Positions 1 through 64,000 of a DNA stretch of 64,000 nucleotides are shown in pieces (the first letter of the stretch is position 1; each line of letters starts with the position of its first letter). A program made the position numbers and the translations under genes. The stretch comes from Hufsiella ginkgonis. GTDB taxonomy: Bacteria; Bacteroidota; Bacteroidia; Sphingobacteriales; Sphingobacteriaceae. The notes beneath the pieces are model-generated. The model saw nothing but the letters and a program-made list of their open reading frames with translations, was not told where the DNA came from and did no database searches. Location of the stretch: the NCBI RefSeq assembly GCF_009834915.1, contig NZ_WVHS01000002.1, positions 868,001 to 932,000 on the forward strand, written 5' to 3'.

Positions 1-143
1 TGCAACAGGTACGGATCGCCAAACTTTACCGGGAGCGGGTTCGTAAAAGTGGCAGCCGGGACTTTGGCGGTGGGTTGCTGTGCCCGGACGTCGCCCGGCG
101 CGACAGCGGACAACAGGACCAGCAGCAGGAGAAATCGTTTCAT
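1..143 (-). CDS. Secreted glycoside hydrolase N-terminus, probably GH43 (cut by window edge)
   Basis: Only the first 47 codons are inside the window. They encode a clear signal peptide (MKRFLLLLVLLSA, cleavage expected after DVRAQ) followed by a mature start reading FTNPLPVKFGDPYLL. The NPL...GDPY pattern is how the five-bladed propeller of many GH43 arabinan/xylan-active enzymes begins, and its Asp is the catalytic-base position in that family. The call rests on this short motif only. The start ATG lies 37 bp downstream of the stop of the ECF sigma gene on the same strand, so co-transcription is possible. The rest of the protein would be needed to confirm the family. Confidence 0.5.
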   Translation of the reverse strand, partial: MKRFLLLLVLLSAVAPGDVRAQQPTAKVPAATFTNPLPVKFGDPYLL

Positions 144-180
144 ATACAATAAATATGGAAATATGGAGGATCAATTAAAC

Positions 181-768
181 CTATAATTCTAAAAGCACGA
201 AAGCGATGACCACGCAAATACTGTCTTTTAGTGATAACCGGAGTCTCCTGATGGCGTTGGTAATGTGGTTTTCCACGGTTTTCTCAGAAATGCCGAGCTC
301 CGCGGCGATCTCTTTGTTGCTTTTGTACTCGTAACGGCTCAGCATAAATACGGACCGGCACTTGGCAGGCAGCCCTCTCAGCGCCCGCCGGATGCTGCCC
401 TCCAGGTCTTTCACCAACACCTGGTCTTCGGTAGAAAGATCGGAGCCAACGGCATTGAAATAGGCAAGGTCATAATACTTTTTGCGGACGGCCTCCTTGT
501 GCAGGAAATCGATGGTTGCGTATTGCGCGGCCGAATACAAATAACTTTTCAGCGAACTGGAGATCTTTAGATTCGACCTGTTCGTCCAAAACTTTACAAA
601 TATGGTTTGAATGATCTCTTCCGAAGATTGCACATCCCGCAGGCGCTTGTTTACGAACACAAATAGCTTGTAGCTATAACGTTTGTAAATCTGTGCAAAA
701 ACAGCATCCTCATTTTTAAGGAAAACGCTAAGCAGGTCATTGTCAGTATAACTTTCAAAATTATGCAT
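181..768 (-). CDS. ECF RNA polymerase sigma-70 factor (FecI/RpoE type)
   Basis: This 195-residue protein has region 2 (about 20-95, with YKLFVFVNKRLRDVQSSEEI and the FVKFW segment) and region 4 (about 125-180, with helix-turn-helix SNKEIAAELGISEKTVENHI). This matches the sigma factors that work with FecR anti-sigma proteins and STN-containing SusC transporters. It should direct transcription of the adjacent glycan-uptake operon when the outer-membrane receptor signals. The last 15 residues are hydrophobic (VVIAFVLLEL), a tail seen in some Bacteroidota members. It is transcribed away from fecR rather than in line with it, which is the less usual arrangement. Confidence 0.93.
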   Translation of the reverse strand: MHNFESYTDNDLLSVFLKNEDAVFAQIYKRYSYKLFVFVNKRLRDVQSSEEIIQTIFVKFWTNRSNLKISSSLKSYLYSAAQYATIDFLHKEAVRKKYYDLAYFNAVGSDLSTEDQVLVKDLEGSIRRALRGLPAKCRSVFMLSRYEYKSNKEIAAELGISEKTVENHITNAIRRLRLSLKDSICVVIAFVLLEL

Positions 769-880
769 CAGTGCACTTGCTAAGAAAAATCGGCCTGGGG
801 TTTATAATTCCTGCTAAGTAAAACAAAAAAAATGAAATTGCTGATGAAGGGCGGGCGGCAGCCTACAAAATCGTTTTAAC

Positions 881-902
881 AACGCAGCAGCGGCGTTTTT
901 TT
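881..902 (+). terminator. Terminator-like hairpin in the sigma/fecR intergenic region
   Basis: AACGC and GCGTT form a 5-bp stem (881-885 with 893-897) followed by a run of seven T. It points toward fecR and lies between two divergently transcribed genes, so it terminates neither coding gene. It could end a short leader transcript or be chance. The stem is short. Confidence 0.3.
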
Positions 903-905
903 ATT

Positions 906-965
906 TTCTTTTAGGGGTAAGGGCGCCGGCAACCGACTTAGGTGTCATAAACCTTTACGACACAA
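906..965 (+). promoter_or_regulatory. Candidate fecR promoter region
   Basis: Between the T-rich stretch and the fecR start lies AGGGGTAAGG, then CGACTTAGGTGTCATAA. A GGGTAA box about 17 nt ahead of a TGTCAT box, shortly before fecR, fits an ECF-type promoter. The assignment comes from position and general appearance, with no second copy in the window to compare. Confidence 0.3.
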
Positions 966-969
966 TTCT

Positions 970-2184
970 ATGAAGAAATTTATTTCGATTGAAATAATCC
1001 GCAGATACCTCGCCGGCAGTTGTTCGCAGGAAGAAAGCGAAGCCGTAAGTGAATGGTTTAACTCCTACGGATCGGTCGCGGACGAACTGGTCGAACTTAC
1101 CCCCGAAGAACGGGAGGCCTTCGAAAAACGATTGTTCGATCAGATCCTCCACGACATTAAAAATCCTTCGATCGCGGGTCCCCGCATCACTTCAGCGGAC
1201 GACGCTTACAACGAGACCGGCGACACCGGCACCGGCCATCGCCGTATTCCTTACAAATGGTTTGCCGTTGCCGCCATGCTCGTTTTCGCGGTAAGCTTGG
1301 GTTTATACATTAACCGGTCACAAAACGCCGGTAAGCCCAACCAGGCAGGCATTCCAAAAACGGCAAAACAGCCCGATCTCCTGCCTGCTTCGAACAGGGC
1401 GGTGTTAACCCTGGCCAATGGCGAAACCATCGACCTGGGCGACGCGAAAATGGGGCAGCTGCCTCACCAGGGCAAGGCGACCATTTTAAAAACCAGGGAA
1501 GGCCAGATCGCCTACCACCCAAAAAGCGAGCGGGATGCCGATGTTGAATACAATGTAATGACCACCCCAAAAGGCAGCAAATTTGAGCTCGTACTGGCCG
1601 ACGGCACCAAAGTTTGTTTAAACGCCGCCTCTTCGCTGCGCTACCCTACCACATTCACTGGCGGGCAAAGAAACGTTGAGCTAACCGGCGAAGGGTATTT
1701 TGAAGTCGCAAAAAATAAAGATAAACCCTTTAACGTGGCATTTAACGGGGTAACGGCACAGGTGCTGGGTACTCACTTCAACATATCGGCTTACCACGAC
1801 GACAGTTTTGTAAACACCACGCTGCTGGAAGGGTCGGTCAGGATCAAAAAGGACAGATCGGTGGCCATGTTAACACCCGGGAAACAAGCCGTTGTGGAGA
1901 ACGGCTCTGATCATATTGTCATCAGCGATGCGAATGTAGAAGAGGCCACCGGGTGGCGTGACGGCCTTTTCGTTTTCGAGCACCAAAACATTGCCAGCAT
2001 TATGAAAAAGGTATCCAGGTGGTACGATGTAGAGATCGTATACAAGGGGTCAACCAAAACCGATCAATATTTCAGCGGCGTATTCGATCGCTCCAAGAAA
2101 GTGGAAGAATTACTTAGCTACCTGGAAAAATTAGACGGCGCACGTTTCAGCAAAGAAGGAAGGAGGATCGTGATCATGAATTGA
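970..2184 (+). CDS. FecR-family anti-sigma factor
   Basis: This 404-residue inner-membrane protein has an N-terminal cytoplasmic anti-sigma segment (1-95), one transmembrane helix (about 98-116, WFAVAAMLVFAVSLGLYI), and a periplasmic FecR domain (about 195-290, with MTTPKGSKFELVLADGTKV and LLEGSVRI) ending in a DUF4974-like module (about 325-400). Known role: it holds the ECF sigma factor until the N-terminal STN domain of the cognate SusC contacts its periplasmic part. The neighbouring sigma gene and the STN-bearing SusC fit that circuit. It is followed 140 bp later by susC in the same direction. Confidence 0.95.
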   Translation: MKKFISIEIIRRYLAGSCSQEESEAVSEWFNSYGSVADELVELTPEEREAFEKRLFDQILHDIKNPSIAGPRITSADDAYNETGDTGTGHRRIPYKWFAVAAMLVFAVSLGLYINRSQNAGKPNQAGIPKTAKQPDLLPASNRAVLTLANGETIDLGDAKMGQLPHQGKATILKTREGQIAYHPKSERDADVEYNVMTTPKGSKFELVLADGTKVCLNAASSLRYPTTFTGGQRNVELTGEGYFEVAKNKDKPFNVAFNGVTAQVLGTHFNISAYHDDSFVNTTLLEGSVRIKKDRSVAMLTPGKQAVVENGSDHIVISDANVEEATGWRDGLFVFEHQNIASIMKKVSRWYDVEIVYKGSTKTDQYFSGVFDRSKKVEELLSYLEKLDGARFSKEGRRIVIMN

Positions 2185-2324
2185 CCTTACCTACCCCCGG
2201 AAAAGATCAACCATTGAAACCAGGAGCGTTTGGACCCGCCCCTGGTTATCGCCCACTTGGACGAAGGCGCGTCAGTTGTTGAAAATAACCTGTATCAATA
2301 GACTATTAACTAACTAACAACCAA

Positions 2325-5300
2325 ATGTACCTAAATTTTACAGCTTTTTATGGCAGAAGGCCTGCCAGCTTTTTACAAAAATTTCTTCTAATAATGAAGC
2401 TGACATTAGCACTAGTGTTTGTGATATTGCTTCAGACGAAAGCGAGCATATATGCACAGAGGGTAAGCATTAATGTAAAGAACGCTTCCGTCATGGAAGT
2501 GCTTAAGGGTGTCAAATCGCAGACCAATTATGATTTCCTCTATGACGATGAAATTTTAACCAATGCCAGGCCTATTAGCCTCCGGCTTACCAACGCACCG
2601 ATTTACGAAGTATTGGATAAGTGCTTCAGAGGGCTTAATATCGAGTATACGATCGTTAACACCACGGTGCTGATCAAGAGCAAGCGCGTTTTCGTTAAGC
2701 CGTCTCCGCTCCCGTTCCCTATTTCGGGGAGTGTAACGGATAACAAGGGATCGCCGCTCCAGGGAGTAACCGTAAAGATTAAAAACTCCGGCGCCGATAC
2801 CCAAACGGATCTCAAGGGGGCGTATACCATTACCGTGCCGGATTCAAATGCGGTGCTGGTTTTTAGTTCCCTTGGCTTTGCTACCCTGGAAAGACCGGTA
2901 CGCGGCTTCACCCGCCTTAACATCGTGCTCGAACCGGTTGCCACCTCGCTGGCCGAAGTCGCCATCGTATCCATCGGTTATGGCACGCTCGATAAACGGG
3001 AAGTTACCAGCGCCGTTACCCATATCTCGGCCGCAGAATTATTGAGCGTGGGCGGCAACAACGCGCTGATGTCGCTACAGGGAAAAGTAGCCGGTTTATC
3101 GATCACGAACACACAAACCGCTAACCCGAATTCCGGTCCCAGTATACAGCTCAGGGGCGTATCATCGCGAAATGCCGGGTTAGGCCCGTTATTTTTGATC
3201 AACGGCGTCCCTACAGACAACATCGATAACCTTAACCAGAACGATATCGAATCCATAGACGTATTAAAAGGCGGCGCGGCATCTGCCATTTATGGCACCA
3301 GGGGCAGCAACGGCGTGATTATAATTACCACCAAAAAAGGCGGCGACCAATCCTACGCCGCGTACGACGGGTACGCTACTTATGACCAGCCCACCAACGA
3401 GCTTTCCGTACTTTCTGCCGAAGAGTTCCTGGCGCATAACCGGGGCACCAACTTCGGGGGAACTACCGATTGGTTTAAAGAGGTGGCCAAAGACAAGGCG
3501 ATCTCCTACAAGCACACCTTTTCTTTATCGGGCGGAAGCGCAAAAACCAACTACCGGTTATCTCTTGATTACCGCAACGCGGAAGGCCTGGAGCTGCGGT
3601 CGAGCCGCAAAGAATACGGGGGACGCCTTAACCTGAGTCATACCTCTGGCAATAACCTGTATGCCGTTAATATCTCCATCGCCCCCAGGTTCTATAAGTC
3701 AGCCAACTCCGCCGGCGGCGGATTCAGCCAGGGCCTCACGTTAAATCCAACCTATACGGTGATGGATCCTGCAAACCCGATCAGGTACCGCAACATCACG
3801 GTAGGTTTTAACGGCGCTTACAATCCCGTAGAGGAAGCCAATACGATCCTGAGCGGCAACGAGGGAAAATTTATGGACTGGAGCGGGTCCTTTAAGCTCA
3901 ACCTGGTAAAGGGACTTTATACGCAAATCACCCTGGGAAGCCAGAATAACGACAATTTCGGCTTTGGATTTACGCCTTCTTATAATACGGCGCTTATCAA
4001 TTCAAATGGCGGCCGGAACCTGGCCAACCGGAACTATAATAAAGGGGAACAGAAAAGCCTTGAATGGATCGGGAACTATTCACGCCAGTTCGGCGACCAC
4101 GACATTAAACTGCTGGGAGGATATTCTTATAATTATTTCACCGGGTCTTCACTCAGTGCGTCTAACCAGGGGCTGCCGTCGGACGTATTAACTTACAACA
4201 ACCTGGGCTCGGGCGCCTATAACCTGCTGGTGGGCGTAAACGGTGTCGGTTCCTCCAAAGACGATTCTAAGCTGATCGGCTTTTTCTCCCGTTTAAACTA
4301 CGACTTCGGCAAAAAGTATTTTCTCTCGGCGAGTGTCCGCAAAGAGGGATCGTCAAAATTCGGGTATAACCATAAATGGGGTTATTTTCCTGCGGCTTCC
4401 ATTGGCTGGAGAGTCAACGGCGAACATTTCTTCCCCCAGGTTAGCTGGCTTGATGACCTGAAGCTTCGCGCCGATTATGGCGTTACCGGGAATCAAAACT
4501 TTGGCAACTACCTCTCCCTCGACACCTACGGAGGCTACGGGTACTACCTCTACAACGGCATCAGCTACCAGGTATGGGGGCCATCGCAAAACACCAATTA
4601 TGACTTAAGATGGGAACGGTCGGTTAACTTTAATGCGGGGCTCGATTTCGGCATGCTGAATAACCGGATCTCGGGAAGCTTTAACTATTACATCAGGACC
4701 AACAAAGACCTGCTTGGCAGTTACAACGTTTCCGTTCCGCCCAATGTGCAAACCACTACTTTCGTAAACGTTGGCACCATGAAAAACTCCGGGTTCGAGA
4801 TCCAGCTAAACGGAGGGGTTCTCAGCCGCGAGAAGTTCAAGTACGACGTTTCGTTTAGCGGCGCAACAAACGCGAATAAGTTCGTATCGTTCTCGAACGA
4901 TGTGTACAAAGGACAGGCATTCCAGGAAATGGCGGGTCTGCCCGCCCCCGGCTCGCCCGGCGCCTCTCAGCGCCTGGAGGAAGGCCGCCGCATCGGCAGC
5001 TTTTTTATGCTGCGCTCCGCGGGTATCGACGCCACCGGCCGGCTCCTGGTTTACGACCGCACCGGGAATATCATACCCGGCAACCGCGCAACGGTAAACG
5101 ACAAGCAATATGTAGGAAACGGGCTGCCGCAATTCACCGCAAGCATGGGGCATCATTTCGCATACCGTAACATCGATCTCTCCATCAATTTGAGAGGCGC
5201 TTTCGGGTACGACCTGTTTAATACGGCGGCATTCTACCTGGGTACGCCGGTAACGCAATCGGGATCAAACGTGCTTACCAGCGCTTACGATGGCGGGAAA

Positions 5301-5597
5301 TATTCCGTATTAACCAATTCAGAAACCTATTCAAGCCTCTCCGATTACTTTCTCGAGCCGGGTGATTTCGTTAAGATCGATAACATAACGGCCGGAATTA
5401 ACCTGAAGTCGCCCGTGAAGTACATCAGCTCCGCCAGGGTTTACTTAACCGGGCGTAACCTGTATACGTTTACGAAGTGGACGGGAGGCGATCCTGAATA
5501 TATCCAGGTGAACGGACTTACCCCCGGGATAAATACATCGTTGAGCTATTATCCTTCTTCCTTGCAGATCCTCGCAGGCCTGCAACTCAGATTTTAA
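2325..5597 (+). CDS. SusC/RagA TonB-linked outer-membrane transporter with STN domain
   Basis: This is a 1090-residue TonB-dependent transporter. A long n-region and signal peptide (cleavage near residue 45, after SIYAQ) is followed by an STN domain (about 50-105), a carboxypeptidase-D-like fold (about 130-215, ISGSVTDNKGSPLQGVTVKI), a plug (about 225-340, with AIYGTRGSNGVIIITTKKG) and a 22-stranded barrel ending in LQLRF with the usual terminal Phe. It imports oligosaccharides captured by SusD, and the STN domain signals to FecR. The inner ATG at 2394 would remove a leader segment that relatives often keep, so the upstream ATG is preferred. susD starts 23 bp downstream. Confidence 0.96.
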   Translation: MYLNFTAFYGRRPASFLQKFLLIMKLTLALVFVILLQTKASIYAQRVSINVKNASVMEVLKGVKSQTNYDFLYDDEILTNARPISLRLTNAPIYEVLDKCFRGLNIEYTIVNTTVLIKSKRVFVKPSPLPFPISGSVTDNKGSPLQGVTVKIKNSGADTQTDLKGAYTITVPDSNAVLVFSSLGFATLERPVRGFTRLNIVLEPVATSLAEVAIVSIGYGTLDKREVTSAVTHISAAELLSVGGNNALMSLQGKVAGLSITNTQTANPNSGPSIQLRGVSSRNAGLGPLFLINGVPTDNIDNLNQNDIESIDVLKGGAASAIYGTRGSNGVIIITTKKGGDQSYAAYDGYATYDQPTNELSVLSAEEFLAHNRGTNFGGTTDWFKEVAKDKAISYKHTFSLSGGSAKTNYRLSLDYRNAEGLELRSSRKEYGGRLNLSHTSGNNLYAVNISIAPRFYKSANSAGGGFSQGLTLNPTYTVMDPANPIRYRNITVGFNGAYNPVEEANTILSGNEGKFMDWSGSFKLNLVKGLYTQITLGSQNNDNFGFGFTPSYNTALINSNGGRNLANRNYNKGEQKSLEWIGNYSRQFGDHDIKLLGGYSYNYFTGSSLSASNQGLPSDVLTYNNLGSGAYNLLVGVNGVGSSKDDSKLIGFFSRLNYDFGKKYFLSASVRKEGSSKFGYNHKWGYFPAASIGWRVNGEHFFPQVSWLDDLKLRADYGVTGNQNFGNYLSLDTYGGYGYYLYNGISYQVWGPSQNTNYDLRWERSVNFNAGLDFGMLNNRISGSFNYYIRTNKDLLGSYNVSVPPNVQTTTFVNVGTMKNSGFEIQLNGGVLSREKFKYDVSFSGATNANKFVSFSNDVYKGQAFQEMAGLPAPGSPGASQRLEEGRRIGSFFMLRSAGIDATGRLLVYDRTGNIIPGNRATVNDKQYVGNGLPQFTASMGHHFAYRNIDLSINLRGAFGYDLFNTAAFYLGTPVTQSGSNVLTSAYDGGKYSVLTNSETYSSLSDYFLEPGDFVKIDNITAGINLKSPVKYISSARVYLTGRNLYTFTKWTGGDPEYIQVNGLTPGINTSLSYYPSSLQILAGLQLRF

Positions 5598-5620
5598 CCA
5601 GTTACCTAAAATAAACTACA

Positions 5621-7324
5621 ATGAAATATAAAAATAAAGCAGTAATGGCTTTTGCGTGCCTGCTATTTTTTTTAAGCTGTACTAAATTAGATGAAACCTT
5701 GTACGACCGCATCACCTCGGAGAATTTCCTGCAAACCAAGGACGATGTGATCCGCACCTTTTTAAGGCCCTTTGAACATGGCTACTGGACGATCCAGGGC
5801 AACGGATTATTCTACGCCCAGGAGCTTCCCGGCGATCAGCTGATGACGCCTAACCGCGACGGCGATTGGTTTGACGGCGGGAAATACCAGCGCCTGCATT
5901 ACCATAAGTGGACGATACAGGATGATTACACCTCTAACATGTGGAACGGCCTTTTCCAGGGCGTGTCGTTAGCTACCAACTCCCTCGAAGATATACAAGC
6001 CATCGACCCTGCAAAGTTCGGGTTAACACAAAAGGATAAGGACGGCTTTATCGCCGAGCTAAGGACCTTGCGTGCCTGGATGAACCTGAGGGCTTTTGAC
6101 CTCTACCGCAACATCCCGATCATTACCAGGGTGAAAGGCGAAAGCTTAACGCCCGACCAGGCGCCGCCGGCGGAAACGTTCAATTTTATTGAAAAGGAAC
6201 TGCTGGAAGCCATTCCCAACCTGCCTACACGCCAGGAGCTGGGCGTAAATGCCGTGGGCCGCTGGACAAAAGCGGCCGCCGCCGCCATCCTCGTTCGTTT
6301 ATACCTGAACGCAAAAGTGTATACCGACCAGGATAAGTTTACGCAATGCGAAGCGGTGTGCCGCGACATCCTCAGCGGCAAATACGGGACTTATGCGCTG
6401 GAGAACCGCTGGGACGCTCCTTACGATTACAACAACGCGCAATCGGGCGAGGTTATTTTCGGCTTCCCCGGCAGCTTTGCCCAAACACATTGGCAGTATA
6501 GCGGCGACATGTATTTCTGGATGGCGCCGCACCAGGCAAGCAATTTCTTCGGGTTCACCGATTTCGGGAACATGAACACCCGGTTCAGCATGCAGCCCGG
6601 AAGAGATGTGGATAGCGTAGAATACGCCTTCACTCTTGGTAAGCCGTTTGTTAAGTTCCAAAAATATACCGACGACGTGCGCCTGGTGAAGTATAAAAAC
6701 CTCGGGAACAGCAAGCGCGAAGGCATGTTCCTGCACGGTTACCTGCCGTACTACAAGGATCCGAAGCAGCTGGTAAAGAGCAATAGGGGTTACACCATTT
6801 TCGCCCGGGATATGGTAGGTTGGTTTAAGGCCACGCCGCCGGGACAAAAGATCGCCGACAAAGTCTCTAACATGGACCATGCCGATGACAACTCCGGTAT
6901 CTGGCCTGCCAAATACCCCATCTACCCGTCAGACGATGCCAATAAAATCACCTCCTCGTATGCCGAGATCCGGCTGGCCGAGATTTACTATTCGCTCGCC
7001 GAATGCGTATACCGCAAGGGAAATAAAGTGGAAGCGGCTTCGCTTTTAAATTCCGTGCGGAAACGGTATTACCCTGCCGGTTCCCCAAGCTTATACAGCG
7101 CGTCGGGAAGCGAGCTTACAGACCGGGAAATGATTGACGAGTGGGGCCGGGAATTTTTAGCCGAAGGCAGAAGACGCACCGACCTCATCCGCTGGAACGT
7201 TTTCAATACAGGCATCTGGTGGGACAAAGAGGCAGATGCGGACGACCATACCAAGATCTACCCCATCGGGCAGAACGTATTGAATATCAGCCCCAACCTA
7301 AAACAGAATCCTGGTTACAATTAA
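5621..7324 (+). CDS. SusD/RagB glycan-binding outer-membrane lipoprotein
   Basis: This is a 567-residue lipoprotein with signal peptide MKYKNKAVMAFACLLFFLSC, acylated Cys20, then TKLDE, an acidic stretch typical of surface-exposed Bacteroidota lipoproteins. The body has the SusD-like fold with TPR helices: LRAWMNLRAFDLYRNIPI near residue 150 and a C-terminal SusD domain near 450-567 with EWGREFLAEGRRRTDLIRW. It forms the lid on the adjacent SusC barrel and delivers glycan. It lies in the operon fecR-susC-susD-susE, with 23 bp after susC and 14 bp before the next gene. Confidence 0.95.
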   Translation: MKYKNKAVMAFACLLFFLSCTKLDETLYDRITSENFLQTKDDVIRTFLRPFEHGYWTIQGNGLFYAQELPGDQLMTPNRDGDWFDGGKYQRLHYHKWTIQDDYTSNMWNGLFQGVSLATNSLEDIQAIDPAKFGLTQKDKDGFIAELRTLRAWMNLRAFDLYRNIPIITRVKGESLTPDQAPPAETFNFIEKELLEAIPNLPTRQELGVNAVGRWTKAAAAAILVRLYLNAKVYTDQDKFTQCEAVCRDILSGKYGTYALENRWDAPYDYNNAQSGEVIFGFPGSFAQTHWQYSGDMYFWMAPHQASNFFGFTDFGNMNTRFSMQPGRDVDSVEYAFTLGKPFVKFQKYTDDVRLVKYKNLGNSKREGMFLHGYLPYYKDPKQLVKSNRGYTIFARDMVGWFKATPPGQKIADKVSNMDHADDNSGIWPAKYPIYPSDDANKITSSYAEIRLAEIYYSLAECVYRKGNKVEAASLLNSVRKRYYPAGSPSLYSASGSELTDREMIDEWGREFLAEGRRRTDLIRWNVFNTGIWWDKEADADDHTKIYPIGQNVLNISPNLKQNPGYN

Positions 7325-7338
7325 ACTTAGCTAAATCA

Positions 7339-7818
7339 ATGAACACCATACCATTTTTCGATAAAACGGCCGGGATAAGCGGAAGCGGCTTATTCAGGAC
7401 ATGCACTTTCTCCATTATGTTGTGCTTTTTTATTATGGGCTGTGATAAAACGCTGGACGCGCCGGAACCGGCGCCTTTAGAAACAGGCACATTCTCAGCT
7501 TCCAAAACCGCGGTGGAAGTAGACCTCACCAAACCAACCGCGGAAGCTGTTAAGTTTACGTGGACGGCCGTACCGAACTCGCTGGTGAGGTACTCGTTAA
7601 TCCTGTCGTCGGGTACAAAAACAGACACCACCGTGATCGCCCAGAACGCCCTGACAAAATCATATACCAACGCAGAGCTGAATGCGATCCTGGTGACCAA
7701 GCTGGGTCTCGCCGCTAATACAGAAAAGGATATACAGGCCGTTGTTAAAGCAAAAGTCAGCATTAATGATAAAACCGCGTTATCAAACGCCCTCACCGTT
7801 AAGGTGATTCCGAAATAG
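7339..7818 (+). CDS. SusE-like surface glycan-binding lipoprotein
   Basis: This 159-residue lipoprotein has a signal peptide with lipobox FIMGC, followed by an acidic/Pro-rich linker (DKTLDAPEPAPLE) and one Ig-like SusE N-terminal module in which VEVDLTKPTAEAVKFTW is the typical first strand pair. SusE/F-type proteins sit on the cell surface and help retain glycan near the SusCD pore. It is short for the family, having only the N-terminal domain. The ATG at 7339 was chosen because it gives a proper signal peptide; the reading frame is open upstream, but that part overlaps susD. It is last in the operon. Confidence 0.8.
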   Translation: MNTIPFFDKTAGISGSGLFRTCTFSIMLCFFIMGCDKTLDAPEPAPLETGTFSASKTAVEVDLTKPTAEAVKFTWTAVPNSLVRYSLILSSGTKTDTTVIAQNALTKSYTNAELNAILVTKLGLAANTEKDIQAVVKAKVSINDKTALSNALTVKVIPK

Positions 7819-7829
7819 CTTTAATCTAC

Positions 7830-7864
7830 AAGCCGGGAGCGCTCTTAACGGGTGTTCCCGGCTT
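7830..7864 (+). terminator. Stable hairpin between convergent genes
   Basis: AAGCCGGGA (7830-7838) pairs perfectly with TCCCGGCTT (7856-7864) across a 17-nt loop. It lies 11 bp after the susE-like stop and before the end of the oppositely transcribed EamA gene. The T-run is weak, so it may stabilise the 3' end of the mRNA rather than terminate strongly. Confidence 0.5.
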
Positions 7865-7939
7865 CCCTGCCGGAATTCTTCCACGGCTTTCTTTATAAAC
7901 TGCGTTTTGGATTTATGGCGGATCCCGCGTATCGCCTTA

Positions 7940-8365
7940 TCAGCCCTTTCCCGCCATCGCGATCATCACCGCCCCCACGATCATGATTGCCGCCCCGGTG
8001 ACCAGCTGCCAGCTGAGCTTTTCTTTCAGGAACGTAACCGACAGGATCAGCGCAATAACGATCGACAACCGCTCGACGGAAGTCACCCACGAAGCATTTC
8101 CCAGGCTTAGCGCCTTGTAGGAAAAGAAAGACGACAGGGTGGTGGCTACGCCTGCCACTATTAGGAAGATCCAGGCGCGGCGATCAATTTCGGCCAGTTT
8201 GGCGAAATGCCCGCCGAATAAAACCAGCGACCAGGAGATCACCAATATAAATACTCCCTGGATGGCCAGCGCCGTAGCTGGCGCCACCTGTTCGAGACCA
8301 GCCTTGGTTGCCACCACTACAATGGCGGCTGTAAGCGCAGCAAGCAATGCATAAACTATCCACAT
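7940..8365 (-). CDS. Small EamA/DMT-family membrane transporter
   Basis: This 141-residue integral membrane protein has about five hydrophobic helices and one EamA domain (ATALAIQGVFILVISW, SYKALSLGNASWVTSVERLS, the latter near the family's typical end-of-domain helix). Members with a single EamA unit work as dimers, exporting metabolites or drug-like compounds; the substrate is unknown. The ATG at 8365 starts directly at the first membrane helix. The frame is open to 8617, but that would add about 84 mostly non-membrane residues, which is unlikely. It is convergent with the SusE-like gene and divergent from the HTCS gene, and appears unrelated to glycan use. Confidence 0.8.
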   Translation of the reverse strand: MWIVYALLAALTAAIVVVATKAGLEQVAPATALAIQGVFILVISWSLVLFGGHFAKLAEIDRRAWIFLIVAGVATTLSSFFSYKALSLGNASWVTSVERLSIVIALILSVTFLKEKLSWQLVTGAAIMIVGAVMIAMAGKG

Positions 8366-8648
8366 GATCCGAATGCAGTTGGTAAGCTGCTCGTTATTAA
8401 CCTTATTTTGCAGATAATGTTTAACTCTTTCCCATCGCTTCTGCGTAAAAACCTGTGCCATAAACCGGGCGAGCCTGCTAAAGGGACGTGATAGATTTAA
8501 AATTGGCCGACAAAAAAAATAAAACTGTATGATATGACCGTTACAAGCATGGCAATTCATCCACATCAACCGTGTAAATCGTTCTAATTCGCCCTCCATT
8601 CCCGATTCCGGCGCCAACGTCGTATATTAGAACGACCATCATAAGCCC

Positions 8649-11600
8649 ATGCTCCCCCGATTAGCGAAGAGAGTTATCATTTTAATATTATTTGTTGCCG
8701 GAGCGTTATCGTGTCAAATACCCGCCCTCCGCGCGCAGCAGAACACCCTGCAATTTAAACACCTCACCATCAACGAAGGTCTTTCGCAAAATACCGTGTT
8801 CAGTATTTTACAGGACCATAACGGTTTTATCTGGCTGGGGACCGAAGACGGCCTGAACTGTTACGATGGTTATGAATTCAGGATCTTCAAAAACGAACTG
8901 TCAAAACCGGGAAGCCTCGGTAATAACCAGGTGAACGTGATCGCCGAAGACGGCAGGGGAAGGCTCATCGCCGGCACCAATGGCGGCATCAGCCTTTTCA
9001 ACCGCAGGACCCAGGATTTCCTGAACGTCCCCATACCTTCCGTAAAAAGAGACAACCAGTCGGCCAATTTCGTGACCTCACTGGTTTTGGAGGGCAGGGA
9101 CCGGTTGTGGATCGGTACTTACGACGGGTTAAAATATTTCGACCTGGGCCGCAACGCGTTCATCGCCGCTGGCATACCTGATTCCCTGCTGCAGGGTAAC
9201 GTACAGGCCATCTACAAAGATCGTACTAACCGGCTTTGGGTGAGCTTCCGTAGCGGGCTGAAGTGTTTCGACCTGCGGTCGAAAAAAGCGCTGCCAATAC
9301 CCCTGGTACTGGCAGGATCGCTGGAAGAGCACCCAAGCACCATCCGGGTGATCCGGGAAGACCCCGCCGGAAACTTGTGGCTGGGAACCGAAACATCCGG
9401 GTTGTTTTGCTACCGGGGGAGCGCTGGTGTATGCAACCGGTACGTGGCCGGTACAGGGTCGCTTCCAGCCAACGTGGTGCGCGATGTCTTCTTCAACACG
9501 GATGGTACCGTTTGGATCGCCACCCGTAAGGGCCTGAGCATCCTCGATCCGGTGAAACAAACGTTCACCAATCTGGGGCACGATAAATACCAGGCCGGAA
9601 GCCTTTCCCACCAGTCGGTACTAAAGATCCTCAGGGATAACAACGGCAGCATCTGGGTGGGCACCTATGCCGGCGGCGTAAATGTCTATCACCCTCAGAA
9701 CCAAACTTTCGGTTACATCGGCGAGCAATTTGGCACACGAAGCGGGCTCAGCAACCCGATCGTGAGCACGATGTTAACTGGCAGGAACGGCGAGCTCTGG
9801 ATCGGTACGGAGGGCGGCGGCTTGAACTGGCTGGACCTCGAAACCGGTCGCTGCGAGTCTTTTACGCTGCCCAAAAAAGACAACGCATCCCCCGAGAATA
9901 TTGTCAAATCCATCGCCTGGGGTACCGGCGGTACCCTGTGGGTGGGTGCCTTCGATGGCCTCTACCGCTTCGATACACGCACCCGCTCGATGCAGCCGCA
10001 CCCCTTCCTGCCGGACGCTAAATACAAGGGACGTACACAGGTGTACGCCGTTCTTCACGACCAGGAAGGATTATGGGCAGGCACCAACGGCGGCGGGCTG
10101 GTACATATCAGCAACAATGGCCAGGAGCAGGTATATGTGACCGAAGCCGGCAACCCCCGCTCCATCAGCGGCAACAACATCAGCGCCCTCGCCAAAGACC
10201 AACACGGCCGTCTCTGGATAGGTACCCTGCAGGGCTTGTGCCGCCTCGACCGCGATGGCAAAAGTTTTACCCGCTTCCCGGGAGAACGGGGAAAGCCCTA
10301 CAACCTGACCAATAACAACATCACGAGCCTCCTGGCCGACTCCCGGGGATATCTCTGGGTAGGAACACGCGGCGGCGGGCTGAACCTCCTCGACGAGCGC
10401 TCCGGGCGGTTCTACGCCCTTACCGAGCAAAACGGATTGGCCAACAACGTGATACGCGCCATGAACGAAGATGCTCAGGGCAGGATCTGGCTCAGCAGCA
10501 ACAAAGGTCTCACCATGGTCGACGTATGGCCCGGGCGCCCGGAACTAAAGGTGCGGGAACTGGCAAATTACAGCGTTACCGATGGACTGCAAAGCAACCA
10601 GTTCCTCTCCGGGGCTACTGCCCGCTCTGAAAACGGCGAGCTCTTTTTTGGCGGGATCAACGGCATCAGCCGGTTCTTCCCCGAAAAAATGCGCAAAAAT
10701 ACCAGCCGCTACCCCGTGGTGTTCACCGATTTCCTGATCAATAACAAAAGCGCGCCGATCGGCACCAGGGATTCTCCGCTGAAAGCGCACATCAACGCGG
10801 AACGAAACGTGACACTGGCCTACGACCAGGCGAATTTCACCATCAGGTTTGCCGCATTGAACTACATCAATGCCTCCAAGAACCGCTACGCCTATCGCCT
10901 GGAGGGCTTTTCAAACGACGACTGGCACCAGGTAGGCGAGCAACGAACGGCGACCTATACCAACCTCCGCCCCGGCGATTATGTGTTTATGGTAAAAGCC
11001 AATGCCGAAGCGGGCCCTTCTCCAGGCGCCGAAGCCCGCATCCATATCCTGGTGCTCCCGCCCTGGTACAAAACCTGGTGGGCTTACCTGCTCTACATCT
11101 CCGTGTTTTGCGCGTTGCTCTACCTGTTCTATTATTTCTCGCTGCAAACGGCGAAACTCAAAAGCGAGCTGGACTTCGAACAGCTCAACCATGAAAAAGA
11201 CCTCGAACTTTCGCAGCGCAAGCTGAGCTTTTTTACCCACATCTCCCACGAGATAAAAACGCCGCTCACACTGATACTCTCCCCCATCGAGAAATTAATG
11301 ACCAACGACAGCCTGAACAACAAGGTGCAGCACCAGCTGCAGCTCGTCCACCGCAACGGCGAAAAGCTTATGCACCTCACCAACCAGCTGCTGGATTACC
11401 GGCGCTTCGAAGCGGGCCACCTGAACCTGCAGGCCGCAGAAGGTAACCTGGTGCGCTTCACCAGGGAGGTGCTAACCGCTTTCCAATCCTATTCGGTAAG
11501 CAAAGGCATTACGCTCCGCCTGGACGCGGGGCAAAAAAGCGTCCGGGTATGGTTCGACCGCGACAAAATGGAGAAAGTGCTGTATAACCTGGTTTCCAAT

Positions 11601-12821
11601 GCGCTCAAATTCACGCCTTCCGGCGGAACGATCACCGTCAGCGTGCACACGCAGGAACCGCAAAACCGGGCGATCCTCCGGGTGACCGACAATGGTACCG
11701 GCATCGCGCCGGAACGCCTGCCCTTCATCTTTAATCCTTTTGAAACGTACGATACACACGGCACCAACCAGGAAGGCACCGGGCTGGGGCTTTCCTTTGC
11801 CCGGATCCTGGTAGAGATGCACCACGGCACCATTCGCGCCGAAAGCACGCCCGCAACACCCGGAGCACGCGGTCATACCGCTTTCACCATCGGGTTGCCG
11901 TTGGGAAAGGACCACCTCTCTGCCGAAGAAATCATACCCGATTATAGCAACAGCGAAGACATTAAGGCGTACCGGCAAAACGAAGCAGAACTGCCTCCAG
12001 CCCTGTTGCCGGGCAAAAAGCAGCTTATTTTAGCCGGATCGGAACAACCTCCTACCTTGCTGCTCGTAGAAGATAACCCCGAGGTGCTCCAATTCGTCGC
12101 TTCACATTTCGGGGACGATTTCCACGTGCTTACCGCCGCCAACGGGAACGAAGGCTGGCAGCAGGCCCTCGAACACATCCCCGACCTGATCATCAGCGAC
12201 GTGATGATGCCGGGAATGACCGGAACCGAACTTTGCATCCGCGTAAAGGAAGACGTAAGGACCAGCCACATCCCGGTAATACTCCTCACCGCCCGGGAAA
12301 CGCTGCTCTACAAGATCGAGGGCGTGGAAACCGGTGCCGACGACTACATCGTGAAACCCTTCAGCCTCCGCTACCTCGATGCCCGCGTATGGAACCTGCT
12401 GGAATCCAGGAACAAGCTGCGCGAAAAATACAGCAGGAACGTGACGCTCCAGCCTACCAACGTGGCGATCAGCTCGGTGGACGAGAAATTTCTCGAAAAG
12501 GCCCTGCGTTATGTGGAAGACAACATCGCAAAAGAAAGTCTCGGCGTAGAAGAACTAAGCCGCGGGGTGAACATGAGTAAAACTACGCTGTACCGCAAGC
12601 TTAAAGCGCTTACCGGGCAGAACAGCAACGAATTCATCCGCAGCATCCGGCTGAACAGGGCGGCGCAACTACTTTTGCAGCAAAAGCTGAATATAAGCGA
12701 AGTAACGTATCTTGTAGGTTTTGGCGACCAGGATTACTTCAGGAAATGCTTCAAGGAGCAATTTGGCGTTACGCCGAAAGAATACGCAGCAAAGGAAACC
12801 ATTGACGGGATGAAATTGTAA
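8649..12821 (+). CDS. Hybrid two-component system sensor/regulator (HTCS) of a polysaccharide utilisation locus
   Basis: One 1390-residue chain carries a full signalling pathway. In order: signal peptide (1-30), two seven-bladed Reg_prop propellers (about 35-690, repeats of the type GxIWxGTxxGGL), a Y_Y_Y domain (about 715-795), one membrane helix (about 805-825), HisKA with His867 in SHEIKTPLT, HATPase (about 960-1085, DNGTGIAPE and GTGLGLSFA), a receiver (about 1133-1245) with phospho-acceptor Asp1184 in ISDVMMPG, and an AraC-type DNA-binding domain (about 1285-1380). HTCS proteins bind a specific oligosaccharide in the periplasm and switch on the linked enzymes and SusCD. The gene begins the 8.6-30 kb locus, so it is the probable activator of that locus. 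Confidence 0.96.
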   Translation: MLPRLAKRVIILILFVAGALSCQIPALRAQQNTLQFKHLTINEGLSQNTVFSILQDHNGFIWLGTEDGLNCYDGYEFRIFKNELSKPGSLGNNQVNVIAEDGRGRLIAGTNGGISLFNRRTQDFLNVPIPSVKRDNQSANFVTSLVLEGRDRLWIGTYDGLKYFDLGRNAFIAAGIPDSLLQGNVQAIYKDRTNRLWVSFRSGLKCFDLRSKKALPIPLVLAGSLEEHPSTIRVIREDPAGNLWLGTETSGLFCYRGSAGVCNRYVAGTGSLPANVVRDVFFNTDGTVWIATRKGLSILDPVKQTFTNLGHDKYQAGSLSHQSVLKILRDNNGSIWVGTYAGGVNVYHPQNQTFGYIGEQFGTRSGLSNPIVSTMLTGRNGELWIGTEGGGLNWLDLETGRCESFTLPKKDNASPENIVKSIAWGTGGTLWVGAFDGLYRFDTRTRSMQPHPFLPDAKYKGRTQVYAVLHDQEGLWAGTNGGGLVHISNNGQEQVYVTEAGNPRSISGNNISALAKDQHGRLWIGTLQGLCRLDRDGKSFTRFPGERGKPYNLTNNNITSLLADSRGYLWVGTRGGGLNLLDERSGRFYALTEQNGLANNVIRAMNEDAQGRIWLSSNKGLTMVDVWPGRPELKVRELANYSVTDGLQSNQFLSGATARSENGELFFGGINGISRFFPEKMRKNTSRYPVVFTDFLINNKSAPIGTRDSPLKAHINAERNVTLAYDQANFTIRFAALNYINASKNRYAYRLEGFSNDDWHQVGEQRTATYTNLRPGDYVFMVKANAEAGPSPGAEARIHILVLPPWYKTWWAYLLYISVFCALLYLFYYFSLQTAKLKSELDFEQLNHEKDLELSQRKLSFFTHISHEIKTPLTLILSPIEKLMTNDSLNNKVQHQLQLVHRNGEKLMHLTNQLLDYRRFEAGHLNLQAAEGNLVRFTREVLTAFQSYSVSKGITLRLDAGQKSVRVWFDRDKMEKVLYNLVSNALKFTPSGGTITVSVHTQEPQNRAILRVTDNGTGIAPERLPFIFNPFETYDTHGTNQEGTGLGLSFARILVEMHHGTIRAESTPATPGARGHTAFTIGLPLGKDHLSAEEIIPDYSNSEDIKAYRQNEAELPPALLPGKKQLILAGSEQPPTLLLVEDNPEVLQFVASHFGDDFHVLTAANGNEGWQQALEHIPDLIISDVMMPGMTGTELCIRVKEDVRTSHIPVILLTARETLLYKIEGVETGADDYIVKPFSLRYLDARVWNLLESRNKLREKYSRNVTLQPTNVAISSVDEKFLEKALRYVEDNIAKESLGVEELSRGVNMSKTTLYRKLKALTGQNSNEFIRSIRLNRAAQLLLQQKLNISEVTYLVGFGDQDYFRKCFKEQFGVTPKEYAAKETIDGMKL

Positions 12822-12858
12822 ATATGCCAGGTTATATCGCCCTGCACTACCTAAAACA

Positions 12859-14433
12859 ATGATAGAAAATTTAATGATGAAGTATGCACTGCTAATACCC
12901 TTCCTTCTCATTTGTGCACGTGATACTAAGGGCCAGGATAACCGGCTCCATCCATCCAGTTCCCGCGCACCGGTAAGCTACCATGACTTTGGCGCCAAAG
13001 GCGACGGCAAAACCGATGATCTCGACGCCATTGCCGCAGCGCACGAATTCGCCAACCTGCACGGCCTGCCGGTGAAAGCCGACGATAAAGCCACTTACTA
13101 CATTGGCGGGAAAGCGCGCACTGTAGTGGTCCGGACCGACACCGATTTCGGTAAAGCGAACTTCATCATCGACGATACCGAAGTACAGGACCGCGATGGG
13201 GCCATTTTCACGGTGAGCTCTACCCTTCAGCCATTTAAACTGCCGACGGTAACTACCTTGAAAAGAGATCAAAAAAAGATCGGCGTGCCTTTGCCCGGCC
13301 CCTGCCTGATCACGGTCACGAACTCGCATATTAAGCAGTACATCCGGTTTGGCCTCAACCAGAATAACGGATCTTCGCAGACGGATATCTTCGTGGCCGA
13401 CAAAAACGGCAACGTAGATATGAACGCTCCCATTATCTGGGATTTCGATCAAATCACGGATATCACGGCCCGTCCCATTGATGAGAAACCCCTGAAGATC
13501 ACCGGGGGACGTTTCACCACCATCGCTAACAACGCCGAATCAAAGTATACTTATTACAACCGGAATATCGCTGTAAGGCGGTCCAATGTAACGATTGAAG
13601 GGCTGGAACACCGGGTTACCGGAGAAGGCGATCATGGTGCTCCCTACGGAGGTTTTATCAATATCGGCGAATGCGCTTATGTAACGGTAAAAAATACCAT
13701 CCTCACCGGGCACCTCACTTATAACACCGTCGGCGCGGCAGGCAAGCCTGTTTCTATGGGCACTTACGACCTTTCCGCTAACCGGGCGCTTAACGTTTCC
13801 TTTATCAATTGCAGCCAGACGAACGATATTAACGATACCAAATACTGGGGGATCCTGGGCTCTAACTTCTGCAAGAACCTGCTCTACGACCGGTGCACGC
13901 TATCCCGCTTCGATGCCCACCAGGGCGTAGCCAACGCTACCATCCGCAACTCAACGCTCGGGCACATGGGGATCAACGCTATCGGCAGCGGGAAACTATT
14001 GATCGAGAACTCCACCATCCGCGGCAGAAGCGTGGTTAACCTGCGTCCCGATTACGGCAGCACCTGGCAGGGCGAGCTGGTGATCCGCAACTGCGTTTTC
14101 ATACCCGCAAACGGCAAACCCATCAATGCCTCCATCATTAGCGGGTCCAATTCCGGCCAGCATGATTTTGGTTACGTATGCTACATGCCTGAACGCATCA
14201 CCATCGAAAATCTCCGTATCGACGACTCCGGTCACCCGGAAAAGTACGAAGGCCCATCGATCTTCGCGAATTTCAACCCCGAGATGAAAGACAGTACGTA
14301 CCGGGAGCAATTTCCTTATGTAAAAACGAAAGAGGTCACCCTAAAGAACGTAACCACGGCGAGCGGGAAACCGGTAAGGGTTAGCGATAACTTGTTCCAG
14401 TTTAAGGAGGTAAAGGTGAATGAAGGCAAGTAA
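12859..14433 (+). CDS. Secreted pectate-lyase-superfamily (right-handed beta-helix) protein
   Basis: This 524-residue secreted protein has its signal peptide cut near residue 25. The mature part begins with YHDFGAKGDGKTDDLDAI, the classic opening of the pectate-lyase-3/GH28-like beta-helix fold, and continues with many short strand repeats (VTIEGLEHRV, VTVKNTILTG, LLIENSTIRG). No established GH28 catalytic set (paired Asp plus His-Gly) is evident, so the activity is unknown; it may be a lyase, hydrolase or binding protein. ATGs at 12859, 12874 and 12877 are all possible; the last gives the most ordinary signal peptide. It starts 37 bp after the HTCS gene and could be read from it. Confidence 0.75.
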   Translation: MIENLMMKYALLIPFLLICARDTKGQDNRLHPSSSRAPVSYHDFGAKGDGKTDDLDAIAAAHEFANLHGLPVKADDKATYYIGGKARTVVVRTDTDFGKANFIIDDTEVQDRDGAIFTVSSTLQPFKLPTVTTLKRDQKKIGVPLPGPCLITVTNSHIKQYIRFGLNQNNGSSQTDIFVADKNGNVDMNAPIIWDFDQITDITARPIDEKPLKITGGRFTTIANNAESKYTYYNRNIAVRRSNVTIEGLEHRVTGEGDHGAPYGGFINIGECAYVTVKNTILTGHLTYNTVGAAGKPVSMGTYDLSANRALNVSFINCSQTNDINDTKYWGILGSNFCKNLLYDRCTLSRFDAHQGVANATIRNSTLGHMGINAIGSGKLLIENSTIRGRSVVNLRPDYGSTWQGELVIRNCVFIPANGKPINASIISGSNSGQHDFGYVCYMPERITIENLRIDDSGHPEKYEGPSIFANFNPEMKDSTYREQFPYVKTKEVTLKNVTTASGKPVRVSDNLFQFKEVKVNEGK

Positions 14434-14452
14434 CACTACGGAAACTTCGTAC

Positions 14453-14514
14453 AAGCTCTGTGCCCCCCATGTTATTATTTGGCGTCAATTTAAACACAGA
14501 GGGACACAGAGCTT
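14453..14514. terminator. Inverted repeat between convergent genes, probable bidirectional terminator
   Basis: AAGCTCTGTG (14453-14462) is mirrored exactly by CACAGAGCTT (14505-14514) around a 42-nt loop that also contains a second copy of CACAGAG just inside the right arm (14495-14501). It lies between the stops of two convergent genes. This may be a dispersed intergenic repeat serving as a transcript end. Confidence 0.45.
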
Positions 14515-14554
14515 ATTAGTAGATACTACCGCCTTATGGTATTTACCCTGAAGC

Positions 14555-15739
14555 TTATGGGAAAACCTGGTGATGGGTGTAAGTGGTAAATCCGAGGAAG
14601 CAATTATCACCGGTTGGGCCATGAGGATCTCCCATTGCCTGTATACGATTGGTTTCAACCGTGTTATACCGCCTGTTTGCAATATCGATACCGGGCTGGA
14701 TCTGCGAATTATCCCAAGTTACTCCACAAGGATCGGTAACCGCATGGCGGATTATCTTATCTAAATAAATATATCCCGTACGAAGCCTGGAGCTGCCATC
14801 TGAATAGACCGATGCATCATTTTGAATAGCGGCGATATTGGCGGCGTATGAAAACCCGGTCAGGGAATATTGAAAATGAACGAAATCGTCGTGACTGCAA
14901 GTTTCGCCGGGCATTGACCCATCCGCTTGAATCAGGTTAGGCAACCGCTCCTTAATAATTCCCAGCCCCGTATTATACAGGTTGAGGCTTTCCTCGAATA
15001 CGCCTATCGCCATTTTCGCATAACCGGCAGACACCGCCCAGTTATTGGTCATGTGGTAGGTATTCACCACTTTGTCGATATAGTTCTGGTTAAGGTTGTT
15101 CAAAAAGGAGGTGAACTTATTGATATCCGTACTGCTCCAGCCGCTGGTGGCGCCATTCCGGCAAGTGTAGCGACGCAGGATCTCCGCAGCCGCCGTAAAG
15201 TTCGGAGCCGCCCAGGAGGCTTCCAGCGCAGCCTGCCTTGATTCACCCCCGGTAACAGCGAACGACTGGAAGGCATACGCCCAACCGTTCAATATATTTT
15301 TCGCCTTGGTAGCATACTGGGCATCGCCCGTTTTAGCCCACCGCAAAGCGAGCGCATACGAAAGAATGGCGTCCTTTTTAAAATTAGTTTCGCTCTGGGG
15401 CGAAGAGCCGCCTGCAACGGTTACCACCGCTACATAGGCATTGCTGGGTTGTACGTTGTCCACGTAACTTTTAACCTGGTTATAGGCGATTCCCCGAGCC
15501 CCGGTAGGGCTGGCATCCACTTCGTTGCCTATAATGTCGAGGCTCTCCTTCGTGTTCAGTACCCCGGGATGCTTAAATACATCGGCAGCTACCACCGCCT
15601 TACCCGATTTCTCCGCCCATTGACCGGAGCTGCCGGGTTCCTCCGCTAACGTGCTTTTTTTGGTACAATTGGTAACCAACACACCGGCAACTACCATAGA
15701 AAACGCCAGTACCAGACTTTTCTTTACTTGTCTTTTCAT
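14555..15739 (-). CDS. Alginate-lyase-superfamily polysaccharide lyase, lipoprotein
   Basis: This 394-residue protein has a lipoprotein-type signal ending LVTNC (Cys25; Asn at -1 is unusual), then an alpha-helical toroid typical of the alginate lyase superfamily. Recognisable blocks are YALALRWAKTGDAQYATKA (about 129-147), the NNWAVS segment near 232-237, and a substrate-groove segment DGSMPGETCSHDDFVHFQYS near 272-291. Family members depolymerise uronic-acid polymers by beta-elimination; the HFQY pattern recalls PL38-type glucuronan/alginate lyases, which is a guess from memory of the family. It is transcribed 267 bp downstream of the GH2/beta-helix pair on the same strand. Confidence 0.75.
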   Translation of the reverse strand: MKRQVKKSLVLAFSMVVAGVLVTNCTKKSTLAEEPGSSGQWAEKSGKAVVAADVFKHPGVLNTKESLDIIGNEVDASPTGARGIAYNQVKSYVDNVQPSNAYVAVVTVAGGSSPQSETNFKKDAILSYALALRWAKTGDAQYATKAKNILNGWAYAFQSFAVTGGESRQAALEASWAAPNFTAAAEILRRYTCRNGATSGWSSTDINKFTSFLNNLNQNYIDKVVNTYHMTNNWAVSAGYAKMAIGVFEESLNLYNTGLGIIKERLPNLIQADGSMPGETCSHDDFVHFQYSLTGFSYAANIAAIQNDASVYSDGSSRLRTGYIYLDKIIRHAVTDPCGVTWDNSQIQPGIDIANRRYNTVETNRIQAMGDPHGPTGDNCFLGFTTYTHHQVFP

Positions 15740-15958
15740 AAAATTTTAGTTTAGTTTATAATGGTTGGCAACAACAAGCGCTTGCTGAGCCGGTGGCTAA
15801 GTTGAAGAAAAAAAATTACATAACAAGCTGTATTTCAGCTGTTAACAAATTGATACGCTTAATCCGCAATGGATATTGAATAGGATTTTGAGGTCTGTGC
15901 TTAGCGGCAGACACCTTCATCACGAAAAAAAATTCTTTTGACGCGTTTAATTCACAAG

Positions 15959-15978
15959 AAAAAGCCGCTTTTGCTGGC
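15959..15978 (-). terminator. Candidate rho-independent terminator after the beta-helix gene
   Basis: Read on the minus strand: GCCAGC-AAAA-GCGGC followed by TTTTT, a 5-bp GC stem with one bulge. It lies about 30 bp past the stop of the beta-helix gene ending at 16007 and upstream of the lyase gene, so the lyase may need its own promoter within 15740-15958. Confidence 0.4.
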
Positions 15979-16006
15979 AAAACGTCGTTTGAGATTCCCC
16001 GGCCCT

Positions 16007-17524
16007 CTACCGCTCACCCGCTCCTATCCCTATTTTACGTTTCCCAACCTTCCGGTCGCCAAGGTTAACGGCCCCGGTATCCGGCAGCCAATATCCCTTT
16101 TCTTTAATTGAGACCAGCTCGCCTTTTTGGCGGATCTTGAGATTTAATACGGGAACACGGTCAAACCCATTCCCATAAATTATCGCCTTCTTCAACGTCC
16201 GCCCCTTAACAGCTTTCACATCCCCAAGCGTCCCGAACCTGTAACCCACATAATAGTTATTGCTAAAAAAAGCCTGCTTTCCATCCGAAGGGATAACTGG
16301 TGCGGCACCGGCCGTGCTGTAAAATACATTATTATAGAACCTTGCCGTTTCGAGGGCCTCGTCGGCGATTACCGGCGGCGCGGCTAATGTGCTGATCAGC
16401 GTATTATTATGGAAGATCCCCGACCCTCTCGGCGCCGTCCAAACCGGGAAGTCGAAAAGGTGCTTCCCTTTTTCGCCATCATTTACGCTCAGGTTGTAGC
16501 GCACGACGGCCTCGCCGGAAGATCCGTAGACCAACATCATTCCGCCTTCGTTATCATGCGTGTAGTTGTATTGCACTACCGTGCGATAGCTGTCCAGGTC
16601 CGCGTCGAATGCCTGCCCGTCCATGCCGCCGCGGGTATGATGCACCTCGTTGTACTCAAAAAGCGCTTCGTCCGTGCTGCGGCACCAAAGGGCGACACCA
16701 TGTTTCACCAGGTCTTCTGCCGCACAATGATTCTCATATGCCAGGTTATGACTGATCACCGGTCGGTAAGCATAACGAATGATCGCGCCGTCGCCGGCAC
16801 AATGGTGGATGCGGTTGTTGCGGATAACAAGACCATGGATCGGACGATTTCCGCGGGTAGCCTGCTTTCCATCGGTAAGGTTGGTAAAAATGCCTACCCT
16901 AACGACATTGGAAATCTCACAATTCTCGATCCCGATATCCTCAAAGCGTGTTTGCGGTCCGCCGATGATGCCGATGCCGCCGGTATTCTTTCCTTTGGTT
17001 TCGAAGGAATAATCGCCCGTAATGTCGTGGATAAATAAGTCGTTAAAGCGGAAATACTTCCGTGTACCGGTCATCGCCCTGACGAGGATACCCGTCCTGC
17101 TGCCAACGCCTGAAGCCGGGTTCGTGATTTCCAGCCCCCGGATCTCCCAGTGATCGGTTTCCGGGAGCGATACCACGGGGCCGGTTGCGCCATTTCCGTT
17201 GAGCAGCGGACGTGCACCTGTACCGAAACCGGCAACAACAACCGGCGCCCCCGCCGCCCCGGAGCCCTGGAGCGTCAATTGCCCGTTCCATTTGCCGCCA
17301 CGGCGGAGCAGTAAAGAATCCCCGGGAAGGAACACCTGGCCGCCCGCGCGGGGAAGACTTCGCCATGCCGTACCCGGGCTGCGCCCGTCCTGCTGGTCGT
17401 TCCCGCTCGCCGCGTCCAGGTAGTAGGTGGTAGGCGCCGGCTTTGATTGACAGAGGCCGGCCATTGGTATTTGCGCGAGATTTACCGCCAGGAGAAAAAA
17501 AGAAAAGAGTTTAAACCGCGGCAT
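16007..17524 (-). CDS. Secreted right-handed parallel beta-helix protein
   Basis: This 505-residue protein has a signal peptide (cut near residue 25, LCQ). The mature start YYLDAASGNDQQDGRSPGTAW is the usual lead-in to secreted beta-helix polysaccharide-active proteins, followed by about 12 coils (FEDIGIENCEISN, HGLVIRNNRIHHC). A central segment FDADLDSYRTVVQYNYTHDN matches the two tandem beta-helix proteins at 25-28.7 kb and may form the active groove. The start lies 2 bp after the GH2 stop on the same strand, implying translational coupling, so the two probably act on the same glycan. The enzyme class is not known. Confidence 0.75.
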   Translation of the reverse strand: MPRFKLFSFFLLAVNLAQIPMAGLCQSKPAPTTYYLDAASGNDQQDGRSPGTAWRSLPRAGGQVFLPGDSLLLRRGGKWNGQLTLQGSGAAGAPVVVAGFGTGARPLLNGNGATGPVVSLPETDHWEIRGLEITNPASGVGSRTGILVRAMTGTRKYFRFNDLFIHDITGDYSFETKGKNTGGIGIIGGPQTRFEDIGIENCEISNVVRVGIFTNLTDGKQATRGNRPIHGLVIRNNRIHHCAGDGAIIRYAYRPVISHNLAYENHCAAEDLVKHGVALWCRSTDEALFEYNEVHHTRGGMDGQAFDADLDSYRTVVQYNYTHDNEGGMMLVYGSSGEAVVRYNLSVNDGEKGKHLFDFPVWTAPRGSGIFHNNTLISTLAAPPVIADEALETARFYNNVFYSTAGAAPVIPSDGKQAFFSNNYYVGYRFGTLGDVKAVKGRTLKKAIIYGNGFDRVPVLNLKIRQKGELVSIKEKGYWLPDTGAVNLGDRKVGKRKIGIGAGER

Positions 17525-17526
17525 AA

Positions 17527-20238
17527 CTAATAAATTTTACGGATTTGGATGGCATTAAGGATCGTTTCCCCTTTCCTGGGCACGAAAGTAACAACAAGCC
17601 CCTCTTTATTATTCACGCTTACGGGGATTTTATAAGAAACGGCATCCGCCGCCGTGAGTTCTGCGCCTATTCCTTCAAGGACGGTGACACCGTTTACCTG
17701 CACGTCGAACATACGGCCTTTAAACTCATCTTTTGCTGCACTTTTTGCGCCCAGGTCATAAGCCAATACTTTCGCCGGTCCGGCAGAAAGCAACTCTGCG
17801 AAATGCAAGGTAAGCTCATACTGTCCTGCAGGTACACTGGCAATAAATTGCTCGATCCCGACCCGCTGCGTTTGATATACCGGGTCGAGGTCTGTGTTGG
17901 CGATCGCCTCGTTGGTCCCGAAACTTAGTCGGGTAGTATCTTTCATCGTAAAACGCCTGCCGCCGACATATCCCCAAGACCCTTTTTTATAAGGCTGTTC
18001 CGGCAACCACACCTGCCGGCCGTTTTCCTGCGTGAAATGGCGCGGATCACCTAAACACATGTTTAAAGCCGGGAAGCCGGATGTAATCGCGGAAAGCTGC
18101 CCCGGAACCGGCATTGCCTCCACCACGTACTGATCGGTTAACGCATCGCCTTCGCCGGCACGTGCGAGCAGTACATTATTACCGGCACGAAAACCAGCTT
18201 CGAACGTAGCTACACCCTGTACAGGACGCTGTTCCGCTAACTTTTTCCCGTTAAGGAACAGGCTCACTATCGGCTGATTGCTGTACACACGAACGCGTTG
18301 TATCAAAATCCCCTCCCCGTTAGCTTCGCCTGACAGGAAGCTGCGTCCGCCCAACCCGATTTTCAGGAACGGTACTTTTAACAAGTTTGCCTGGTAGAAA
18401 TAATACGTATCCTTGGGCTTGCGGCCGATGGTCAGCAGGCCTTTATTATTGATGTGCGGATCACTCTCTCCTCTTTCTTCCGAGTTGAAGTCGGCGAGGT
18501 TCCAGGCGATTCCCGCAGCGACGAAGGGACGGTCCATCATGGCTTTGAGATATACCTGGTGATACGTCAACCCATATTCCACGCTTTTATCGAAGCGCAC
18601 CGGGTGATCAGAGTGGATCCGGGAATCCACGTCGGCACCATACTCGGTAACCAGCAACGGTTTATCGCCAAGCTCGCGGTGATGTTTATCCAGGAAGTCC
18701 GCAAAACCTGCAAGCTTGCCGGAATACCAACCCTGGTATAGGTTCCAGCCTACTATCATCGGGATGCGGGTAAGCCCTACGCGATGGTACAATGCGAAAT
18801 TCCCGTGGTTGGGGATCATCGTGTAGCGCGTCGGGTCTTCTTTCCGGGTAAGGTCTTCCAGTCGTTGGGCCAGGGCCGCTACGTTCCTGAAATAGGTTTC
18901 ACGGCGCAGGCTATCGGTTGCAAACGGCGGACGAAGCAGCACTTCATTCATATATGTCCACACTACCACACTTGGATGGTGGCGGTTTTGCCTGATCATT
19001 TCCGTTTGCATGTTCAGGCAATTGGCCGAAAAAGCGGGTGTTTCGATAATGGCGTTAACGATCGGGATTTCAACCGACGCCAGGATCCCCAGGCGATCGC
19101 AGGCATCGAGCACCACCTGGTCCTGCGGATAATGCGCTACGCGGAGGAAGTTGCCGCCCATCTCTTTAAGCAGCTCCACGTCCCGCAGGGCAAGTTCGGC
19201 GGGCACCGCATTGGCGATGTCCTGATAGTCCTGGTGACGGCTGGCACCGATCAGCTTCAGCGGTTCGCCATTCAGGAAGAAGCCCTTCTCCGCATCAAAC
19301 CTGAACCAGCGGAAACCGAGCGGGGAGCTGAGCTCATCTTTAACGATCCCGGTAACAGCGTCGATGATCGTTGTACGCACCACGTACAGCTCCGGGTCGG
19401 CAGGAGACCATAACCCCGGATTTTTAACCGCAGGTAAATCGATCGTAAACGACGACCGCTGCTTAGCTATCAATGTCGTAGCTGTTGCCGAAACTAAAGA
19501 ATCACGGTAATAAACGGAGGCGCGCACCGATACCTTTCGTTCAGCCGGCCCGCTGTTCGTGAGCGTGCCTTCCACATGCACCTCACCGGTTTCTGCGCTT
19601 ACTACAGGTGTGGTGATCACTATCCCCCGGGAGCCATATTGGTCTCTTTCGAAATGGATCTTTTCCGTGGCAACTATATGTACCTCGCGGTAAATCCCGC
19701 CAAAAAATGTAAAGTCGGCGCTCAGCGGAGGGACATCGGGCTGGTGCGAATTGTTTACTTTTACGGTCAACCCGTTCCCGGCAGGGCCGAATATAACAGC
19801 TGACGTAATATTTATATTGAACGCCGTATAGCCGCCCGTATGTTCCCCCACTTTCTTCCCGTTCAGGAAAACCTCCGTCACCTGGTTTGCGCCACCAAAC
19901 TCCAGGAAAATCTCCTTTTCTTTCCAGCCTGGGGGAAATATGATCCGGCGTGTATACCAGCCCTCACCGCGGTAATAACCGGGTTCGTCATCCTGTGTGT
20001 CAAACCGGTTCCAGCTATGCGGAAGGGTAACGGCCTGCCAACCTGCAGCAGGCAGCACACCAGGATTAACGATCCTGCCCTGGCGGAACTTCCAATCGGA
20101 ATTGGCAGAGATCGTGATCCGCTGTGCGCCGGCAGTTGCAGGCGCAATAAAGAAGAGAAGCAGGCAAATAAAAAAAGCAGGTGATCGCAATATGTGAGCA
20201 GACAGCATAGCGGGCGGTATCGTAAAATTGATCAGCAA
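17527..20238 (-). CDS. Glycoside hydrolase family 2 enzyme with C-terminal malectin-like domain
   Basis: This 903-residue secreted GH2 protein (signal peptide to about residue 38, TAGAQ) has a sugar-binding jelly roll (about 45-200; LPHSWNRFDTQ, GEGWYTR), an Ig-like domain (about 210-310), and a TIM barrel (about 315-620) with acid/base Glu432 in TYMNE and nucleophile Glu532 in VTEYGAD. After a further Ig-like module, residues about 730-900 look like malectin (YELTLHFAEL, FDVQVNGVTVL), a carbohydrate-binding add-on. The family covers beta-galactosidase, beta-glucuronidase and related activities, and specificity cannot be fixed here. It likely acts in the periplasm on oligosaccharides from the lyases. 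The inner ATG at 20208 is an equally good start. Confidence 0.92.
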   Translation of the reverse strand: MLINFTIPPAMLSAHILRSPAFFICLLLFFIAPATAGAQRITISANSDWKFRQGRIVNPGVLPAAGWQAVTLPHSWNRFDTQDDEPGYYRGEGWYTRRIIFPPGWKEKEIFLEFGGANQVTEVFLNGKKVGEHTGGYTAFNINITSAVIFGPAGNGLTVKVNNSHQPDVPPLSADFTFFGGIYREVHIVATEKIHFERDQYGSRGIVITTPVVSAETGEVHVEGTLTNSGPAERKVSVRASVYYRDSLVSATATTLIAKQRSSFTIDLPAVKNPGLWSPADPELYVVRTTIIDAVTGIVKDELSSPLGFRWFRFDAEKGFFLNGEPLKLIGASRHQDYQDIANAVPAELALRDVELLKEMGGNFLRVAHYPQDQVVLDACDRLGILASVEIPIVNAIIETPAFSANCLNMQTEMIRQNRHHPSVVVWTYMNEVLLRPPFATDSLRRETYFRNVAALAQRLEDLTRKEDPTRYTMIPNHGNFALYHRVGLTRIPMIVGWNLYQGWYSGKLAGFADFLDKHHRELGDKPLLVTEYGADVDSRIHSDHPVRFDKSVEYGLTYHQVYLKAMMDRPFVAAGIAWNLADFNSEERGESDPHINNKGLLTIGRKPKDTYYFYQANLLKVPFLKIGLGGRSFLSGEANGEGILIQRVRVYSNQPIVSLFLNGKKLAEQRPVQGVATFEAGFRAGNNVLLARAGEGDALTDQYVVEAMPVPGQLSAITSGFPALNMCLGDPRHFTQENGRQVWLPEQPYKKGSWGYVGGRRFTMKDTTRLSFGTNEAIANTDLDPVYQTQRVGIEQFIASVPAGQYELTLHFAELLSAGPAKVLAYDLGAKSAAKDEFKGRMFDVQVNGVTVLEGIGAELTAADAVSYKIPVSVNNKEGLVVTFVPRKGETILNAIQIRKIY

Positions 20239-20453
20239 GGTACTCCGCGCTGAAAATTCTCCTACCCGGTAATCCTTTCAAAAAGCCCGGGTAAATCGGT
20301 TGCCCCTCTCCAGGCCGTAAGTCTCGGGGGGAATAGGAGCCTTTCTTCACAACGACCCGTGAAATGAATGATTTACCCTGCAAATCTGGAAGAAAACTGC
20401 CAGGCATCCCGTTTCGTCGCCAGCTACTTTAGTGACGTTAAACCAACCTCACT
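20239..20453. other. Divergent intergenic region between GH2 and the SusC operon
   Basis: No gene of normal size is seen. The stretch must hold both divergent promoters and is a sensible place for HTCS binding sites. No repeated operator was recognised by eye, and no clear TAnnTTTG box stands out. Confidence 0.5.
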
Positions 20454-20537
20454 ATGGAGAAGAACAAAATTGGGTTAGTGCTTGTAACGATCTTCCTGAT
20501 CGCTACGGCTATCCTTTTTTTTAATCTCATGAGCTAA
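20454..20537 (+). CDS. Possible 27-residue single-membrane-helix peptide in the SusC leader
   Basis: ATG to TAA encodes MEKNKIGLVLVTIFLIATA followed by ILFFNLMS. A charged N-terminus precedes a 19-residue hydrophobic helix. It ends 52 bp before the SusC start and is read in the same direction. It may be a genuine tiny membrane protein, a leader peptide or chance; hydrophobicity and position are the only support. Confidence 0.35.
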   Translation: MEKNKIGLVLVTIFLIATAILFFNLMS

Positions 20538-20589
20538 CCGGTTGCGGGTTAACGAACCAATTTATAACCAAAACTAATTTAACCATCTT

Positions 20590-23574
20590 ATGAGTTCATG
20601 TTACCAAAACATGCCGGGATTTTCTCTCCTGTTCCTGTTCCTGCTACTACATCAAATCGCCTTTGCGCAGGAACGCACCATTTCGGGGAAAGTCACGTCG
20701 GCCGGCGAAACGCTGCCGGGGGTGAGCGTAGTGATTAAAGGTACCGGCAAGGCCGTTTCCAGCGACGCTTCAGGCAACTATCGTATAAACGTTTCCAATG
20801 GCGACATCCTGGTGTTCAGCTATATCGGCTATACCCCGAAAGAAGCAGCGGTCTCTGCGGTCAGCGGTAATGAGCTGAACGTGGTGCTGGAAAGTTCGGT
20901 TTCTGAGCTTCAGCAGGTAGTGGTAGTGGGCTATGGCACGCAGCGGAAGAGCGACGTATCCGGCTCGGTCGTTTCCGTAAAACCCGATGCCATGAACGCC
21001 ATCCCGACCACCAGCATCAGCGAAATGCTGAGAGGCAAGGCTGCGGGCGTGCAGATCACCACGGAGAGTTCGCGTCCCGGCGGATCGTCCAATATCCTGA
21101 TCCGCGGACAGCGCTCGTTATCCGGCGGGAACGCGCCCCTGTACATTGTAGATAACGTACCGGTGAATAACATCAACGACATAAACTCGGCGGATATCGC
21201 ATCCGTGGAGATCCTGAAAGACGCGGCTTCGCAGGCCATTTACGGAACCCGTGCGGCCAATGGCGTGATCCTCATCACCACTAAACGCGGCGCCTCCGGC
21301 AAGATCGCCGTTGACTATACCGGCTATACCGGCATCCAGCAGCTGAAAAAGAATTTCTCCCTTTACAACGGAAACGAGTGGGCTGCCATGCGCCGCGAGG
21401 CTTTCCGCACCGAAAACGCGGCCGGCAACTATGAATCGGATGCCGTGGTATTCGATAAGGTAGCGCTCGAAGTGCTTAACAGCGGGAACGCCATTGACTG
21501 GCAAAAATTCATGATCAGCGACGCCTGGTCGCAGAAACACGACATCAGCGTGCGCGGCGGAGGCGATAAAACCCAGGTAGCCGCATCGTTGGGTTATTTC
21601 AACCAGCAGGGAATGGTGGATGGATCAGGTTTTCTTCGCGGCACGGGCCGGATGAATGTCGATCAAAAGATCAACAATAAGATAAGCGTCGGCGCGAACC
21701 TTTCGTTCACCCGCTCCAAGATCAGCCAGGAAGATGGTAATCTCAACGAATACATTATCACTTCGCCGCTGGCTAAACCTTATGATGCTAACGGAAACCT
21801 CCAGTTGTTCGTAAACGGGGAGAACACTACCAACCCGAAATTCCTGAACGAGCAAACGCTGAACGAGAATACCACCAATCGCTTGTTATTTAACGTTTTC
21901 GGGAACGTGGACCTGTTCAAAGGTTTCCGCTACCGCGTGAATGCGAACGTAAATACCCGGAACAATGAAGCCGGCACCTACCGCACCAAGGCCTACCTTA
22001 AAGGAAGCAATATCGGGAACGCCGCGTCCATCTCCTCGGGGAACTATAACGATTACCTTATAGAGAACATCCTGAGTTATAATAGAAACTTCGCGGAAAA
22101 GCACCTGCTGGATGTTACCCTCCTGCAAAGCGTTTATAAAGAGGTGGGGCGTACCACCAGCTTATCAGGCTCCAACATCCCCACCGACCTGCTCAGCTAT
22201 AACGGCCTGCCGTCAGCGCAAACCACCGCCGCTCCCGGCCGCAGCGTGACCGACCGGACGCTGCTCTCGTACATGGGCCGCCTCCGCTATACGCTGCTCG
22301 ATAAATACCTGTTTACGGTGACCACGCGTATCGACGGATCCACCGTATTCGGTCCCAGCAATAAATATGGGGTGTTTCCTTCCGCGTCCTTCGCCTGGAA
22401 AATGGAACAGGAAAAATTCCTGGAAAATGCCGCCTGGGTCGACCAGCTGAAACTCCGTGTGAACTACGGCCAGGTGGGTAACCAGGCGGTAAGCCCGTAT
22501 ACCACCCTCGGCGAAGTGAACTCCTACCCTTTCCTTTTCGGCGACGGGTCTTTCCAAACCGGCTATCTCCCTAACAGCCAGCTCTCCAATCCTAACCTGA
22601 AATGGGAAACTACCACTTCGCTGAACCTGGGCGTGGATTTCGGCTTCTTTAACAGCAGGATCACCGGGGCACTCGAATATTACAACACCGATACCAAAGA
22701 CCTGCTCGTTTCCAAATCCATCAACCAATCGCTCGGGTACAGCTCCGTGCTGATGAACCTGGGCAAAGTAAACAACAAAGGGGTTGAAATGCAGCTCAGC
22801 ACCACGCCCGTACGGAAGAAGGATTTCACCTGGGGCGTCGACCTTACCTTTACCGCTAACCGCAACAAGCTGGTGAAGATCACCGGGGATGTCGATGCGG
22901 CAGGTAATCCCATCAACGACCTGAATAATAACTGGTTCATCGGCAAGCCCATCAATGTGTATTATAATTACATCTTCGACGGGATCTGGCAGACCGGCGA
23001 CAACATTGCAGGTTCGCATATGCCGGCGGCAAAACCAGGCGACATCCGGGTGAAAGACCTCAATGGCGATAACAAGATCGACGCCAATGACCGCGACATT
23101 ATCTTCCGCGACCCGAAATGGTACGGTTCATTGGGTACCACGCTCAAATACAAAGCGTTTGATATGCTGGTTGACTTTTACACCGTGCAGGGGTCCGTAC
23201 GCAGCAACCCGTACCTCTACGATTTCAACAGCGGCGGATCGCTGAGCGGCAAAAACAACGGCATCAAAGTAGATTACTGGACACCCGAGAATCCGTCTAA
23301 TACGTTTCCGCGCCCCCGCTTCAGCTCTACCATCCTGTATTTCTCGGCACTTGGCTACCAGGATAACTCGTACATCCAGTTCCGTTCGGCCACGCTGGGT
23401 TACACCCTTCCGGGAAAGATCCTCAGCCCTGTGGGTATTAAAAAGGCGCGTGCTTACGTAACCGGCAACAACCTGTTCTTCAAAACAGATTACTCGTCGT
23501 ACAATCCCGAAGTAACCGCCGGTGGTTATCCCGACCCGCGCACCTTCCTTTTTGGCCTTAATGTTTCATTCTAA
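20590..23574 (+). CDS. SusC/RagA TonB-linked outer-membrane transporter
   Basis: This 994-residue transporter has a signal peptide to about residue 26 (IAFAQ), a carboxypeptidase-D-like domain (about 29-108, ISGKVTSAGETLPGVSVVIKG), a TonB-box-like stretch (QQVVVVGYGTQRKSDV), a plug (about 120-230, ILKDAASQAIYGTRAANGVI) and a barrel ending LFGLNVSF. Unlike the first SusC here it has no STN domain, so it is not expected to signal through FecR; control is more likely by the HTCS. It imports the oligosaccharide product of the locus. The operon continues with susD 11 bp later and then a beta-helix lipoprotein. Confidence 0.96.
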   Translation: MSSCYQNMPGFSLLFLFLLLHQIAFAQERTISGKVTSAGETLPGVSVVIKGTGKAVSSDASGNYRINVSNGDILVFSYIGYTPKEAAVSAVSGNELNVVLESSVSELQQVVVVGYGTQRKSDVSGSVVSVKPDAMNAIPTTSISEMLRGKAAGVQITTESSRPGGSSNILIRGQRSLSGGNAPLYIVDNVPVNNINDINSADIASVEILKDAASQAIYGTRAANGVILITTKRGASGKIAVDYTGYTGIQQLKKNFSLYNGNEWAAMRREAFRTENAAGNYESDAVVFDKVALEVLNSGNAIDWQKFMISDAWSQKHDISVRGGGDKTQVAASLGYFNQQGMVDGSGFLRGTGRMNVDQKINNKISVGANLSFTRSKISQEDGNLNEYIITSPLAKPYDANGNLQLFVNGENTTNPKFLNEQTLNENTTNRLLFNVFGNVDLFKGFRYRVNANVNTRNNEAGTYRTKAYLKGSNIGNAASISSGNYNDYLIENILSYNRNFAEKHLLDVTLLQSVYKEVGRTTSLSGSNIPTDLLSYNGLPSAQTTAAPGRSVTDRTLLSYMGRLRYTLLDKYLFTVTTRIDGSTVFGPSNKYGVFPSASFAWKMEQEKFLENAAWVDQLKLRVNYGQVGNQAVSPYTTLGEVNSYPFLFGDGSFQTGYLPNSQLSNPNLKWETTTSLNLGVDFGFFNSRITGALEYYNTDTKDLLVSKSINQSLGYSSVLMNLGKVNNKGVEMQLSTTPVRKKDFTWGVDLTFTANRNKLVKITGDVDAAGNPINDLNNNWFIGKPINVYYNYIFDGIWQTGDNIAGSHMPAAKPGDIRVKDLNGDNKIDANDRDIIFRDPKWYGSLGTTLKYKAFDMLVDFYTVQGSVRSNPYLYDFNSGGSLSGKNNGIKVDYWTPENPSNTFPRPRFSSTILYFSALGYQDNSYIQFRSATLGYTLPGKILSPVGIKKARAYVTGNNLFFKTDYSSYNPEVTAGGYPDPRTFLFGLNVSF

Positions 23575-23585
23575 ACGCAATCATA

Positions 23586-25145
23586 ATGAAGAAATTAATT
23601 TACCTGTCCGCCGTACTTGCGATTCTTTCAAGCTCGTGTAAAAACATGCTCGAAGAAACCAGTAAAGACAAGATCACCTCCGAATCCGTATTCAGCACTC
23701 CCGAAGGATTAAGCACCGCCGTCATTGCGCTCTATAACCTGGACCGGAACATTTACCGGAACGATGCGGAATCTACCGTGTGGACCAGCTTTATCCGCGC
23801 CGAGGACATCACCGTAACGCGCGCAGGGAGCGGTGTCGGCTTTGCCCGGTACGATAACACCGTGAACGCTTCCACCTCGCAGGTCGGCCTTTTCTGGAGC
23901 CACTATTACACCATCATCGAGCGGGCCAACAAGATCATTTCTTCCGGCGAGGCCGTAGGGCTTGGTAACGCTGAAGTTGCCCAGGCCGTAGCCGAAGCCC
24001 GTTGTTTTCGCGCACGGTCCTACTTTTACCTGCTTCGCACGTTCGACCGCATTATCCTGAATACCGAAGCCACTTCGGTGGATAACCTCGAACGGACCTA
24101 CGCCCCCGCTGAACCGGAAGATGTTTATAAATTAATGTACAGCGACCTGGATTATGCGATCGGGAAACTCAGCTACACTGCTAAAAACCCGGGACGTTTT
24201 ACGCAGGGCGTAGCCCGCCACGTGAAGGCGGAAGTAGCGTTGTGGAGAAAAGACTATAAAGAAGCCGCATTACAGGCCGATGAGATCATTACGAAAGGTC
24301 CTTATAAGCTATTGGCCGATCCCGCCGACATTTTTAAAGGTGCAAACCTGAACCACTCCGAAGCGATCTTCGTGAGCCAATGGGACCGTGCATCCGGCGG
24401 TTCCGCGGGTAATCCTGTAGGGCACCGCCTGGCGCAGTATTTCGTTCCCAACTATTTTAAACAGGCGGGGATACTGGTAACCGACGCCAACGGCGGATCT
24501 GCTTGGGGCCGTACCTATCCCAATCCGTACCTGATCGGCTTGTACCCGGCCAACGACAAAAGACTGGCGGCATTCTACAAGCTTTTTTGGGTGTACGACG
24601 ATCCGGCGACACTGCCCGCCGGCAAGAAACTCGGCGATAAAGTGACTTCCACCAACGCCTCCATCTATTTCGACCAGTTATATCCCGCATGCTTTAAGTA
24701 TGTTGACCTGTGGACGAAGCTTGCCCCGAATGAAGCCCAAAGCTTTAAAGATATCATCATCTACCGCCTCGCCGAAACCTACCTGATCGGCGCCGAGGCC
24801 CATATGCGCGAAGGCGGAGCCAATGATCCGCTGGCCGTGAAATATATGAGCGCCATCCGCGAACGGGCCGGGTTAGGCGTCTTCACCGGCGCCGTGACCG
24901 AAAACCTAATCATAGACGAGGATGCCCGCGAGCTCTCGTTCGAAGGTCAGCGCTGGTATTTGCTGAAACGGCTCGGCAAACTCGTTGAACGGGTAAAACT
25001 GTATGCCGGCGACCCGGCCGTAAGCGCCATCCAGGCCCGTACCGGGATCCAGGATTACCACGTCAGGTGGCCGATCCCGCAATCGGAAATAGACAATATG
25101 AAAGGTAAAGGTACTTTCACCCAAAACCCGGGGTATCCGCAGTGA
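23586..25145 (+). CDS. SusD/RagB glycan-binding outer-membrane lipoprotein
   Basis: This is a 519-residue lipoprotein with signal MKKLIYLSAVLAILSSSC, lipid Cys18, then an acidic region (KNMLEETSKDK). It has the SusD-like architecture with RCFRARSYFYLLRTFDRI near 140-157, where a conserved pattern of aromatic and Arg residues packs against SusC, and a C-terminal SusD domain with DEDARELSFEGQRWYLLKRL near 440-460. It captures the glycan on the cell surface and caps the preceding SusC. It is tightly linked in the operon: 11 bp after susC and 47 bp before the beta-helix lipoprotein. Confidence 0.95.
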   Translation: MKKLIYLSAVLAILSSSCKNMLEETSKDKITSESVFSTPEGLSTAVIALYNLDRNIYRNDAESTVWTSFIRAEDITVTRAGSGVGFARYDNTVNASTSQVGLFWSHYYTIIERANKIISSGEAVGLGNAEVAQAVAEARCFRARSYFYLLRTFDRIILNTEATSVDNLERTYAPAEPEDVYKLMYSDLDYAIGKLSYTAKNPGRFTQGVARHVKAEVALWRKDYKEAALQADEIITKGPYKLLADPADIFKGANLNHSEAIFVSQWDRASGGSAGNPVGHRLAQYFVPNYFKQAGILVTDANGGSAWGRTYPNPYLIGLYPANDKRLAAFYKLFWVYDDPATLPAGKKLGDKVTSTNASIYFDQLYPACFKYVDLWTKLAPNEAQSFKDIIIYRLAETYLIGAEAHMREGGANDPLAVKYMSAIRERAGLGVFTGAVTENLIIDEDARELSFEGQRWYLLKRLGKLVERVKLYAGDPAVSAIQARTGIQDYHVRWPIPQSEIDNMKGKGTFTQNPGYPQ

Positions 25146-25192
25146 TGCGGGCACCCTTCCCCAACAAAACAACTAACCAATAACTATATTTT

Positions 25193-26878
25193 ATGAAAAA
25201 TCAATCAAAACTGGCCATCCTGGCCCTGGCTGTTTGCTTTGCATCCTGTAAAAAAACGGCGATCACCACCGAGGAAGAGATCTCTGGTTCTTCCAAACAA
25301 TCAGCGAAAACCGCCGCCGTTACCGCTACCTATTACGTTGACAATGTGAACGGCAATGACGGCAATAACGGCTTATCTACCACCACGGCGTGGAAAAACA
25401 TCTCCAAAGTGAACTCCGTAACCTTTGCGCCGGGCAACCAGATCCTGTTTAAAGCAGGCGGCTCCTGGACTAACCGACTGGCGCCCGCAGGCTCGGGGAC
25501 CAGCGGAAGCCCGATCGTGATCGGCAGCTACGGCAGCGGGGCTAAACCGAAGATCAACGGCGCAGGCGTAGCGAACGGCACCATTTGCCTTACCAACCAG
25601 GAATACTGGGAGATCCGGGATATCGAAGTGACTAATTACAATGCTTCTGAGGAAGGCGGCATCTCACTCGCTACCTGGGAATCGAACAACCTCTCCAATT
25701 ACGCAAACGCCACACTTCCCGCGCAAGCGGTTAACAACAACACGGCCAAACTGGGCATCCTGGTTACCGCATCGGATATGGGGCAGGTGGACCATATCTA
25801 CCTCCAAAACGTTACTATCCACGGCGTGAACGGCACGATCGACCAGGACGACGAAGGCAGTAAAGAAAACGGCGGCCTCGCTTTCCGCATTACCGGTACC
25901 GGCACACAGACCTGGTATAATGACATCCTGGTGGAAAATTGCACATTTACCCACATTGACCGTACCGGCGCGTTCACCAGCTCTACCTGGGACGACCGCA
26001 CATTTACCAGCAACACCAACTGGAAACCGGGCCTGAACATCATCTTCAGGAACAACACCTTCAGCAACATCGGCGCCAACGCCATGATCGTGCGCGTTGC
26101 CGACCACCCGCTGATGGAGCATAACCTGTTCGATCATTGCGCCATCAAGATCTCGGGGAATGCCGCCTTTAACTTCAATACCGATTATGCCAAGTGGCAA
26201 TACAATGAGTGCCGTTTCACCAAGGCCAATATAGATGACCGCGATGCCGGGGGATTGGATGCGGATTACAAGACCAAGAACACGATCATCCAGTATAATT
26301 ACCTGCACGACAATGACTACGGCATGCTGATCACCGGCGGCGGAAACAGCTTTAACGACCAAACCCAGGTGAAATACAACATCATTGAAAACGACGGAAA
26401 ATACGCACACCCATCGAACGGCAAATTCGCCGTGAAAGTGGCCGGCGCTACCACCAATGCACAGATCTACAACAACGTGATCAACAGCCAGGCGGGATGG
26501 ACGAATTACAACATCGTGGTACATTCCCAGTGGACGGTATGGCCTTCCAATACTTCTTACTATAACAACATCATCCGCAACGCGGCGGCCAGTTCCGCTT
26601 ACGTATTTGGCGGCAGCACCGGAAACGTATTTGATTACAATATTTTCAACATGAATACGGCAACCAACCAGCCTTCGCAGGTACATAACGTGACCGGGCT
26701 GGTTAAATTCGTGAACCCCGGCGCGGGCGACCCGAACGGTTATAAGCTGCAATCGGGTTCGGTCGCTTTGCTTGCCGGGAAAGTGATCACCGGGAACGGC
26801 GGGAAGGATTATTTTGGCAATCCGGTGTCATCTACTACAGCGCCTAATATTGGGGCGTACAACGGGGCCGGGCTGTGA
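25193..26878 (+). CDS. Beta-helix lipoprotein, candidate polysaccharide-degrading enzyme
   Basis: This 561-residue protein has a lipoprotein signal (CFASC, Cys19) and an acidic post-Cys stretch, so surface display is possible. The start TYYVDNVNGNDGNNGLSTTTAW leads into a right-handed beta-helix of roughly 12-14 coils. A central segment DAGGLDADYKT followed by QYNYLHDNDYGML carries clustered Asp/His residues shared with its neighbours at 27031 and 16007 and is the best active-site candidate. No PL6 or GH28 signature was recognised. It is third in the SusC operon and a close paralog of the next gene, which instead has an ordinary signal peptide. Confidence 0.75.
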   Translation: MKNQSKLAILALAVCFASCKKTAITTEEEISGSSKQSAKTAAVTATYYVDNVNGNDGNNGLSTTTAWKNISKVNSVTFAPGNQILFKAGGSWTNRLAPAGSGTSGSPIVIGSYGSGAKPKINGAGVANGTICLTNQEYWEIRDIEVTNYNASEEGGISLATWESNNLSNYANATLPAQAVNNNTAKLGILVTASDMGQVDHIYLQNVTIHGVNGTIDQDDEGSKENGGLAFRITGTGTQTWYNDILVENCTFTHIDRTGAFTSSTWDDRTFTSNTNWKPGLNIIFRNNTFSNIGANAMIVRVADHPLMEHNLFDHCAIKISGNAAFNFNTDYAKWQYNECRFTKANIDDRDAGGLDADYKTKNTIIQYNYLHDNDYGMLITGGGNSFNDQTQVKYNIIENDGKYAHPSNGKFAVKVAGATTNAQIYNNVINSQAGWTNYNIVVHSQWTVWPSNTSYYNNIIRNAAASSAYVFGGSTGNVFDYNIFNMNTATNQPSQVHNVTGLVKFVNPGAGDPNGYKLQSGSVALLAGKVITGNGGKDYFGNPVSSTTAPNIGAYNGAGL

Positions 26879-26896
26879 TTTTAAGGTTGGGAGGGG

Positions 26897-26980
26897 ATGG
26901 AAAATAGAGAATAGAAAATAGAAAATAGGGAATTCCGTTCTCTATTTTCTATTTTCTATTTTCTATTCTCTATTTTCCAT
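26897..26980. repeat. Perfect 32-bp inverted repeat with internal heptamer repeats
   Basis: Positions 26897-26928 and 26949-26980 are exact reverse complements over 32 bp with a 20-nt loop. Each arm is built from near-tandem 7-mers (GAAAATA / TATTTTC). RNA read from either strand would form a very long AU-rich hairpin. It lies between two tandem paralogous genes and 18 bp past the first stop, so it could end or stabilise the SusC operon transcript, or be a mobile intergenic repeat. Confidence 0.9.
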
Positions 26981-27030
26981 TCTCTATTCCCCCCCATTAA
27001 CCAAATTTGTCCTCATCTTATAATTTTTAT

Positions 27031-28692
27031 ATGTTTCATTTTTCTTTCCTAACCGGCAGGATTATGGTCGCGTTTGTATCGGCATTACTGATCATGTTTT
27101 CATTTTCCTTTACCAATCAGCCTGTTGCGATGAACGGCCGTACCTTCTACATCGATGCCCTGAACGGTAACGACCGCAACGACGGTCTCAGCCAGGCAAA
27201 ACCCTGGAAAAGCCTGTCACGAGTAAACGCAGCCACCTTTGTGCCGGGCGATCAGTTGCTGTTTAAAGCTTCCGGCAAATGGGAAGGGCAACTCCACCCA
27301 AAAGGCTCGGGGAATAAACAAAACCCCATTCGCATAGGTAAATATGGCAAAGGCCGCCGTCCGCATTTAGAGGGTGGTGGAACCGCGAACGGCACCGTTT
27401 ACCTCTACAATCAGCAATATTGGCGCATCAGCAGCCTGGAGATCACAAACTACCGTGCGGACGAAGAAACCGGCCTGAGCCTGGAGGAGTGGGAAAACCG
27501 GAATACTACCAGTTATGTCAAACCTGCGCTTCCACCTCAATTTAAGAATAAAAACCAACCCAAATACGGCATCTATGTACAGGGCGAAGATGCCGGTGAA
27601 CTGTCAGGCCTCAGCCTCGTTGACCTGGACATCCACGGCGTAAACGGCTACATCGACCAGGCAGACGAGGCCAGCAAAGACAATGGCGGCGTTTTTTTTA
27701 AGATCACCGGTATGGTAAAACCCACCTGGTTCAGTGACATACTGATCGAATCCAATACCGTTCATGATGTAGACCGCACAGGCATGGTGATCTGCAGCTC
27801 AACGTGGAGCCAGCGCACTTTTACGGGGAACGGCAACTGGACGCCCTCGAAAAACATCGTGATCCGCAAGAACGTATTTAGTAATACGGGCGCCAATGCG
27901 CTGATCGTGCGCGTTGCCCTGGACCCGCTTATGGAGTATAACCTGTTTGATCATTGCGCCATTAAAGCCTCCGGCAACGCCGCCTTCAGCTTTAATTCTG
28001 ACGGTGCTTTGTGGCAGTTCAACGAGTGCCGGTTCACCAAAGCCAATATCGACGATCGCGACGCCGGCGGGATCGATTCGGATTATAAGACCAGGGGCAC
28101 TATCGTGCAATACAATTTTGTACATGATAACGACTACGGTATGCTGATCACCGGCGGCCCCGCGCAATTCAACGATGGCACCCTGGTACGCTACAACATC
28201 TTTGAGAACGACGGACGCTATGCGCATCCCACCCATGGAAAATGCGTGCTCCGCGTAGGAGGCAGCGCCACAAACACCCGGATCTACAACAACGTGGTGT
28301 ATTTGGGACCTGACCAGGCCGATATTAAGATCGTATCCCACGAGACCTGGAAAACCGCCCCGGACGGAACCATCTACCAGAACAACATCTTTTACAACCT
28401 CGGCAAAAACGCTGCGTACGATTTGGGGGAGAGTACAAACAGCTTTTTCGGGAACAACCTTTATTTCGGTGAGCCGGCAACACAACAGCCCGGCGATAGT
28501 AAAGCGTTGCGTACTGATCCCCTGCTGGTCAACCCCGGGAAAGGCGACCCCGCAGGGTACCGCCCGGCCCCTCGATCTCCGGCCGTTGGTGCGGGGGTAC
28601 GCGTTGACGATGCCGGAAAGCGGGACTATTTTGGCACGGCATTACCGTTGCAACGATCGCCTTCAGTGGGCGTGGCAGAGCCTGGACATTGA
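27031..28692 (+). CDS. Secreted beta-helix protein, paralog of the preceding lipoprotein
   Basis: This 553-residue protein (from the ATG at 27031; a TTG at 27007 in the same frame is less likely) has a signal peptide built around MVAFVSALLIMFSFSF but no lipobox. The mature part TFYIDALNGNDRNDGLSQAKPW and most later coils follow the 25193 protein closely, including DAGGIDSDYKTRGTIVQYNF followed by VHDNDYGMLI. This is a tandem duplication in which one copy is membrane-anchored and the other free in the periplasm or secreted. The same unknown enzymatic role is expected. The long hairpin lies just upstream; the GH28 gene starts 84 bp downstream. Confidence 0.75.
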   Translation: MFHFSFLTGRIMVAFVSALLIMFSFSFTNQPVAMNGRTFYIDALNGNDRNDGLSQAKPWKSLSRVNAATFVPGDQLLFKASGKWEGQLHPKGSGNKQNPIRIGKYGKGRRPHLEGGGTANGTVYLYNQQYWRISSLEITNYRADEETGLSLEEWENRNTTSYVKPALPPQFKNKNQPKYGIYVQGEDAGELSGLSLVDLDIHGVNGYIDQADEASKDNGGVFFKITGMVKPTWFSDILIESNTVHDVDRTGMVICSSTWSQRTFTGNGNWTPSKNIVIRKNVFSNTGANALIVRVALDPLMEYNLFDHCAIKASGNAAFSFNSDGALWQFNECRFTKANIDDRDAGGIDSDYKTRGTIVQYNFVHDNDYGMLITGGPAQFNDGTLVRYNIFENDGRYAHPTHGKCVLRVGGSATNTRIYNNVVYLGPDQADIKIVSHETWKTAPDGTIYQNNIFYNLGKNAAYDLGESTNSFFGNNLYFGEPATQQPGDSKALRTDPLLVNPGKGDPAGYRPAPRSPAVGAGVRVDDAGKRDYFGTALPLQRSPSVGVAEPGH

Positions 28693-28776
28693 ATACCGGT
28701 TCCCCGGGGTATTTTCAGGCTATTTGGCGGCGGATAAGTATCTTTATCCGGCATAAATAACGCCAAGCGCAAAATC

Positions 28777-30132
28777 ATGAAAACGAAAACCTTTAAGCTC
28801 GCCCTGTTTCTTGTGGCTTCCATGATGCTGACACTCCAAAGCTATGCCCTGGAGGTTTTTCCTGACGGCTCGCCGATACCTGACTGGTTCAGGCAAAATG
28901 CCCCTACCGACCTATCAACATTGGGTAAACAATACCGTATTACCGATTACGAGCTGGCTAAAGACAGTACCGTGGTGCAGACAAAGAAGCTACAGGACGT
29001 TATCGACAAAGCCTATGAGAACGGCGGCGGCGTGGTGGTTATTCCCAAGGGAACCTTTTTAAGCGGCTCGCTGTTCTTCAAAAAGGGAACACATCTCCAC
29101 CTGGAAGAAGGCGCCAGGCTGAAAGGCAGCGACGACATCAGTAATTTTCCCCTGGTGATGACCCGTATGGAAGGGCAAACCTTAAAATATTTTGCTGCGC
29201 TGGTAAACGCCGACGGCCTTGACGGATTTACCATTTCGGGGAAAGGAACCATCGATGGTAACGGGCTGCGGTACTGGAAAGCATTTTGGTTAAGGCGCCA
29301 GTTCAATCCAAACTGTACCAATATGGATGAAATGCGCCCCCGGCTTGTATACATCTCGAACAGCAGGAACGTCAGGCTTTCGGATGTAAAACTAATGAAC
29401 TCGCCATTCTGGACGACCCATTTCTATAAATGTGAAAACGTAAAACTCCTCGGCCTGCACATCTCTTCTCCGAAAGAACCCGTTAAAGCGCCGAGTACCG
29501 ACGCAGTTGATATCGATGGGTGCAAAAATTTCCTCATTAAAAACTGCTACATGTCTGTAAATGACGACGCCGTAGCCCTTAAAGGCGGTAAAGGCCCCTT
29601 AGCTGATAAGGATGAAAATAACGGGGAGAACATGAATATCATCATCGAAGATTGCACATACGGGTTTTGCCATGGTGCGCTAACGCTGGGGAGTGAATCC
29701 ATTCACAACCGCAACATCATACTGCGCCGTATCAGGATACAAAATGCGGAGCGCCTGCTTTGGCTTAAAATGCGTGGCGACACCCCCCAAAATTATGAAT
29801 ACGTACGGGTAGAAGACATTGAAGGAAGCAATATTTCGAACTTCTTATTCATACGCCCGTGGACACAGTTCTTCGATCTCAAAGGAGTGAAGGAAGTGAG
29901 GACATCGTCTGGCAGCAACATCACCATGCGCAATATTAAACTGGATTGTACCAACTTTTTTAACGTAGGGCTCCCGGATGCCGGCGGCCTTGCTAATGGC
30001 TTTAAGTATACGTTAGCTGATTTTACGTTTGAAAACCTCCATATCACCGCAAAAAACCCGCAGGCAGACACTTCGGTGGTGAAGAACTTCATACTAAAGA
30101 ATGTAAATGTTAACGGGAAAAAGATATTTTAG
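28777..30132 (+). CDS. Glycoside hydrolase family 28 (polygalacturonase-type)
   Basis: This 451-residue protein has a signal peptide cut after QSYA (residue 24). The GH28 beta-helix shows all four family blocks: STDAVDID (Asp242 in the usual Asn-Thr-Asp place), NDDAVALK (Asp263/Asp264), CHGALTLGSE (His299), and LLWLKMR (Lys331). Known chemistry is inverting hydrolysis of alpha-galacturonosyl, rhamnogalacturonan or xylogalacturonan linkages. The first Gly of the usual Gly-His-Gly is Cys here, and Ser replaces Asn in the Asp block; the latter is common in Bacteroidota. It is the clearest pointer that the target glycan contains galacturonic acid. Confidence 0.9.
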   Translation: MKTKTFKLALFLVASMMLTLQSYALEVFPDGSPIPDWFRQNAPTDLSTLGKQYRITDYELAKDSTVVQTKKLQDVIDKAYENGGGVVVIPKGTFLSGSLFFKKGTHLHLEEGARLKGSDDISNFPLVMTRMEGQTLKYFAALVNADGLDGFTISGKGTIDGNGLRYWKAFWLRRQFNPNCTNMDEMRPRLVYISNSRNVRLSDVKLMNSPFWTTHFYKCENVKLLGLHISSPKEPVKAPSTDAVDIDGCKNFLIKNCYMSVNDDAVALKGGKGPLADKDENNGENMNIIIEDCTYGFCHGALTLGSESIHNRNIILRRIRIQNAERLLWLKMRGDTPQNYEYVRVEDIEGSNISNFLFIRPWTQFFDLKGVKEVRTSSGSNITMRNIKLDCTNFFNVGLPDAGGLANGFKYTLADFTFENLHITAKNPQADTSVVKNFILKNVNVNGKKIF

Positions 30133-30234
30133 GAGATAGTCAACGAAAAAATCATGCGCTTCTCCATACTTCCGCCGCCTGGCAGACCGCTTGCATCCTG
30201 AACCTACGGCGCGATAGATAATACGAATGCAACT

Positions 30235-30597
30235 ATGGACAATTCACAAACACACGATCAGCGTATAGCAAAAATGATCTTTGCCTCGGTGTATCCCCAT
30301 TACGTGGCGAAAGTAGAAAAGAAAGGCCGCACAAAAGAGGAATTACACCAGGTGATAACCTGGTTAACCGGCTTCGACAATAACAAGCTCCGGGAGCTTA
30401 TACAGGAAAGGGTAACGTTTGAAGCGTTTTTTCAGCAGGCTTCCCTAAATCCTGCTGCGCACCTGATCACCGGGCTGATCTGCGGATACCGCGTGGAAGA
30501 GATCGAAAACCCGTTAACACAGCAAGCCCGGTACCTGGATAAGTTGGTGGACGAGCTGGCGAAAGGAAGGAAAATGGAAAAGATCCTCCGCAGGTGA
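30235..30597 (+). CDS. DUF2200 family protein
   Basis: This 120-residue cytosolic protein matches the DUF2200 family end to end: IAKMIFASVYPHYVAKVEKK at the start, TWLTGFDNNKLRELI in the middle and IENPLTQQARYLDKLVDELA followed by KGRKMEKIL at the end. Family members are widespread small proteins of unknown function, often near other single-gene accessory functions. It is complete and not obviously linked to the glycan genes upstream. Its stop overlaps the beginning of a decayed reading frame. Confidence 0.9.
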   Translation: MDNSQTHDQRIAKMIFASVYPHYVAKVEKKGRTKEELHQVITWLTGFDNNKLRELIQERVTFEAFFQQASLNPAAHLITGLICGYRVEEIENPLTQQARYLDKLVDELAKGRKMEKILRR

Positions 30598-30697
30598 TCA
30601 CACACGGATCCACCATCAAATGTTCGCGGAAGGCGGCTTTGAAAACGGCATGAGCCCGACCCTTAAGCAGCTGGATGGATTGCTGGCTTCGGAATAA
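30596..30697 (+). pseudogene. C-terminal remnant of an SRPBCC/AHSA1-type gene
   Basis: An open stretch without a usable start encodes DHTRIHHQMFAEGGFENGMS then PTLKQLDGLLASE and a stop. The pattern MFAEGGFE..M...L.QLD.LL resembles the last helix of SRPBCC (activator of Hsp90 ATPase-like) proteins. No N-terminal part is present upstream, where the DUF2200 gene occupies the sequence. This looks like a 5'-deleted gene end. The call is from pattern memory. Confidence 0.4.
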
Positions 30698-30699
30698 CC

Positions 30700-31815
30700 C
30701 TATGGCGTACCGCCGGCTTTTTGTTCGGCAAGACCTTTATTCCGCTTGCCGGTTAAATATTTCCTCACGGGAATATCGTAAGCGACCATAACCAGGTAAG
30801 CTGCCCCGAACAGCAGGACGATCCCCGCTATGATGATGACCGCCAATTGCGTGGCTCCCGGTTTGTGGCTGGTATAATAGTTACCGAACATCCATAACAC
30901 GGCATAATGGGTCATGTACAACGGGTAGGAGATCTTTCCCGAGAATGTACATACATTTTTTAAGCGGGGCGTTAACCTGGCCCCTGCGCCTAAAGCGATT
31001 AGTAACGGAAAATAAACGAGCACTGCCAACGGTTCGGTTATCCAATTCCATTGAGAGAATGGCATGATAAAAGTCAGGAACAATAAAATGGCTACGCCGG
31101 GAAATCCCAGTTTGTTTTTAATGATCCAGTTAGAACGGTAAATAAGCAGTCCTGCCAAAAAAGAATAGGAGATCCGGGCGCTCCCGTCCCAGAAAGTGGG
31201 GCCGCTCCACCCTCCCAATAAATTGCCGGAACGGTAACTTACCCAACAAATGGCCACCGCCGATAGAAGGGCTAACAGCTGCAGGTAACCGCGGCTGAGT
31301 TTACAAAGCACAAATGCGTAAACGATATTGGCCACATATTCCCAAAACAACGACCACGATGGCGCATTAAAGCTGAACAGGTTAAATCCACGGTCTTCTA
31401 TAACGGGAAAGGGAATAAGCAGCACCGAGCAAAAAAACACCAGGATGATCCTGCCTGCGCCGTACGATCCGGGATGGCCGCCAAACGGATCGAATAAAAA
31501 TGCAAGCAGGCCGAGTACCGATCCTGCCACGACCAGCGGGTGCAGGCGTATGATCCTTGATTTAAAGAATTCGGGAACGCCCATTTTTCCGATACGATCA
31601 TCGTAAGCATATGCGATCACAAATCCCGAAAGGCAGAAGAAGAAGTCGACCGCCAGGAAACCGTGCCCGATAAAATTTTTGCCGGCATCGGTGTAAACCC
31701 ATTCCATAAAATGAAACGTTACCACCGCCAGGGCGGCAATCCCTCTTAACCCGTCGAGAATTTCGAAGTGACGCTTCATTTTCAGCATTGCTGGTGTGGT
31801 ATTGTTCGTATCCAT
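30700..31815 (-). CDS. Membrane acyltransferase, family 3 (OafA-like)
   Basis: This 371-residue protein has about ten membrane helices and the acyltransferase-3 opening FEILDGLRGIAALAVVTFHF, whose His near residue 41 is the expected catalytic one, plus the second conserved block FCLSGFVIAYAY near 60-70. Such enzymes transfer acetyl or other acyl groups to surface or exported sugars. Its position just before, and divergent from, the exopolysaccharide locus suggests decoration of that polymer, which is inference. ATGs at 31815 and at the MLKMKRHF segment are both possible starts. Confidence 0.88.
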   Translation of the reverse strand: MDTNNTTPAMLKMKRHFEILDGLRGIAALAVVTFHFMEWVYTDAGKNFIGHGFLAVDFFFCLSGFVIAYAYDDRIGKMGVPEFFKSRIIRLHPLVVAGSVLGLLAFLFDPFGGHPGSYGAGRIILVFFCSVLLIPFPVIEDRGFNLFSFNAPSWSLFWEYVANIVYAFVLCKLSRGYLQLLALLSAVAICWVSYRSGNLLGGWSGPTFWDGSARISYSFLAGLLIYRSNWIIKNKLGFPGVAILLFLTFIMPFSQWNWITEPLAVLVYFPLLIALGAGARLTPRLKNVCTFSGKISYPLYMTHYAVLWMFGNYYTSHKPGATQLAVIIIAGIVLLFGAAYLVMVAYDIPVRKYLTGKRNKGLAEQKAGGTP

Positions 31816-31956
31816 CGACGCATGCCTGGCCTGGGTTAAATTAAGGGAATATCCCCTGATTTGCCCGGGTACAAGTTATTTAAAAGTTCCCGGAGGGAGC
31901 TTGAAATGCCGCCTGAACCAATGGACAAAAAGCAACTTTAACAAACAATACCTGTT

Positions 31957-32289
31957 ATGGTTCGTTGTTTTATTTCATTCCTTATTCTACTCCCTATGTT
32001 TTCCATTAAAACAATAACGCCTGTTAGTGCAGAAACGCTTTTTTCGTCTTTAAAAACCGAATTCGCCGATTATGTCAACTCACGCCTTGGGTCAAACCTT
32101 GCAGTAGAATTTGCGCATGTGCAGGATATAATCAATATATCTTTTGCAGAAGTGATCGGCGTGACCACTTTCACGATAACGGTTACCGGCGATGAGCTTA
32201 CGCTAACACATGCTCCCGGCGGCGCTGAACACAATACGGCACTGCTGGAACAACACCTCACTGATTTCCTCAATGAGAAAGTAAGCTAA
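31957..32289 (+). CDS. Small secreted protein of unknown function
   Basis: This 110-residue protein has a signal peptide (MVRCFISFLILLPMFSI..., cut near residue 25, VSA|ETL) and a compact mature domain of about 85 residues with predicted helix-strand-strand-helix order (LFSSLKTEFADYVNSRL, VTTFTITVTGDELTLTH, LLEQHLTDFLNEKVS). I do not recognise the family. Its stop is 15 bp before the GTG start of the next beta-helix gene, so the two are likely co-translated and may work together on the exopolysaccharide. Confidence 0.6.
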   Translation: MVRCFISFLILLPMFSIKTITPVSAETLFSSLKTEFADYVNSRLGSNLAVEFAHVQDIINISFAEVIGVTTFTITVTGDELTLTHAPGGAEHNTALLEQHLTDFLNEKVS

Positions 32290-32304
32290 ACAGCCATAAG
32301 CGCA

Positions 32305-33642
32305 GTGTCGGCCTCTCTTAAAATAACCTGCACGAAAATCAGCATATTCTGCCTGTTATCTATCGTTTCCTGCCACGTTTCGGCCACAAATTACTATGTA
32401 AGCCCCGGCGGTAATCCCCGTTTTAACGGCCGTTCGCCATCAAGACCAAAAAACCTGATACAAGATGCCGCTAATTTAACCCGCCCGGGAGACACGGTTT
32501 TTGTGATGGCCGGCACCTATAGAAACAGTTGTCCGTCATGCAATGTGATAGAAGTAGTCAAGGGCGGGACTAAAGACAAATACATCGTTTTTACTAACTA
32601 TCGCGGTCACCACCCGGTTATCGCTTTTAACGGTTGGGGTGGATTCTCGGTCCGCAACAACGTTAGTTATATAAAGATCAGCGGTTTCGAAATAATCGGT
32701 AACAATGCGAACGTTACACTGGCCGCTGCGCTCCGGCAGCCGAAGGGTTGTATAAACAAAAAAGGAAGCTACGACCCCGCATATAATGGTAACGGGATAG
32801 CCATTGATGGTAGAAGCGGAAAACACCCGCATCATATCATAATCTCGAACAACACAGTACACGATTGCGGCGGTGGCGGTATAAGCGCATCGCAAGCAGA
32901 TTACATCACTTTCGAAGACAACATTGTATATAACACCGGCTTATATACCCTGTTCGGAGCGAGCGCGATCTCCTTCTACCAATTCTGGAACTACGACCGC
33001 GCCGCGGGATATCGCAATGTCATCAGACGCAATAAATGCTTCAACAACCGTTCTTATGTGCCCTGGTTCGTCAATTGCGAGATTACTGATGGAAATGGGA
33101 TCATTATAGATGATTTCAGGAATAAGCAAAACGGCTCACGCCTTGGCAGCTACAAAGGACGAACATTGATCGAAAATAACGTTTGCTGGTTCAATGGCGG
33201 AACAGGTATACATTCTTTCCAAAGTGATCATGTCGATATTATTAATAACACGGCTTATTGTAACTCTCAGAGCGAAGAGCTAACCGCCGGGCAGATCCTC
33301 GCGGGAGCGAGCGGTGATATCAGGATCGTTAATAATATCCTGGTAGCCGATGGTTCGAATAATTATAATACAAACTACGCGAATACGCAACTTACCTATT
33401 TAAATAACCTGCACTTTAATGTTACAGCCCCCGGGCGAATAAAAGCGGCTATTTCCAATGCAAGCTGTATAGTGGGTCTCGACCCTGGATTTATATCACC
33501 GCGGAAGAGCCTCGATGCCGATTTTAACCTCAGCCCCCATAGCCCTGCCATTAACCGGGGTAATCGCGGACTTTATAGTAAGGGCGATTTTAATCATCGG
33601 TCGCGGACCGTGCCAAATGATATAGGCGCTTTCGAACACTAG
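32305..33642 (+). CDS. Secreted right-handed beta-helix protein at the head of the exopolysaccharide locus
   Basis: This 445-residue protein has a signal peptide (about 1-27) and the mature start NYYVSPGGNPRFNGRSPS, followed by a DUF1565-like first coil (RPGDTVFVMAGTYRN) and NosD-type coils (HHIIISNNTVHDCGGGGISA, IINNTAYCN). It starts with GTG: the frame has a stop at 32287 and no ATG before the signal peptide. Polysaccharide synthesis loci often carry a beta-helix lyase or epimerase that trims or releases the polymer, a reasonable but unproven role here. The mature protein contains several Cys (for example CPSC near 72-75) that could form disulfides. Confidence 0.72.
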   Translation: MSASLKITCTKISIFCLLSIVSCHVSATNYYVSPGGNPRFNGRSPSRPKNLIQDAANLTRPGDTVFVMAGTYRNSCPSCNVIEVVKGGTKDKYIVFTNYRGHHPVIAFNGWGGFSVRNNVSYIKISGFEIIGNNANVTLAAALRQPKGCINKKGSYDPAYNGNGIAIDGRSGKHPHHIIISNNTVHDCGGGGISASQADYITFEDNIVYNTGLYTLFGASAISFYQFWNYDRAAGYRNVIRRNKCFNNRSYVPWFVNCEITDGNGIIIDDFRNKQNGSRLGSYKGRTLIENNVCWFNGGTGIHSFQSDHVDIINNTAYCNSQSEELTAGQILAGASGDIRIVNNILVADGSNNYNTNYANTQLTYLNNLHFNVTAPGRIKAAISNASCIVGLDPGFISPRKSLDADFNLSPHSPAINRGNRGLYSKGDFNHRSRTVPNDIGAFEH

Positions 33643-34071
33643 TTCAGGAACATTACCCGGGCAATATAATTCCCACATATCCCAAAACGGGGAATAGCGG
33701 GATTCCCATAGGTATTGCAATAAGGCAAAAACATGTTATTTAAATGTCATTGCTCTGAAATCTGAAATATATCCCGCCTTTTATCTTTTTTATTTTTAAA
33801 ACAATAGGTAAGATTATCGGCAACCTATATTTAATTATAAAGCACAAGCAGGCATGATGGTTGCCTGATTAGAGTTGAAATAGATCTCGCATAGGCTTTT
33901 TTGCAATACAGCAGAAAAAGTAAATTTACTACCTCCAGAAGGTTTTTCATTCAAATCACACAGGCACGCAAAATCGTGCCGGGCAACGTGTTGTCATTTA
34001 CCTCCCATTAATCTATTCTTTTAAACGGTTACCGCCATTGCTGCCGGTACATCAAACCATTAACTAATGTT
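33643..34071 (+). promoter_or_regulatory. Long leader/promoter region of the exopolysaccharide operon
   Basis: These 429 bp hold no gene. They contain two compact hairpins: CAGGCA/TGCCTG (33849-33867) and GGCACG/CGTGCC with a CAAAAT loop (33963-33980). An AT-rich stretch at 33770-33840 could house the promoter. The length suggests post-initiation control of the polymer genes. No RfaH-type ops element is seen on the sense strand. Confidence 0.5.
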
Positions 34072-34857
34072 ATGAATAATACCTTAAAAAATCATTACGC
34101 AGGACGCGTTAAAATCCTTATCACTAGTATGGCATTGCTTTCGATGCTATCGGCCTGCAGTTCGTACAAAGACATTCCTTACCTCCAGGATTTGAGCGCA
34201 TCGCCCGTCACCACCGGTGATCTTACCAATTATAGTTCTCTTTCCATACAACCCGGGGACCAGTTAGCCATCAATGTGGGAAGTTTAAACCCGGAGACCG
34301 CTAATCTATTTAATAAGACGTTGCAAAACGGCGGCAATTCCGGCAATTCAACCTACGGGTATCTCGTTAGTCCGGAAGGCGACATCACGTTACCGCTGGC
34401 AGGTACCATTAAAGCGGCGGGATTAACTACCGCGCAGCTATCATCACAACTTCTCCAGAAATTATCACCTTTCCTCAAAGAGCCTACGGTATCTGTACAG
34501 GTGCTCAATTTCAAAGTTTCCGTGCTCGGAGATGTCCTGAGACCTGATATCTACAGGAGCGCCAGTGAACGTCTTACCGTTACCGAAGCGCTCAGCCTTG
34601 CCGGTGACCTGAATATTACGGCCAAACGCGAGATCGTCCTGGTTAGGGAGATAGACGGAAAACGCATGTTTATCCGGCTCGATCTTAAAAAGAAAGACTT
34701 GTTCGAATCACCCTATTTCTATCTTAAAAGCAACGACCAGTTAGTGGTACAACCCGGAAAGCTTAAACTGACATCAGCAGACACCGGCTACCGCAATGCC
34801 AGCCTGGTGATCTCTGCGCTTTCGTTGCTCGCAATCACCATTTCCATCCTTAAATAA
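34072..34857 (+). CDS. Polysaccharide export outer-membrane lipoprotein (Wza/OPX type)
   Basis: This 261-residue lipoprotein (lipobox MLSAC, Cys29) has a Poly_export domain (about 50-150, LSIQPGDQLAINVGSLNPE and GYLVSPEGDITLPLAGTIKA) and a SLBB domain (about 155-235, FKVSVLGDVLRPDIY). A C-terminal hydrophobic helix (LVISALSLLAITISIL) is the likely outer-membrane anchor. It is shorter than E. coli Wza, as usual in Bacteroidota. It forms the exit channel with the tyrosine-kinase copolymerase encoded 5 bp downstream. It is first gene of the synthesis operon. Confidence 0.94.
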   Translation: MNNTLKNHYAGRVKILITSMALLSMLSACSSYKDIPYLQDLSASPVTTGDLTNYSSLSIQPGDQLAINVGSLNPETANLFNKTLQNGGNSGNSTYGYLVSPEGDITLPLAGTIKAAGLTTAQLSSQLLQKLSPFLKEPTVSVQVLNFKVSVLGDVLRPDIYRSASERLTVTEALSLAGDLNITAKREIVLVREIDGKRMFIRLDLKKKDLFESPYFYLKSNDQLVVQPGKLKLTSADTGYRNASLVISALSLLAITISILK

Positions 34858-34862
34858 CCAAG

Positions 34863-37325
34863 ATGACAAATCACCTATCAAACAGGCGTCAGCTGCCGAA
34901 ACACCATATTACGGACCTTTGGACTGTGCTGACAAGGTATGTCTATCACTGGCCGCTTTTCGTACTCGGCGCAGGGCTCTCTATTGCAGCGGGCATATTT
35001 TACCTGAAAATAACAAAGCCGGTATATGGGATCAGCGCTACGATCCTCGTGAAAGACGAAAAGAAATCGCCGCGGGAGAAATCTGCTTTACAAGAGCTGA
35101 ACCAGTCAAGCGCCCCCAATAACGCGGAAAGCGAAATCCAGATCATAAAGTCCAGGGGCCTGATTGCGGCAGTGGTAAACGACCTCCAGCTTTGGACGGT
35201 ATATACGAAAACAGAGGGAATGACCTCCCGGGATATTTACCAGGCAAAACCGTTCACGTTCACATTGCTTCATGAAGGCCGCGACCTGACCGGCCAAAAG
35301 CTAAGCGTAACGATCCTTGACGATAAACGGTTCGAATTTACCGATCCCGACGGTGCCCGGAAAACGGCAGCTTTCGGAAAAGAGGTTAGCAGTCATTTGG
35401 GACGATGGGCGATTGAACCGGCCCGAACATTACACAGCCATATTGGTTCGACCATAAATATAGCGTTTAACGACCCGGATAAAACCAGTAATGCTTACAT
35501 GAAAGCGCTGGATGTACATTTACTCGATAAACTTGCGCCGACTATTGGCTTGTTTATCAACGACGAAGTTCCGACAAGGGGTAAAGATGTGCTGAACCAT
35601 ATCATTAACCAGTACAATATCCTGACCGCGGCGGAGGAGAAACGCACCACCAAAAGCACTATCGATTTTATCGACAGCCGCCTGGCTTCGTTAACAGGCG
35701 AATTAAATAACGCAGAGAAAGAAGTAGAAGGCTTCAGAACGTCGGAAGGGTTAACCGATATCAATTCACAATCAAAAGTTTACCTGGAAAATGTGCAGAT
35801 GAATGATAGTAAGCTCAACGAGGTGAACGTACAGTTAAATGTACTTAGCGGTGTGGAGCAGTACGTTAATTCCAGCCCGGCTAATCAAAATGCACCGGCG
35901 ATGGTCGGCATTGCCGATCCTGCACTGAACAACCTGGTAGAAAAGCTGTCTCAACTACAACTCAAACGTGTTGCCCTGCTGGCTACTACGCCTGAAAAAA
36001 ACCCGGAGTTCATACCGATTAACGATCAGATCAGGGAGACCCGGGCAGGAATAAAGGAAAATATACAGGGTATAAAGTCCGGCCTGCTTAGTACCAAACG
36101 TGAGCTGCAGTCGTTCAACAACAAGTTCGAGTCGTCGATCAGGAATATACCGGGGCAGGAACGCCAGTTCGTTGGCATGAAACGCCAGCAGGCCATTAAG
36201 GAAAACCTCTACGTTTATTTATTACAAAAAAGAGAAGAAATGGCGCTGAGCTATGCCGGTACCGTTTCGGATGCCCGAATAGTGGATTATGCCAGCGTTG
36301 GCGACGTAGTTTGGCCGCGGCTGCCATTGGTAGGCGCGCTGGCGGTTATCTTCGGGCTTGGGCTACCGTTCCTGGTCATTTATTTCCGGCATTCCTTCAA
36401 CAGAAAAATCACCGGGCGAAATGAAATAGAAGAAGCGTTAGCAATACCGATCATCGGAGAGCTCTCTTACCAGGAAGCAGGCGGCAACATAGTCCTCACC
36501 AATGAAACAAACCCGATGATCAGCGAACAGTTCAGGTCGATACGCACTAACCTGCATTATTTACATCAGCAAAACACCGGCATATCCGTGAACCGCCATG
36601 AACGACTCGCCGATCATACCGGGATACCGGCCATGGCGGGTAGCGTTTCCCGCTGGCCGCTTGAAGAAGAAAGCTCCCCGGCCCCCCACGGGCGGGTTAC
36701 CCTGGTAACGTCGAGTGTTTCCAATGAAGGAAAAAGCTTCGTAAGTTCAAACCTGGCTGTCTCCATTGCGGCTTCGGGCAAAAAAACAGTGATCCTGGAA
36801 ATGGACCTGCGCAAGCCAAAAATTTCCGCGATGTTTAAACTCCCGTCACGTCACCCGGGAATTACCGACTTCCTCTCATCGGGACGACTGTCATCAGAAG
36901 ATATCACTCAGGCATCCGCTGTTGCTAACCTGGACGTTATAGGTTGTGGAGCGATCGCCGATAATCCTTCCGAATTATTAAGCAACGGCGGACTTGAGAA
37001 GCTGATCGACGATCTAAGGCCTATTTATGATGATATCATCATCGATACCCCGCCGATTCATCTAGTAACTGATGCTATGATCATAGCCATGGAAGCCAAT
37101 GTATCCTTATACCTCATCAGACAGGGTGTAACCGGCAAAAATGAGCTGGACTTTATCTCGGAAATACACGACGAGGATAAACTGCCCAATATGCGCATCG
37201 TGTTTAATGGGATCAATAAAGCTAAATACGGCTATGGTTACGGCTTTGATACCAGCTACTATTATACCGGAAAGACAAAACCGGCCTCACGCGCATCATT
37301 CAAAACATTTTTAAGCAGGTTTTAA
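34863..37325 (+). CDS. Polysaccharide copolymerase with tyrosine-kinase domain (Wzc type)
   Basis: This 820-residue inner-membrane protein has a Wzz domain with a first membrane helix near 30-52, long periplasmic coiled coils (about 250-460), a second helix near 490-510 (VGALAVIFGLGLPFLVIYF), then a cytosolic BY-kinase. Kinase motifs are Walker A SVSNEGKS (Lys624), Walker A' VILEMDLRKP, Walker B DDIIIDTPP, and a Tyr-rich tail (KYGYGYGFDTSYYYTG). It controls chain length and couples polymerisation to export. About 35 extra residues lie between the NLHYL helix and Walker A compared with usual relatives. The next gene begins immediately after its stop. Confidence 0.95.
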   Translation: MTNHLSNRRQLPKHHITDLWTVLTRYVYHWPLFVLGAGLSIAAGIFYLKITKPVYGISATILVKDEKKSPREKSALQELNQSSAPNNAESEIQIIKSRGLIAAVVNDLQLWTVYTKTEGMTSRDIYQAKPFTFTLLHEGRDLTGQKLSVTILDDKRFEFTDPDGARKTAAFGKEVSSHLGRWAIEPARTLHSHIGSTINIAFNDPDKTSNAYMKALDVHLLDKLAPTIGLFINDEVPTRGKDVLNHIINQYNILTAAEEKRTTKSTIDFIDSRLASLTGELNNAEKEVEGFRTSEGLTDINSQSKVYLENVQMNDSKLNEVNVQLNVLSGVEQYVNSSPANQNAPAMVGIADPALNNLVEKLSQLQLKRVALLATTPEKNPEFIPINDQIRETRAGIKENIQGIKSGLLSTKRELQSFNNKFESSIRNIPGQERQFVGMKRQQAIKENLYVYLLQKREEMALSYAGTVSDARIVDYASVGDVVWPRLPLVGALAVIFGLGLPFLVIYFRHSFNRKITGRNEIEEALAIPIIGELSYQEAGGNIVLTNETNPMISEQFRSIRTNLHYLHQQNTGISVNRHERLADHTGIPAMAGSVSRWPLEEESSPAPHGRVTLVTSSVSNEGKSFVSSNLAVSIAASGKKTVILEMDLRKPKISAMFKLPSRHPGITDFLSSGRLSSEDITQASAVANLDVIGCGAIADNPSELLSNGGLEKLIDDLRPIYDDIIIDTPPIHLVTDAMIIAMEANVSLYLIRQGVTGKNELDFISEIHDEDKLPNMRIVFNGINKAKYGYGYGFDTSYYYTGKTKPASRASFKTFLSRF

Positions 37326-38648
37326 ATGCCAGACAAGCTGATTATTATCATGGCAGGCATCGTATTGATCCTGTTTTTCCTCACTATTTTATATAAAGGG
37401 AGTTCAGTGCGAACCTGCCTGCTGTTTATTCTCTCTTTACTGCCGCTGATGAACCTGAAAATCACGCCCGAAGCATTGGGAGGGTTTAAAACGCTCGACG
37501 TTATTTGTCTTTATGCTTTTATCTTTCTTTTCAAAGACTTCACCACAATTAACCTCAGGAGCAGGAACAACGGCTATTTCGCGCTCTTTATGCTGTTCGG
37601 TATTGCTGTTTTGATTGGAGGTCTTATGTCCGAATTTCCCGGTAAAGCATTTTTGGGGCTGTTTAAGATCCTGCCCGTATTTGTTTTTGGAAGGTTCCTG
37701 GTCACAGAATGCCTGAAGGACCGCTTGTTCATCAACTACGTAATACGGGCGTTAAAGATCAGCTACCTGACTGCTTTAGGGTTCCTGATATTACAGGTAA
37801 TATTTGGCCTGAAGTTCACATTTTACCCTGAGCTGGGCCCGAATACGGTCGATACCGTGTTCCACATCATTCGTTACCCGGGTGTGTTTTACGATCCACA
37901 GGCCCATGGTCAATACCTCGCTATGGGCAGCTTCCTGTTCCTGTATGTCGAACAGCCTGCAGGCAGGAAGCGCGTGTTTACCAGTTATGCCATTTTTGCG
38001 CTGGCAGTAATTGCAATCGTTCTGGCCGGAAGCCGTGCGGCATTCGGCGGATTTGCCGCAGGCCTGCTCCTGGTGATCTTCATGGCCGGGAAACAGTTCC
38101 GCATCCTTGGAAGCGCGATGGTGGTAACCGGCCTGCTCGCCTACGTGCTGGTATCGTCGTATACCGGCGTGTTCGACCGGGCGAAAAACCTTTCAGACGA
38201 CTATCTGTTTCGCCAGTCCATTTGGAAAGAGGCTTTCCAGATATTTCAAAAACACCCTTACCTTGGCATTGGGTCGGGAAATTACCAGGACCATGTGATG
38301 ATCCACGCCCAGGGCCAGTACCTGGAGATAGAAGAAGGCAAGCTTGTCTATTTCGATCAGCCGGAAAATGGTTACTTAAAGATCCTTGTAGAGCTAGGGC
38401 TTGCCGGCTTCAGTATCTTCCTTGTTTTTATGTTGTTGCCGGCGGCCAGGGGCGTTATATATGCTGCAGCAGGCATTTTCGATAAGCGGATCGTGTTCCT
38501 CGTGGCTTCTCTGCTCAGTTGGATGGTAGCATTTAACACGGTTTATTCCATTTATGATACCCGGATCCTGCTGATGATGAGCAGTATGACCGCCCTTCTT
38601 ATCGCTTATCCGAAAAAATCCTTAATTAATTATGAACCAGATCATTAA
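37326..38648 (+). CDS. O-antigen ligase / Wzy-like polysaccharide polymerase
   Basis: This 440-residue protein has about 11-12 hydrophobic helices and the large periplasmic loop of the Wzy_C/O-antigen ligase family, with the signature FQKHPYLGIGSGNYQDHVM near 305-323 and a His-containing RYPGVFYDPQAHGQYLAMGS segment earlier. In a Wzx/Wzy locus such a protein joins repeat units on the periplasmic side. The ATG directly follows the upstream stop, and the 3' end overlaps the flippase start by 17 bp, indicating translational coupling. Confidence 0.88.
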   Translation: MPDKLIIIMAGIVLILFFLTILYKGSSVRTCLLFILSLLPLMNLKITPEALGGFKTLDVICLYAFIFLFKDFTTINLRSRNNGYFALFMLFGIAVLIGGLMSEFPGKAFLGLFKILPVFVFGRFLVTECLKDRLFINYVIRALKISYLTALGFLILQVIFGLKFTFYPELGPNTVDTVFHIIRYPGVFYDPQAHGQYLAMGSFLFLYVEQPAGRKRVFTSYAIFALAVIAIVLAGSRAAFGGFAAGLLLVIFMAGKQFRILGSAMVVTGLLAYVLVSSYTGVFDRAKNLSDDYLFRQSIWKEAFQIFQKHPYLGIGSGNYQDHVMIHAQGQYLEIEEGKLVYFDQPENGYLKILVELGLAGFSIFLVFMLLPAARGVIYAAAGIFDKRIVFLVASLLSWMVAFNTVYSIYDTRILLMMSSMTALLIAYPKKSLINYEPDH

Positions 38649-40101
38649 GACCGGTCAGAAATTTACCAGGTCAAAGCTGGTGAGCAATAGCGCCTGGGGC
38701 ATTGCGTCAAGTATGCTGCAAACGCTATTCATATGCCTCTTTTTCGCCATTATGGCGCGCAGCTACGATGCCGCAACCTTCGCTCAATTCCTTATAGCCT
38801 CAACCGTTTACCAATTATTGGCAGCTGTTGCTTCCATGGGCCTGGGGCAGTGGTTTATCAGGCAATACATTCGCGAAGATGATAAGATTGGCTTTACGGC
38901 ACGCTTCTTAAAGATGCAAACTGTGCTGGGCCTTTTATTTTACCTGGTGAATATTTGCCTGGCTTACCTGGTATACCCAGACGGGCAGGTCAGGATGCTT
39001 TGCCTGATTCTGGGTACCAACATTATTTTTGATAACTTTATAAATGCTATCCGTAGTTTAAATATTGTCGAATCAAGGCAGCGAACTACCGCGACCATCC
39101 TGGTGATTGATGGTTTTCTGAAGCTTTTGGCAGGAATTTTTGTACTAATCCTAGCTATTACGCCGGTGATGCTTGCCCTTTTAACCATCGTTGCCAGAAT
39201 AATAACGGCCGGATTATTCACAAGGATAGGATCAGCCGGTACGATTAGTTTAAGATCAATCTTCACTACCGCTATCTCAGTTAGAGACCTAAAAGAACTG
39301 ATCACTAAGAACTGGCAATTCGTGGTAATTGGCAGTATCTCTATTATCTACTGGAGAATAGGAAATCTTATTATCTCGAAAACGATGTCGCTCGCAGACG
39401 TTGCAGATTACGAGATCGCATTCCGGATCTTTTCAATAATGCAGATCCTCCCTGTAATAGCTTCAGCAACCATTTTCCCGCGGTTGGTTACGTATATCGC
39501 GGACAACGACCTCGCCGGGTTGAAAAAAATTTACCAGGCCATTTTCCGTGGCTACTCTTTATTTGCGATCGTGGCTTACGCATTTGTATATTCCTTCTCG
39601 AGCCTGGCCGTCCCGTTTGCGTTCGGGGATGGTTATCCTGGTGCCGGCAAGTGTCTGCAGCAAATGTCGCTTACCTTTTTGCTGATGCCGACAGTGCTGC
39701 TGCAAGCCAATTTACTGGTAGCCATGGGGCTCGAAAAACGGGATATGTGGTTCAACGTGGTAAGCCTGCTGGTTTACCTGGCGGGCTGTATTACCGGCCT
39801 CCTGTTTTTCAGCTCACTCGCGGTCATCAATTATGCCATCCTGTTCTCCTTCCTCGTCTTCCACCTTTCCCAGGATGCATTATTAATATCCAGGCGAATT
39901 ACCTCTTTTAAAAACTGCCTATGCTTTTACGGCGTACTGACGCTTTTCCTTTTCAGCTACTGGTTCGCCTCATCAATTGCAAACCCGTACCTGGTATTCT
40001 GTCTCCTTGCTGCCGGCATTGCTTGTGCGGCAGCATTACTAACTGTTTCACCATGGCGAAGTTTAAACCTCGCCAAGCCGGGTAAGCCCGTATTATCCTA
40101 A
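38632..40101 (+). CDS. Polysaccharide repeat-unit flippase (Wzx/MOP family)
   Basis: This is a 489-residue protein with about 12-14 membrane helices. The N-terminal part (LVSNSAWGIASSMLQTLFIC, MGLGQWFIRQYI) and the later block YWRIGNLIISKTMSLADVADYEIAFRIFSI are typical of polysaccharide-biosynthesis MOP flippases. It would move undecaprenyl-linked repeat units across the inner membrane. It begins inside the end of the polymerase gene and ends 4 bp before the GT2 gene. Confidence 0.9.
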   Translation: MNQIIKTGQKFTRSKLVSNSAWGIASSMLQTLFICLFFAIMARSYDAATFAQFLIASTVYQLLAAVASMGLGQWFIRQYIREDDKIGFTARFLKMQTVLGLLFYLVNICLAYLVYPDGQVRMLCLILGTNIIFDNFINAIRSLNIVESRQRTTATILVIDGFLKLLAGIFVLILAITPVMLALLTIVARIITAGLFTRIGSAGTISLRSIFTTAISVRDLKELITKNWQFVVIGSISIIYWRIGNLIISKTMSLADVADYEIAFRIFSIMQILPVIASATIFPRLVTYIADNDLAGLKKIYQAIFRGYSLFAIVAYAFVYSFSSLAVPFAFGDGYPGAGKCLQQMSLTFLLMPTVLLQANLLVAMGLEKRDMWFNVVSLLVYLAGCITGLLFFSSLAVINYAILFSFLVFHLSQDALLISRRITSFKNCLCFYGVLTLFLFSYWFASSIANPYLVFCLLAAGIACAAALLTVSPWRSLNLAKPGKPVLS

Positions 40102-40105
40102 AATT

Positions 40106-41101
40106 ATGGAATTTCCATTAGCGACAATCTCAATCATCGTTCCGGTTTACAATAAGCTGGAGTACCTGGACGACTGCATCCAATCGATACTCAATCAGTC
40201 GTTTAAAGATATCGAACTGATACTTGTAAATGATGGCTCAACAGATGGCAGCCAGACGAAATGCCGTGACTATGCAATGAATGACTCACGGATAGTCGTT
40301 GTAAACCAGCACAACCAGGGGGTTTCGGCCGCAAGGAATGCCGGGGTTTCCTGGTCATCAGGGCTGTATATCGGTTTCGTAGACGCCGATGATACCATTG
40401 AACCCGATATGTACGAGTTACTCCTGAAAAACTCCATGGCTTTTGACGCGGATATCTCTGTGTGCCGGATGAAGTTAATTTCCTTTAATAAAACGACAAG
40501 TCACCCTGAAACAACAGGAACGCTGGTTTTTAGTCATGACGAAGCCTTATCATCGTACTTCAAGGGAGAATTTGACCAAAGCGCCAACAATAAACTGTAC
40601 AAAGCAGCAATTGCCAGGCAGATCCAGTTCGAGGGCCATATTTATGAGGACATTCTTTATACCTGCCGCGCGTTTCTCGCCGCCGGGAAAACAGTGCTGG
40701 AAAATACGGTGAAATACAATTACATCGTCCGTGCGAATTCTGCCAGCATGACCAAATTTAACCTGGATTATATGGAAACCATTGCAGTGTCGGCTAAAAT
40801 GGTACAACTTGTTTCTGCCAGTAACAAGTGCTGTATTGCCGAAGCCAAATCATTTGATGTAATGGCAAATATTTCCCTGCTTAATCTATTACTGCTTACT
40901 AAAAAGAACACTTACGTCAGCCAGTATAATAAAGTGGTGGATAACCTCAAAGGTCATGCAACATTTATCCTGGAGGCGGCCTCCGTTCGAAAGAAACATA
41001 AGTATGCGTTTCAATTATTTTCGGTTTCGCCGGTCATCTATACCTGGGTAATGTATCTATACTGCTTTCTCACCCGATCTGACGTAGTGACCAGAAGCTA
41101 A
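40106..41101 (+). CDS. Glycosyltransferase family 2
   Basis: This 331-residue cytosolic enzyme has a GT-A fold: ISIIVPVYNKLEYLDDCIQS at the start, ELILVNDGSTDGS as the nucleotide-binding stretch, NQGVSAARNAG, and the metal-binding DADD near 96-99. A hydrophobic patch near the C-terminus (SPVIYTWVMYLYCFL) could attach to the membrane. It adds one sugar of the repeat unit; donor and acceptor are unknown. It is inside the synthesis operon. Confidence 0.92.
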   Translation: MEFPLATISIIVPVYNKLEYLDDCIQSILNQSFKDIELILVNDGSTDGSQTKCRDYAMNDSRIVVVNQHNQGVSAARNAGVSWSSGLYIGFVDADDTIEPDMYELLLKNSMAFDADISVCRMKLISFNKTTSHPETTGTLVFSHDEALSSYFKGEFDQSANNKLYKAAIARQIQFEGHIYEDILYTCRAFLAAGKTVLENTVKYNYIVRANSASMTKFNLDYMETIAVSAKMVQLVSASNKCCIAEAKSFDVMANISLLNLLLLTKKNTYVSQYNKVVDNLKGHATFILEAASVRKKHKYAFQLFSVSPVIYTWVMYLYCFLTRSDVVTRS

Positions 41102-41149
41102 ACAGGCCTCACCGCTCCATCATCCACCTATAAAAATCTAATCATCGCC

Positions 41150-41692
41150 ATGGTTATGGCAAAGTACGCCCTTTATTTTATGAATTTATTCGAATTTATT
41201 GTCCAGGACTGGCGTGTAAACCGGGGGAACACCAAGGGGAGGTTATTGCTGCTCCTGTTCCGCACCGCCAACTTTTGCTCCACCCGGAGGGCATATTATT
41301 ACCTGGGGTTTCCTTATCTCCTATTTTACCGTGTGCTCGTCGAATGGTTCTTTAGCGTAGAAATTCCCTGGAACGTTAAGATCGGCAAAAACCTGTCCCT
41401 GTTCCACGCGCAGGCGCTGGTGATGGCTGCGGATGTGGTCATCGGGGAGAACTGTACGCTGCGGCAAAGTACTACCATAGGCAATAAACAACTTCGAAAC
41501 GGGCTTGTAAGCTCATCGCCGGTCATCGGCAATCATGTGGATATCGGCAGTAATGTCTGCATCATCGGAAGCATTACCGTCGGGGATTATGTAAACATAG
41601 GCTGCGGAACGGTCGTGGTGAGAAACGTATCCGCGCATAGTACAGTAACCGGGTACGCCGGTACCGAAAGAAAATCAACCACCAATAGTTAA
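41150..41692 (+). CDS. Hexapeptide-repeat acetyltransferase (serine acetyltransferase-like)
   Basis: This 180-residue protein has an N-terminal helical part and a C-terminal left-handed beta-helix made of hexapeptide repeats (VMAADVVIGENCTLRQSTTI, PVIGNHVDIGSNVCIIGSIT, VGDYVNIGCGTVVVRNV). Homologs in capsule loci are usually annotated as serine O-acetyltransferases, but in this context many acetylate a sugar of the repeat unit. His in SLFHAQALV is the likely catalytic residue. It starts at 41150 or at the second Met, 41156. Confidence 0.85.
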   Translation: MVMAKYALYFMNLFEFIVQDWRVNRGNTKGRLLLLLFRTANFCSTRRAYYYLGFPYLLFYRVLVEWFFSVEIPWNVKIGKNLSLFHAQALVMAADVVIGENCTLRQSTTIGNKQLRNGLVSSSPVIGNHVDIGSNVCIIGSITVGDYVNIGCGTVVVRNVSAHSTVTGYAGTERKSTTNS

Positions 41693-41702
41693 AACATTAA
41701 TT

Positions 41703-42794
41703 ATGAACAAATTAAAAATTCTATTTAGCATGCCCAGTCAAACCCATGTGGAGATTGCGGTTGACGAGATCGAAGGCCTGAGAGATCACGGGTACGATTG
41801 TGATCAATTCCCGTTTGCGGCAAAAGACAGTAACGGATCCCAACTCAGCCGCATCCAAATGATCCTAAAAAATGCCTTTAACCTGGTAAAAGTGGCTTAC
41901 CGGTTTCAGCCCGACGTTATCTATTTGAATTCGCGCCTGGAAGTACTTCCAACTATACGCGACTTCCTCACCATTGTGATCTTTAAAGCCAGTTATCACA
42001 AAAAGGTCCGGTTTTTTTTGAAATCGCATGGCTCAGATCTCGAAGTCCTGGAAAGTAAAAACTTCCTGGTAAGTAAGATCACATTACCTTACCTGAGGAA
42101 AAACATTTCCGGGTGGTTATTCCTGTCGACCGAAGAACGCAACAAAGTCGCTAAAAACGGGTACTTATCCCCAAAGCGAATTTTCGTAACAAAGAATATC
42201 GTACGTACGAATCAATTCAAAATTGATAGCGGGTTCCGGACCAGGCTAAATATTCCGCTGGACCATAAAATCTTGCTTTTTAGCGGCCGCATTATCCGGG
42301 AGAAAGGGATATACGAGGTGATCGAGGCGTTCTCACAAATCGGCGAAGGTTATAAAACTACGTTGATTGTGGTTGGCGGCGGCGGCGAACTTGAAAACAT
42401 AAAAGGGCTCGCAAGCGTACTGGCGGCAGGCGACCGGGTAATTTTCACGGGATTTATTCCAGAACCCGAAGTAGTAGAATTCTACGCTAACAGCGACATC
42501 CTGGTTTTTCCCACCTACTTCCCGGAAGGATTTTCTATGGCACTGTTCAATTCCGTCGGTGCCGGTCTTGCGATCATTACCACACCAACCCGCGCCGCTA
42601 CCGACTTTCTGTCGGATCCGGAAAATTGCATCTGGGTGAAATCGCAGGATAGCGGCAGTGTCGCAAATGCCTTGAACACTTTGCTTGGCTCGGAAAAGCT
42701 CATGCGCACTATGAAAACAAATAATATAATGAAAGCCCGGCTTTTCAGCAAAGAGCAGGTGTCGTCAGAATTGTCAGAAATAATTGAATTGTAA
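41703..42794 (+). CDS. Glycosyltransferase family 4 (GT-B fold)
   Basis: This 363-residue enzyme has the GT4 C-terminal nucleotide-sugar domain: ILLFSGRIIREKGIYEVIEA near 190-210, LIVVGGGGELENIKGL, and the EX7E-type block FPTYFPEGFSMALFNSVGAG near 265-285, with Glu residues expected to bind donor phosphate/ribose. The N-terminal acceptor half is less conserved. It retains donor stereochemistry and adds another sugar in the repeat unit. It is in the operon between the acetyltransferase (10 bp) and the GT26 (20 bp). Confidence 0.9.
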   Translation: MNKLKILFSMPSQTHVEIAVDEIEGLRDHGYDCDQFPFAAKDSNGSQLSRIQMILKNAFNLVKVAYRFQPDVIYLNSRLEVLPTIRDFLTIVIFKASYHKKVRFFLKSHGSDLEVLESKNFLVSKITLPYLRKNISGWLFLSTEERNKVAKNGYLSPKRIFVTKNIVRTNQFKIDSGFRTRLNIPLDHKILLFSGRIIREKGIYEVIEAFSQIGEGYKTTLIVVGGGGELENIKGLASVLAAGDRVIFTGFIPEPEVVEFYANSDILVFPTYFPEGFSMALFNSVGAGLAIITTPTRAATDFLSDPENCIWVKSQDSGSVANALNTLLGSEKLMRTMKTNNIMKARLFSKEQVSSELSEIIEL

Positions 42795-42814
42795 CAAAAG
42801 GTAACGCACCTCAA

Positions 42815-43594
42815 ATGAACAACCAACGAAAGAATTTTTTGGATTATTCGGTTTTCACAAAAACCCTGAATAACCTGCCTTCGGGTAAAACGTTGCTGGT
42901 AAACACTATCAACCAATATTCGTATTGTATTGCACAGGCAAATTCCATCTTTAAAAAATCACTGCAGCACTCGGATATCTTGCTCCCCGACGGCATCGGG
43001 ATTGTAATGGCCATACGTTTTTTAACTGGTAAAGTGATAAAAAAAATCGCCGGAACAGATGTTCACGAACATATGCTCCGTCGGCTCAATGATCGATCCG
43101 GAAGCTGTTTTTACCTCGGAAGTACGAATGACACGTTAGCAAAGATCACCAGTAAGCTTTCAGCCGAATTTCCAAATATCCAGGTAGGATCCTATGCGCC
43201 GCCTTATAAAACAACTTTTAATAGCCACGACGATGCCGGCATGATCCGCGCAGTAAATACATTTAAGCCCGATGTACTATTCGTTGGCATGACGGCACCG
43301 AAACAGGAGATATGGGTGCATCTTCATAAAGAAAAGCTGGATACCAGGATTATTTGTACGATAGGCGCGGTATTTGATTTTTATGCCGGGACACTCACCC
43401 GTCCTGGTAAAGTATGGATCAGCCTGGGATTGGAATGGTTTATACGCCTTATAAAGGAACCCCGGCGCTTGAGTATGCGATACCTTTATTTCGGGCCGCA
43501 GTTCATATGGTTGATCCTGAAAGAAAAGTATTTACAGCTATCTTCCGGAAAAAAAGTTCCCGCTCGTAACAAAATTATTTATCGGGCGGACTAG
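42815..43594 (+). CDS. WecG/TagA/CpsF family glycosyltransferase (GT26)
   Basis: This 259-residue protein shows the GT26 hallmarks: DILLPDGIGIVMAIRFLTGK near 48-67 (catalytic-site Asp in PDGxG), FYLGSTNDTL, KPDVLFVGMTAPKQEIWVH and IGAVFDFYAGTLTRPGKVW followed by LGLEWFIRLIKEPRR. These enzymes add the second sugar (for example ManNAc or ManNAcA) to a polyprenol-linked first sugar. It is the last gene of the synthesis operon; its 3' end overlaps the convergent beta-helix gene by 20 bp. Confidence 0.92.
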   Translation: MNNQRKNFLDYSVFTKTLNNLPSGKTLLVNTINQYSYCIAQANSIFKKSLQHSDILLPDGIGIVMAIRFLTGKVIKKIAGTDVHEHMLRRLNDRSGSCFYLGSTNDTLAKITSKLSAEFPNIQVGSYAPPYKTTFNSHDDAGMIRAVNTFKPDVLFVGMTAPKQEIWVHLHKEKLDTRIICTIGAVFDFYAGTLTRPGKVWISLGLEWFIRLIKEPRRLSMRYLYFGPQFIWLILKEKYLQLSSGKKVPARNKIIYRAD

Positions 43595-46142
43595 GCCCTG
43601 CCGGCAAGGTAACATCCCGGGCAGAACTCTTCGCCCCGGTTTCCAGCACCGCAATATAACTATTGCGTTCCCGCAGAACTTTTTCAAGATCTGACACCAC
43701 CAACACAAGGGATGAATACGGATTGATCGTTACGTTTCCTGAATACAGATGGTTGTGTACATCGGTATAATTTTTCTTTAATGTTACGATCTTCGGCTCA
43801 TTGCTGGCATTAAATTCGAAAAACAAGTATTCATCCGGGGTGGTATTGGTTATTTCCGCTTCATATAACCTGACGTTGTCCAGATTAAGCTCACCGGCCG
43901 GTTCGTCAATCTCAAATATCACACTCCCATCGTCGTCATCAGCGGTACTTACGAACAAGCACTCTATTTCTGTTCTTGATGTATTTATCTTCCTGTTCTT
44001 GCGATTACTGAGCGTATTATAGGGAGCGCCGGTTTTCCTCAGAAAGATATCAAGCGAGTGGCTCTTCGCCGTTCCTGACAAGCTGAATTTCAACAGGTAA
44101 TTCTTTTTCGCCCTTATTTTGCCAACTTTGATATTTACTGTTGTACGGCCGCCATCTGCAACCGGGATAAATGATAACCGTAATGACCCGCCATCCATAA
44201 CTTCACGGGTGAAAGACGCCGTACAATTGCTACTTGCTGAATAAAAATTTGTACCGTTTATATCTTTGTCATATTCGCCATTATCCACCCTGTTGCGCCC
44301 AAGTAACTTCGTTACGGCATATGCAGGAACGTTATGCGGCGCTTCCGACGAAAAGTGGTCCGTCCCATAAACCGATTGCCAGCCCTGGAGATCGAAAAGC
44401 TGGTTGATCTCTTTTCCATTCTTGTTTATAGACGACATTATTCCCGCCAGCTCATTAACGGGTTGATAAAAGAAATTACTGTCTGACCGGCCAAACTGGG
44501 CGATATCATCCTGGTAAGTTGAGAATTTTGCAAGTGGTTGAATATTGTTCTTCGAAAAAAAGATATTATTCCTGATAGTGGTATTCCGTATCAAACTGCT
44601 GGTAGAGAGATAGTGGTCCTGTTCGAGCCGGAGCTGCACACCGTTGTCGAACACCGTATTGTCAAATACGGAAATTTCAGCAGCGTTATGGATCTTGATC
44701 CCATTGTTTGCACAGCCCGAAACCGTGTTTCCGGCGACCGTTACACCAGTTGTATTGTCGTCGACATAAATACCTTCAGCATGCAGGCTAAAAGGACTAT
44801 TGGTTCCGTCCCCGTTGCCAATCCCGTTCAGGATAATGTTCCCGACCACTTTTTTATTCGTTGTTTTTGACCAATCCCCCACATAGATACCCGCACCATC
44901 ATCCTTTGTAAGGCAGAAGAAGTTAACCACGTTGTTCTTAACAATAGATGAGTTCCCGCCGAAATAAATCCCGTTGTAGCCGGTACTGTCAATGATATTA
45001 CGTTCAATCCGGGTGAAGTCGCCGAACGAAGTAATACCTTCGTAAGTCCCGGTACCGCTTCGCCCCGCGCCAGCTATCAGGCCGGTGTTACTTATTTTGT
45101 TGCCCGCTATCGCCGCATAAGAACATCCTGCATCGAGATGGATTCCGCCGCTTAATGAATGGTCAATGTGCGTACCTTCAATCGTTAGCCAGGTGCTGGA
45201 AGAAGCAAGCACAGCCTCTGTACCGGAAAGGCTAATGCCGCAATCCCTGATGGTTATATTACCGGAACCCTTGATAGCGATTCCGCTCTTCCCCGCACCA
45301 ACGAACTTTAAATCTTGAAAAGTGATAAACTGCTGTCCATTAATTTCTACGAGGTTATCGCTAACACTTACGCTGACGATAAACGATGAGGGTTTCTTTA
45401 CTCCGAAGAAAACGAACATTCTTTGCTGATCCTTGTCGTAAAACCATTCCCCTTCCCTATCCAGTGTCTTGATATGGTTCTGGATAAAATATCCATAATT
45501 ATTCATCGGAACCGCAGCATTCCCGGCTGCGTAACTAAGCGTATTTTTCAGGTGATTTGTGATCGTACTTCTATCGATCGTCCACCTGTTTTTCCTGATC
45601 ACTAATTCTCCCCCAACCCAACAGGTGGAACCGGTCAGCTGTTTATCAGTGATTGAAATATTCCCGGTATGTGATTCGGGCGAAAGGTAACCCTGGTTAG
45701 GAAAGCGCCCCATGACCTGGTGAAACCCGTTAATAATTAACCCACCTTTTGACGACGTACAAAACGCTTCGTAAATTCCATTGCCTGCGCGTTTCCACGT
45801 TTTTAACTCCTCAAGCCCGTTTATGACCGGTTTCTCTCCTTTTCCGTAAGCTCCGAAGTAAATTGGGGCGAATGCGGCCCCTGATCTGGTAACCGATAGC
45901 GTTCCTGTAAAAGTGTCCCCCCTTTTAAATAATACGGAATCGCCCGGGGCGAGCCGGCTAAAGAACGCATTTAATCGGTTAATGCTGCTCCAGGGTGTTA
46001 ATGGATTGCGCGATTGTACTTGCGTGTAATTGTCACTGCCAGAACTAGCGGAAAAGTAATAAGTGTTTGAATAGGCCTGGCCGGAAATCAGGTATAAAAA
46101 TCCGTACAATACAGACATTAGTCTGATTTGTTTTAGGCCCAC
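43575..46142 (-). CDS. Large secreted beta-helix protein with C-terminal jelly-roll domain
   Basis: This 855-residue protein has a signal peptide (about 1-25), the lead-in NTYYFSASSGSDNYTQVQSR, a long right-handed beta-helix (about 30-560; GNITIRDCGISLSG, YNGIYFGGNSSIVKNNVVNF, GVTVAGNTVSGCANNGIKIH), then a CBM4/9-like jelly roll (about 635-760; GGSLRLSFIPVADGG, LNLDNVRLYEAE) and a last beta-rich module. It converges on the exopolysaccharide operon and overlaps its last gene, a position often taken by an enzyme that cuts or binds the exported polymer. The catalytic type is not recognised. Confidence 0.75.
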   Translation of the reverse strand: MGLKQIRLMSVLYGFLYLISGQAYSNTYYFSASSGSDNYTQVQSRNPLTPWSSINRLNAFFSRLAPGDSVLFKRGDTFTGTLSVTRSGAAFAPIYFGAYGKGEKPVINGLEELKTWKRAGNGIYEAFCTSSKGGLIINGFHQVMGRFPNQGYLSPESHTGNISITDKQLTGSTCWVGGELVIRKNRWTIDRSTITNHLKNTLSYAAGNAAVPMNNYGYFIQNHIKTLDREGEWFYDKDQQRMFVFFGVKKPSSFIVSVSVSDNLVEINGQQFITFQDLKFVGAGKSGIAIKGSGNITIRDCGISLSGTEAVLASSSTWLTIEGTHIDHSLSGGIHLDAGCSYAAIAGNKISNTGLIAGAGRSGTGTYEGITSFGDFTRIERNIIDSTGYNGIYFGGNSSIVKNNVVNFFCLTKDDGAGIYVGDWSKTTNKKVVGNIILNGIGNGDGTNSPFSLHAEGIYVDDNTTGVTVAGNTVSGCANNGIKIHNAAEISVFDNTVFDNGVQLRLEQDHYLSTSSLIRNTTIRNNIFFSKNNIQPLAKFSTYQDDIAQFGRSDSNFFYQPVNELAGIMSSINKNGKEINQLFDLQGWQSVYGTDHFSSEAPHNVPAYAVTKLLGRNRVDNGEYDKDINGTNFYSASSNCTASFTREVMDGGSLRLSFIPVADGGRTTVNIKVGKIRAKKNYLLKFSLSGTAKSHSLDIFLRKTGAPYNTLSNRKNRKINTSRTEIECLFVSTADDDDGSVIFEIDEPAGELNLDNVRLYEAEITNTTPDEYLFFEFNASNEPKIVTLKKNYTDVHNHLYSGNVTINPYSSLVLVVSDLEKVLRERNSYIAVLETGAKSSARDVTLPAGPSPPDK

Positions 46143-46295
46143 AGTTTTTTTTTTACGATGATATTAAAAAAAAATTACATTTTAGATAATTAAATTCTTT
46201 AAACATTTAAGACTTACCCGGTTGACTTCTATCATATTTCTGAATTTAAAACGATGAAGCCGATCCTCCTGCGTTAGCGAATAGAAAACCCTATC

Positions 46296-48944
46296 ATGCA
46301 TAATCATATTATCCGAAAAGTTCTGCTGCTTTTTTTACTGGTCCTGCCGCATGTCCTGTTTGCACAAAAAAAGGGACAGGAGCGCATCGATTCACTAAAA
46401 TCGAGAATCTCATTTATGAAGGAAGATTCGCTTAAATGCCTTTTATACAATACCATTTCTTATGAGAACCGGGTGATTAATATGGAAGAGGCGGTAAAAT
46501 ACGGCAATCTTACCATAGAGCTTTCGAAAAAATTGGGCTTTCGGCGGGGCATTATGCTGGGAAATGCGAACCTGGGAAACGCCTATCGGGCCGATAAGCC
46601 TCAATTAGCCATCGCACATTATCAAACAGCGTACGACATGGCCGTTAAAGCGGGGCGGGACGATCTGGTAAACCGGTTGGCTTATGATATGGGATATTCC
46701 TATACACTCCTGGGCGAGGCTGATCAGGCCCTGCGATTTGGAAAGCAGGCGCTGGATTACTATATATCAAAAAATGCTAAGAGTACTATTGAAACGATCC
46801 AAACCTATATGGCCCAGGCTGAGATGATGAAGGGAAACCGTAAACCGGCGCTTCAGACCTATTTAACAAAGCTTAAACAATTTAAGGAAGATGATCGTTC
46901 ACAAGAACACGTCAGTACGCTTTCCAGTATCGCCAGTATCTATCAATCCAGCAACGATTTTCCATCTGCCCTGACGTATGCTTACAAGGCGCTCAGGTTA
47001 GCAAACGCATCGGATGTGGGTTCCCTGTTTATCTGTAACACCCTGATCGGCAATATTTATGCCGGGCTGGATGAATGGAAAATGGCATTGGATTATCACG
47101 TAAAGGCCTTGAAATTAATAGAAGACCCGAAATCAGGAGCGAGTGTACGCAATGGGCTTGTTATTGCGCTGATGACGCTCGCAGAGGATTATGCCGGGCT
47201 GAATGATTTCGACGACGCGCTTAGCTATAGCCAGAAAGCGCTTAGCCTGATCGGAAGCGCTGATAAGATAAATGACAGGGAAGTCAGAATTATGATCCTT
47301 AACCAGATCGCATGGACCTATTACAAGAACAAAGACTTTTCCAAGGCTTTACAATATACGCAGCGCGCCCAGGCCCTCAATTCTAATATGGCGCGAACCA
47401 CCGGCCGGGTTAATACCGTCCTGGGACAGATTTACGCCTATGCCCCCGATTCTATCCTGCAACAGGCGGGGATTCGCCCGGCGGATCGTTATAATAAAGC
47501 CGCCGGGCTGTTATCCGCATCCGTAAACACGCCTGAAAGCCGGCAGGATCTTAATTACATGAGAGACAACTACGGGGAGCTCGCAAAAATATATGAGCTG
47601 GATAAAGATTATGTTAAGGCTTACTCCGCTTACCAAAAGTTCGTCGGGTTCAGTGACAGTATCGTCAAACTTAACAACAGGGCCGAGCTCGTAAGAAGAG
47701 AAAGCGCGTTGCAGTTTGCCAGGAAGGAAGATTCACTGCGCTACCAGCAACAGCTGGTGAGCTCAAGGCTTGCGCAGCAAACCCTGCTCGCTACGCAGCA
47801 GCAGCAGGCGCTCCAGCTGAATCAGCAGCAGCTTTCCATCACTACTAAACAAAAAGACATCGAACGCCTGAATTTTTTAAGAACCCAGGCCGGGCTGCAG
47901 GCCGAGCAAAATAAACGCAGGGCGAATATGCAACAGCTGAAAGCGTCGGCCGCTTCGCTGCAGCTGCAGAAAGCCGAGTTAGATTCCGGCCGCGCACGCT
48001 CCCGGTTCCTTACCGCAGGGATCGTGGGGTTAGGAGTGGTCGTACTCAGCCTGGCCTTCCTTGCCTGGGTTATCCTGCGGGCCAACCGCCAGAGTAAGCG
48101 CGCCAACGCGTTGCTGCAGGAACAAAAGGAACAGATCCAAATCACCCTCCAGGAACTTAAAGTCACCCAGGACCAGCTTATCCAGTCAGAAAAAATGGCT
48201 TCGTTGGGTGAGCTTACCGCCGGTATCGCCCACGAGATACAAAACCCTTTAAATTTCGTCAATAACTTTTCTGAAGTAAGCCGCGAGCTGCTCTATGAAC
48301 TGAAAGAAGAGCTTTCGGCAGGGAATACGGACGACGTACTGGCCATTGCCGGCGACCTGGACCAGAACCTCGAAAAGATCGGTCATCATGGAAAGCGTGC
48401 GGACAACATTGTAAAAGGTATGCTCCAGCACTCGCGCACCAACCCGGGCGCAAAAGAACCGACCGACCTCAATGCGCTTGCCGATGAATGTTTACGGCTC
48501 AGTTACCATGGATTACGGGCGAAGGATAAATCGTTCAACGCAGAGCTGGTAACGGAGTTCGATCCCTCGCTGCCAAAGGTCGATGCGATCCCACAGGACC
48601 TGGGCCGGGTGCTCCTGAACCTCTTCAACAATGCGTTCCAGGCCACCGCCGAACGACAGCGACAAAACCATAAAGGGTACAAGCCTAAAGTGAGCGTACG
48701 CACCAGGTATTCGGGTAGCGGGGCTGAGATCCGGGTAATGGACAACGGCCCCGGGGTCGATCAATCCATCCGCGATAAGGTCTTCCAACCCTTCTTTACT
48801 ACCAAACCGACGGGAGAAGGAACCGGCCTGGGGCTTTCGCTGAGCTATGATATCATCACCAAGAGCCATCACGGAACTATCGAATGTTTACCTGCGGAAG
48901 ACGGGGCGACGTTTTTGGTCCGCTTACCAGGCATGTGTACCTGA
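46296..48944 (+). CDS. TPR-containing sensor histidine kinase
   Basis: This 882-residue protein has a signal peptide, about eight tetratricopeptide repeats (about 60-420), a Gln-rich coiled coil (about 470-570), one membrane helix (about 572-594, AGIVGLGVVVLSLAFLAWVI), a second coiled coil, HisKA with His646 (IAHEIQNPL), and HATPase (DNGPGVDQ, GTGLGLSLSYDI). The periplasmic TPR part probably senses a protein or peptide partner. No response regulator is adjacent, so its target is unknown. It lies directly after the exopolysaccharide locus and could control it, but nothing in the sequence proves this. Confidence 0.93.
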   Translation: MHNHIIRKVLLLFLLVLPHVLFAQKKGQERIDSLKSRISFMKEDSLKCLLYNTISYENRVINMEEAVKYGNLTIELSKKLGFRRGIMLGNANLGNAYRADKPQLAIAHYQTAYDMAVKAGRDDLVNRLAYDMGYSYTLLGEADQALRFGKQALDYYISKNAKSTIETIQTYMAQAEMMKGNRKPALQTYLTKLKQFKEDDRSQEHVSTLSSIASIYQSSNDFPSALTYAYKALRLANASDVGSLFICNTLIGNIYAGLDEWKMALDYHVKALKLIEDPKSGASVRNGLVIALMTLAEDYAGLNDFDDALSYSQKALSLIGSADKINDREVRIMILNQIAWTYYKNKDFSKALQYTQRAQALNSNMARTTGRVNTVLGQIYAYAPDSILQQAGIRPADRYNKAAGLLSASVNTPESRQDLNYMRDNYGELAKIYELDKDYVKAYSAYQKFVGFSDSIVKLNNRAELVRRESALQFARKEDSLRYQQQLVSSRLAQQTLLATQQQQALQLNQQQLSITTKQKDIERLNFLRTQAGLQAEQNKRRANMQQLKASAASLQLQKAELDSGRARSRFLTAGIVGLGVVVLSLAFLAWVILRANRQSKRANALLQEQKEQIQITLQELKVTQDQLIQSEKMASLGELTAGIAHEIQNPLNFVNNFSEVSRELLYELKEELSAGNTDDVLAIAGDLDQNLEKIGHHGKRADNIVKGMLQHSRTNPGAKEPTDLNALADECLRLSYHGLRAKDKSFNAELVTEFDPSLPKVDAIPQDLGRVLLNLFNNAFQATAERQRQNHKGYKPKVSVRTRYSGSGAEIRVMDNGPGVDQSIRDKVFQPFFTTKPTGEGTGLGLSLSYDIITKSHHGTIECLPAEDGATFLVRLPGMCT

Positions 48945-49198
48945 TCCGTTCATCTTTTTAAACGACGCTCTTTTATCCACGCGAATAGTAAATTCCCCCT
49001 TTCGCCGTTCAGCATATAAATGAGACACCAATGAGGTTGGATCGCTTTGGCGCGAATCAGTTGTACTCTGAGTTTAAATCCATCATTATGCGACCAATTT
49101 TGCGATGTTAATTAATTAGTCTTCCGAAAGCGTGACCAGCGCTGAATCTTTTACTCCCAGCTTCATTCAAATTAGATCTCCGGTAAATAAATTTGCGG
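48945..49198. other. Intergenic region between two convergent histidine-kinase genes
   Basis: These 254 bp hold no convincing gene. Tiny open frames on the minus strand (16-21 codons) have no recognisable product. No strong hairpin with a T-run was found. Confidence 0.5.
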
Positions 49199-51208
49199 TC
49201 AGCGTTTGGACCGGTCTTCCAGCGGCAGCGTGAACCAAAAGGAACTGCCTTTTCCGGGCTCGCTGTGCACACCGATCCGGCCGTTATGCCTCTTCACTAT
49301 TTCTGCGCTGATGTATAATCCCAGCCCAAGACCAGTGTACTCATTACTGGAATGACTGGCGCGGAAGTATCGATCGAATATCTGCGATTTTGCCTCTTCC
49401 GGGATGCCGGGGCCATTATCGGCAACCGTTATCTTCACCTGGTCGCCGAGGTTTTCTATGCTGATCGAAATGGGCGATCCCGGGGCGTACTTGACCGCGT
49501 TGGTGATAAAATTGATCACCACCTGCCCCAGGCGTTGTTCATCCGCATAAAGTTCCAGGTCAAGGTCACCGGTGACGGCACATTCTTCATCAGCGTTCAG
49601 GCCTACGGAGGAACAGCAGCCTTCTAACATGCGAGCACTGTTGAACCATGTTTTTTGCAGCTGCAGCTGTCCTTCGCTGATCCGGTTCACATGCAGCAGA
49701 TCGTCCATCAGCCTGCCCATTTTATCCATGCTCCGGTTAGCCTGTTCGATCAGTTGAACATGCCGTTTGGTAAATGGCTGATCTTTGATAAGATTTAAGA
49801 ACTGCAGCACCGCTTTAAGCGAGGTAAGCGGGGTTTTGAGCTCGTGGCTTGCAATACTCAGAAAATCGTCTTTGCGCCGCTCGAATGTTTTCCGGTCGGT
49901 GATGTCCGCCGTCATTCCCACGATCCTTCTTGCTACTCCTTCGTCGTCATAGCGTGCCTTCCCATAAGCGGCGATCCAGTGCAGCGTTCCGTCGGGCCAC
50001 CGTACTTCATATTCGGCCTGGTATACCGTACGGTTTTTTACGGCGGCAGCCACCCGATGTTTGATCTCCTGGCGGTATTCAGGCATTATAGATTCGAATA
50101 ACTGCGCGTAGGTAAAGTCTTCTTCCGGGTTGCGCCCGTAATTCTTTTTGAACTGCGCGGTCGCCTGCATTTTCCCCGTTGCGAATTCAACTTCCGTAGA
50201 TCCCAATGCTGCCGCTTCCATCGCAATGGTAAGCCGGGCATTGACCTCATCGATCGCTTTGCGGGCCTCCACCTGTTCGGTCACATCAATAGCGATCACC
50301 ATGATCGAATGTGTGGTGTCGTCCGTATCCTTAACAGGTTTATAAGCGAAGTTCACATATAGCTCTTTCAGTTCTCCCTGCTGTTCCAGTAATACCTTCG
50401 CTTCATTTCCGTAATAAGGGATGCCGGAAATGTACACGTGATCCAGCAAGGCTAAAAAGGGCTGCCCCTGGATTTCGGGTAAGGCCAGGTGAATGGGCTT
50501 GCCTACCACGGAATGGTCCCTGCCCCAGATCTGAAGGATCATTTCATTTACTTCCCTGATGACCAGGCTGCGGCCCTCAAGGATCGCGATGGCCACGGGA
50601 GCCTGCTCAACGAGATTACGAAAACGCGCCTCGCTCAGTTGCGTAGCCCTTAATGAGTGCTGCAGATCCCCGTTCAGCTGCTGCTGGGTGTAGTTGCTCT
50701 CCTTTAATTCTCTTAGCATATTTACCCTGGAAGTGGTTTCGCTGCAAGTGACAAATACGCCTTCGATAGATCCTGATTCCGTTCGCACCGGGCTGTAGCT
50801 GAAAGTCCAGTACACATCCTCCAGGTTGCCGTTGCGTTCGATCGGGATCAGTTGGTCCTCGCTCCAGGTAGCTTCTTCGCCAGCAAGTACGCCATCGATC
50901 AAGGGTTTAATGATGTGCCAGATATCCGGCCATGCCTCCGCTCCGGGCATTCCCAATATCTTAGGATGCTTACCATCGATCCCCAGGCTCGGCCTGTAGG
51001 CATCGTTATAAAACCCGATCTGTTCCGGGCCCCAGAACAGGAACATCGGGAACCGTGAGTTCAACAGGATGCTTAGCGTCGTACGGAGACTTTGCGGCCA
51101 CGTGGTCGGTGAACCGAGCGTTGTGCCGGCCCAATCGAACTCCCGGGTCAGTTGTCCCATTTCACCGCCTCCGGCTAAAAAGGATAAAGAAGGGTTACTC
51201 GAAAACAT
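49199..51208 (-). CDS. PAS-domain sensor histidine kinase (soluble)
   Basis: This is a 669-residue protein from the ATG at 51208 (the frame is open to 51301, but the segment MFSSNPSLSFLAGGGEMG is the usual start). It has no membrane helix. It contains a GAF/PAS-like N-terminal unit (FPMFLFWGPEQIGFYNDAYR), two further PAS domains (about 200-300 and 320-430, the latter with a PAC motif RIVGMTADITDRK), HisKA with His455 (ASHELKTPLTSLK), and HATPase (VADNGPGIPEE, GLGLGLYISAEIV). It is a cytosolic, possibly redox- or ligand-sensing kinase. No partner regulator is nearby. Confidence 0.92.
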   Translation of the reverse strand: MFSSNPSLSFLAGGGEMGQLTREFDWAGTTLGSPTTWPQSLRTTLSILLNSRFPMFLFWGPEQIGFYNDAYRPSLGIDGKHPKILGMPGAEAWPDIWHIIKPLIDGVLAGEEATWSEDQLIPIERNGNLEDVYWTFSYSPVRTESGSIEGVFVTCSETTSRVNMLRELKESNYTQQQLNGDLQHSLRATQLSEARFRNLVEQAPVAIAILEGRSLVIREVNEMILQIWGRDHSVVGKPIHLALPEIQGQPFLALLDHVYISGIPYYGNEAKVLLEQQGELKELYVNFAYKPVKDTDDTTHSIMVIAIDVTEQVEARKAIDEVNARLTIAMEAAALGSTEVEFATGKMQATAQFKKNYGRNPEEDFTYAQLFESIMPEYRQEIKHRVAAAVKNRTVYQAEYEVRWPDGTLHWIAAYGKARYDDEGVARRIVGMTADITDRKTFERRKDDFLSIASHELKTPLTSLKAVLQFLNLIKDQPFTKRHVQLIEQANRSMDKMGRLMDDLLHVNRISEGQLQLQKTWFNSARMLEGCCSSVGLNADEECAVTGDLDLELYADEQRLGQVVINFITNAVKYAPGSPISISIENLGDQVKITVADNGPGIPEEAKSQIFDRYFRASHSSNEYTGLGLGLYISAEIVKRHNGRIGVHSEPGKGSSFWFTLPLEDRSKR

Positions 51209-51508
51209 GGAATATCCCGTTACGGGTTTAACAACTAAGATAATAGAAGTTTTTAATTTAGAAAAACATATGGCGGTGTATATGTTTCCATACAAACGCA
51301 TCCTGGATAGATGCTCACTTTTATTTGCTCACGATCAAAAGAACATTTTAAGGCGCCCACTCAAACCAGTATAGAAAACCTGGTACACAGCCGGGGCATA
51401 TTTACGTGATCTGCTCCTGTTTAGATTGAAAAAAAATTTATAGTTTGTTTACGAAACCAGGCGCCTTCCCGATTGCGTAATTCATGCAGTTACAATTAAA
51501 AACAACTC
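51209..51508. promoter_or_regulatory. Divergent intergenic region before the fasciclin gene
   Basis: These 300 bp carry an A/T-rich stretch (51425-51452, TTGAAAAAAAATTTATAGTTTG) that could include a Bacteroidota-type promoter, since TAG-TTTG resembles the -7 element TAnnTTTG, but spacing to the upstream TTG is not ideal. The upstream side includes the open N-terminal extension of the PAS kinase frame. Confidence 0.3.
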
Positions 51509-52060
51509 ATGAAAAAAACTTTAATTCTCGCTATCGCCCTGACAGTTTCGGCGATCAGCTCACAAACTTTCGCTCAGAAAACTAAAATGGTTGGCGGCGC
51601 TGCCATGTATCCCACCAAAGACATTGTTGATAACGCCGTAAATTCAAAAGACCACACTACGCTGGTCGCCGCTGTAAAAGCAGCCGGGCTGGTGGAAACA
51701 CTTAAAGGCGCGGGCCCGTTCACCGTCTTCGCCCCCACTAACGCGGCTTTTGACAAACTGCCGAAAGGGACCGTTGAAACCCTGCTTAAACCGGAGAACA
51801 AACCTATGTTGACCAAAATCCTGACCTATCACGTAATCGCCGGCAGGTACTCAGCAGCTGACATCGCCAAAAAGATCAAGATGGGCAAAGGCACTGCCGA
51901 ATTTACTACCGTGAGCGGAGGCAAGCTTTGGATCATGATGATGGGAAAAAACGTGGTGCTGAAAGACGAGAACGGCGCTACGGCCAAGGTGACCATTGCC
52001 GACGTGTTCCAGAAGAACGGCGTGATCCATGTAATCGACGGCGTAGTAACCCCGAAATAA
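51509..52060 (+). CDS. Secreted fasciclin (FAS1) domain protein
   Basis: This 183-residue protein has a signal peptide cut after TFAQ (residue 22) and one FAS1 domain (about 40-183) with the two conserved blocks: [20 protein letters not shown] then [15 protein letters not shown], and [22 protein letters not shown]1 proteins mediate adhesion or act as small periplasmic/extracellular proteins; in Bacteroidota they are often linked to stress responses. It is a single gene, ended by a strong terminator 47 bp past the stop. Confidence 0.93.
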
Positions 52061-52106
52061 CCTACGCAAAAAGGCCAGTGTAAGAAACTGCACAAAAGCG
52101 GTTAAT

Positions 52107-52131
52107 ATCCCGGGTGATGCCCGGGATTTTT
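52107..52131 (+). terminator. Strong rho-independent terminator of the fasciclin gene
   Basis: ATCCCGGG (52107-52114), a 5-nt loop TGATG, then CCCGGGAT (52120-52127) running straight into TTTTTGTTT. This is a perfect 8-bp GC-rich stem with a T tail, the best terminator in the window. Confidence 0.88.
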
Positions 52132-52310
52132 GTTTAAACCAGTGCGAAACTAATTGTCCTGGACAGGCTTAGGTCGTTACCATCCGGATCGCTCACAGCG
52201 GCGAACGTTCCCCCACGGGGTTTAGGTTATTAAAATTCATTTAAAAAAGACACTGTTGTTAGGTAGCCCGCAGTATCCTTAGATTTGAGTTGAATCAAAA
52301 AAACAGGCCC

Positions 52311-52655
52311 ATGGCATACAACGAACAATTGGCAAACCGTATACGCGAAAAGCTGATGGACCTGCCGCACGTGGAAGAAAAGAAGATGATGGGCGGTTTA
52401 GTCTTTATGGTGAATGAAAAAATGTGTGTCGGCATCCTGAAAGACGAGATGATGTGCCGCATAGATCCTGTTTTCCAGGAAGCGCTCCTTGAAAAGAACG
52501 GTTGCCGCGAAATGGATTTCACCAAACGACCGATGAAGGGATACGTACTTGTAGCTGATGAAGGCATGCGGACAGACCAGGAGTTCGACCACTGGATCGG
52601 CCTTTGCCTGGCGTTCAATAAATTCGCGAAAGCGGCCAGGAAGAAACAGAAATAA
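52311..52655 (+). CDS. TfoX/Sxy N-terminal domain protein
   Basis: This 114-residue cytosolic protein spans a single TfoX-N domain: LANRIREKLMDLPHVEEKKM, GGLVFMVNEKMCVGILKDEM, RPMKGYVLVADEG. The ATG at 52311 fits the family start; the TTG at 52290 only adds seven residues. The full-length Sxy regulators have a second C-terminal domain, which is absent; single-domain members are common and of unknown function. It has no operon partner. Confidence 0.9.
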   Translation: MAYNEQLANRIREKLMDLPHVEEKKMMGGLVFMVNEKMCVGILKDEMMCRIDPVFQEALLEKNGCREMDFTKRPMKGYVLVADEGMRTDQEFDHWIGLCLAFNKFAKAARKKQK

Positions 52656-52683
52656 CCTGCTTCTTCTTAGCCGTTCAATTCCG

Positions 52684-53100
52684 CTATTTCCTGGCCAGCG
52701 CTTGCTTTCCGAAGCGGATCAACTCCTTTGCCTTCATAAACCCGGCAGTTCCAAGCACCGGCTTACCTTCCGGATCGAAGATGATCAACGTAGGGTAAGC
52801 TTCCACCTGCCAGCGCTCAGCCAGTTTCGGCCCCTCTCCTTTTTCCATGTCGATGGAAACGTTCACGAAATTCGCGTTAAAGAATGCTGCGGCTTCAGGA
52901 TCAGCGAAAGTGGTCGACTTTAATAGCTTGCAGGGACCGCACCAGGTGGCGTAAGCGTCTACGAAAATGTACTTATGCTCCGCTTTGGCTTTTGCAAGAG
53001 CCGTCGGCCAGGAATTTTCTATGAATTTAATAGAAGGCTTCTCTGCCGGCCGTAAAGCGGTGATAACAAAAAACAGAACGATAGCGAATAAGCTCTTCAT
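52684..53100 (-). CDS. Periplasmic thioredoxin-fold protein
   Basis: This 138-residue protein has a short signal peptide (about 1-19) and a thioredoxin fold with active site WCGPC (Cys54, Cys57), then the cis-Pro segment VEAYPTLIIF. It is close to the thioredoxin_7/DsbD-gamma-like group, which reduces disulfides in the periplasm. Its start lies 1 bp after the peroxiredoxin stop, so it is translated from the same mRNA and is a natural electron donor for that peroxiredoxin. Transcription probably begins at the shared ECF-type promoter near 53804-53834. Confidence 0.9.
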   Translation of the reverse strand: MKSLFAIVLFFVITALRPAEKPSIKFIENSWPTALAKAKAEHKYIFVDAYATWCGPCKLLKSTTFADPEAAAFFNANFVNVSIDMEKGEGPKLAERWQVEAYPTLIIFDPEGKPVLGTAGFMKAKELIRFGKQALARK

Positions 53101-53101
53101 A

Positions 53102-53785
53102 TTATAGTTCGTCGTGGAGGGATGTGGCGGCAGCTTTCAGGAGCGAGGCGCTCAATCGCTGGGTGATATCCGGGTTAATGTATTCGAAACGGATATTGCC
53201 TTTTTTGTTGAGGATGAACACCGAAGGTACAGGCAGCAACTTGTCTGTATTCTTTCCCCCTGATGCGGCAGGTAAAAAGCTATCGTAATTCTTCGGCCCT
53301 TTAAAAGCGATCCCGAACTTTTTGGCGGCGCTAAGATCCGCATCCGACAAAAGCGTGTACGAAAGCTTGTTCCTGGTCATGGTCTGCGAAAGATTCTCCG
53401 GGCTATCTGTACTAATGGCGATGACCTGGAAACCCATTTGTTTGAGGTCGGCTTCGATGGCTTGTAAGCCTGCTAATTGTTTATTGCAGAAGGGGCACCA
53501 GCCGCCGCGGTAAAATACGAGGATGGTGGGTTTGGCGGCAACGGCCAGGTTAAGGTCGAAGGGTTCGCCTGAGGATTTGGGTAATACCAGTTTTGGAATT
53601 GATTCCCCGATTAACAGCGGGCTGATATCTTGCGGTTTCAGGGGAACGCCCGCGGTCATTTTGATAGTATCGGCAGGAAGTATTCCGGCCTTTAGTGAAG
53701 TTGTACTTGAAAATGCGAAAATAAATACGATAAAAATGATTTCGGATAATTTCACTACCAACTGATTGATCAACTTTATAGTCAT
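53102..53785 (-). CDS. Membrane-anchored or periplasmic peroxiredoxin-like protein (AhpC/TSA family)
   Basis: This 227-residue protein has an N-terminal hydrophobic segment (about 8-28) and a thioredoxin-like AhpC/TSA domain with FYRGGWCPFC (Cys97 and Cys100) and the typical LAGLQAIEADLKQMGFQVIA strand-helix. It should reduce peroxides or oxidised thiols outside the cytoplasm. The CxxC is more like the peroxiredoxin-like/AlkD-type subgroup than classical AhpC. Its promoter carries the same TTGTAAGG-N15-CGACTAA element as the sigma/MsrB locus 4 kb away, which suggests membership in that stress regulon. Confidence 0.85.
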   Translation of the reverse strand: MTIKLINQLVVKLSEIIFIVFIFAFSSTTSLKAGILPADTIKMTAGVPLKPQDISPLLIGESIPKLVLPKSSGEPFDLNLAVAAKPTILVFYRGGWCPFCNKQLAGLQAIEADLKQMGFQVIAISTDSPENLSQTMTRNKLSYTLLSDADLSAAKKFGIAFKGPKNYDSFLPAASGGKNTDKLLPVPSVFILNKKGNIRFEYINPDITQRLSASLLKAAATSLHDEL

Positions 53786-53803
53786 GATAAGGATTTTAAC
53801 AGC

Positions 53804-53834
53804 TTAGTCGGGTGCAATAATTAAACCTTACAAG
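53804..53834 (-). promoter_or_regulatory. ECF-type promoter of the peroxiredoxin/thioredoxin operon
   Basis: On the minus strand CTTGTAAGG (53834-53826), 15 nt, then CGACTAA (53810-53804). The -10-like box ends 18 bp before the peroxiredoxin ATG. Both boxes and the spacing equal those of the two divergent promoters at 57509-57580, apart from one base. Confidence 0.75.
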
Positions 53835-53869
53835 AAAAGCGGGATTAAATTACAGACCTATTCCGGGCG

Positions 53870-54946
53870 TTATTCGGCCAACAGCTCTTTTAGTTTTTTT
53901 TGCAATACTTTCTTATCCGGCAGGTATAACTGGTATTTCGAGACGAAGATCTTGTTCGAAATTCCCCGTGTGGCGTACTCTACCGTTACATCGTCCTTGT
54001 ATTTGGATAAAATGATCCCTATCGGCTGATTATCGCCTTCCACGTTTTGCTCCACCTCGAAATAATTCAGATAGAGATTCATCTGGCCGATATCCTGGTG
54101 TTTTACCGACTTTACTTTCAAATCGATCAGCACGAAACATTTCAGTATGCGGTGGTAAAAAACCAGATCGACATAAAAATGAGTATTATCGAGCGTAACC
54201 CGGTATTGCCTGCCGATAAAAGCGAAACCTTTGCCGAGTTCCATAATGAACGATTGCAAATTGTCGGCAATCCGTTGCTCCAGATGCTTTTCGTCGTATT
54301 GTTGCGCTTCGGGGATTTGCAGAAACTCAAGGACATAAGGGTCGCGAATAAGGTCAGTTTCCGTTTGTACAATACTTCCTTTACCCGCCAGTTCTCTGAC
54401 CCCCTTAGCGTCTTTGCTCATGGCAATGCGCTCAAACAAAGCGCTGTCCATTTGCCGCCGTAGTTCTCTTACAGACCAATTTTCTTGAATGGATGCTTGT
54501 TGGTAGAAACTCATTTCCTGCTCGTTATCACATTTCAAGAGATCATAGTAATGAGACCAGCTGAGGTGGTGTGACACTGTCAGACCAGTCGGGGTCTCGT
54601 ACGTTGCCTGTTGGTGTAACGGCGTCACACCAACCGCAGAATTACCAGACGCCTGCGGAAAAACAACAAATCGTTTATAAAATAATCGCATGTATGTAAG
54701 TTGGCTTCTACTGAATCCTTTGCCCAATTCCCTTGTGAGCTCTTTTGACAGATCAATGAGCATTTGACGAGTGGAAACTTCGTCATACTTTTCGCTTGTT
54801 TCCTTTTCAACAATCAATTGACCCACTGTCCAATAAGTTTGAAGTAGCGCTATATTAATATTGCGGGCGATATTCCTCCTGGATTGCTCCACGATCAGGC
54901 TAATTTGTCTGATCAGTTCGCTATAATTATTCTCAACAGATTTCAT
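53870..54946 (-). CDS. YhcG-type PD-(D/E)xK nuclease domain protein (DUF1016)
   Basis: This 358-residue protein has an N-terminal DUF1016 winged-helix region (about 10-185; ARNINIALLQTYWTVGQLIV, LTYMRLFYKRF) and a C-terminal PD-(D/E)xK nuclease region (about 200-350) with DLVFYHRILKC and IDLKVK (Asp260, Asp275, Lys277), followed by GQMNLYLNYF. It is full length with intact nuclease residues. Family members occur in defence islands and near mobile DNA; the exact function is unsettled. Just upstream on the same strand lies a broken HEPN gene, suggesting an accessory insertion between housekeeping redox genes. Confidence 0.9.
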   Translation of the reverse strand: MKSVENNYSELIRQISLIVEQSRRNIARNINIALLQTYWTVGQLIVEKETSEKYDEVSTRQMLIDLSKELTRELGKGFSRSQLTYMRLFYKRFVVFPQASGNSAVGVTPLHQQATYETPTGLTVSHHLSWSHYYDLLKCDNEQEMSFYQQASIQENWSVRELRRQMDSALFERIAMSKDAKGVRELAGKGSIVQTETDLIRDPYVLEFLQIPEAQQYDEKHLEQRIADNLQSFIMELGKGFAFIGRQYRVTLDNTHFYVDLVFYHRILKCFVLIDLKVKSVKHQDIGQMNLYLNYFEVEQNVEGDNQPIGIILSKYKDDVTVEYATRGISNKIFVSKYQLYLPDKKVLQKKLKELLAE

Positions 54947-54952
54947 TTTGCC

Positions 54953-55120
54953 TTATTCCTCCCCCCTTAATGCTTCGATTTGTTTCACACACACCACTTC
55001 AGTCAGTTCCTTCAATTTCAATACCGTTCCCGCCAAATATTCCAGGTCTTCCTCACTTACAGTATACCTCAACTTATACCGCGAATCTATATACGCCTTT
55101 CTCAGGATGATAAATTCAGG
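54953..55120 (-). pseudogene. 5'-truncated HEPN-domain gene remnant
   Basis: Read on the minus strand an open stretch of 55 codons gives PEFIILRKAYIDSRYKLRYT, then SEEDLEYLAGTVLKLKELTE and ...EALRGEE, ending in TAA. The LLRKAYIDARY...EELEYL..RV..LKELTE pattern is the C-terminal half of HEPN-domain proteins (partners of MNT nucleotidyltransferases). A stop precedes it and no N-terminal half is recognisable upstream, so it is a decayed fragment. It ends 7 bp before the YhcG-type gene. Confidence 0.55.
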
Positions 55121-55237
55121 TTATCACTACTCATTTTCGGCGAAGTGAAGGTAGGGATTAAAAAAAGGCGAAGGAAATTTGGGTGCCAGGTGGGAGTTGG
55201 CAAAATGAGGGGTAGGGAAAATAGTTTGGAACTTACA

Positions 55238-56023
55238 CTACAACCCCGAATAATAATCATACCCCCTCTCCGCCCAATAATCCCTGGGCCGCTCGTTACT
55301 GAACGTCATTGTCCCGATTCGCTTCAGGTTTTTGATCCCGTATTTCACCGGGATGATGAGCCGCAGTGGCGCGCCATGTCCGTCGGTTAGCGGCATATCG
55401 TTCATTTCATAGGCCAGGATGGTTTGCGGGTGCAGCGCACTATCCATATCGATACCCACGTAATACTTCTCATCCGGGGTTTCCAACCCAAGATAAGCCA
55501 TTGCCGCTTCGTCGTTCAAGCGATAATGATCCATAAAATCGATCAATTTCACACCTGCCCAGTATTGGACCTGGTCCCAGCCTTCCACGCACTTAAAGTC
55601 AAAGACGATTTCCGTTCTCGGTAAAGCCTTTATGTCGTCCAGGCCGATGAGCAGCACCTGCCCGGATCGCTTCATTACAGACAGGTTCCATAACGAGACG
55701 TCGATCTTTTCTTTCATACCCACATGGCTATTCTCTCTCACCTTCTTTGCAGCCCCGGATTTGGGATACGTTTTTACCAAATGGTTCCTGCTGAAGAAAT
55801 TCCGGAAAGCCAGTTCCGATTGGTTTAACGCACGGCGAAAAGGCGCCTGCGCCTTGCCCGTTATCCCGGGTGTTTCTTTTGGCGACTTCTTCAGCCAGCT
55901 CCATCCGCCATAAGCAGCGACACTTAACCCGGCAAAGGCTGTAAACGAAATGAAGTTCCTGCGTTTGATCTGCTGCTCTACAGTGAGCGGCTGTTTAGGG
56001 TTTTTCTTCGGCAGGTTGTTCAT
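55238..56023 (-). CDS. Tat-exported molybdopterin oxidoreductase (sulfite-oxidase fold, MsrP-like)
   Basis: This 261-residue protein has a twin-arginine signal (KRRNFISFTAFAGLS, Arg21-Arg22) and an oxidoreductase molybdopterin-binding domain (about 105-245). Cys145 in FKCVEGW is the expected molybdenum ligand. Relatives include the periplasmic methionine-sulfoxide reductase MsrP and other small SUOX-fold enzymes. Its start overlaps the cytochrome b gene by 29 bp, so the pair is co-translated, with the cytochrome supplying electrons. The substrate is inferred from neighbours (MsrB, oxidative-stress promoter). Confidence 0.85.
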   Translation of the reverse strand: MNNLPKKNPKQPLTVEQQIKRRNFISFTAFAGLSVAAYGGWSWLKKSPKETPGITGKAQAPFRRALNQSELAFRNFFSRNHLVKTYPKSGAAKKVRENSHVGMKEKIDVSLWNLSVMKRSGQVLLIGLDDIKALPRTEIVFDFKCVEGWDQVQYWAGVKLIDFMDHYRLNDEAAMAYLGLETPDEKYYVGIDMDSALHPQTILAYEMNDMPLTDGHGAPLRLIIPVKYGIKNLKRIGTMTFSNERPRDYWAERGYDYYSGL

Positions 56024-56708
56024 CGTTTGAAGGAATAGTTAAAGATTTGATATTAGGAGATTCGATCACTTCGAAGCCCGAGATCACCGAGCGGAAGTTG
56101 TTCCATCCCGCAAGGAACACCTGGACGATATGGACCAGGAAAAACAAGACGTAGCCAATGGTTAAGGCGAAATGAAAGATCCTGGCGAGGTGGTAACCCC
56201 CGCAAAGCCAGGTGAGCCAGTAAAATTGCACGGGTTTATAAATGGCAAGGCCGGTTACCAGCGAGCCAAACCCCATCACGATGATCGATGTGTATGCGAT
56301 CCGTTGAGCGGCATTGTATTTGTCCTGCGGGGGAAGGCCTTTCCGGATATGGAAGTCGTGCAATACTACCAGCCAGGCTTCTCTAAAAGAATTGCGTTTC
56401 GGGAGCAGGTGCCGCCATTCACCGGAAACCCAGGTGTAAAGCACGTACAGGAGCCCATTTAAAGAGAAACCCCACATGAACATAAAATGCCAGGCCATCC
56501 CTTCGGCTAGCCGGAACGGGATATGGAGTGCTTTATAAAATCCCTGCGGGAAGAACAGGTAAAAGGTATGCCCGAAAAGCGTGATCGTATAATGACTGTT
56601 TGCCCAGTAAATCAGCAGTCCGCTCCAGGTCATGATGGTAAGCACCGGGAAGTTCACCCAATGGAACCAGCGGATGGCTAACGGGTGCTTCTCTTTCATC
56701 GTTTTCAT
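55995..56708 (-). CDS. Membrane cytochrome b (b561/Ni-hydrogenase type), partner of the molybdoenzyme
   Basis: This 237-residue protein has four to five membrane helices and conserved His in IRWFHWVNFPVLTIMTWSGL, AWHFMFMWGFSLNGLLYVLY and GGYHLARIFHFALTIGYVLF, expected to hold two b hemes. This is the cytochrome_b561-like domain found in quinol-linked membrane anchors. It would pass electrons from quinol to the periplasmic molybdopterin enzyme encoded by the overlapping next gene. It starts 4 bp after the DUF1223 gene stop. Confidence 0.88.
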   Translation of the reverse strand: MKTMKEKHPLAIRWFHWVNFPVLTIMTWSGLLIYWANSHYTITLFGHTFYLFFPQGFYKALHIPFRLAEGMAWHFMFMWGFSLNGLLYVLYTWVSGEWRHLLPKRNSFREAWLVVLHDFHIRKGLPPQDKYNAAQRIAYTSIIVMGFGSLVTGLAIYKPVQFYWLTWLCGGYHLARIFHFALTIGYVLFFLVHIVQVFLAGWNNFRSVISGFEVIESPNIKSLTIPSNDEQPAEEKP

Positions 56709-56712
56709 AGGC

Positions 56713-57480
56713 TTAATTTAGGCGGGGCGCTGAGTTTACGGTTGAGGCGGCAAGGATCTCCCCGGTTTGCGTGTTTTGAACAAAACCGATGATCTCCCAA
56801 TTGCGCGGATCGAAATCCTTTGGCAGCACAAGCGATACCTGGCCGATTCCTGGGGCAACCTGCTGAAGCGACCGAACGATGTTGGTATGAGGCAAGGTCA
56901 GGCCGCTGTTCTCGCCACGGGTAACTTTCACTGTCGCCGATTTTTGAACACTTGCAAGGTATAATTCCTGGCCATCAACTTTGGGAAAGGTAAGGTTAAT
57001 GACGGCAACGCCGGGTGAAAGGCTTTTTAATTGAAGATTAAGCGGGGTAGACGCCGGCGTCCCCGGCGACATAATCGCTTTTCGTAATTTACTTTCATCA
57101 GATCCGACAAATTCCGTTTTGCCATTCACCACCATTTGCGGGGTATAAACGCCGTTTTGATGAAACCATCGGGAATACTGCCGCTGACGCTCCGACCATT
57201 GCGCGCTGCTGAACGGATCTTTCCAGCCCAGGCGGTCCCAATAATCTACATGATAAGCCAGGATATACACCGGTTTCCCGGCGTATTCTTTCCCTATCCG
57301 GCTCACTAATTCATCGGCCGGCGGACAACTCGAACAACCTTCGGAAGTAAACAGCTCGATGAATGCGAAGCCTGGAAGCGGCTCACCGGCGGATGCCTCA
57401 CCACCTGTAAAGGAGAAACCGGCAATTGCCAGGATCGCTACGCTTACGACCAGCACGGTGATTTTTACGTATATACTCAT
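56713..57480 (-). CDS. Secreted DUF1223 protein with thioredoxin-like CxxC
   Basis: This 255-residue protein has a signal peptide or anchor (about 5-30) and a DUF1223 domain: FIELFTSEGCSSCPPADEL (CSSC near residues 49-52), ILAYHVDYWDRLGWKDPFSS and the YTPQMVVNGKTEFVGSD segment. DUF1223 has a thioredoxin-like fold and is presumed redox-active in the periplasm. It is the first gene of the operon DUF1223-cytochrome b-molybdoenzyme and starts 28 bp after the -10 box of the shared ECF-type promoter. Confidence 0.9.
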   Translation of the reverse strand: MSIYVKITVLVVSVAILAIAGFSFTGGEASAGEPLPGFAFIELFTSEGCSSCPPADELVSRIGKEYAGKPVYILAYHVDYWDRLGWKDPFSSAQWSERQRQYSRWFHQNGVYTPQMVVNGKTEFVGSDESKLRKAIMSPGTPASTPLNLQLKSLSPGVAVINLTFPKVDGQELYLASVQKSATVKVTRGENSGLTLPHTNIVRSLQQVAPGIGQVSLVLPKDFDPRNWEIIGFVQNTQTGEILAASTVNSAPRLN

Positions 57481-57508
57481 AATAGTATTAATTTACTGGT
57501 TTTGGGGT

Positions 57509-57539
57509 TTAGTCGGCATATTAACGGATACCTTACAAA
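57509..57539 (-). promoter_or_regulatory. ECF-type promoter of the DUF1223/cytochrome b/molybdoenzyme operon
   Basis: On the minus strand TTTGTAAGG (57539-57531), 15 nt, then CGACTAA (57515-57509). It is the mirror of the promoter at 57550-57580 with identical boxes and spacing; the two -35 boxes form a 9-bp inverted repeat 10 bp apart. Confidence 0.8.
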
Positions 57540-57549
57540 CAATAAGTAT

Positions 57550-57580
57550 TTTGTAAGGAACCCGCTTTCGCCGCGACTAA
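57550..57580 (+). promoter_or_regulatory. ECF-type promoter of the sigma/anti-sigma/msrB operon
   Basis: TTTGTAAGG (57550-57558), 15 nt, CGACTAA (57574-57580), 26 bp ahead of the sigma ATG at 57607. The same element faces the opposite operon and the peroxiredoxin operon, so the encoded sigma factor probably recognises it and controls its own synthesis. Confidence 0.8.
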
Positions 57581-57606
57581 GCGATAACATAGCTGACGCT
57601 TCATCA

Positions 57607-58173
57607 ATGACCAACGATCATTTACAACCTGCCGACTGGGTGACCAACCATGCCGATTACCTGTACCAATATGCAGTTAAGCGGGTGAACGACGCAGATA
57701 TCGCGCGCGACCTTGTGCAGGATACCTTCCTGGCCGCACTCGAAAAAGCCGCCGCTTTTGAAGGACGGAGCAGCGAACGCACCTGGCTTACCGCTATTAT
57801 CAAATTCAAGATTTACGACGTATACCGGGAGAAGTCGGGAAGTTTGAAAGAGCTGAGAACGGAAGAACATGAGGCGCTGCAGCAGCAGGACTTTTTCAAT
57901 GATTTCGGGCATTGGATACCGGCGCATTACCCGGAGAACTTTATTTCAACGGAACCCGATCCGTTGCAGGCAAAAGAGTTCGGTGAGGTCCTTAAGCGGT
58001 GCATGGAAAAACTGCCCGCCCTTTGGTTGTCCGTCTTTACGATGAAGCACCTGGATGAGGAAACCACCCCCGTGATCTGCGAGTCGCTGCGCATCAGTTC
58101 CTCCAATTACTGGGTGATCGTTCACCGGGCAAAATTAAGCCTGCGGGCTTGTCTTCAAAAGAACTGGATTTAA
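57607..58173 (+). CDS. ECF sigma-70 factor of an oxidative-stress regulon
   Basis: This is a 188-residue sigma factor from the ATG at 57607; an earlier TTG at 57502 lies upstream of the promoter and is excluded. Region 2 spans about 12-85 (VNDADIARDLVQDTFLAALE, ERTWLTAIIKFKIYD) and region 4 about 130-185 (LWLSVFTMKHLDEETTPVIC, SSNYWVIVHRAKLSLRACL). It is followed by a small zinc-type anti-sigma gene whose ATG lies 11 bp after its stop. Its own promoter and two others share one bipartite element, the expected pattern for an autoregulated ECF factor. Confidence 0.92.
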   Translation: MTNDHLQPADWVTNHADYLYQYAVKRVNDADIARDLVQDTFLAALEKAAAFEGRSSERTWLTAIIKFKIYDVYREKSGSLKELRTEEHEALQQQDFFNDFGHWIPAHYPENFISTEPDPLQAKEFGEVLKRCMEKLPALWLSVFTMKHLDEETTPVICESLRISSSNYWVIVHRAKLSLRACLQKNWI

Positions 58174-58184
58174 ACGAACAAACG

Positions 58185-58454
58185 ATGAACGCATTAAAGA
58201 AAATACAACACAACTGCAAACAAGCTACGTTCCTGATCGAGAAGCAAAGCCTTACCAGGCTCAGTCTGCGCGAGTCGATCGAACTGCGTATCCACCTGGC
58301 AGGCTGTTCCCTCTGCCGGTTATACCAGCAGCAGAGCGGTATGATCGGGCGTGCGGTACAACAATTGTTGAAATCGAGCCGGGAAAAGCCGCTGGATGAA
58401 ACTTTCAAACAGGAGCTGCAAAACCGGATCGACGAGCGGTTAAATAAAAACTAA
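58185..58454 (+). CDS. Small soluble zinc-type anti-sigma factor (ZAS/zf-HC2)
   Basis: This 89-residue protein from the ATG at 58185 (the frame is open back to 58149 inside the sigma gene) has no membrane helix. Cys11 and the block HLAGCSLC (His37, Cys41, Cys44) form the Cys...His-x3-Cys-x2-Cys zinc-ligand set of ZAS anti-sigma factors, such as RsrA and ChrR, where oxidation releases the sigma factor. A charged C-terminal helix follows. It likely binds the preceding sigma factor and senses thiol oxidation in the cytoplasm; redox sensing is inference from the motif and target genes. Confidence 0.82.
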   Translation: MNALKKIQHNCKQATFLIEKQSLTRLSLRESIELRIHLAGCSLCRLYQQQSGMIGRAVQQLLKSSREKPLDETFKQELQNRIDERLNKN

Positions 58455-58462
58455 CTGGTTAT

Positions 58463-58474
58463 AAGGAGGAGAAG
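58463..58474 (+). promoter_or_regulatory. Strong Shine-Dalgarno ahead of msrB
   Basis: TAAGGAGGAGAAG stands immediately before the ATG at 58475, with the core AAGGAGG 5 nt from the start. Most genes here lack such a motif, as is usual in Bacteroidota. It favours the ATG at 58475 over the inner one at 58508. Confidence 0.6.
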
Positions 58475-59011
58475 ATGGAGATCACTAAAGAACTAAAATC
58501 ACTGACTATGAAATTATTAAAATTGTTTATAGCGCCCCTGCTGCTGGTCTCGTTACAGGCTTGCAGCCAGGGTAACCCGAAGAAAATGAAAGCGGCAACT
58601 TCCGAAGATGCCGGTACCTTCCCCGGAGCCAAACCGAACAGCTACTGGAAACAAACCCTTACGCCGGAGGCCTACCACATTATGGTAGAAAAGGGTACGG
58701 AACCGTCTTTTAAAAATCCCTACTGGAACAATCACCAAAAAGGTACGTACGTGAGCGCGGCAACCGGCAAACCGCTGTTCAGTTCGGATACAAAATTTGA
58801 ATCAGGCACTGGCTGGCCGAGCTTCTTTAAGCCGATCAATGAAAAGGATATCATGATCATCAGGGACAGTTCGCTCGGAATGGTCCGCGAAGAAGTGGTT
58901 GAGCGGAGTACCGGGCTGCACCTGGGCCATGTGTTCGACGATGGCCCCGCTCCCACCGGCAAGCGTTACTGTATGAATTCTTACGCATTGAAGTTTATCC
59001 CAGCCAAATAA
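58475..59011 (+). CDS. msrB: Peptide-methionine (R)-S-oxide reductase MsrB, lipoprotein form
   Basis: This 178-residue protein carries a lipoprotein signal (VSLQAC, Cys30 from the 58475 start), so it acts in the periplasm or on the membrane rather than the cytosol. The MsrB domain (about 48-178) shows FESGTGWPSFFKPI, LGHVFDDGPAPTGKRYCMNS with the catalytic Cys in RYCMN, and LKFIPA at the end. The two CxxC zinc knots of many MsrBs are absent. It reduces Met-R-sulfoxide in proteins. It is third in the sigma/anti-sigma operon, 20 bp after the anti-sigma gene, and pairs functionally with the divergent MsrP-like molybdoenzyme. Confidence 0.94.
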   Translation: MEITKELKSLTMKLLKLFIAPLLLVSLQACSQGNPKKMKAATSEDAGTFPGAKPNSYWKQTLTPEAYHIMVEKGTEPSFKNPYWNNHQKGTYVSAATGKPLFSSDTKFESGTGWPSFFKPINEKDIMIIRDSSLGMVREEVVERSTGLHLGHVFDDGPAPTGKRYCMNSYALKFIPAK

Positions 59012-59089
59012 ATCAGATGAAGAAATAAGTTTATACCTACTCGTGACCGCCATAGCCGCTATCCGGGCTTGCGCAAAAACAGACGAAGA

Positions 59090-60622
59090 TCATTCGTTCG
59101 CCAGTTGCCTGAGTGCTTTGAGGCCACCCTCATTTTTAGGATTTAAATTGACAGATTTTTGGTACATAAGTTTTGCTGCCTCTCTGTTACCCGTTTTCAA
59201 AAGCACCTCCCCGTAACTGTCATACACATTGAAGCTTTCAGGAAATAAAAGCGCATTTACTTTCAGCGCTTCCATTCCCAGTTGGGTGTAACCATCTTCA
59301 AAAAGCCTTAGACCTAAAAAATTAAGTTCCCCTTCGCTTAATACATATCGCTGATCATTTCTTAAGCCTGCCAGGCTGGAACTAGCCTGATCGATGCCCT
59401 GTTCCAGCAGCAGCCTCGCGTAGATCAGCGCCAATGACCTTTTGTAAACAAAAGATTTCCCGCTTAACAGCAAATACGTCTCCGGGGCAATGGTGGCATT
59501 CCCGGCATTATCCGTAGTCACTATCACCTGCCCTGTCTTCAGGTTATGCAGAAAAAAAGAATTCATGCCGGGTATCCCCCCACTATGCCATACCACTTTA
59601 CCCCCGTCATCATGCTTATAAATAAACCAGCCCAGGCCATAGCTCGCTTCATCAATTCCCGCCCGGAAATACGGAATGCTGCCATTGTTGAGTTTGACCG
59701 GGCTGAACATTTGGTTCAGGCTGCCAGGCGATACCAGCTTGCCTGAAAAAAGCGCCCGGTCAAACAGCAACATATCGCCGCCGGTGGCATATATATTTCC
59801 CTGCCCATAGAGCATGGACCAGTTGAACGTCCATTTGCGCAAAACAGGAACTTCATTAACCGGCTGCAAGGTACTGGAATAGGGAGCAGGTCTAATGAAA
59901 TTGACTGCCGTGCCGCTCCGCCCGGCGCTTCCGGGCGGCCCCCCCACACTGGAATGCAGCATACCAGCAGGCAGAAATATATGTTTTTTCAGGTAAGCCG
60001 GGAATTTTTCGCCACTCAACTTTTCCACCAGGAGTGCCAATAAACTAAACCCGGTATTGCAGTACTCATATTTTTCACCAGGGGAAAATTGCAAAGGTTT
60101 AGCATATGCTTTCAGTTCCGGCACCAGGTCTGCGTTCTTTACCTGGTAACCAGGTGCGCGCTCTAACAGCGGCGAGAAAAGGGCTTCGGTATTGGGCAGT
60201 CCGCTGGTGTGGGACAACAGGTGCCTGATGGTTACCGATTCAAAGGGAAAATCAGGAAAATACCTGCTCAATTTATCGTCAAGATGCAGCTCTTTCTTTT
60301 CAATCAGCTGGAAAATCGCGACCGCAGTAAAAGGTTTTGACACAGAGGCCATATTAAACCGGGTATCAGCTGCGTTCGGTATCTGCGGAGTAAGACCGGC
60401 AAATCCGAAGGACTTTTCGTAGATCAGATCCGTACCTTCAGCAATAAGCACATTGCCATTAATTTTTCTATCGGCATCTAGGGCATTATAAAAACTGTCC
60501 AGCTGCACAGGCAGATGCTGAGCAACGGCAGCTGAACAGTTAACGATTAACTGTAATAACACGAATAGCCTGTTCCAACTCAAAAAATAACTTTTCACCC
60601 TATTTCGCTTTATTGACCCCAA
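59090..60622 (-). CDS. Beta-lactamase-like serine hydrolase with C-terminal TPR
   Basis: This is a 510-residue secreted protein with a signal/anchor at about 12-35. The class-C beta-lactamase/PBP4-like fold has Ser93-x-x-Lys96 (SVSK) as nucleophile and general base, Tyr187-x-Asn189 (YCN), and a VWHSGG block near 345 in place of KTG. Residues about 425-510 hold TPR helices (GYTQLGMEALKVNALLFPES, FNVYDSYGEVLLKTGNREAA). Members hydrolyse D-amino-acid peptides or esters; lactam resistance is not implied. It is a paralog of the protein at 61390 and overlaps the upstream coiled-coil gene by 23 bp. Confidence 0.92.
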   Translation of the reverse strand: MGSIKRNRVKSYFLSWNRLFVLLQLIVNCSAAVAQHLPVQLDSFYNALDADRKINGNVLIAEGTDLIYEKSFGFAGLTPQIPNAADTRFNMASVSKPFTAVAIFQLIEKKELHLDDKLSRYFPDFPFESVTIRHLLSHTSGLPNTEALFSPLLERAPGYQVKNADLVPELKAYAKPLQFSPGEKYEYCNTGFSLLALLVEKLSGEKFPAYLKKHIFLPAGMLHSSVGGPPGSAGRSGTAVNFIRPAPYSSTLQPVNEVPVLRKWTFNWSMLYGQGNIYATGGDMLLFDRALFSGKLVSPGSLNQMFSPVKLNNGSIPYFRAGIDEASYGLGWFIYKHDDGGKVVWHSGGIPGMNSFFLHNLKTGQVIVTTDNAGNATIAPETYLLLSGKSFVYKRSLALIYARLLLEQGIDQASSSLAGLRNDQRYVLSEGELNFLGLRLFEDGYTQLGMEALKVNALLFPESFNVYDSYGEVLLKTGNREAAKLMYQKSVNLNPKNEGGLKALRQLANE

Positions 60623-61349
60623 AGTTGTAACTCACCCCTGTTCTGACCAGGGATGGATATTTTTTAAGATACTTATCCAGTATTGCCCCGCTCTGCGAAT
60701 TGCCATTCACCCGCATACCTGAAGGTTCCAGTTGGAGACTCTTTAAGTCATGTTTAGCCCCAATAATCTTATCGGAAACCAGCTCAGTCATCAGCTCGTC
60801 CAAAAGTTTACGATCTGTTTCCGCCGCTTCATGGTCCTTTTCTGCCTTTAGGCGGTCACCATCCGCAATAACTTTTGCTGCATCCGCCTTGGCACGGTCT
60901 TTCCCGGCCAAATTTTTATCTTTTTCAGCCTTAATCTTCATTTGCTCCGCAGCAGATTTTGCTGCCAGCGTTTGTGATTTTACATTCAGCGTTCTTTCTT
61001 TTTCTACAAGGCTTTTCTTCTGATCACCCACGGACCTGGCCTTTTCAGTTTTCGCCCGCTGCTCATTCTTTTTTAGCTGGGTTTTAAGCTCACTAATCTC
61101 CGAAGCATAAGCATCCCATCCGGATTCGGGGACGGCTTTGCCATCGACGGAAAGGGCTGTCACCTTTTCTCCGGATAAATTCAGCTCAAAGTCCTTTCCA
61201 CCGAGCTTTTTACTGATCCGGGCGCTTACTTTCCCATGCGCAGACTCCCGCAACTCGATTTTCTCAGTTGAACTTTGCGCGCAAAGGTTAATGCTCATGG
61301 CCAGCATGCTCAGCATAAGCAAGCCGTTTAAAATTGTTGTAGTTTTCAT
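60600..61349 (-). CDS. Secreted coiled-coil protein resembling the C-terminal tail of M56 sensor peptidases
   Basis: This 249-residue protein has a signal peptide (about 1-24, SINLCAQ). After a small beta-rich region (FELNLSGEKVTALSVDGKAV) comes a Lys/Glu/Ala-rich coiled coil (about 85-195; KAEKDKNLAGKDRAKADAAK) and a C-terminal segment LMTELVSDKIIGAKHDLKSL then MRVNGNSQSGAILDKYLKKY. The last block and the A-x-x-D-R periodicity resemble the periplasmic end of Bacteroidota BlaR1-type M56 proteins, one of which lies just upstream. It lies between two serine hydrolases in the same operon. It is possibly a periplasmic partner or decoy for the sensor; the function is unknown. Confidence 0.6.
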   Translation of the reverse strand: MKTTTILNGLLMLSMLAMSINLCAQSSTEKIELRESAHGKVSARISKKLGGKDFELNLSGEKVTALSVDGKAVPESGWDAYASEISELKTQLKKNEQRAKTEKARSVGDQKKSLVEKERTLNVKSQTLAAKSAAEQMKIKAEKDKNLAGKDRAKADAAKVIADGDRLKAEKDHEAAETDRKLLDELMTELVSDKIIGAKHDLKSLQLEPSGMRVNGNSQSGAILDKYLKKYPSLVRTGVSYNFGVNKAK

Positions 61350-61389
61350 ATTGTTCTTTTTTTATGGTTTTAAAAATTAAATTCAATGG

Positions 61390-62907
61390 TTAATGGTTAC
61401 CGGAATTTAGTTCCGCCAGGGCTTTTTTCGCGCCTTCATAATTAGGGTTTAATGCAAGCGAACGCTCAAACATCAATATCGCCTCCTGCTTTTTGCCTGC
61501 CCGCTTAAGCAGGTCACCGTAACTGTCATAAGTATTAAAGCTGGCAGGGAACAGTAAGGTATTCACCTTCATGACCTCAAGGGCTTCAGCCGAAAACCCG
61601 TCTCCAGCCAGGGCGTAACCCAAACGGTTCATTTCCCGCTCGTCCAGGAAGTAAGCCGCCGTATCCGAGCGCATAGTCAGTAGCTGGGCAGCTGCCGCAT
61701 TAGCGCCATCCCGGTGTAAAACCGCGATGTAAGCCGCCGCCGCGGAGCGCTTTTTTTTAGCAACGGAAGCTCCGTTCAGCAAATAAAAGGCATCCATCGC
61801 GTCCGCATGCAGACCGCGGTGCGTCACATTATCCAGTACGATCAGCGTTTGACCTTTGTCGAGGTTCCTGATAAAAGCGGTAACAATCCCAGCTGCGCCG
61901 CCAGAATGCCAGACCACCTTCCCGAAGCGGGTTTGAAGAATCATCCAGCCAAGACCATAATAGCTGCCACCCCAGCCCATCTGCACTTTTTCACCGCTGT
62001 TCAACACCGCCGGAGTAAAAGCAAGCTTCAGGGTCTTCGCTTTGAGCAGCTTGCCAGCATATAGCGCCTGGTCATAATTCAATAAATCCTGGCAGTTGCT
62101 CACTACCGCCGTTGGTCCCAGAATCGCACCCAGCACGACTGCATCTATGTAATCAGATTTTACAGAATCTACCGGCCTGAAGACCGAAGGGGCATAAGGG
62201 ACATATTCATACCGGGTAGCCCTATGACTATCCTTAATAGGAATTAGCGGGCTGGTCACATAGCTATTGTTCATACCCGCAGGAGAAAAAATATGCCTGG
62301 ACAAATAATCCTGGAAAGCCTCACCGCTCAGCTTTTCCACCAGCAGCGCCAACAGACCGTAACCGGTATTGGAATAACTCCAGCGCTCACCGGGCTTTGC
62401 CCCCAGCGCCCTTTTGTCTGCTTTAATCGCCGGGATCAGATCCTTTAATGTATAGATCTGTTTGAAATCACGCTGGTATGACCCCTCAAAAATCTGGTAA
62501 TCAATCAGGCCCGAAGTATGACTCAATAGCTGGGAGATGGTAATGTCCGCGAAAGGGAATTCGGGAAAGTATCTAACAAAACGGTCATCCAGTTTCAGCT
62601 TCCTTTTTTCCATCAGCTGCAATACCGCAACCGAGGTAAAAGTCTTCGAGATCGAAGCCAGGTTGAAGGTTGTCGCTGCGTCGTTCAACCGCTCGCCCGC
62701 TACATCAGCAAAGCCGAACGATTTGCTGTAAATGGTTTTCCCCTGCTGCGCAATCAGCACGTTCCCGTTAAACTCATTGTGCCGGACCAAATTTACAAAC
62801 TGACTGTCCAACCGCTGGCTGGTCTCCTGAGCAAGCATCCGGGTAGGTAAGCAGGCGGATAAAAGCACCATCAATGCGGTAGCCTTTTTAAAATTCTCCT
62901 GATTCAT
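61390..62907 (-). CDS. Beta-lactamase-like serine hydrolase with C-terminal TPR (paralog)
   Basis: This 505-residue secreted protein has a signal peptide cut near residue 26 (MLAQ). Catalytic motifs are Ser85-x-x-Lys88 (SISK), Tyr178-x-Asn180 (YSN) and a VWHSGGAAG block near 347. The C-terminal region (about 420-505) carries TPR helices (GFSAEALEVMKVNTLLFPAS, EAILMFERSLALNPNYEGAK). It matches the protein at 59090 along its whole length, so the pair arose by duplication, with the coiled-coil gene now between them. It lies 70 bp downstream of the M56 gene and is the probable first target of that sensor's regulation. Confidence 0.92.
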   Translation of the reverse strand: MNQENFKKATALMVLLSACLPTRMLAQETSQRLDSQFVNLVRHNEFNGNVLIAQQGKTIYSKSFGFADVAGERLNDAATTFNLASISKTFTSVAVLQLMEKRKLKLDDRFVRYFPEFPFADITISQLLSHTSGLIDYQIFEGSYQRDFKQIYTLKDLIPAIKADKRALGAKPGERWSYSNTGYGLLALLVEKLSGEAFQDYLSRHIFSPAGMNNSYVTSPLIPIKDSHRATRYEYVPYAPSVFRPVDSVKSDYIDAVVLGAILGPTAVVSNCQDLLNYDQALYAGKLLKAKTLKLAFTPAVLNSGEKVQMGWGGSYYGLGWMILQTRFGKVVWHSGGAAGIVTAFIRNLDKGQTLIVLDNVTHRGLHADAMDAFYLLNGASVAKKKRSAAAAYIAVLHRDGANAAAAQLLTMRSDTAAYFLDEREMNRLGYALAGDGFSAEALEVMKVNTLLFPASFNTYDSYGDLLKRAGKKQEAILMFERSLALNPNYEGAKKALAELNSGNH

Positions 62908-62977
62908 ATTTAATTTTTAGGCAATAGAATTCCCTGCTGACTAATAAAGGAGCCAGTGACAGGTCTTATGACAAAAT

Positions 62978-64000
62978 TTATTGTTTATTTACCGGAACGA
63001 TGATATTTTTAATTACGGGAATTGGTCTGCTCTTATTGCGAATCGTTTCCAGGCGCTTCGCCTCGGCCTGCTCCCGCTCCTTTTCGGCCAACGCTTTATC
63101 GACCATGACCTGTCGCCTGTCCTGATCCGCCCGTTGCCGGTCAAGCGTAGCGTGATGCGCATTTTCTTCACTGGCCATCCTGTTGAGCTCGGCCGCACTA
63201 TTGAGCGAATCCGGAATCCTTGCAACCGGATCCTTATTAACTGCAGTATCGGCTAAACGCATCTGGGTTGCCGCTTCTTTTTTGGTAGTCTCAATCCTAA
63301 CTTTTTCCAATGTCTTTCCCGCGCGCTCCCGGGCACTTTCCTTTTTAAACAGGTGGGTAAGTTCTACAGGTATTGGTTTTGACTTGTTGATCGAAGGACT
63401 GATTTGCGCCACAGTGAGTGTGGCACTCAGTAGGCAGACCAGCAAAAACCCGCTTATTGCCACAAATACATAAGCTCCAGTTGGGACACTGCTCCGTTTC
63501 AGGCCCAGAATCCGGCTCGCCCTTTCTAGCAACTGGTTCTTCTGCCCCGAAAAGCCGACACTCAGTTCCGATGCGGCCAGGGAATACTCCTTGAAGCTCA
63601 CCAGCGCCTGCACAAATTCTTTACGATTCCCGGTTTGGGCCACCGCAAGATCATCGCAGCAATATTCGCGTTCCTGCTTTAGCAGCTCAGAAATCCAGAG
63701 CAGCCCCGGGTTAAAAAAGAAAACCGTTTCTGTAAAAGCCTGCACCAGATTCACCAGAAAATCGTGACGGCGAATATGCGCCAACTCATGCAGCAGTACC
63801 CCTTCCAGTTGCCCGGCAGGTAAACCGGTAAGCAGTCCTACGGGCATTAGAATGACGGGCGAAAAATGTCCAAGAACAACCGGGACCTTTACCAAGCTGG
63901 ATTCCAGCAGCCTGACCACCCGGTTAAGCCCCAGCCGGGAACCCAATTCCGCCATCTTTTCCTGCCAGTAATCAGTTACCTGCTGGTTTTCCGAGTAACG
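62978..64000 (-). CDS. BlaR1-like M56 family membrane metallopeptidase (5' end beyond window)
   Basis: The frame is open through the window edge, so the N-terminal membrane helices are missing. Visible parts: the M56 zinc motif HELAH (63776-63790), the downstream ligand region KQEREYCCDDLAVAQ, a membrane helix (YVFVAISGFLLVCLLSATL), then a periplasmic tail rich in Arg/Glu/Ala (RQRADQDRRQVMVDKALAEK) ending RPIPVIKNIIVPVNKQ. In BlaR1/MecR1 systems this protein senses a cell-wall signal and inactivates a BlaI-type repressor, usually encoded immediately upstream, here outside the window. The charged repeats resemble the coiled coil of the gene at 60600. Confidence 0.9.
   Translation of the reverse strand, partial: RYSENQQVTDYWQEKMAELGSRLGLNRVVRLLESSLVKVPVVLGHFSPVILMPVGLLTGLPAGQLEGVLLHELAHIRRHDFLVNLVQAFTETVFFFNPGLLWISELLKQEREYCCDDLAVAQTGNRKEFVQALVSFKEYSLAASELSVGFSGQKNQLLERASRILGLKRSSVPTGAYVFVAISGFLLVCLLSATLTVAQISPSINKSKPIPVELTHLFKKESARERAGKTLEKVRIETTKKEAATQMRLADTAVNKDPVARIPDSLNSAAELNRMASEENAHHATLDRQRADQDRRQVMVDKALAEKEREQAEAKRLETIRNKSRPIPVIKNIIVPVNKQ

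What the first reader, a model, noticed from the sequence alone, without database searches (positions are those of the whole stretch)
55238..59011. Candidate periplasmic methionine-sulfoxide/thiol repair regulon with a redox-type anti-sigma factor
The locus combines a soluble anti-sigma factor with the Cys11/His37-x3-Cys41-x2-Cys44 zinc set of RsrA/ChrR-type proteins, a lipoprotein MsrB, a Tat-exported MsrP-like molybdoenzyme with its cytochrome b, and a CxxC DUF1223 protein. Knowledge: RsrA-type factors release sigma on disulfide formation, and MsrP with a membrane heme partner repairs periplasmic methionine sulfoxide. Inference: a cytoplasmic redox sensor drives two different envelope methionine-repair systems plus thiol peroxidase. 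I know of no described system with exactly this set.
Basis: partly seen in the sequence, partly recalled or inferred. Interest (0 to 1): 0.8.

Follow-up and report, generated by a model that had tools for sequence, protein, structure and literature searches.

The report
Redox switch for envelope methionine repair
This bacterium carries a small genetic switch, probably triggered by bleach-like oxidants, that should turn on several enzymes repairing oxidised methionine outside the cytoplasm; in related species the same switch also controls a secreted methionine-packed peptide that may soak up the oxidant.

Summary
TGTAAGG-N15-CGACTAA occurs three times in the 5.2-Mb genome, all in this window, 18-28 nt before the sigma, DUF1223 and AhpC/TSA genes; the reversed-pattern control gives 0. 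One sigma/zinc anti-sigma pair should thus drive sigma-antisigma-MsrB, DUF1223-cytochrome b-MsrP and peroxidase-thioredoxin.

Over 250 genomes of the order the site tracks this anti-sigma (73 both, 15 anti-sigma only, 7 site only, 155 neither). Its C11/H37/C41/C44 set is invariant in 44 of 44. In relatives the site also precedes MsrA, DUF417/RclC-like genes, one Hvf operon and, unexpectedly, a secreted Lys/Met-rich peptide, found in 51 of 250 genomes, all 51 with both the anti-sigma and this MsrP.

It works like Neisseria sigmaE/MseR and Haemophilus RpoE2/HrsE (zinc anti-sigma, near-identical promoter, Msr and Hvf targets) with effectors like Azospira/Brucella MrpX-MsrP, but with another anti-sigma class and cytochrome partner than the latter. 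New variant of a known kind. Hypochlorite as signal is inferred; the window's genome has no detectable Met-rich peptide.

The parts
57552..57580 (+). promoter-like site TGTAAGG-N15-CGACTAA, 26 nt before the sigma gene
   Evidence: exact match; one of 3 in the whole genome, reversed control 0
57607..58173 (+). ECF sigma factor, 188 aa (nearest NCBIfam model TIGR02943, below its cut-off)
58185..58454 (+). soluble 89-aa anti-sigma factor with ZAS motif C11-X25-H37-X3-C41-X2-C44
   Evidence: 11 nt after the sigma stop codon
58475..59011 (+). MsrB with lipobox-like N-terminus (start 58475 or 58508); two Cys only, N-terminal and catalytic
57509..57537 (-). divergent promoter-like site, 28 nt before DUF1223
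56713..57480 (-). DUF1223 protein, secreted thioredoxin-fold type with CSSC
   Evidence: PDB 2axo, E 6.8e-27
55995..56708 (-). membrane cytochrome b (PF01292 type; H16, H74, H120, H173, H179, H193 invariant in 22 rows)
55238..56023 (-). MsrP/YedY-like molybdoenzyme, twin arginine R21 R22, Cys145
53804..53832 (-). third promoter-like site, 18 nt before the peroxidase gene
53102..53785 (-). secreted AhpC/TSA-type peroxidase with WCPFC
52684..53100 (-). secreted thioredoxin-like protein (WCGPC), next in the same operon

Best explanation
An autoregulated envelope-oxidation regulon. A cytoplasmic zinc anti-sigma factor (ZAS type) holds a dedicated ECF sigma factor; oxidation of its Cys/Zn centre frees sigma (inferred from RsrA/MseR-type proteins). 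Sigma reads TGTAAGG-N15-CGACTAA and switches on itself with the anti-sigma and lipoprotein MsrB, a DUF1223-cytochrome b-MsrP operon, and a secreted peroxidase-thioredoxin pair. The products reduce methionine sulfoxide in the envelope by two chemistries, thiol-based (MsrB, fed by a thioredoxin-like protein) and molybdenum-based (MsrP, fed from the quinone pool through the b cytochrome). In most relatives that carry the pair and this MsrP, a secreted Lys/Met-rich peptide is made too, as an oxidant sink that MsrP regenerates. The likeliest signal is hypochlorite or another reactive chlorine species. Shown by computation: genes, sites, conservation, co-occurrence. Inferred: binding, sensing, enzyme activity, signal.
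For: Three exact sites in 5.2 Mb, each 18-28 nt before one of the three operons, reversed control 0. Over 250 genomes 203 exact sites against 19 for the reversed control; 195 of 203 lie in the 88 genomes with a strong anti-sigma match (14 weaker anti-sigma genomes were counted as without, and none of them has the site). Of 146 sites examined of 203, 132 are followed directly by sigma (43), MsrA/B (26), DUF1223 (21, of which 20 continue into cytochrome b and MsrP), Met-rich peptide (19), peroxidase/thioredoxin-type (17), DUF417 (4), anti-sigma (1) or DoxX (1); median gap 27 nt. ZAS residues invariant in 44 of 44. Met-rich peptide in 51 of 250 genomes: 51 of the 60 with anti-sigma and MsrP, 0 of the 28 with anti-sigma but no MsrP, 0 of 162 without anti-sigma. 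One site leads an Hvf operon (HvfB 383.2 against cut-off 360, HvfC 147.9 against 142, DoxX), the operon type that Neisseria sigmaE and Haemophilus RpoE2 control. The neisserial consensus GTMAGBWTT-N12-13-CGTCTAAH differs mainly by one base in the -10 element.
Against: No expression, binding or enzyme data. N. meningitidis MseR has the same Cys set, yet H2O2, diamide and singlet oxygen did not activate sigmaE there, and a Haemophilus rpoE2 mutant was not more oxidant-sensitive in vitro. Caulobacter sigmaF, with a YedY-like target, answers chromate and cadmium, not ROS generators. The window's genome lacks a detectable Met-rich peptide (best E 0.12). MsrP also occurs in 17 of 162 genomes without the strong anti-sigma match. 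15 anti-sigma genomes have no exact site and 7 site-bearing genomes no anti-sigma. At up to 2 mismatches the pattern (11) is below its reversed control (43) in the own genome, so only exact sites count. The gene groups at sites were defined from those sites, and relatedness of genomes inflates the association.
Confidence: 0.75

Rival explanations
1. Metal-stress (copper or chromate) regulon: the anti-sigma loses function by metal binding to its thiols, and the Met-rich peptide and Hvf/bufferin-type peptides bind copper; methionine repair is a by-product of metal-catalysed oxidation.
For: Caulobacter sigmaF with a YedY-like gene and DUF692/DUF2063/DoxX-type targets responds to chromate and cadmium; an MNIO/Hvf operon lies behind one site, and bufferins of the MNIO family are described as copper chelators (abstract of PMC12452194). 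Met-rich segments can bind Cu(I) (recalled).
Against: No copper ATPase, efflux pump or copper oxidase was recognised among the recurrent gene groups behind the 146 sites; the recurrent groups are Msr enzymes, MsrP and thiol peroxidases. The Hvf operon is at 1 of 146 sites. The peptides are Lys-rich and nearly free of Cys and His.
Confidence: 0.2
2. General cytoplasmic disulfide-stress response of the RsrA kind, in which the envelope genes are only part of the output and the signal is thiol oxidation of any origin.
For: The ZAS motif is shared with RsrA, MseR and HrsE (C/H-X23-26-H-X3-C-X2-C), and thioredoxin/peroxidase genes are targets.
Against: The predicted regulon in this genome is three operons only; apart from the sigma/anti-sigma pair the products carry export, lipoprotein or membrane signals. 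No cytoplasmic thioredoxin or thioredoxin reductase was recognised among the recurrent groups.
Confidence: 0.25
3. The molybdoenzyme is a sulfite dehydrogenase or other SUOX-type oxidoreductase rather than a methionine sulfoxide reductase.
For: It falls below the MsrP cut-off (80.8 against 207), and the structural comparison gives YedY and chicken sulfite oxidase nearly equal E-values (2.4e-11 and 6.8e-11); its cytochrome partner is not MsrQ-like.
Against: By sequence the nearest solved structure is YedY (1xdq, E 2.6e-20; next 7.7e-11) and the nearest NCBIfam model is MsrP (80.8 bits; next SorA 46.5). In all 51 genomes with a Met-rich peptide this enzyme is present, and it shares the promoter with MsrA and MsrB.
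Confidence: 0.15
4. The promoter-like sites are coincidence and the genes are neighbours without common control.
For: Two of 80 named loci (L213, L223) carry an exact match inside the sigma coding sequence, which shows that the pattern can arise without being a promoter. Outside the family the phylum draw gave 4 matches in 288 genomes against 14 control matches.
Against: 3 exact sites against 0 control in the genome, 203 against 19 in 250 genomes, and 195 of 203 in anti-sigma genomes.
Confidence: 0.03

Closest known systems
Neisseria sigmaE/MseR regulon (PMC2893595: abstract and sections 11-12 read; PMC3240639: passages)
   Same: Autoregulated ECF sigma with a small ZAS anti-sigma encoded directly downstream; conserved Cys positions; MsrA/MsrB target; -35 GTMAGBWTT and -10 CGTCTAAH 12-13 nt apart, against GTAAGGWTT-N12-CGACTAA here; DoxX/DUF692/DUF2063 operon, also found behind one site in a relative.
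   Different: No MsrP, Met-rich peptide or DUF1223 in the targets seen in those passages; -10 has CGTC instead of CGAC. Whether the sigmas are orthologous could not be tested (no Neisseria sequence to hand).
Haemophilus influenzae RpoE2/HrsE (PMC7907618: abstract, passages, sections 24 and 29 read)
   Same: ECF sigma with a small cytoplasmic ZAS anti-sigma that co-purifies with it; periplasmic MsrAB; DoxX cluster; HOCl-induced.
   Different: MsrAB fusion instead of lipoprotein MsrB plus MsrP; no Met-rich peptide or DUF1223 mentioned in what was read.
Brucella BcrS/AbcS and Azospira SigF/NrsF with mrpX-yedY1-yedZ1 (PMC8315932: abstract and passages; Melnyk 2015 not held, recalled and as cited there)
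   Same: Redox-responsive ECF sigma that drives a Met-rich periplasmic peptide and an MsrP-type reductase against hypochlorite.
   Different: The anti-sigma is a six-helix membrane protein of the NrsF family (ECF16), promoter (T/C)GTAAC-N17-CGAA, partner MsrQ. Here the anti-sigma is soluble and ZAS-type, the partner is a PF01292 cytochrome, and DUF1223, MsrB and a peroxidase are added.
Caulobacter sigmaF/NrsF (PMC3511200: abstract and passages)
   Same: Small regulon with a YedY-like enzyme and DUF692/DUF2063/DoxX genes.
   Different: NrsF anti-sigma; chromate and cadmium signal; no Met-rich peptide among the targets seen.

Membership tests
ZAS (zinc-containing) redox anti-sigma factors | C/H-X23-26-H-X3-C-X2-C motif | tested here: met
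   C11-X25-H37-X3-C41-X2-C44, invariant in 44 of 44 rows; motif as given
ZAS (zinc-containing) redox anti-sigma factors | gene next to its ECF sigma, protein without membrane segment | tested here: met
   11 nt after the sigma stop codon; largest hydropathy mean 0.67, and at most 1.37 over 45 relatives
ZAS (zinc-containing) redox anti-sigma factors | anti-sigma-domain fold | tested here: inconclusive
   best VIA Z 6.5 with RsiW (rmsd 6.9), RslA 5.4, ChrR 3.4, mixed with unrelated chains; no Foldseek match at E <= 0.001; no PDB sequence match up to E 1
ZAS (zinc-containing) redox anti-sigma factors | zinc binding, sigma binding, release on oxidation | not testable with these tools
   needs biochemistry
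Neisseria sigmaE / Haemophilus RpoE2 type regulon | promoter GTMAGBWTT-N12-13-CGTCTAAH | tested here: inconclusive
   -35 element and spacing agree; the -10 element is CGACTAA in all sites used, by construction of the pattern; the CGTCTAA variant was absent from 80 named loci
Neisseria sigmaE / Haemophilus RpoE2 type regulon | Msr target | tested here: met
   MsrB is third in the sigma operon in the window; 26 of 146 sites lead MsrA (14) or MsrB (12)
Neisseria sigmaE / Haemophilus RpoE2 type regulon | orthologous sigma factor | not tested
   no Neisseria or Haemophilus sequence could be fetched
MsrPQ | MsrP catalytic subunit: SUOX-type domain with Cys ligand and twin-arginine signal | tested here: met
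   Oxidored_molyb 96.1 bits, C145 aligned with position 102 of 1xdq, R21 R22 invariant in 20 of 20
MsrPQ | NCBIfam MsrP equivalog cut-off | tested here: not met
   80.8 against 207 bits
MsrPQ | MsrQ partner (Ferric_reduct-type membrane protein; family name recalled) | tested here: not met
   the partner matches only PF01292 in Pfam
SigF/NrsF - MrpX systems (ECF16) | six-helix membrane anti-sigma of the NrsF family | tested here: not met
   soluble 89-aa zinc-type anti-sigma
SigF/NrsF - MrpX systems (ECF16) | Met-rich peptide co-regulated with MsrP | tested here: not met
   no peptide in the window's genome, although relatives have it: 51 of 250 genomes

The most novel reading that the evidence does not exclude
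Bacteroidota have evolved, under an unrelated anti-sigma class, the same answer to envelope chlorine stress as Azospira and Brucella: a secreted methionine sponge plus a molybdenum MetO reductase that recharges it, here wired to the membrane by a PF01292 cytochrome with a DUF1223 thiol protein as third partner. The peptide exists only where this MsrP exists (51 of 51 genomes), so it would be a dedicated regenerable substrate, and the same operon would be a second, non-MsrQ type of periplasmic MetO reductase.
Probability: 0.5. Interest if true: 0.75.

Novelty: new variant of a known kind. Interest (0 to 1): 0.62.

Why it matters
In Bacteroidota only about 6% of ECF sigma factors have a class I anti-sigma in the gene neighbourhood (passage of PMC7406223), so a redox-type pair with a defined promoter and a compact regulon is a good entry point to oxidant sensing in this phylum. 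If right, it gives DUF1223 a pathway (thiol transfer for envelope methionine repair), gives MsrP a second kind of electron donor, and shows the sponge-plus-reductase strategy arising under two unlike anti-sigma classes. Everything can be tested in non-pathogenic Pedobacter or Mucilaginibacter.

Tried and rejected
Met-rich peptide in the window's own genome: profile search gave best E 0.12 and 0.23 and nothing at E <= 1e-4, while the same search found 51 other genomes; scans of the window and of three own-genome stretches found none. Near-matches to the promoter (1-2 mismatches) in the own genome: 8 beyond the 3 exact ones, but the reversed control has 43 at that level, so they were not used; the one-mismatch site (L140) precedes a small lipoprotein ORF and another ECF sigma. 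Within the window, up to 3 mismatches gave 8 matches against 3.92 expected. Exact motif outside the family: 4 of 288 genomes against 14 control matches, not above background. Distant sigma homologues (50 of the 80 named loci, at most 46% identity) mostly lack the site: 4 of 50 have something similar upstream, against 26 of the 30 closer ones; two of their exact matches (L213, L223) lie inside the sigma gene. Fold comparison of the anti-sigma was too weak to use, and that of MsrP does not separate MsrP from sulfite oxidase. ChrR-type filing as such was not pursued: there is no C-terminal cupin in 89 aa. 57 of the 203 sites were not fetched. Papers: searches list no title or abstract start that describes this system in Bacteroidota; one search matched 5,480 papers and showed 20.


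Full report
What is there. Two divergent units meet between 57480 and 57607: sigma, anti-sigma and MsrB to the right, DUF1223, cytochrome b and the MsrP-like molybdoenzyme to the left. Gene ends are 11 nt apart (sigma/anti-sigma), 20 nt (anti-sigma/MsrB start 58475), 4 nt (DUF1223/cytochrome b) and overlapping by 29 nt (cytochrome b/MsrP). The anti-sigma has 89 residues, C11-X25-H37-X3-C41-X2-C44 and no hydrophobic segment. Its scores stay below curated cut-offs, so the family name rests on motif, position and conservation. MsrB has only two cysteines, one in the lipobox-like N-terminus and the catalytic one; 12 of the 14 MsrBs looked at share this.

The promoter. By eye the intergenic stretch holds two divergent copies of TGTAAGG-N15-CGACTAA. 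An exact search finds a third copy 18 nt before the AhpC/TSA peroxidase gene at 53785. In the whole 5.2-Mb genome there are these three and no other, with 0 for the pattern read backwards. The copies lie 26, 28 and 18 nt before the sigma, DUF1223 and peroxidase start codons. Weaker matches are useless: at up to 2 mismatches the genome has 11 and the control 43.

Conservation. In 250 genomes of the order, all of the same family, 80 genomes have 203 exact sites against 19 control matches. A profile of the anti-sigma finds 102 of 250 genomes; I counted the 88 with E <= 1.3e-25 as carriers and the 14 weaker ones (E 3.5e-17 to 1.2e-10) as non-carriers, none of which has the site. Then 73 have both, 15 the anti-sigma only, 7 the site only and 155 neither; 195 of 203 sites lie in carriers. 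Within these two genera alone (154 genomes) the split is 71, 14, 4 and 65. In the phylum draw of 296 genomes the exact site is in 9: 5 of 8 of the own family and 4 of 288 others, where the control has 14; so the exact form is a family feature. Among 80 named loci with related sigmas, 26 of the 30 with at least 50% identity have a matching or similar site upstream of sigma, Chitinophaga and Dyadobacter included, against 4 of the other 50.

What the site leads to. I fetched 100 regions of relatives, which with the window hold 146 of the 203 sites. The first gene is sigma at 43, MsrA or MsrB at 26 (14 and 12), DUF1223 at 21, a Lys/Met-rich peptide at 19, a peroxidase/thioredoxin-type protein at 17, DUF417 at 4, anti-sigma and DoxX at 1 each, and something else at 14. 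In 20 of the 21 DUF1223 cases cytochrome b and MsrP follow. The groups were defined from these sites, so the totals are descriptive; the independent points are that the same families recur and that they all fit one task. One of the other 14 (L106) is an operon of a 118-aa precursor without Pfam match, HvfB (383.2 bits, cut-off 360), HvfC (147.9, cut-off 142) and DoxX. The DUF417 proteins resemble RclC of the reactive-chlorine system (Pfam 110.9 against 27 for one; NCBIfam RclC 60.6 and 71.9 against 275, so not RclC proper).

The Met-rich peptide. Twenty-nine distinct sequences of 72-125 residues have a signal-peptide-like start and then about 17% Met and 29% Lys. A genome-wide profile search finds it in 51 of 250 genomes, the MsrP in 77 of 250 (one of these, G130, is a fragment, and about ten, including G075, are more divergent). 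All 51 peptide genomes carry both the strong anti-sigma and MsrP. Of the 88 anti-sigma genomes, 60 have MsrP and 51 of these the peptide; 28 lack MsrP and none of these has the peptide; of 162 without the anti-sigma none has it, although 17 have MsrP. The profile was built from peptides beside the site, and the genomes are related, so the association is not a clean probability; still, nothing forced the peptide to follow MsrP. The window's genome is one of the 9 with anti-sigma and MsrP but no detectable peptide.

Mechanism. Shown: genes, sites, conservation and co-occurrence. Inferred from relatives: the anti-sigma holds sigma and lets go when its Cys/Zn centre is oxidised; sigma switches on its own operon and the others; MsrB and MsrP reduce methionine sulfoxide in the envelope, MsrP with electrons through the b cytochrome; the peroxidase, thioredoxin-like and DUF1223 proteins deal with thiols. 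DUF1223 is a thioredoxin-fold family (passage of PMC3091736; 2axo), and its place here suggests thiol transfer next to MsrP. Reactive chlorine is the likeliest signal because methionine-repair and Met-rich sink systems in other bacteria answer HOCl and because RclC-like genes share the promoter; copper or chromate remain possible.

Comparison. Neisseria sigmaE/MseR has the same kind of anti-sigma, a nearly equal promoter, MsrAB and a DoxX/DUF692/DUF2063 operon, but oxidants did not induce it in meningococcus. Haemophilus RpoE2/HrsE controls MsrAB and the DoxX cluster, and these genes are induced by HOCl, although the mutant was not more sensitive in vitro. Brucella BcrS/AbcS drives a Met-rich peptide with MsrQP under HOCl through a membrane NrsF anti-sigma and TGTAAC/GCGAAA elements. 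The present system joins the regulator and promoter of the first pair with the effector idea of the last. It is not MsrPQ by the partner test and not ECF16 by the anti-sigma test. I could not test orthology of the sigma with the neisserial one.

Verdict. New variant of a known kind, interest 0.62.

Noticed in passing
own genome C12:704479-704507 (L140) and L120: A one-mismatch site precedes a small lipoprotein ORF and a different ECF sigma; in another genome (G171, no anti-sigma match) an exact site precedes a similar ECF sigma by 17 nt. Chance or a cascade, not resolved.
   Followed up: partly
L106:5727-8183: Exact site before a complete Hvf-type RiPP operon (precursor, HvfB, HvfC, DoxX) in a Pedobacter-genus genome.
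   Followed up: partly
L213:6107-6135 and L223:9594-9622: The exact 29-base pattern occurs inside the coding sequence of two distant sigma genes at nearly the same relative position, so it is not a promoter there.
   Followed up: partly
window 58475-59011: The MsrB lacks the usual zinc CxxC pairs and has only an N-terminal and the catalytic Cys; 12 of 14 MsrBs looked at share this.
   Followed up: partly
L050:5577-6074 and five relatives: A secreted protein group of about 170 residues without Pfam match (one member tested) follows the Met-rich peptide or the peroxidase in several genomes.
   Followed up: no
window 53870-54946: A YhcG-type PDDEXK nuclease gene (DUF1016 N-terminus) lies between the two target operons and is not behind a site.
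   Followed up: no
window 59090-63955: Two beta-lactamase-like genes with repeats and an M56/BlaR1-like gene with Lys/Glu-rich tails; names from reading the translations, not from a search.
   Followed up: no
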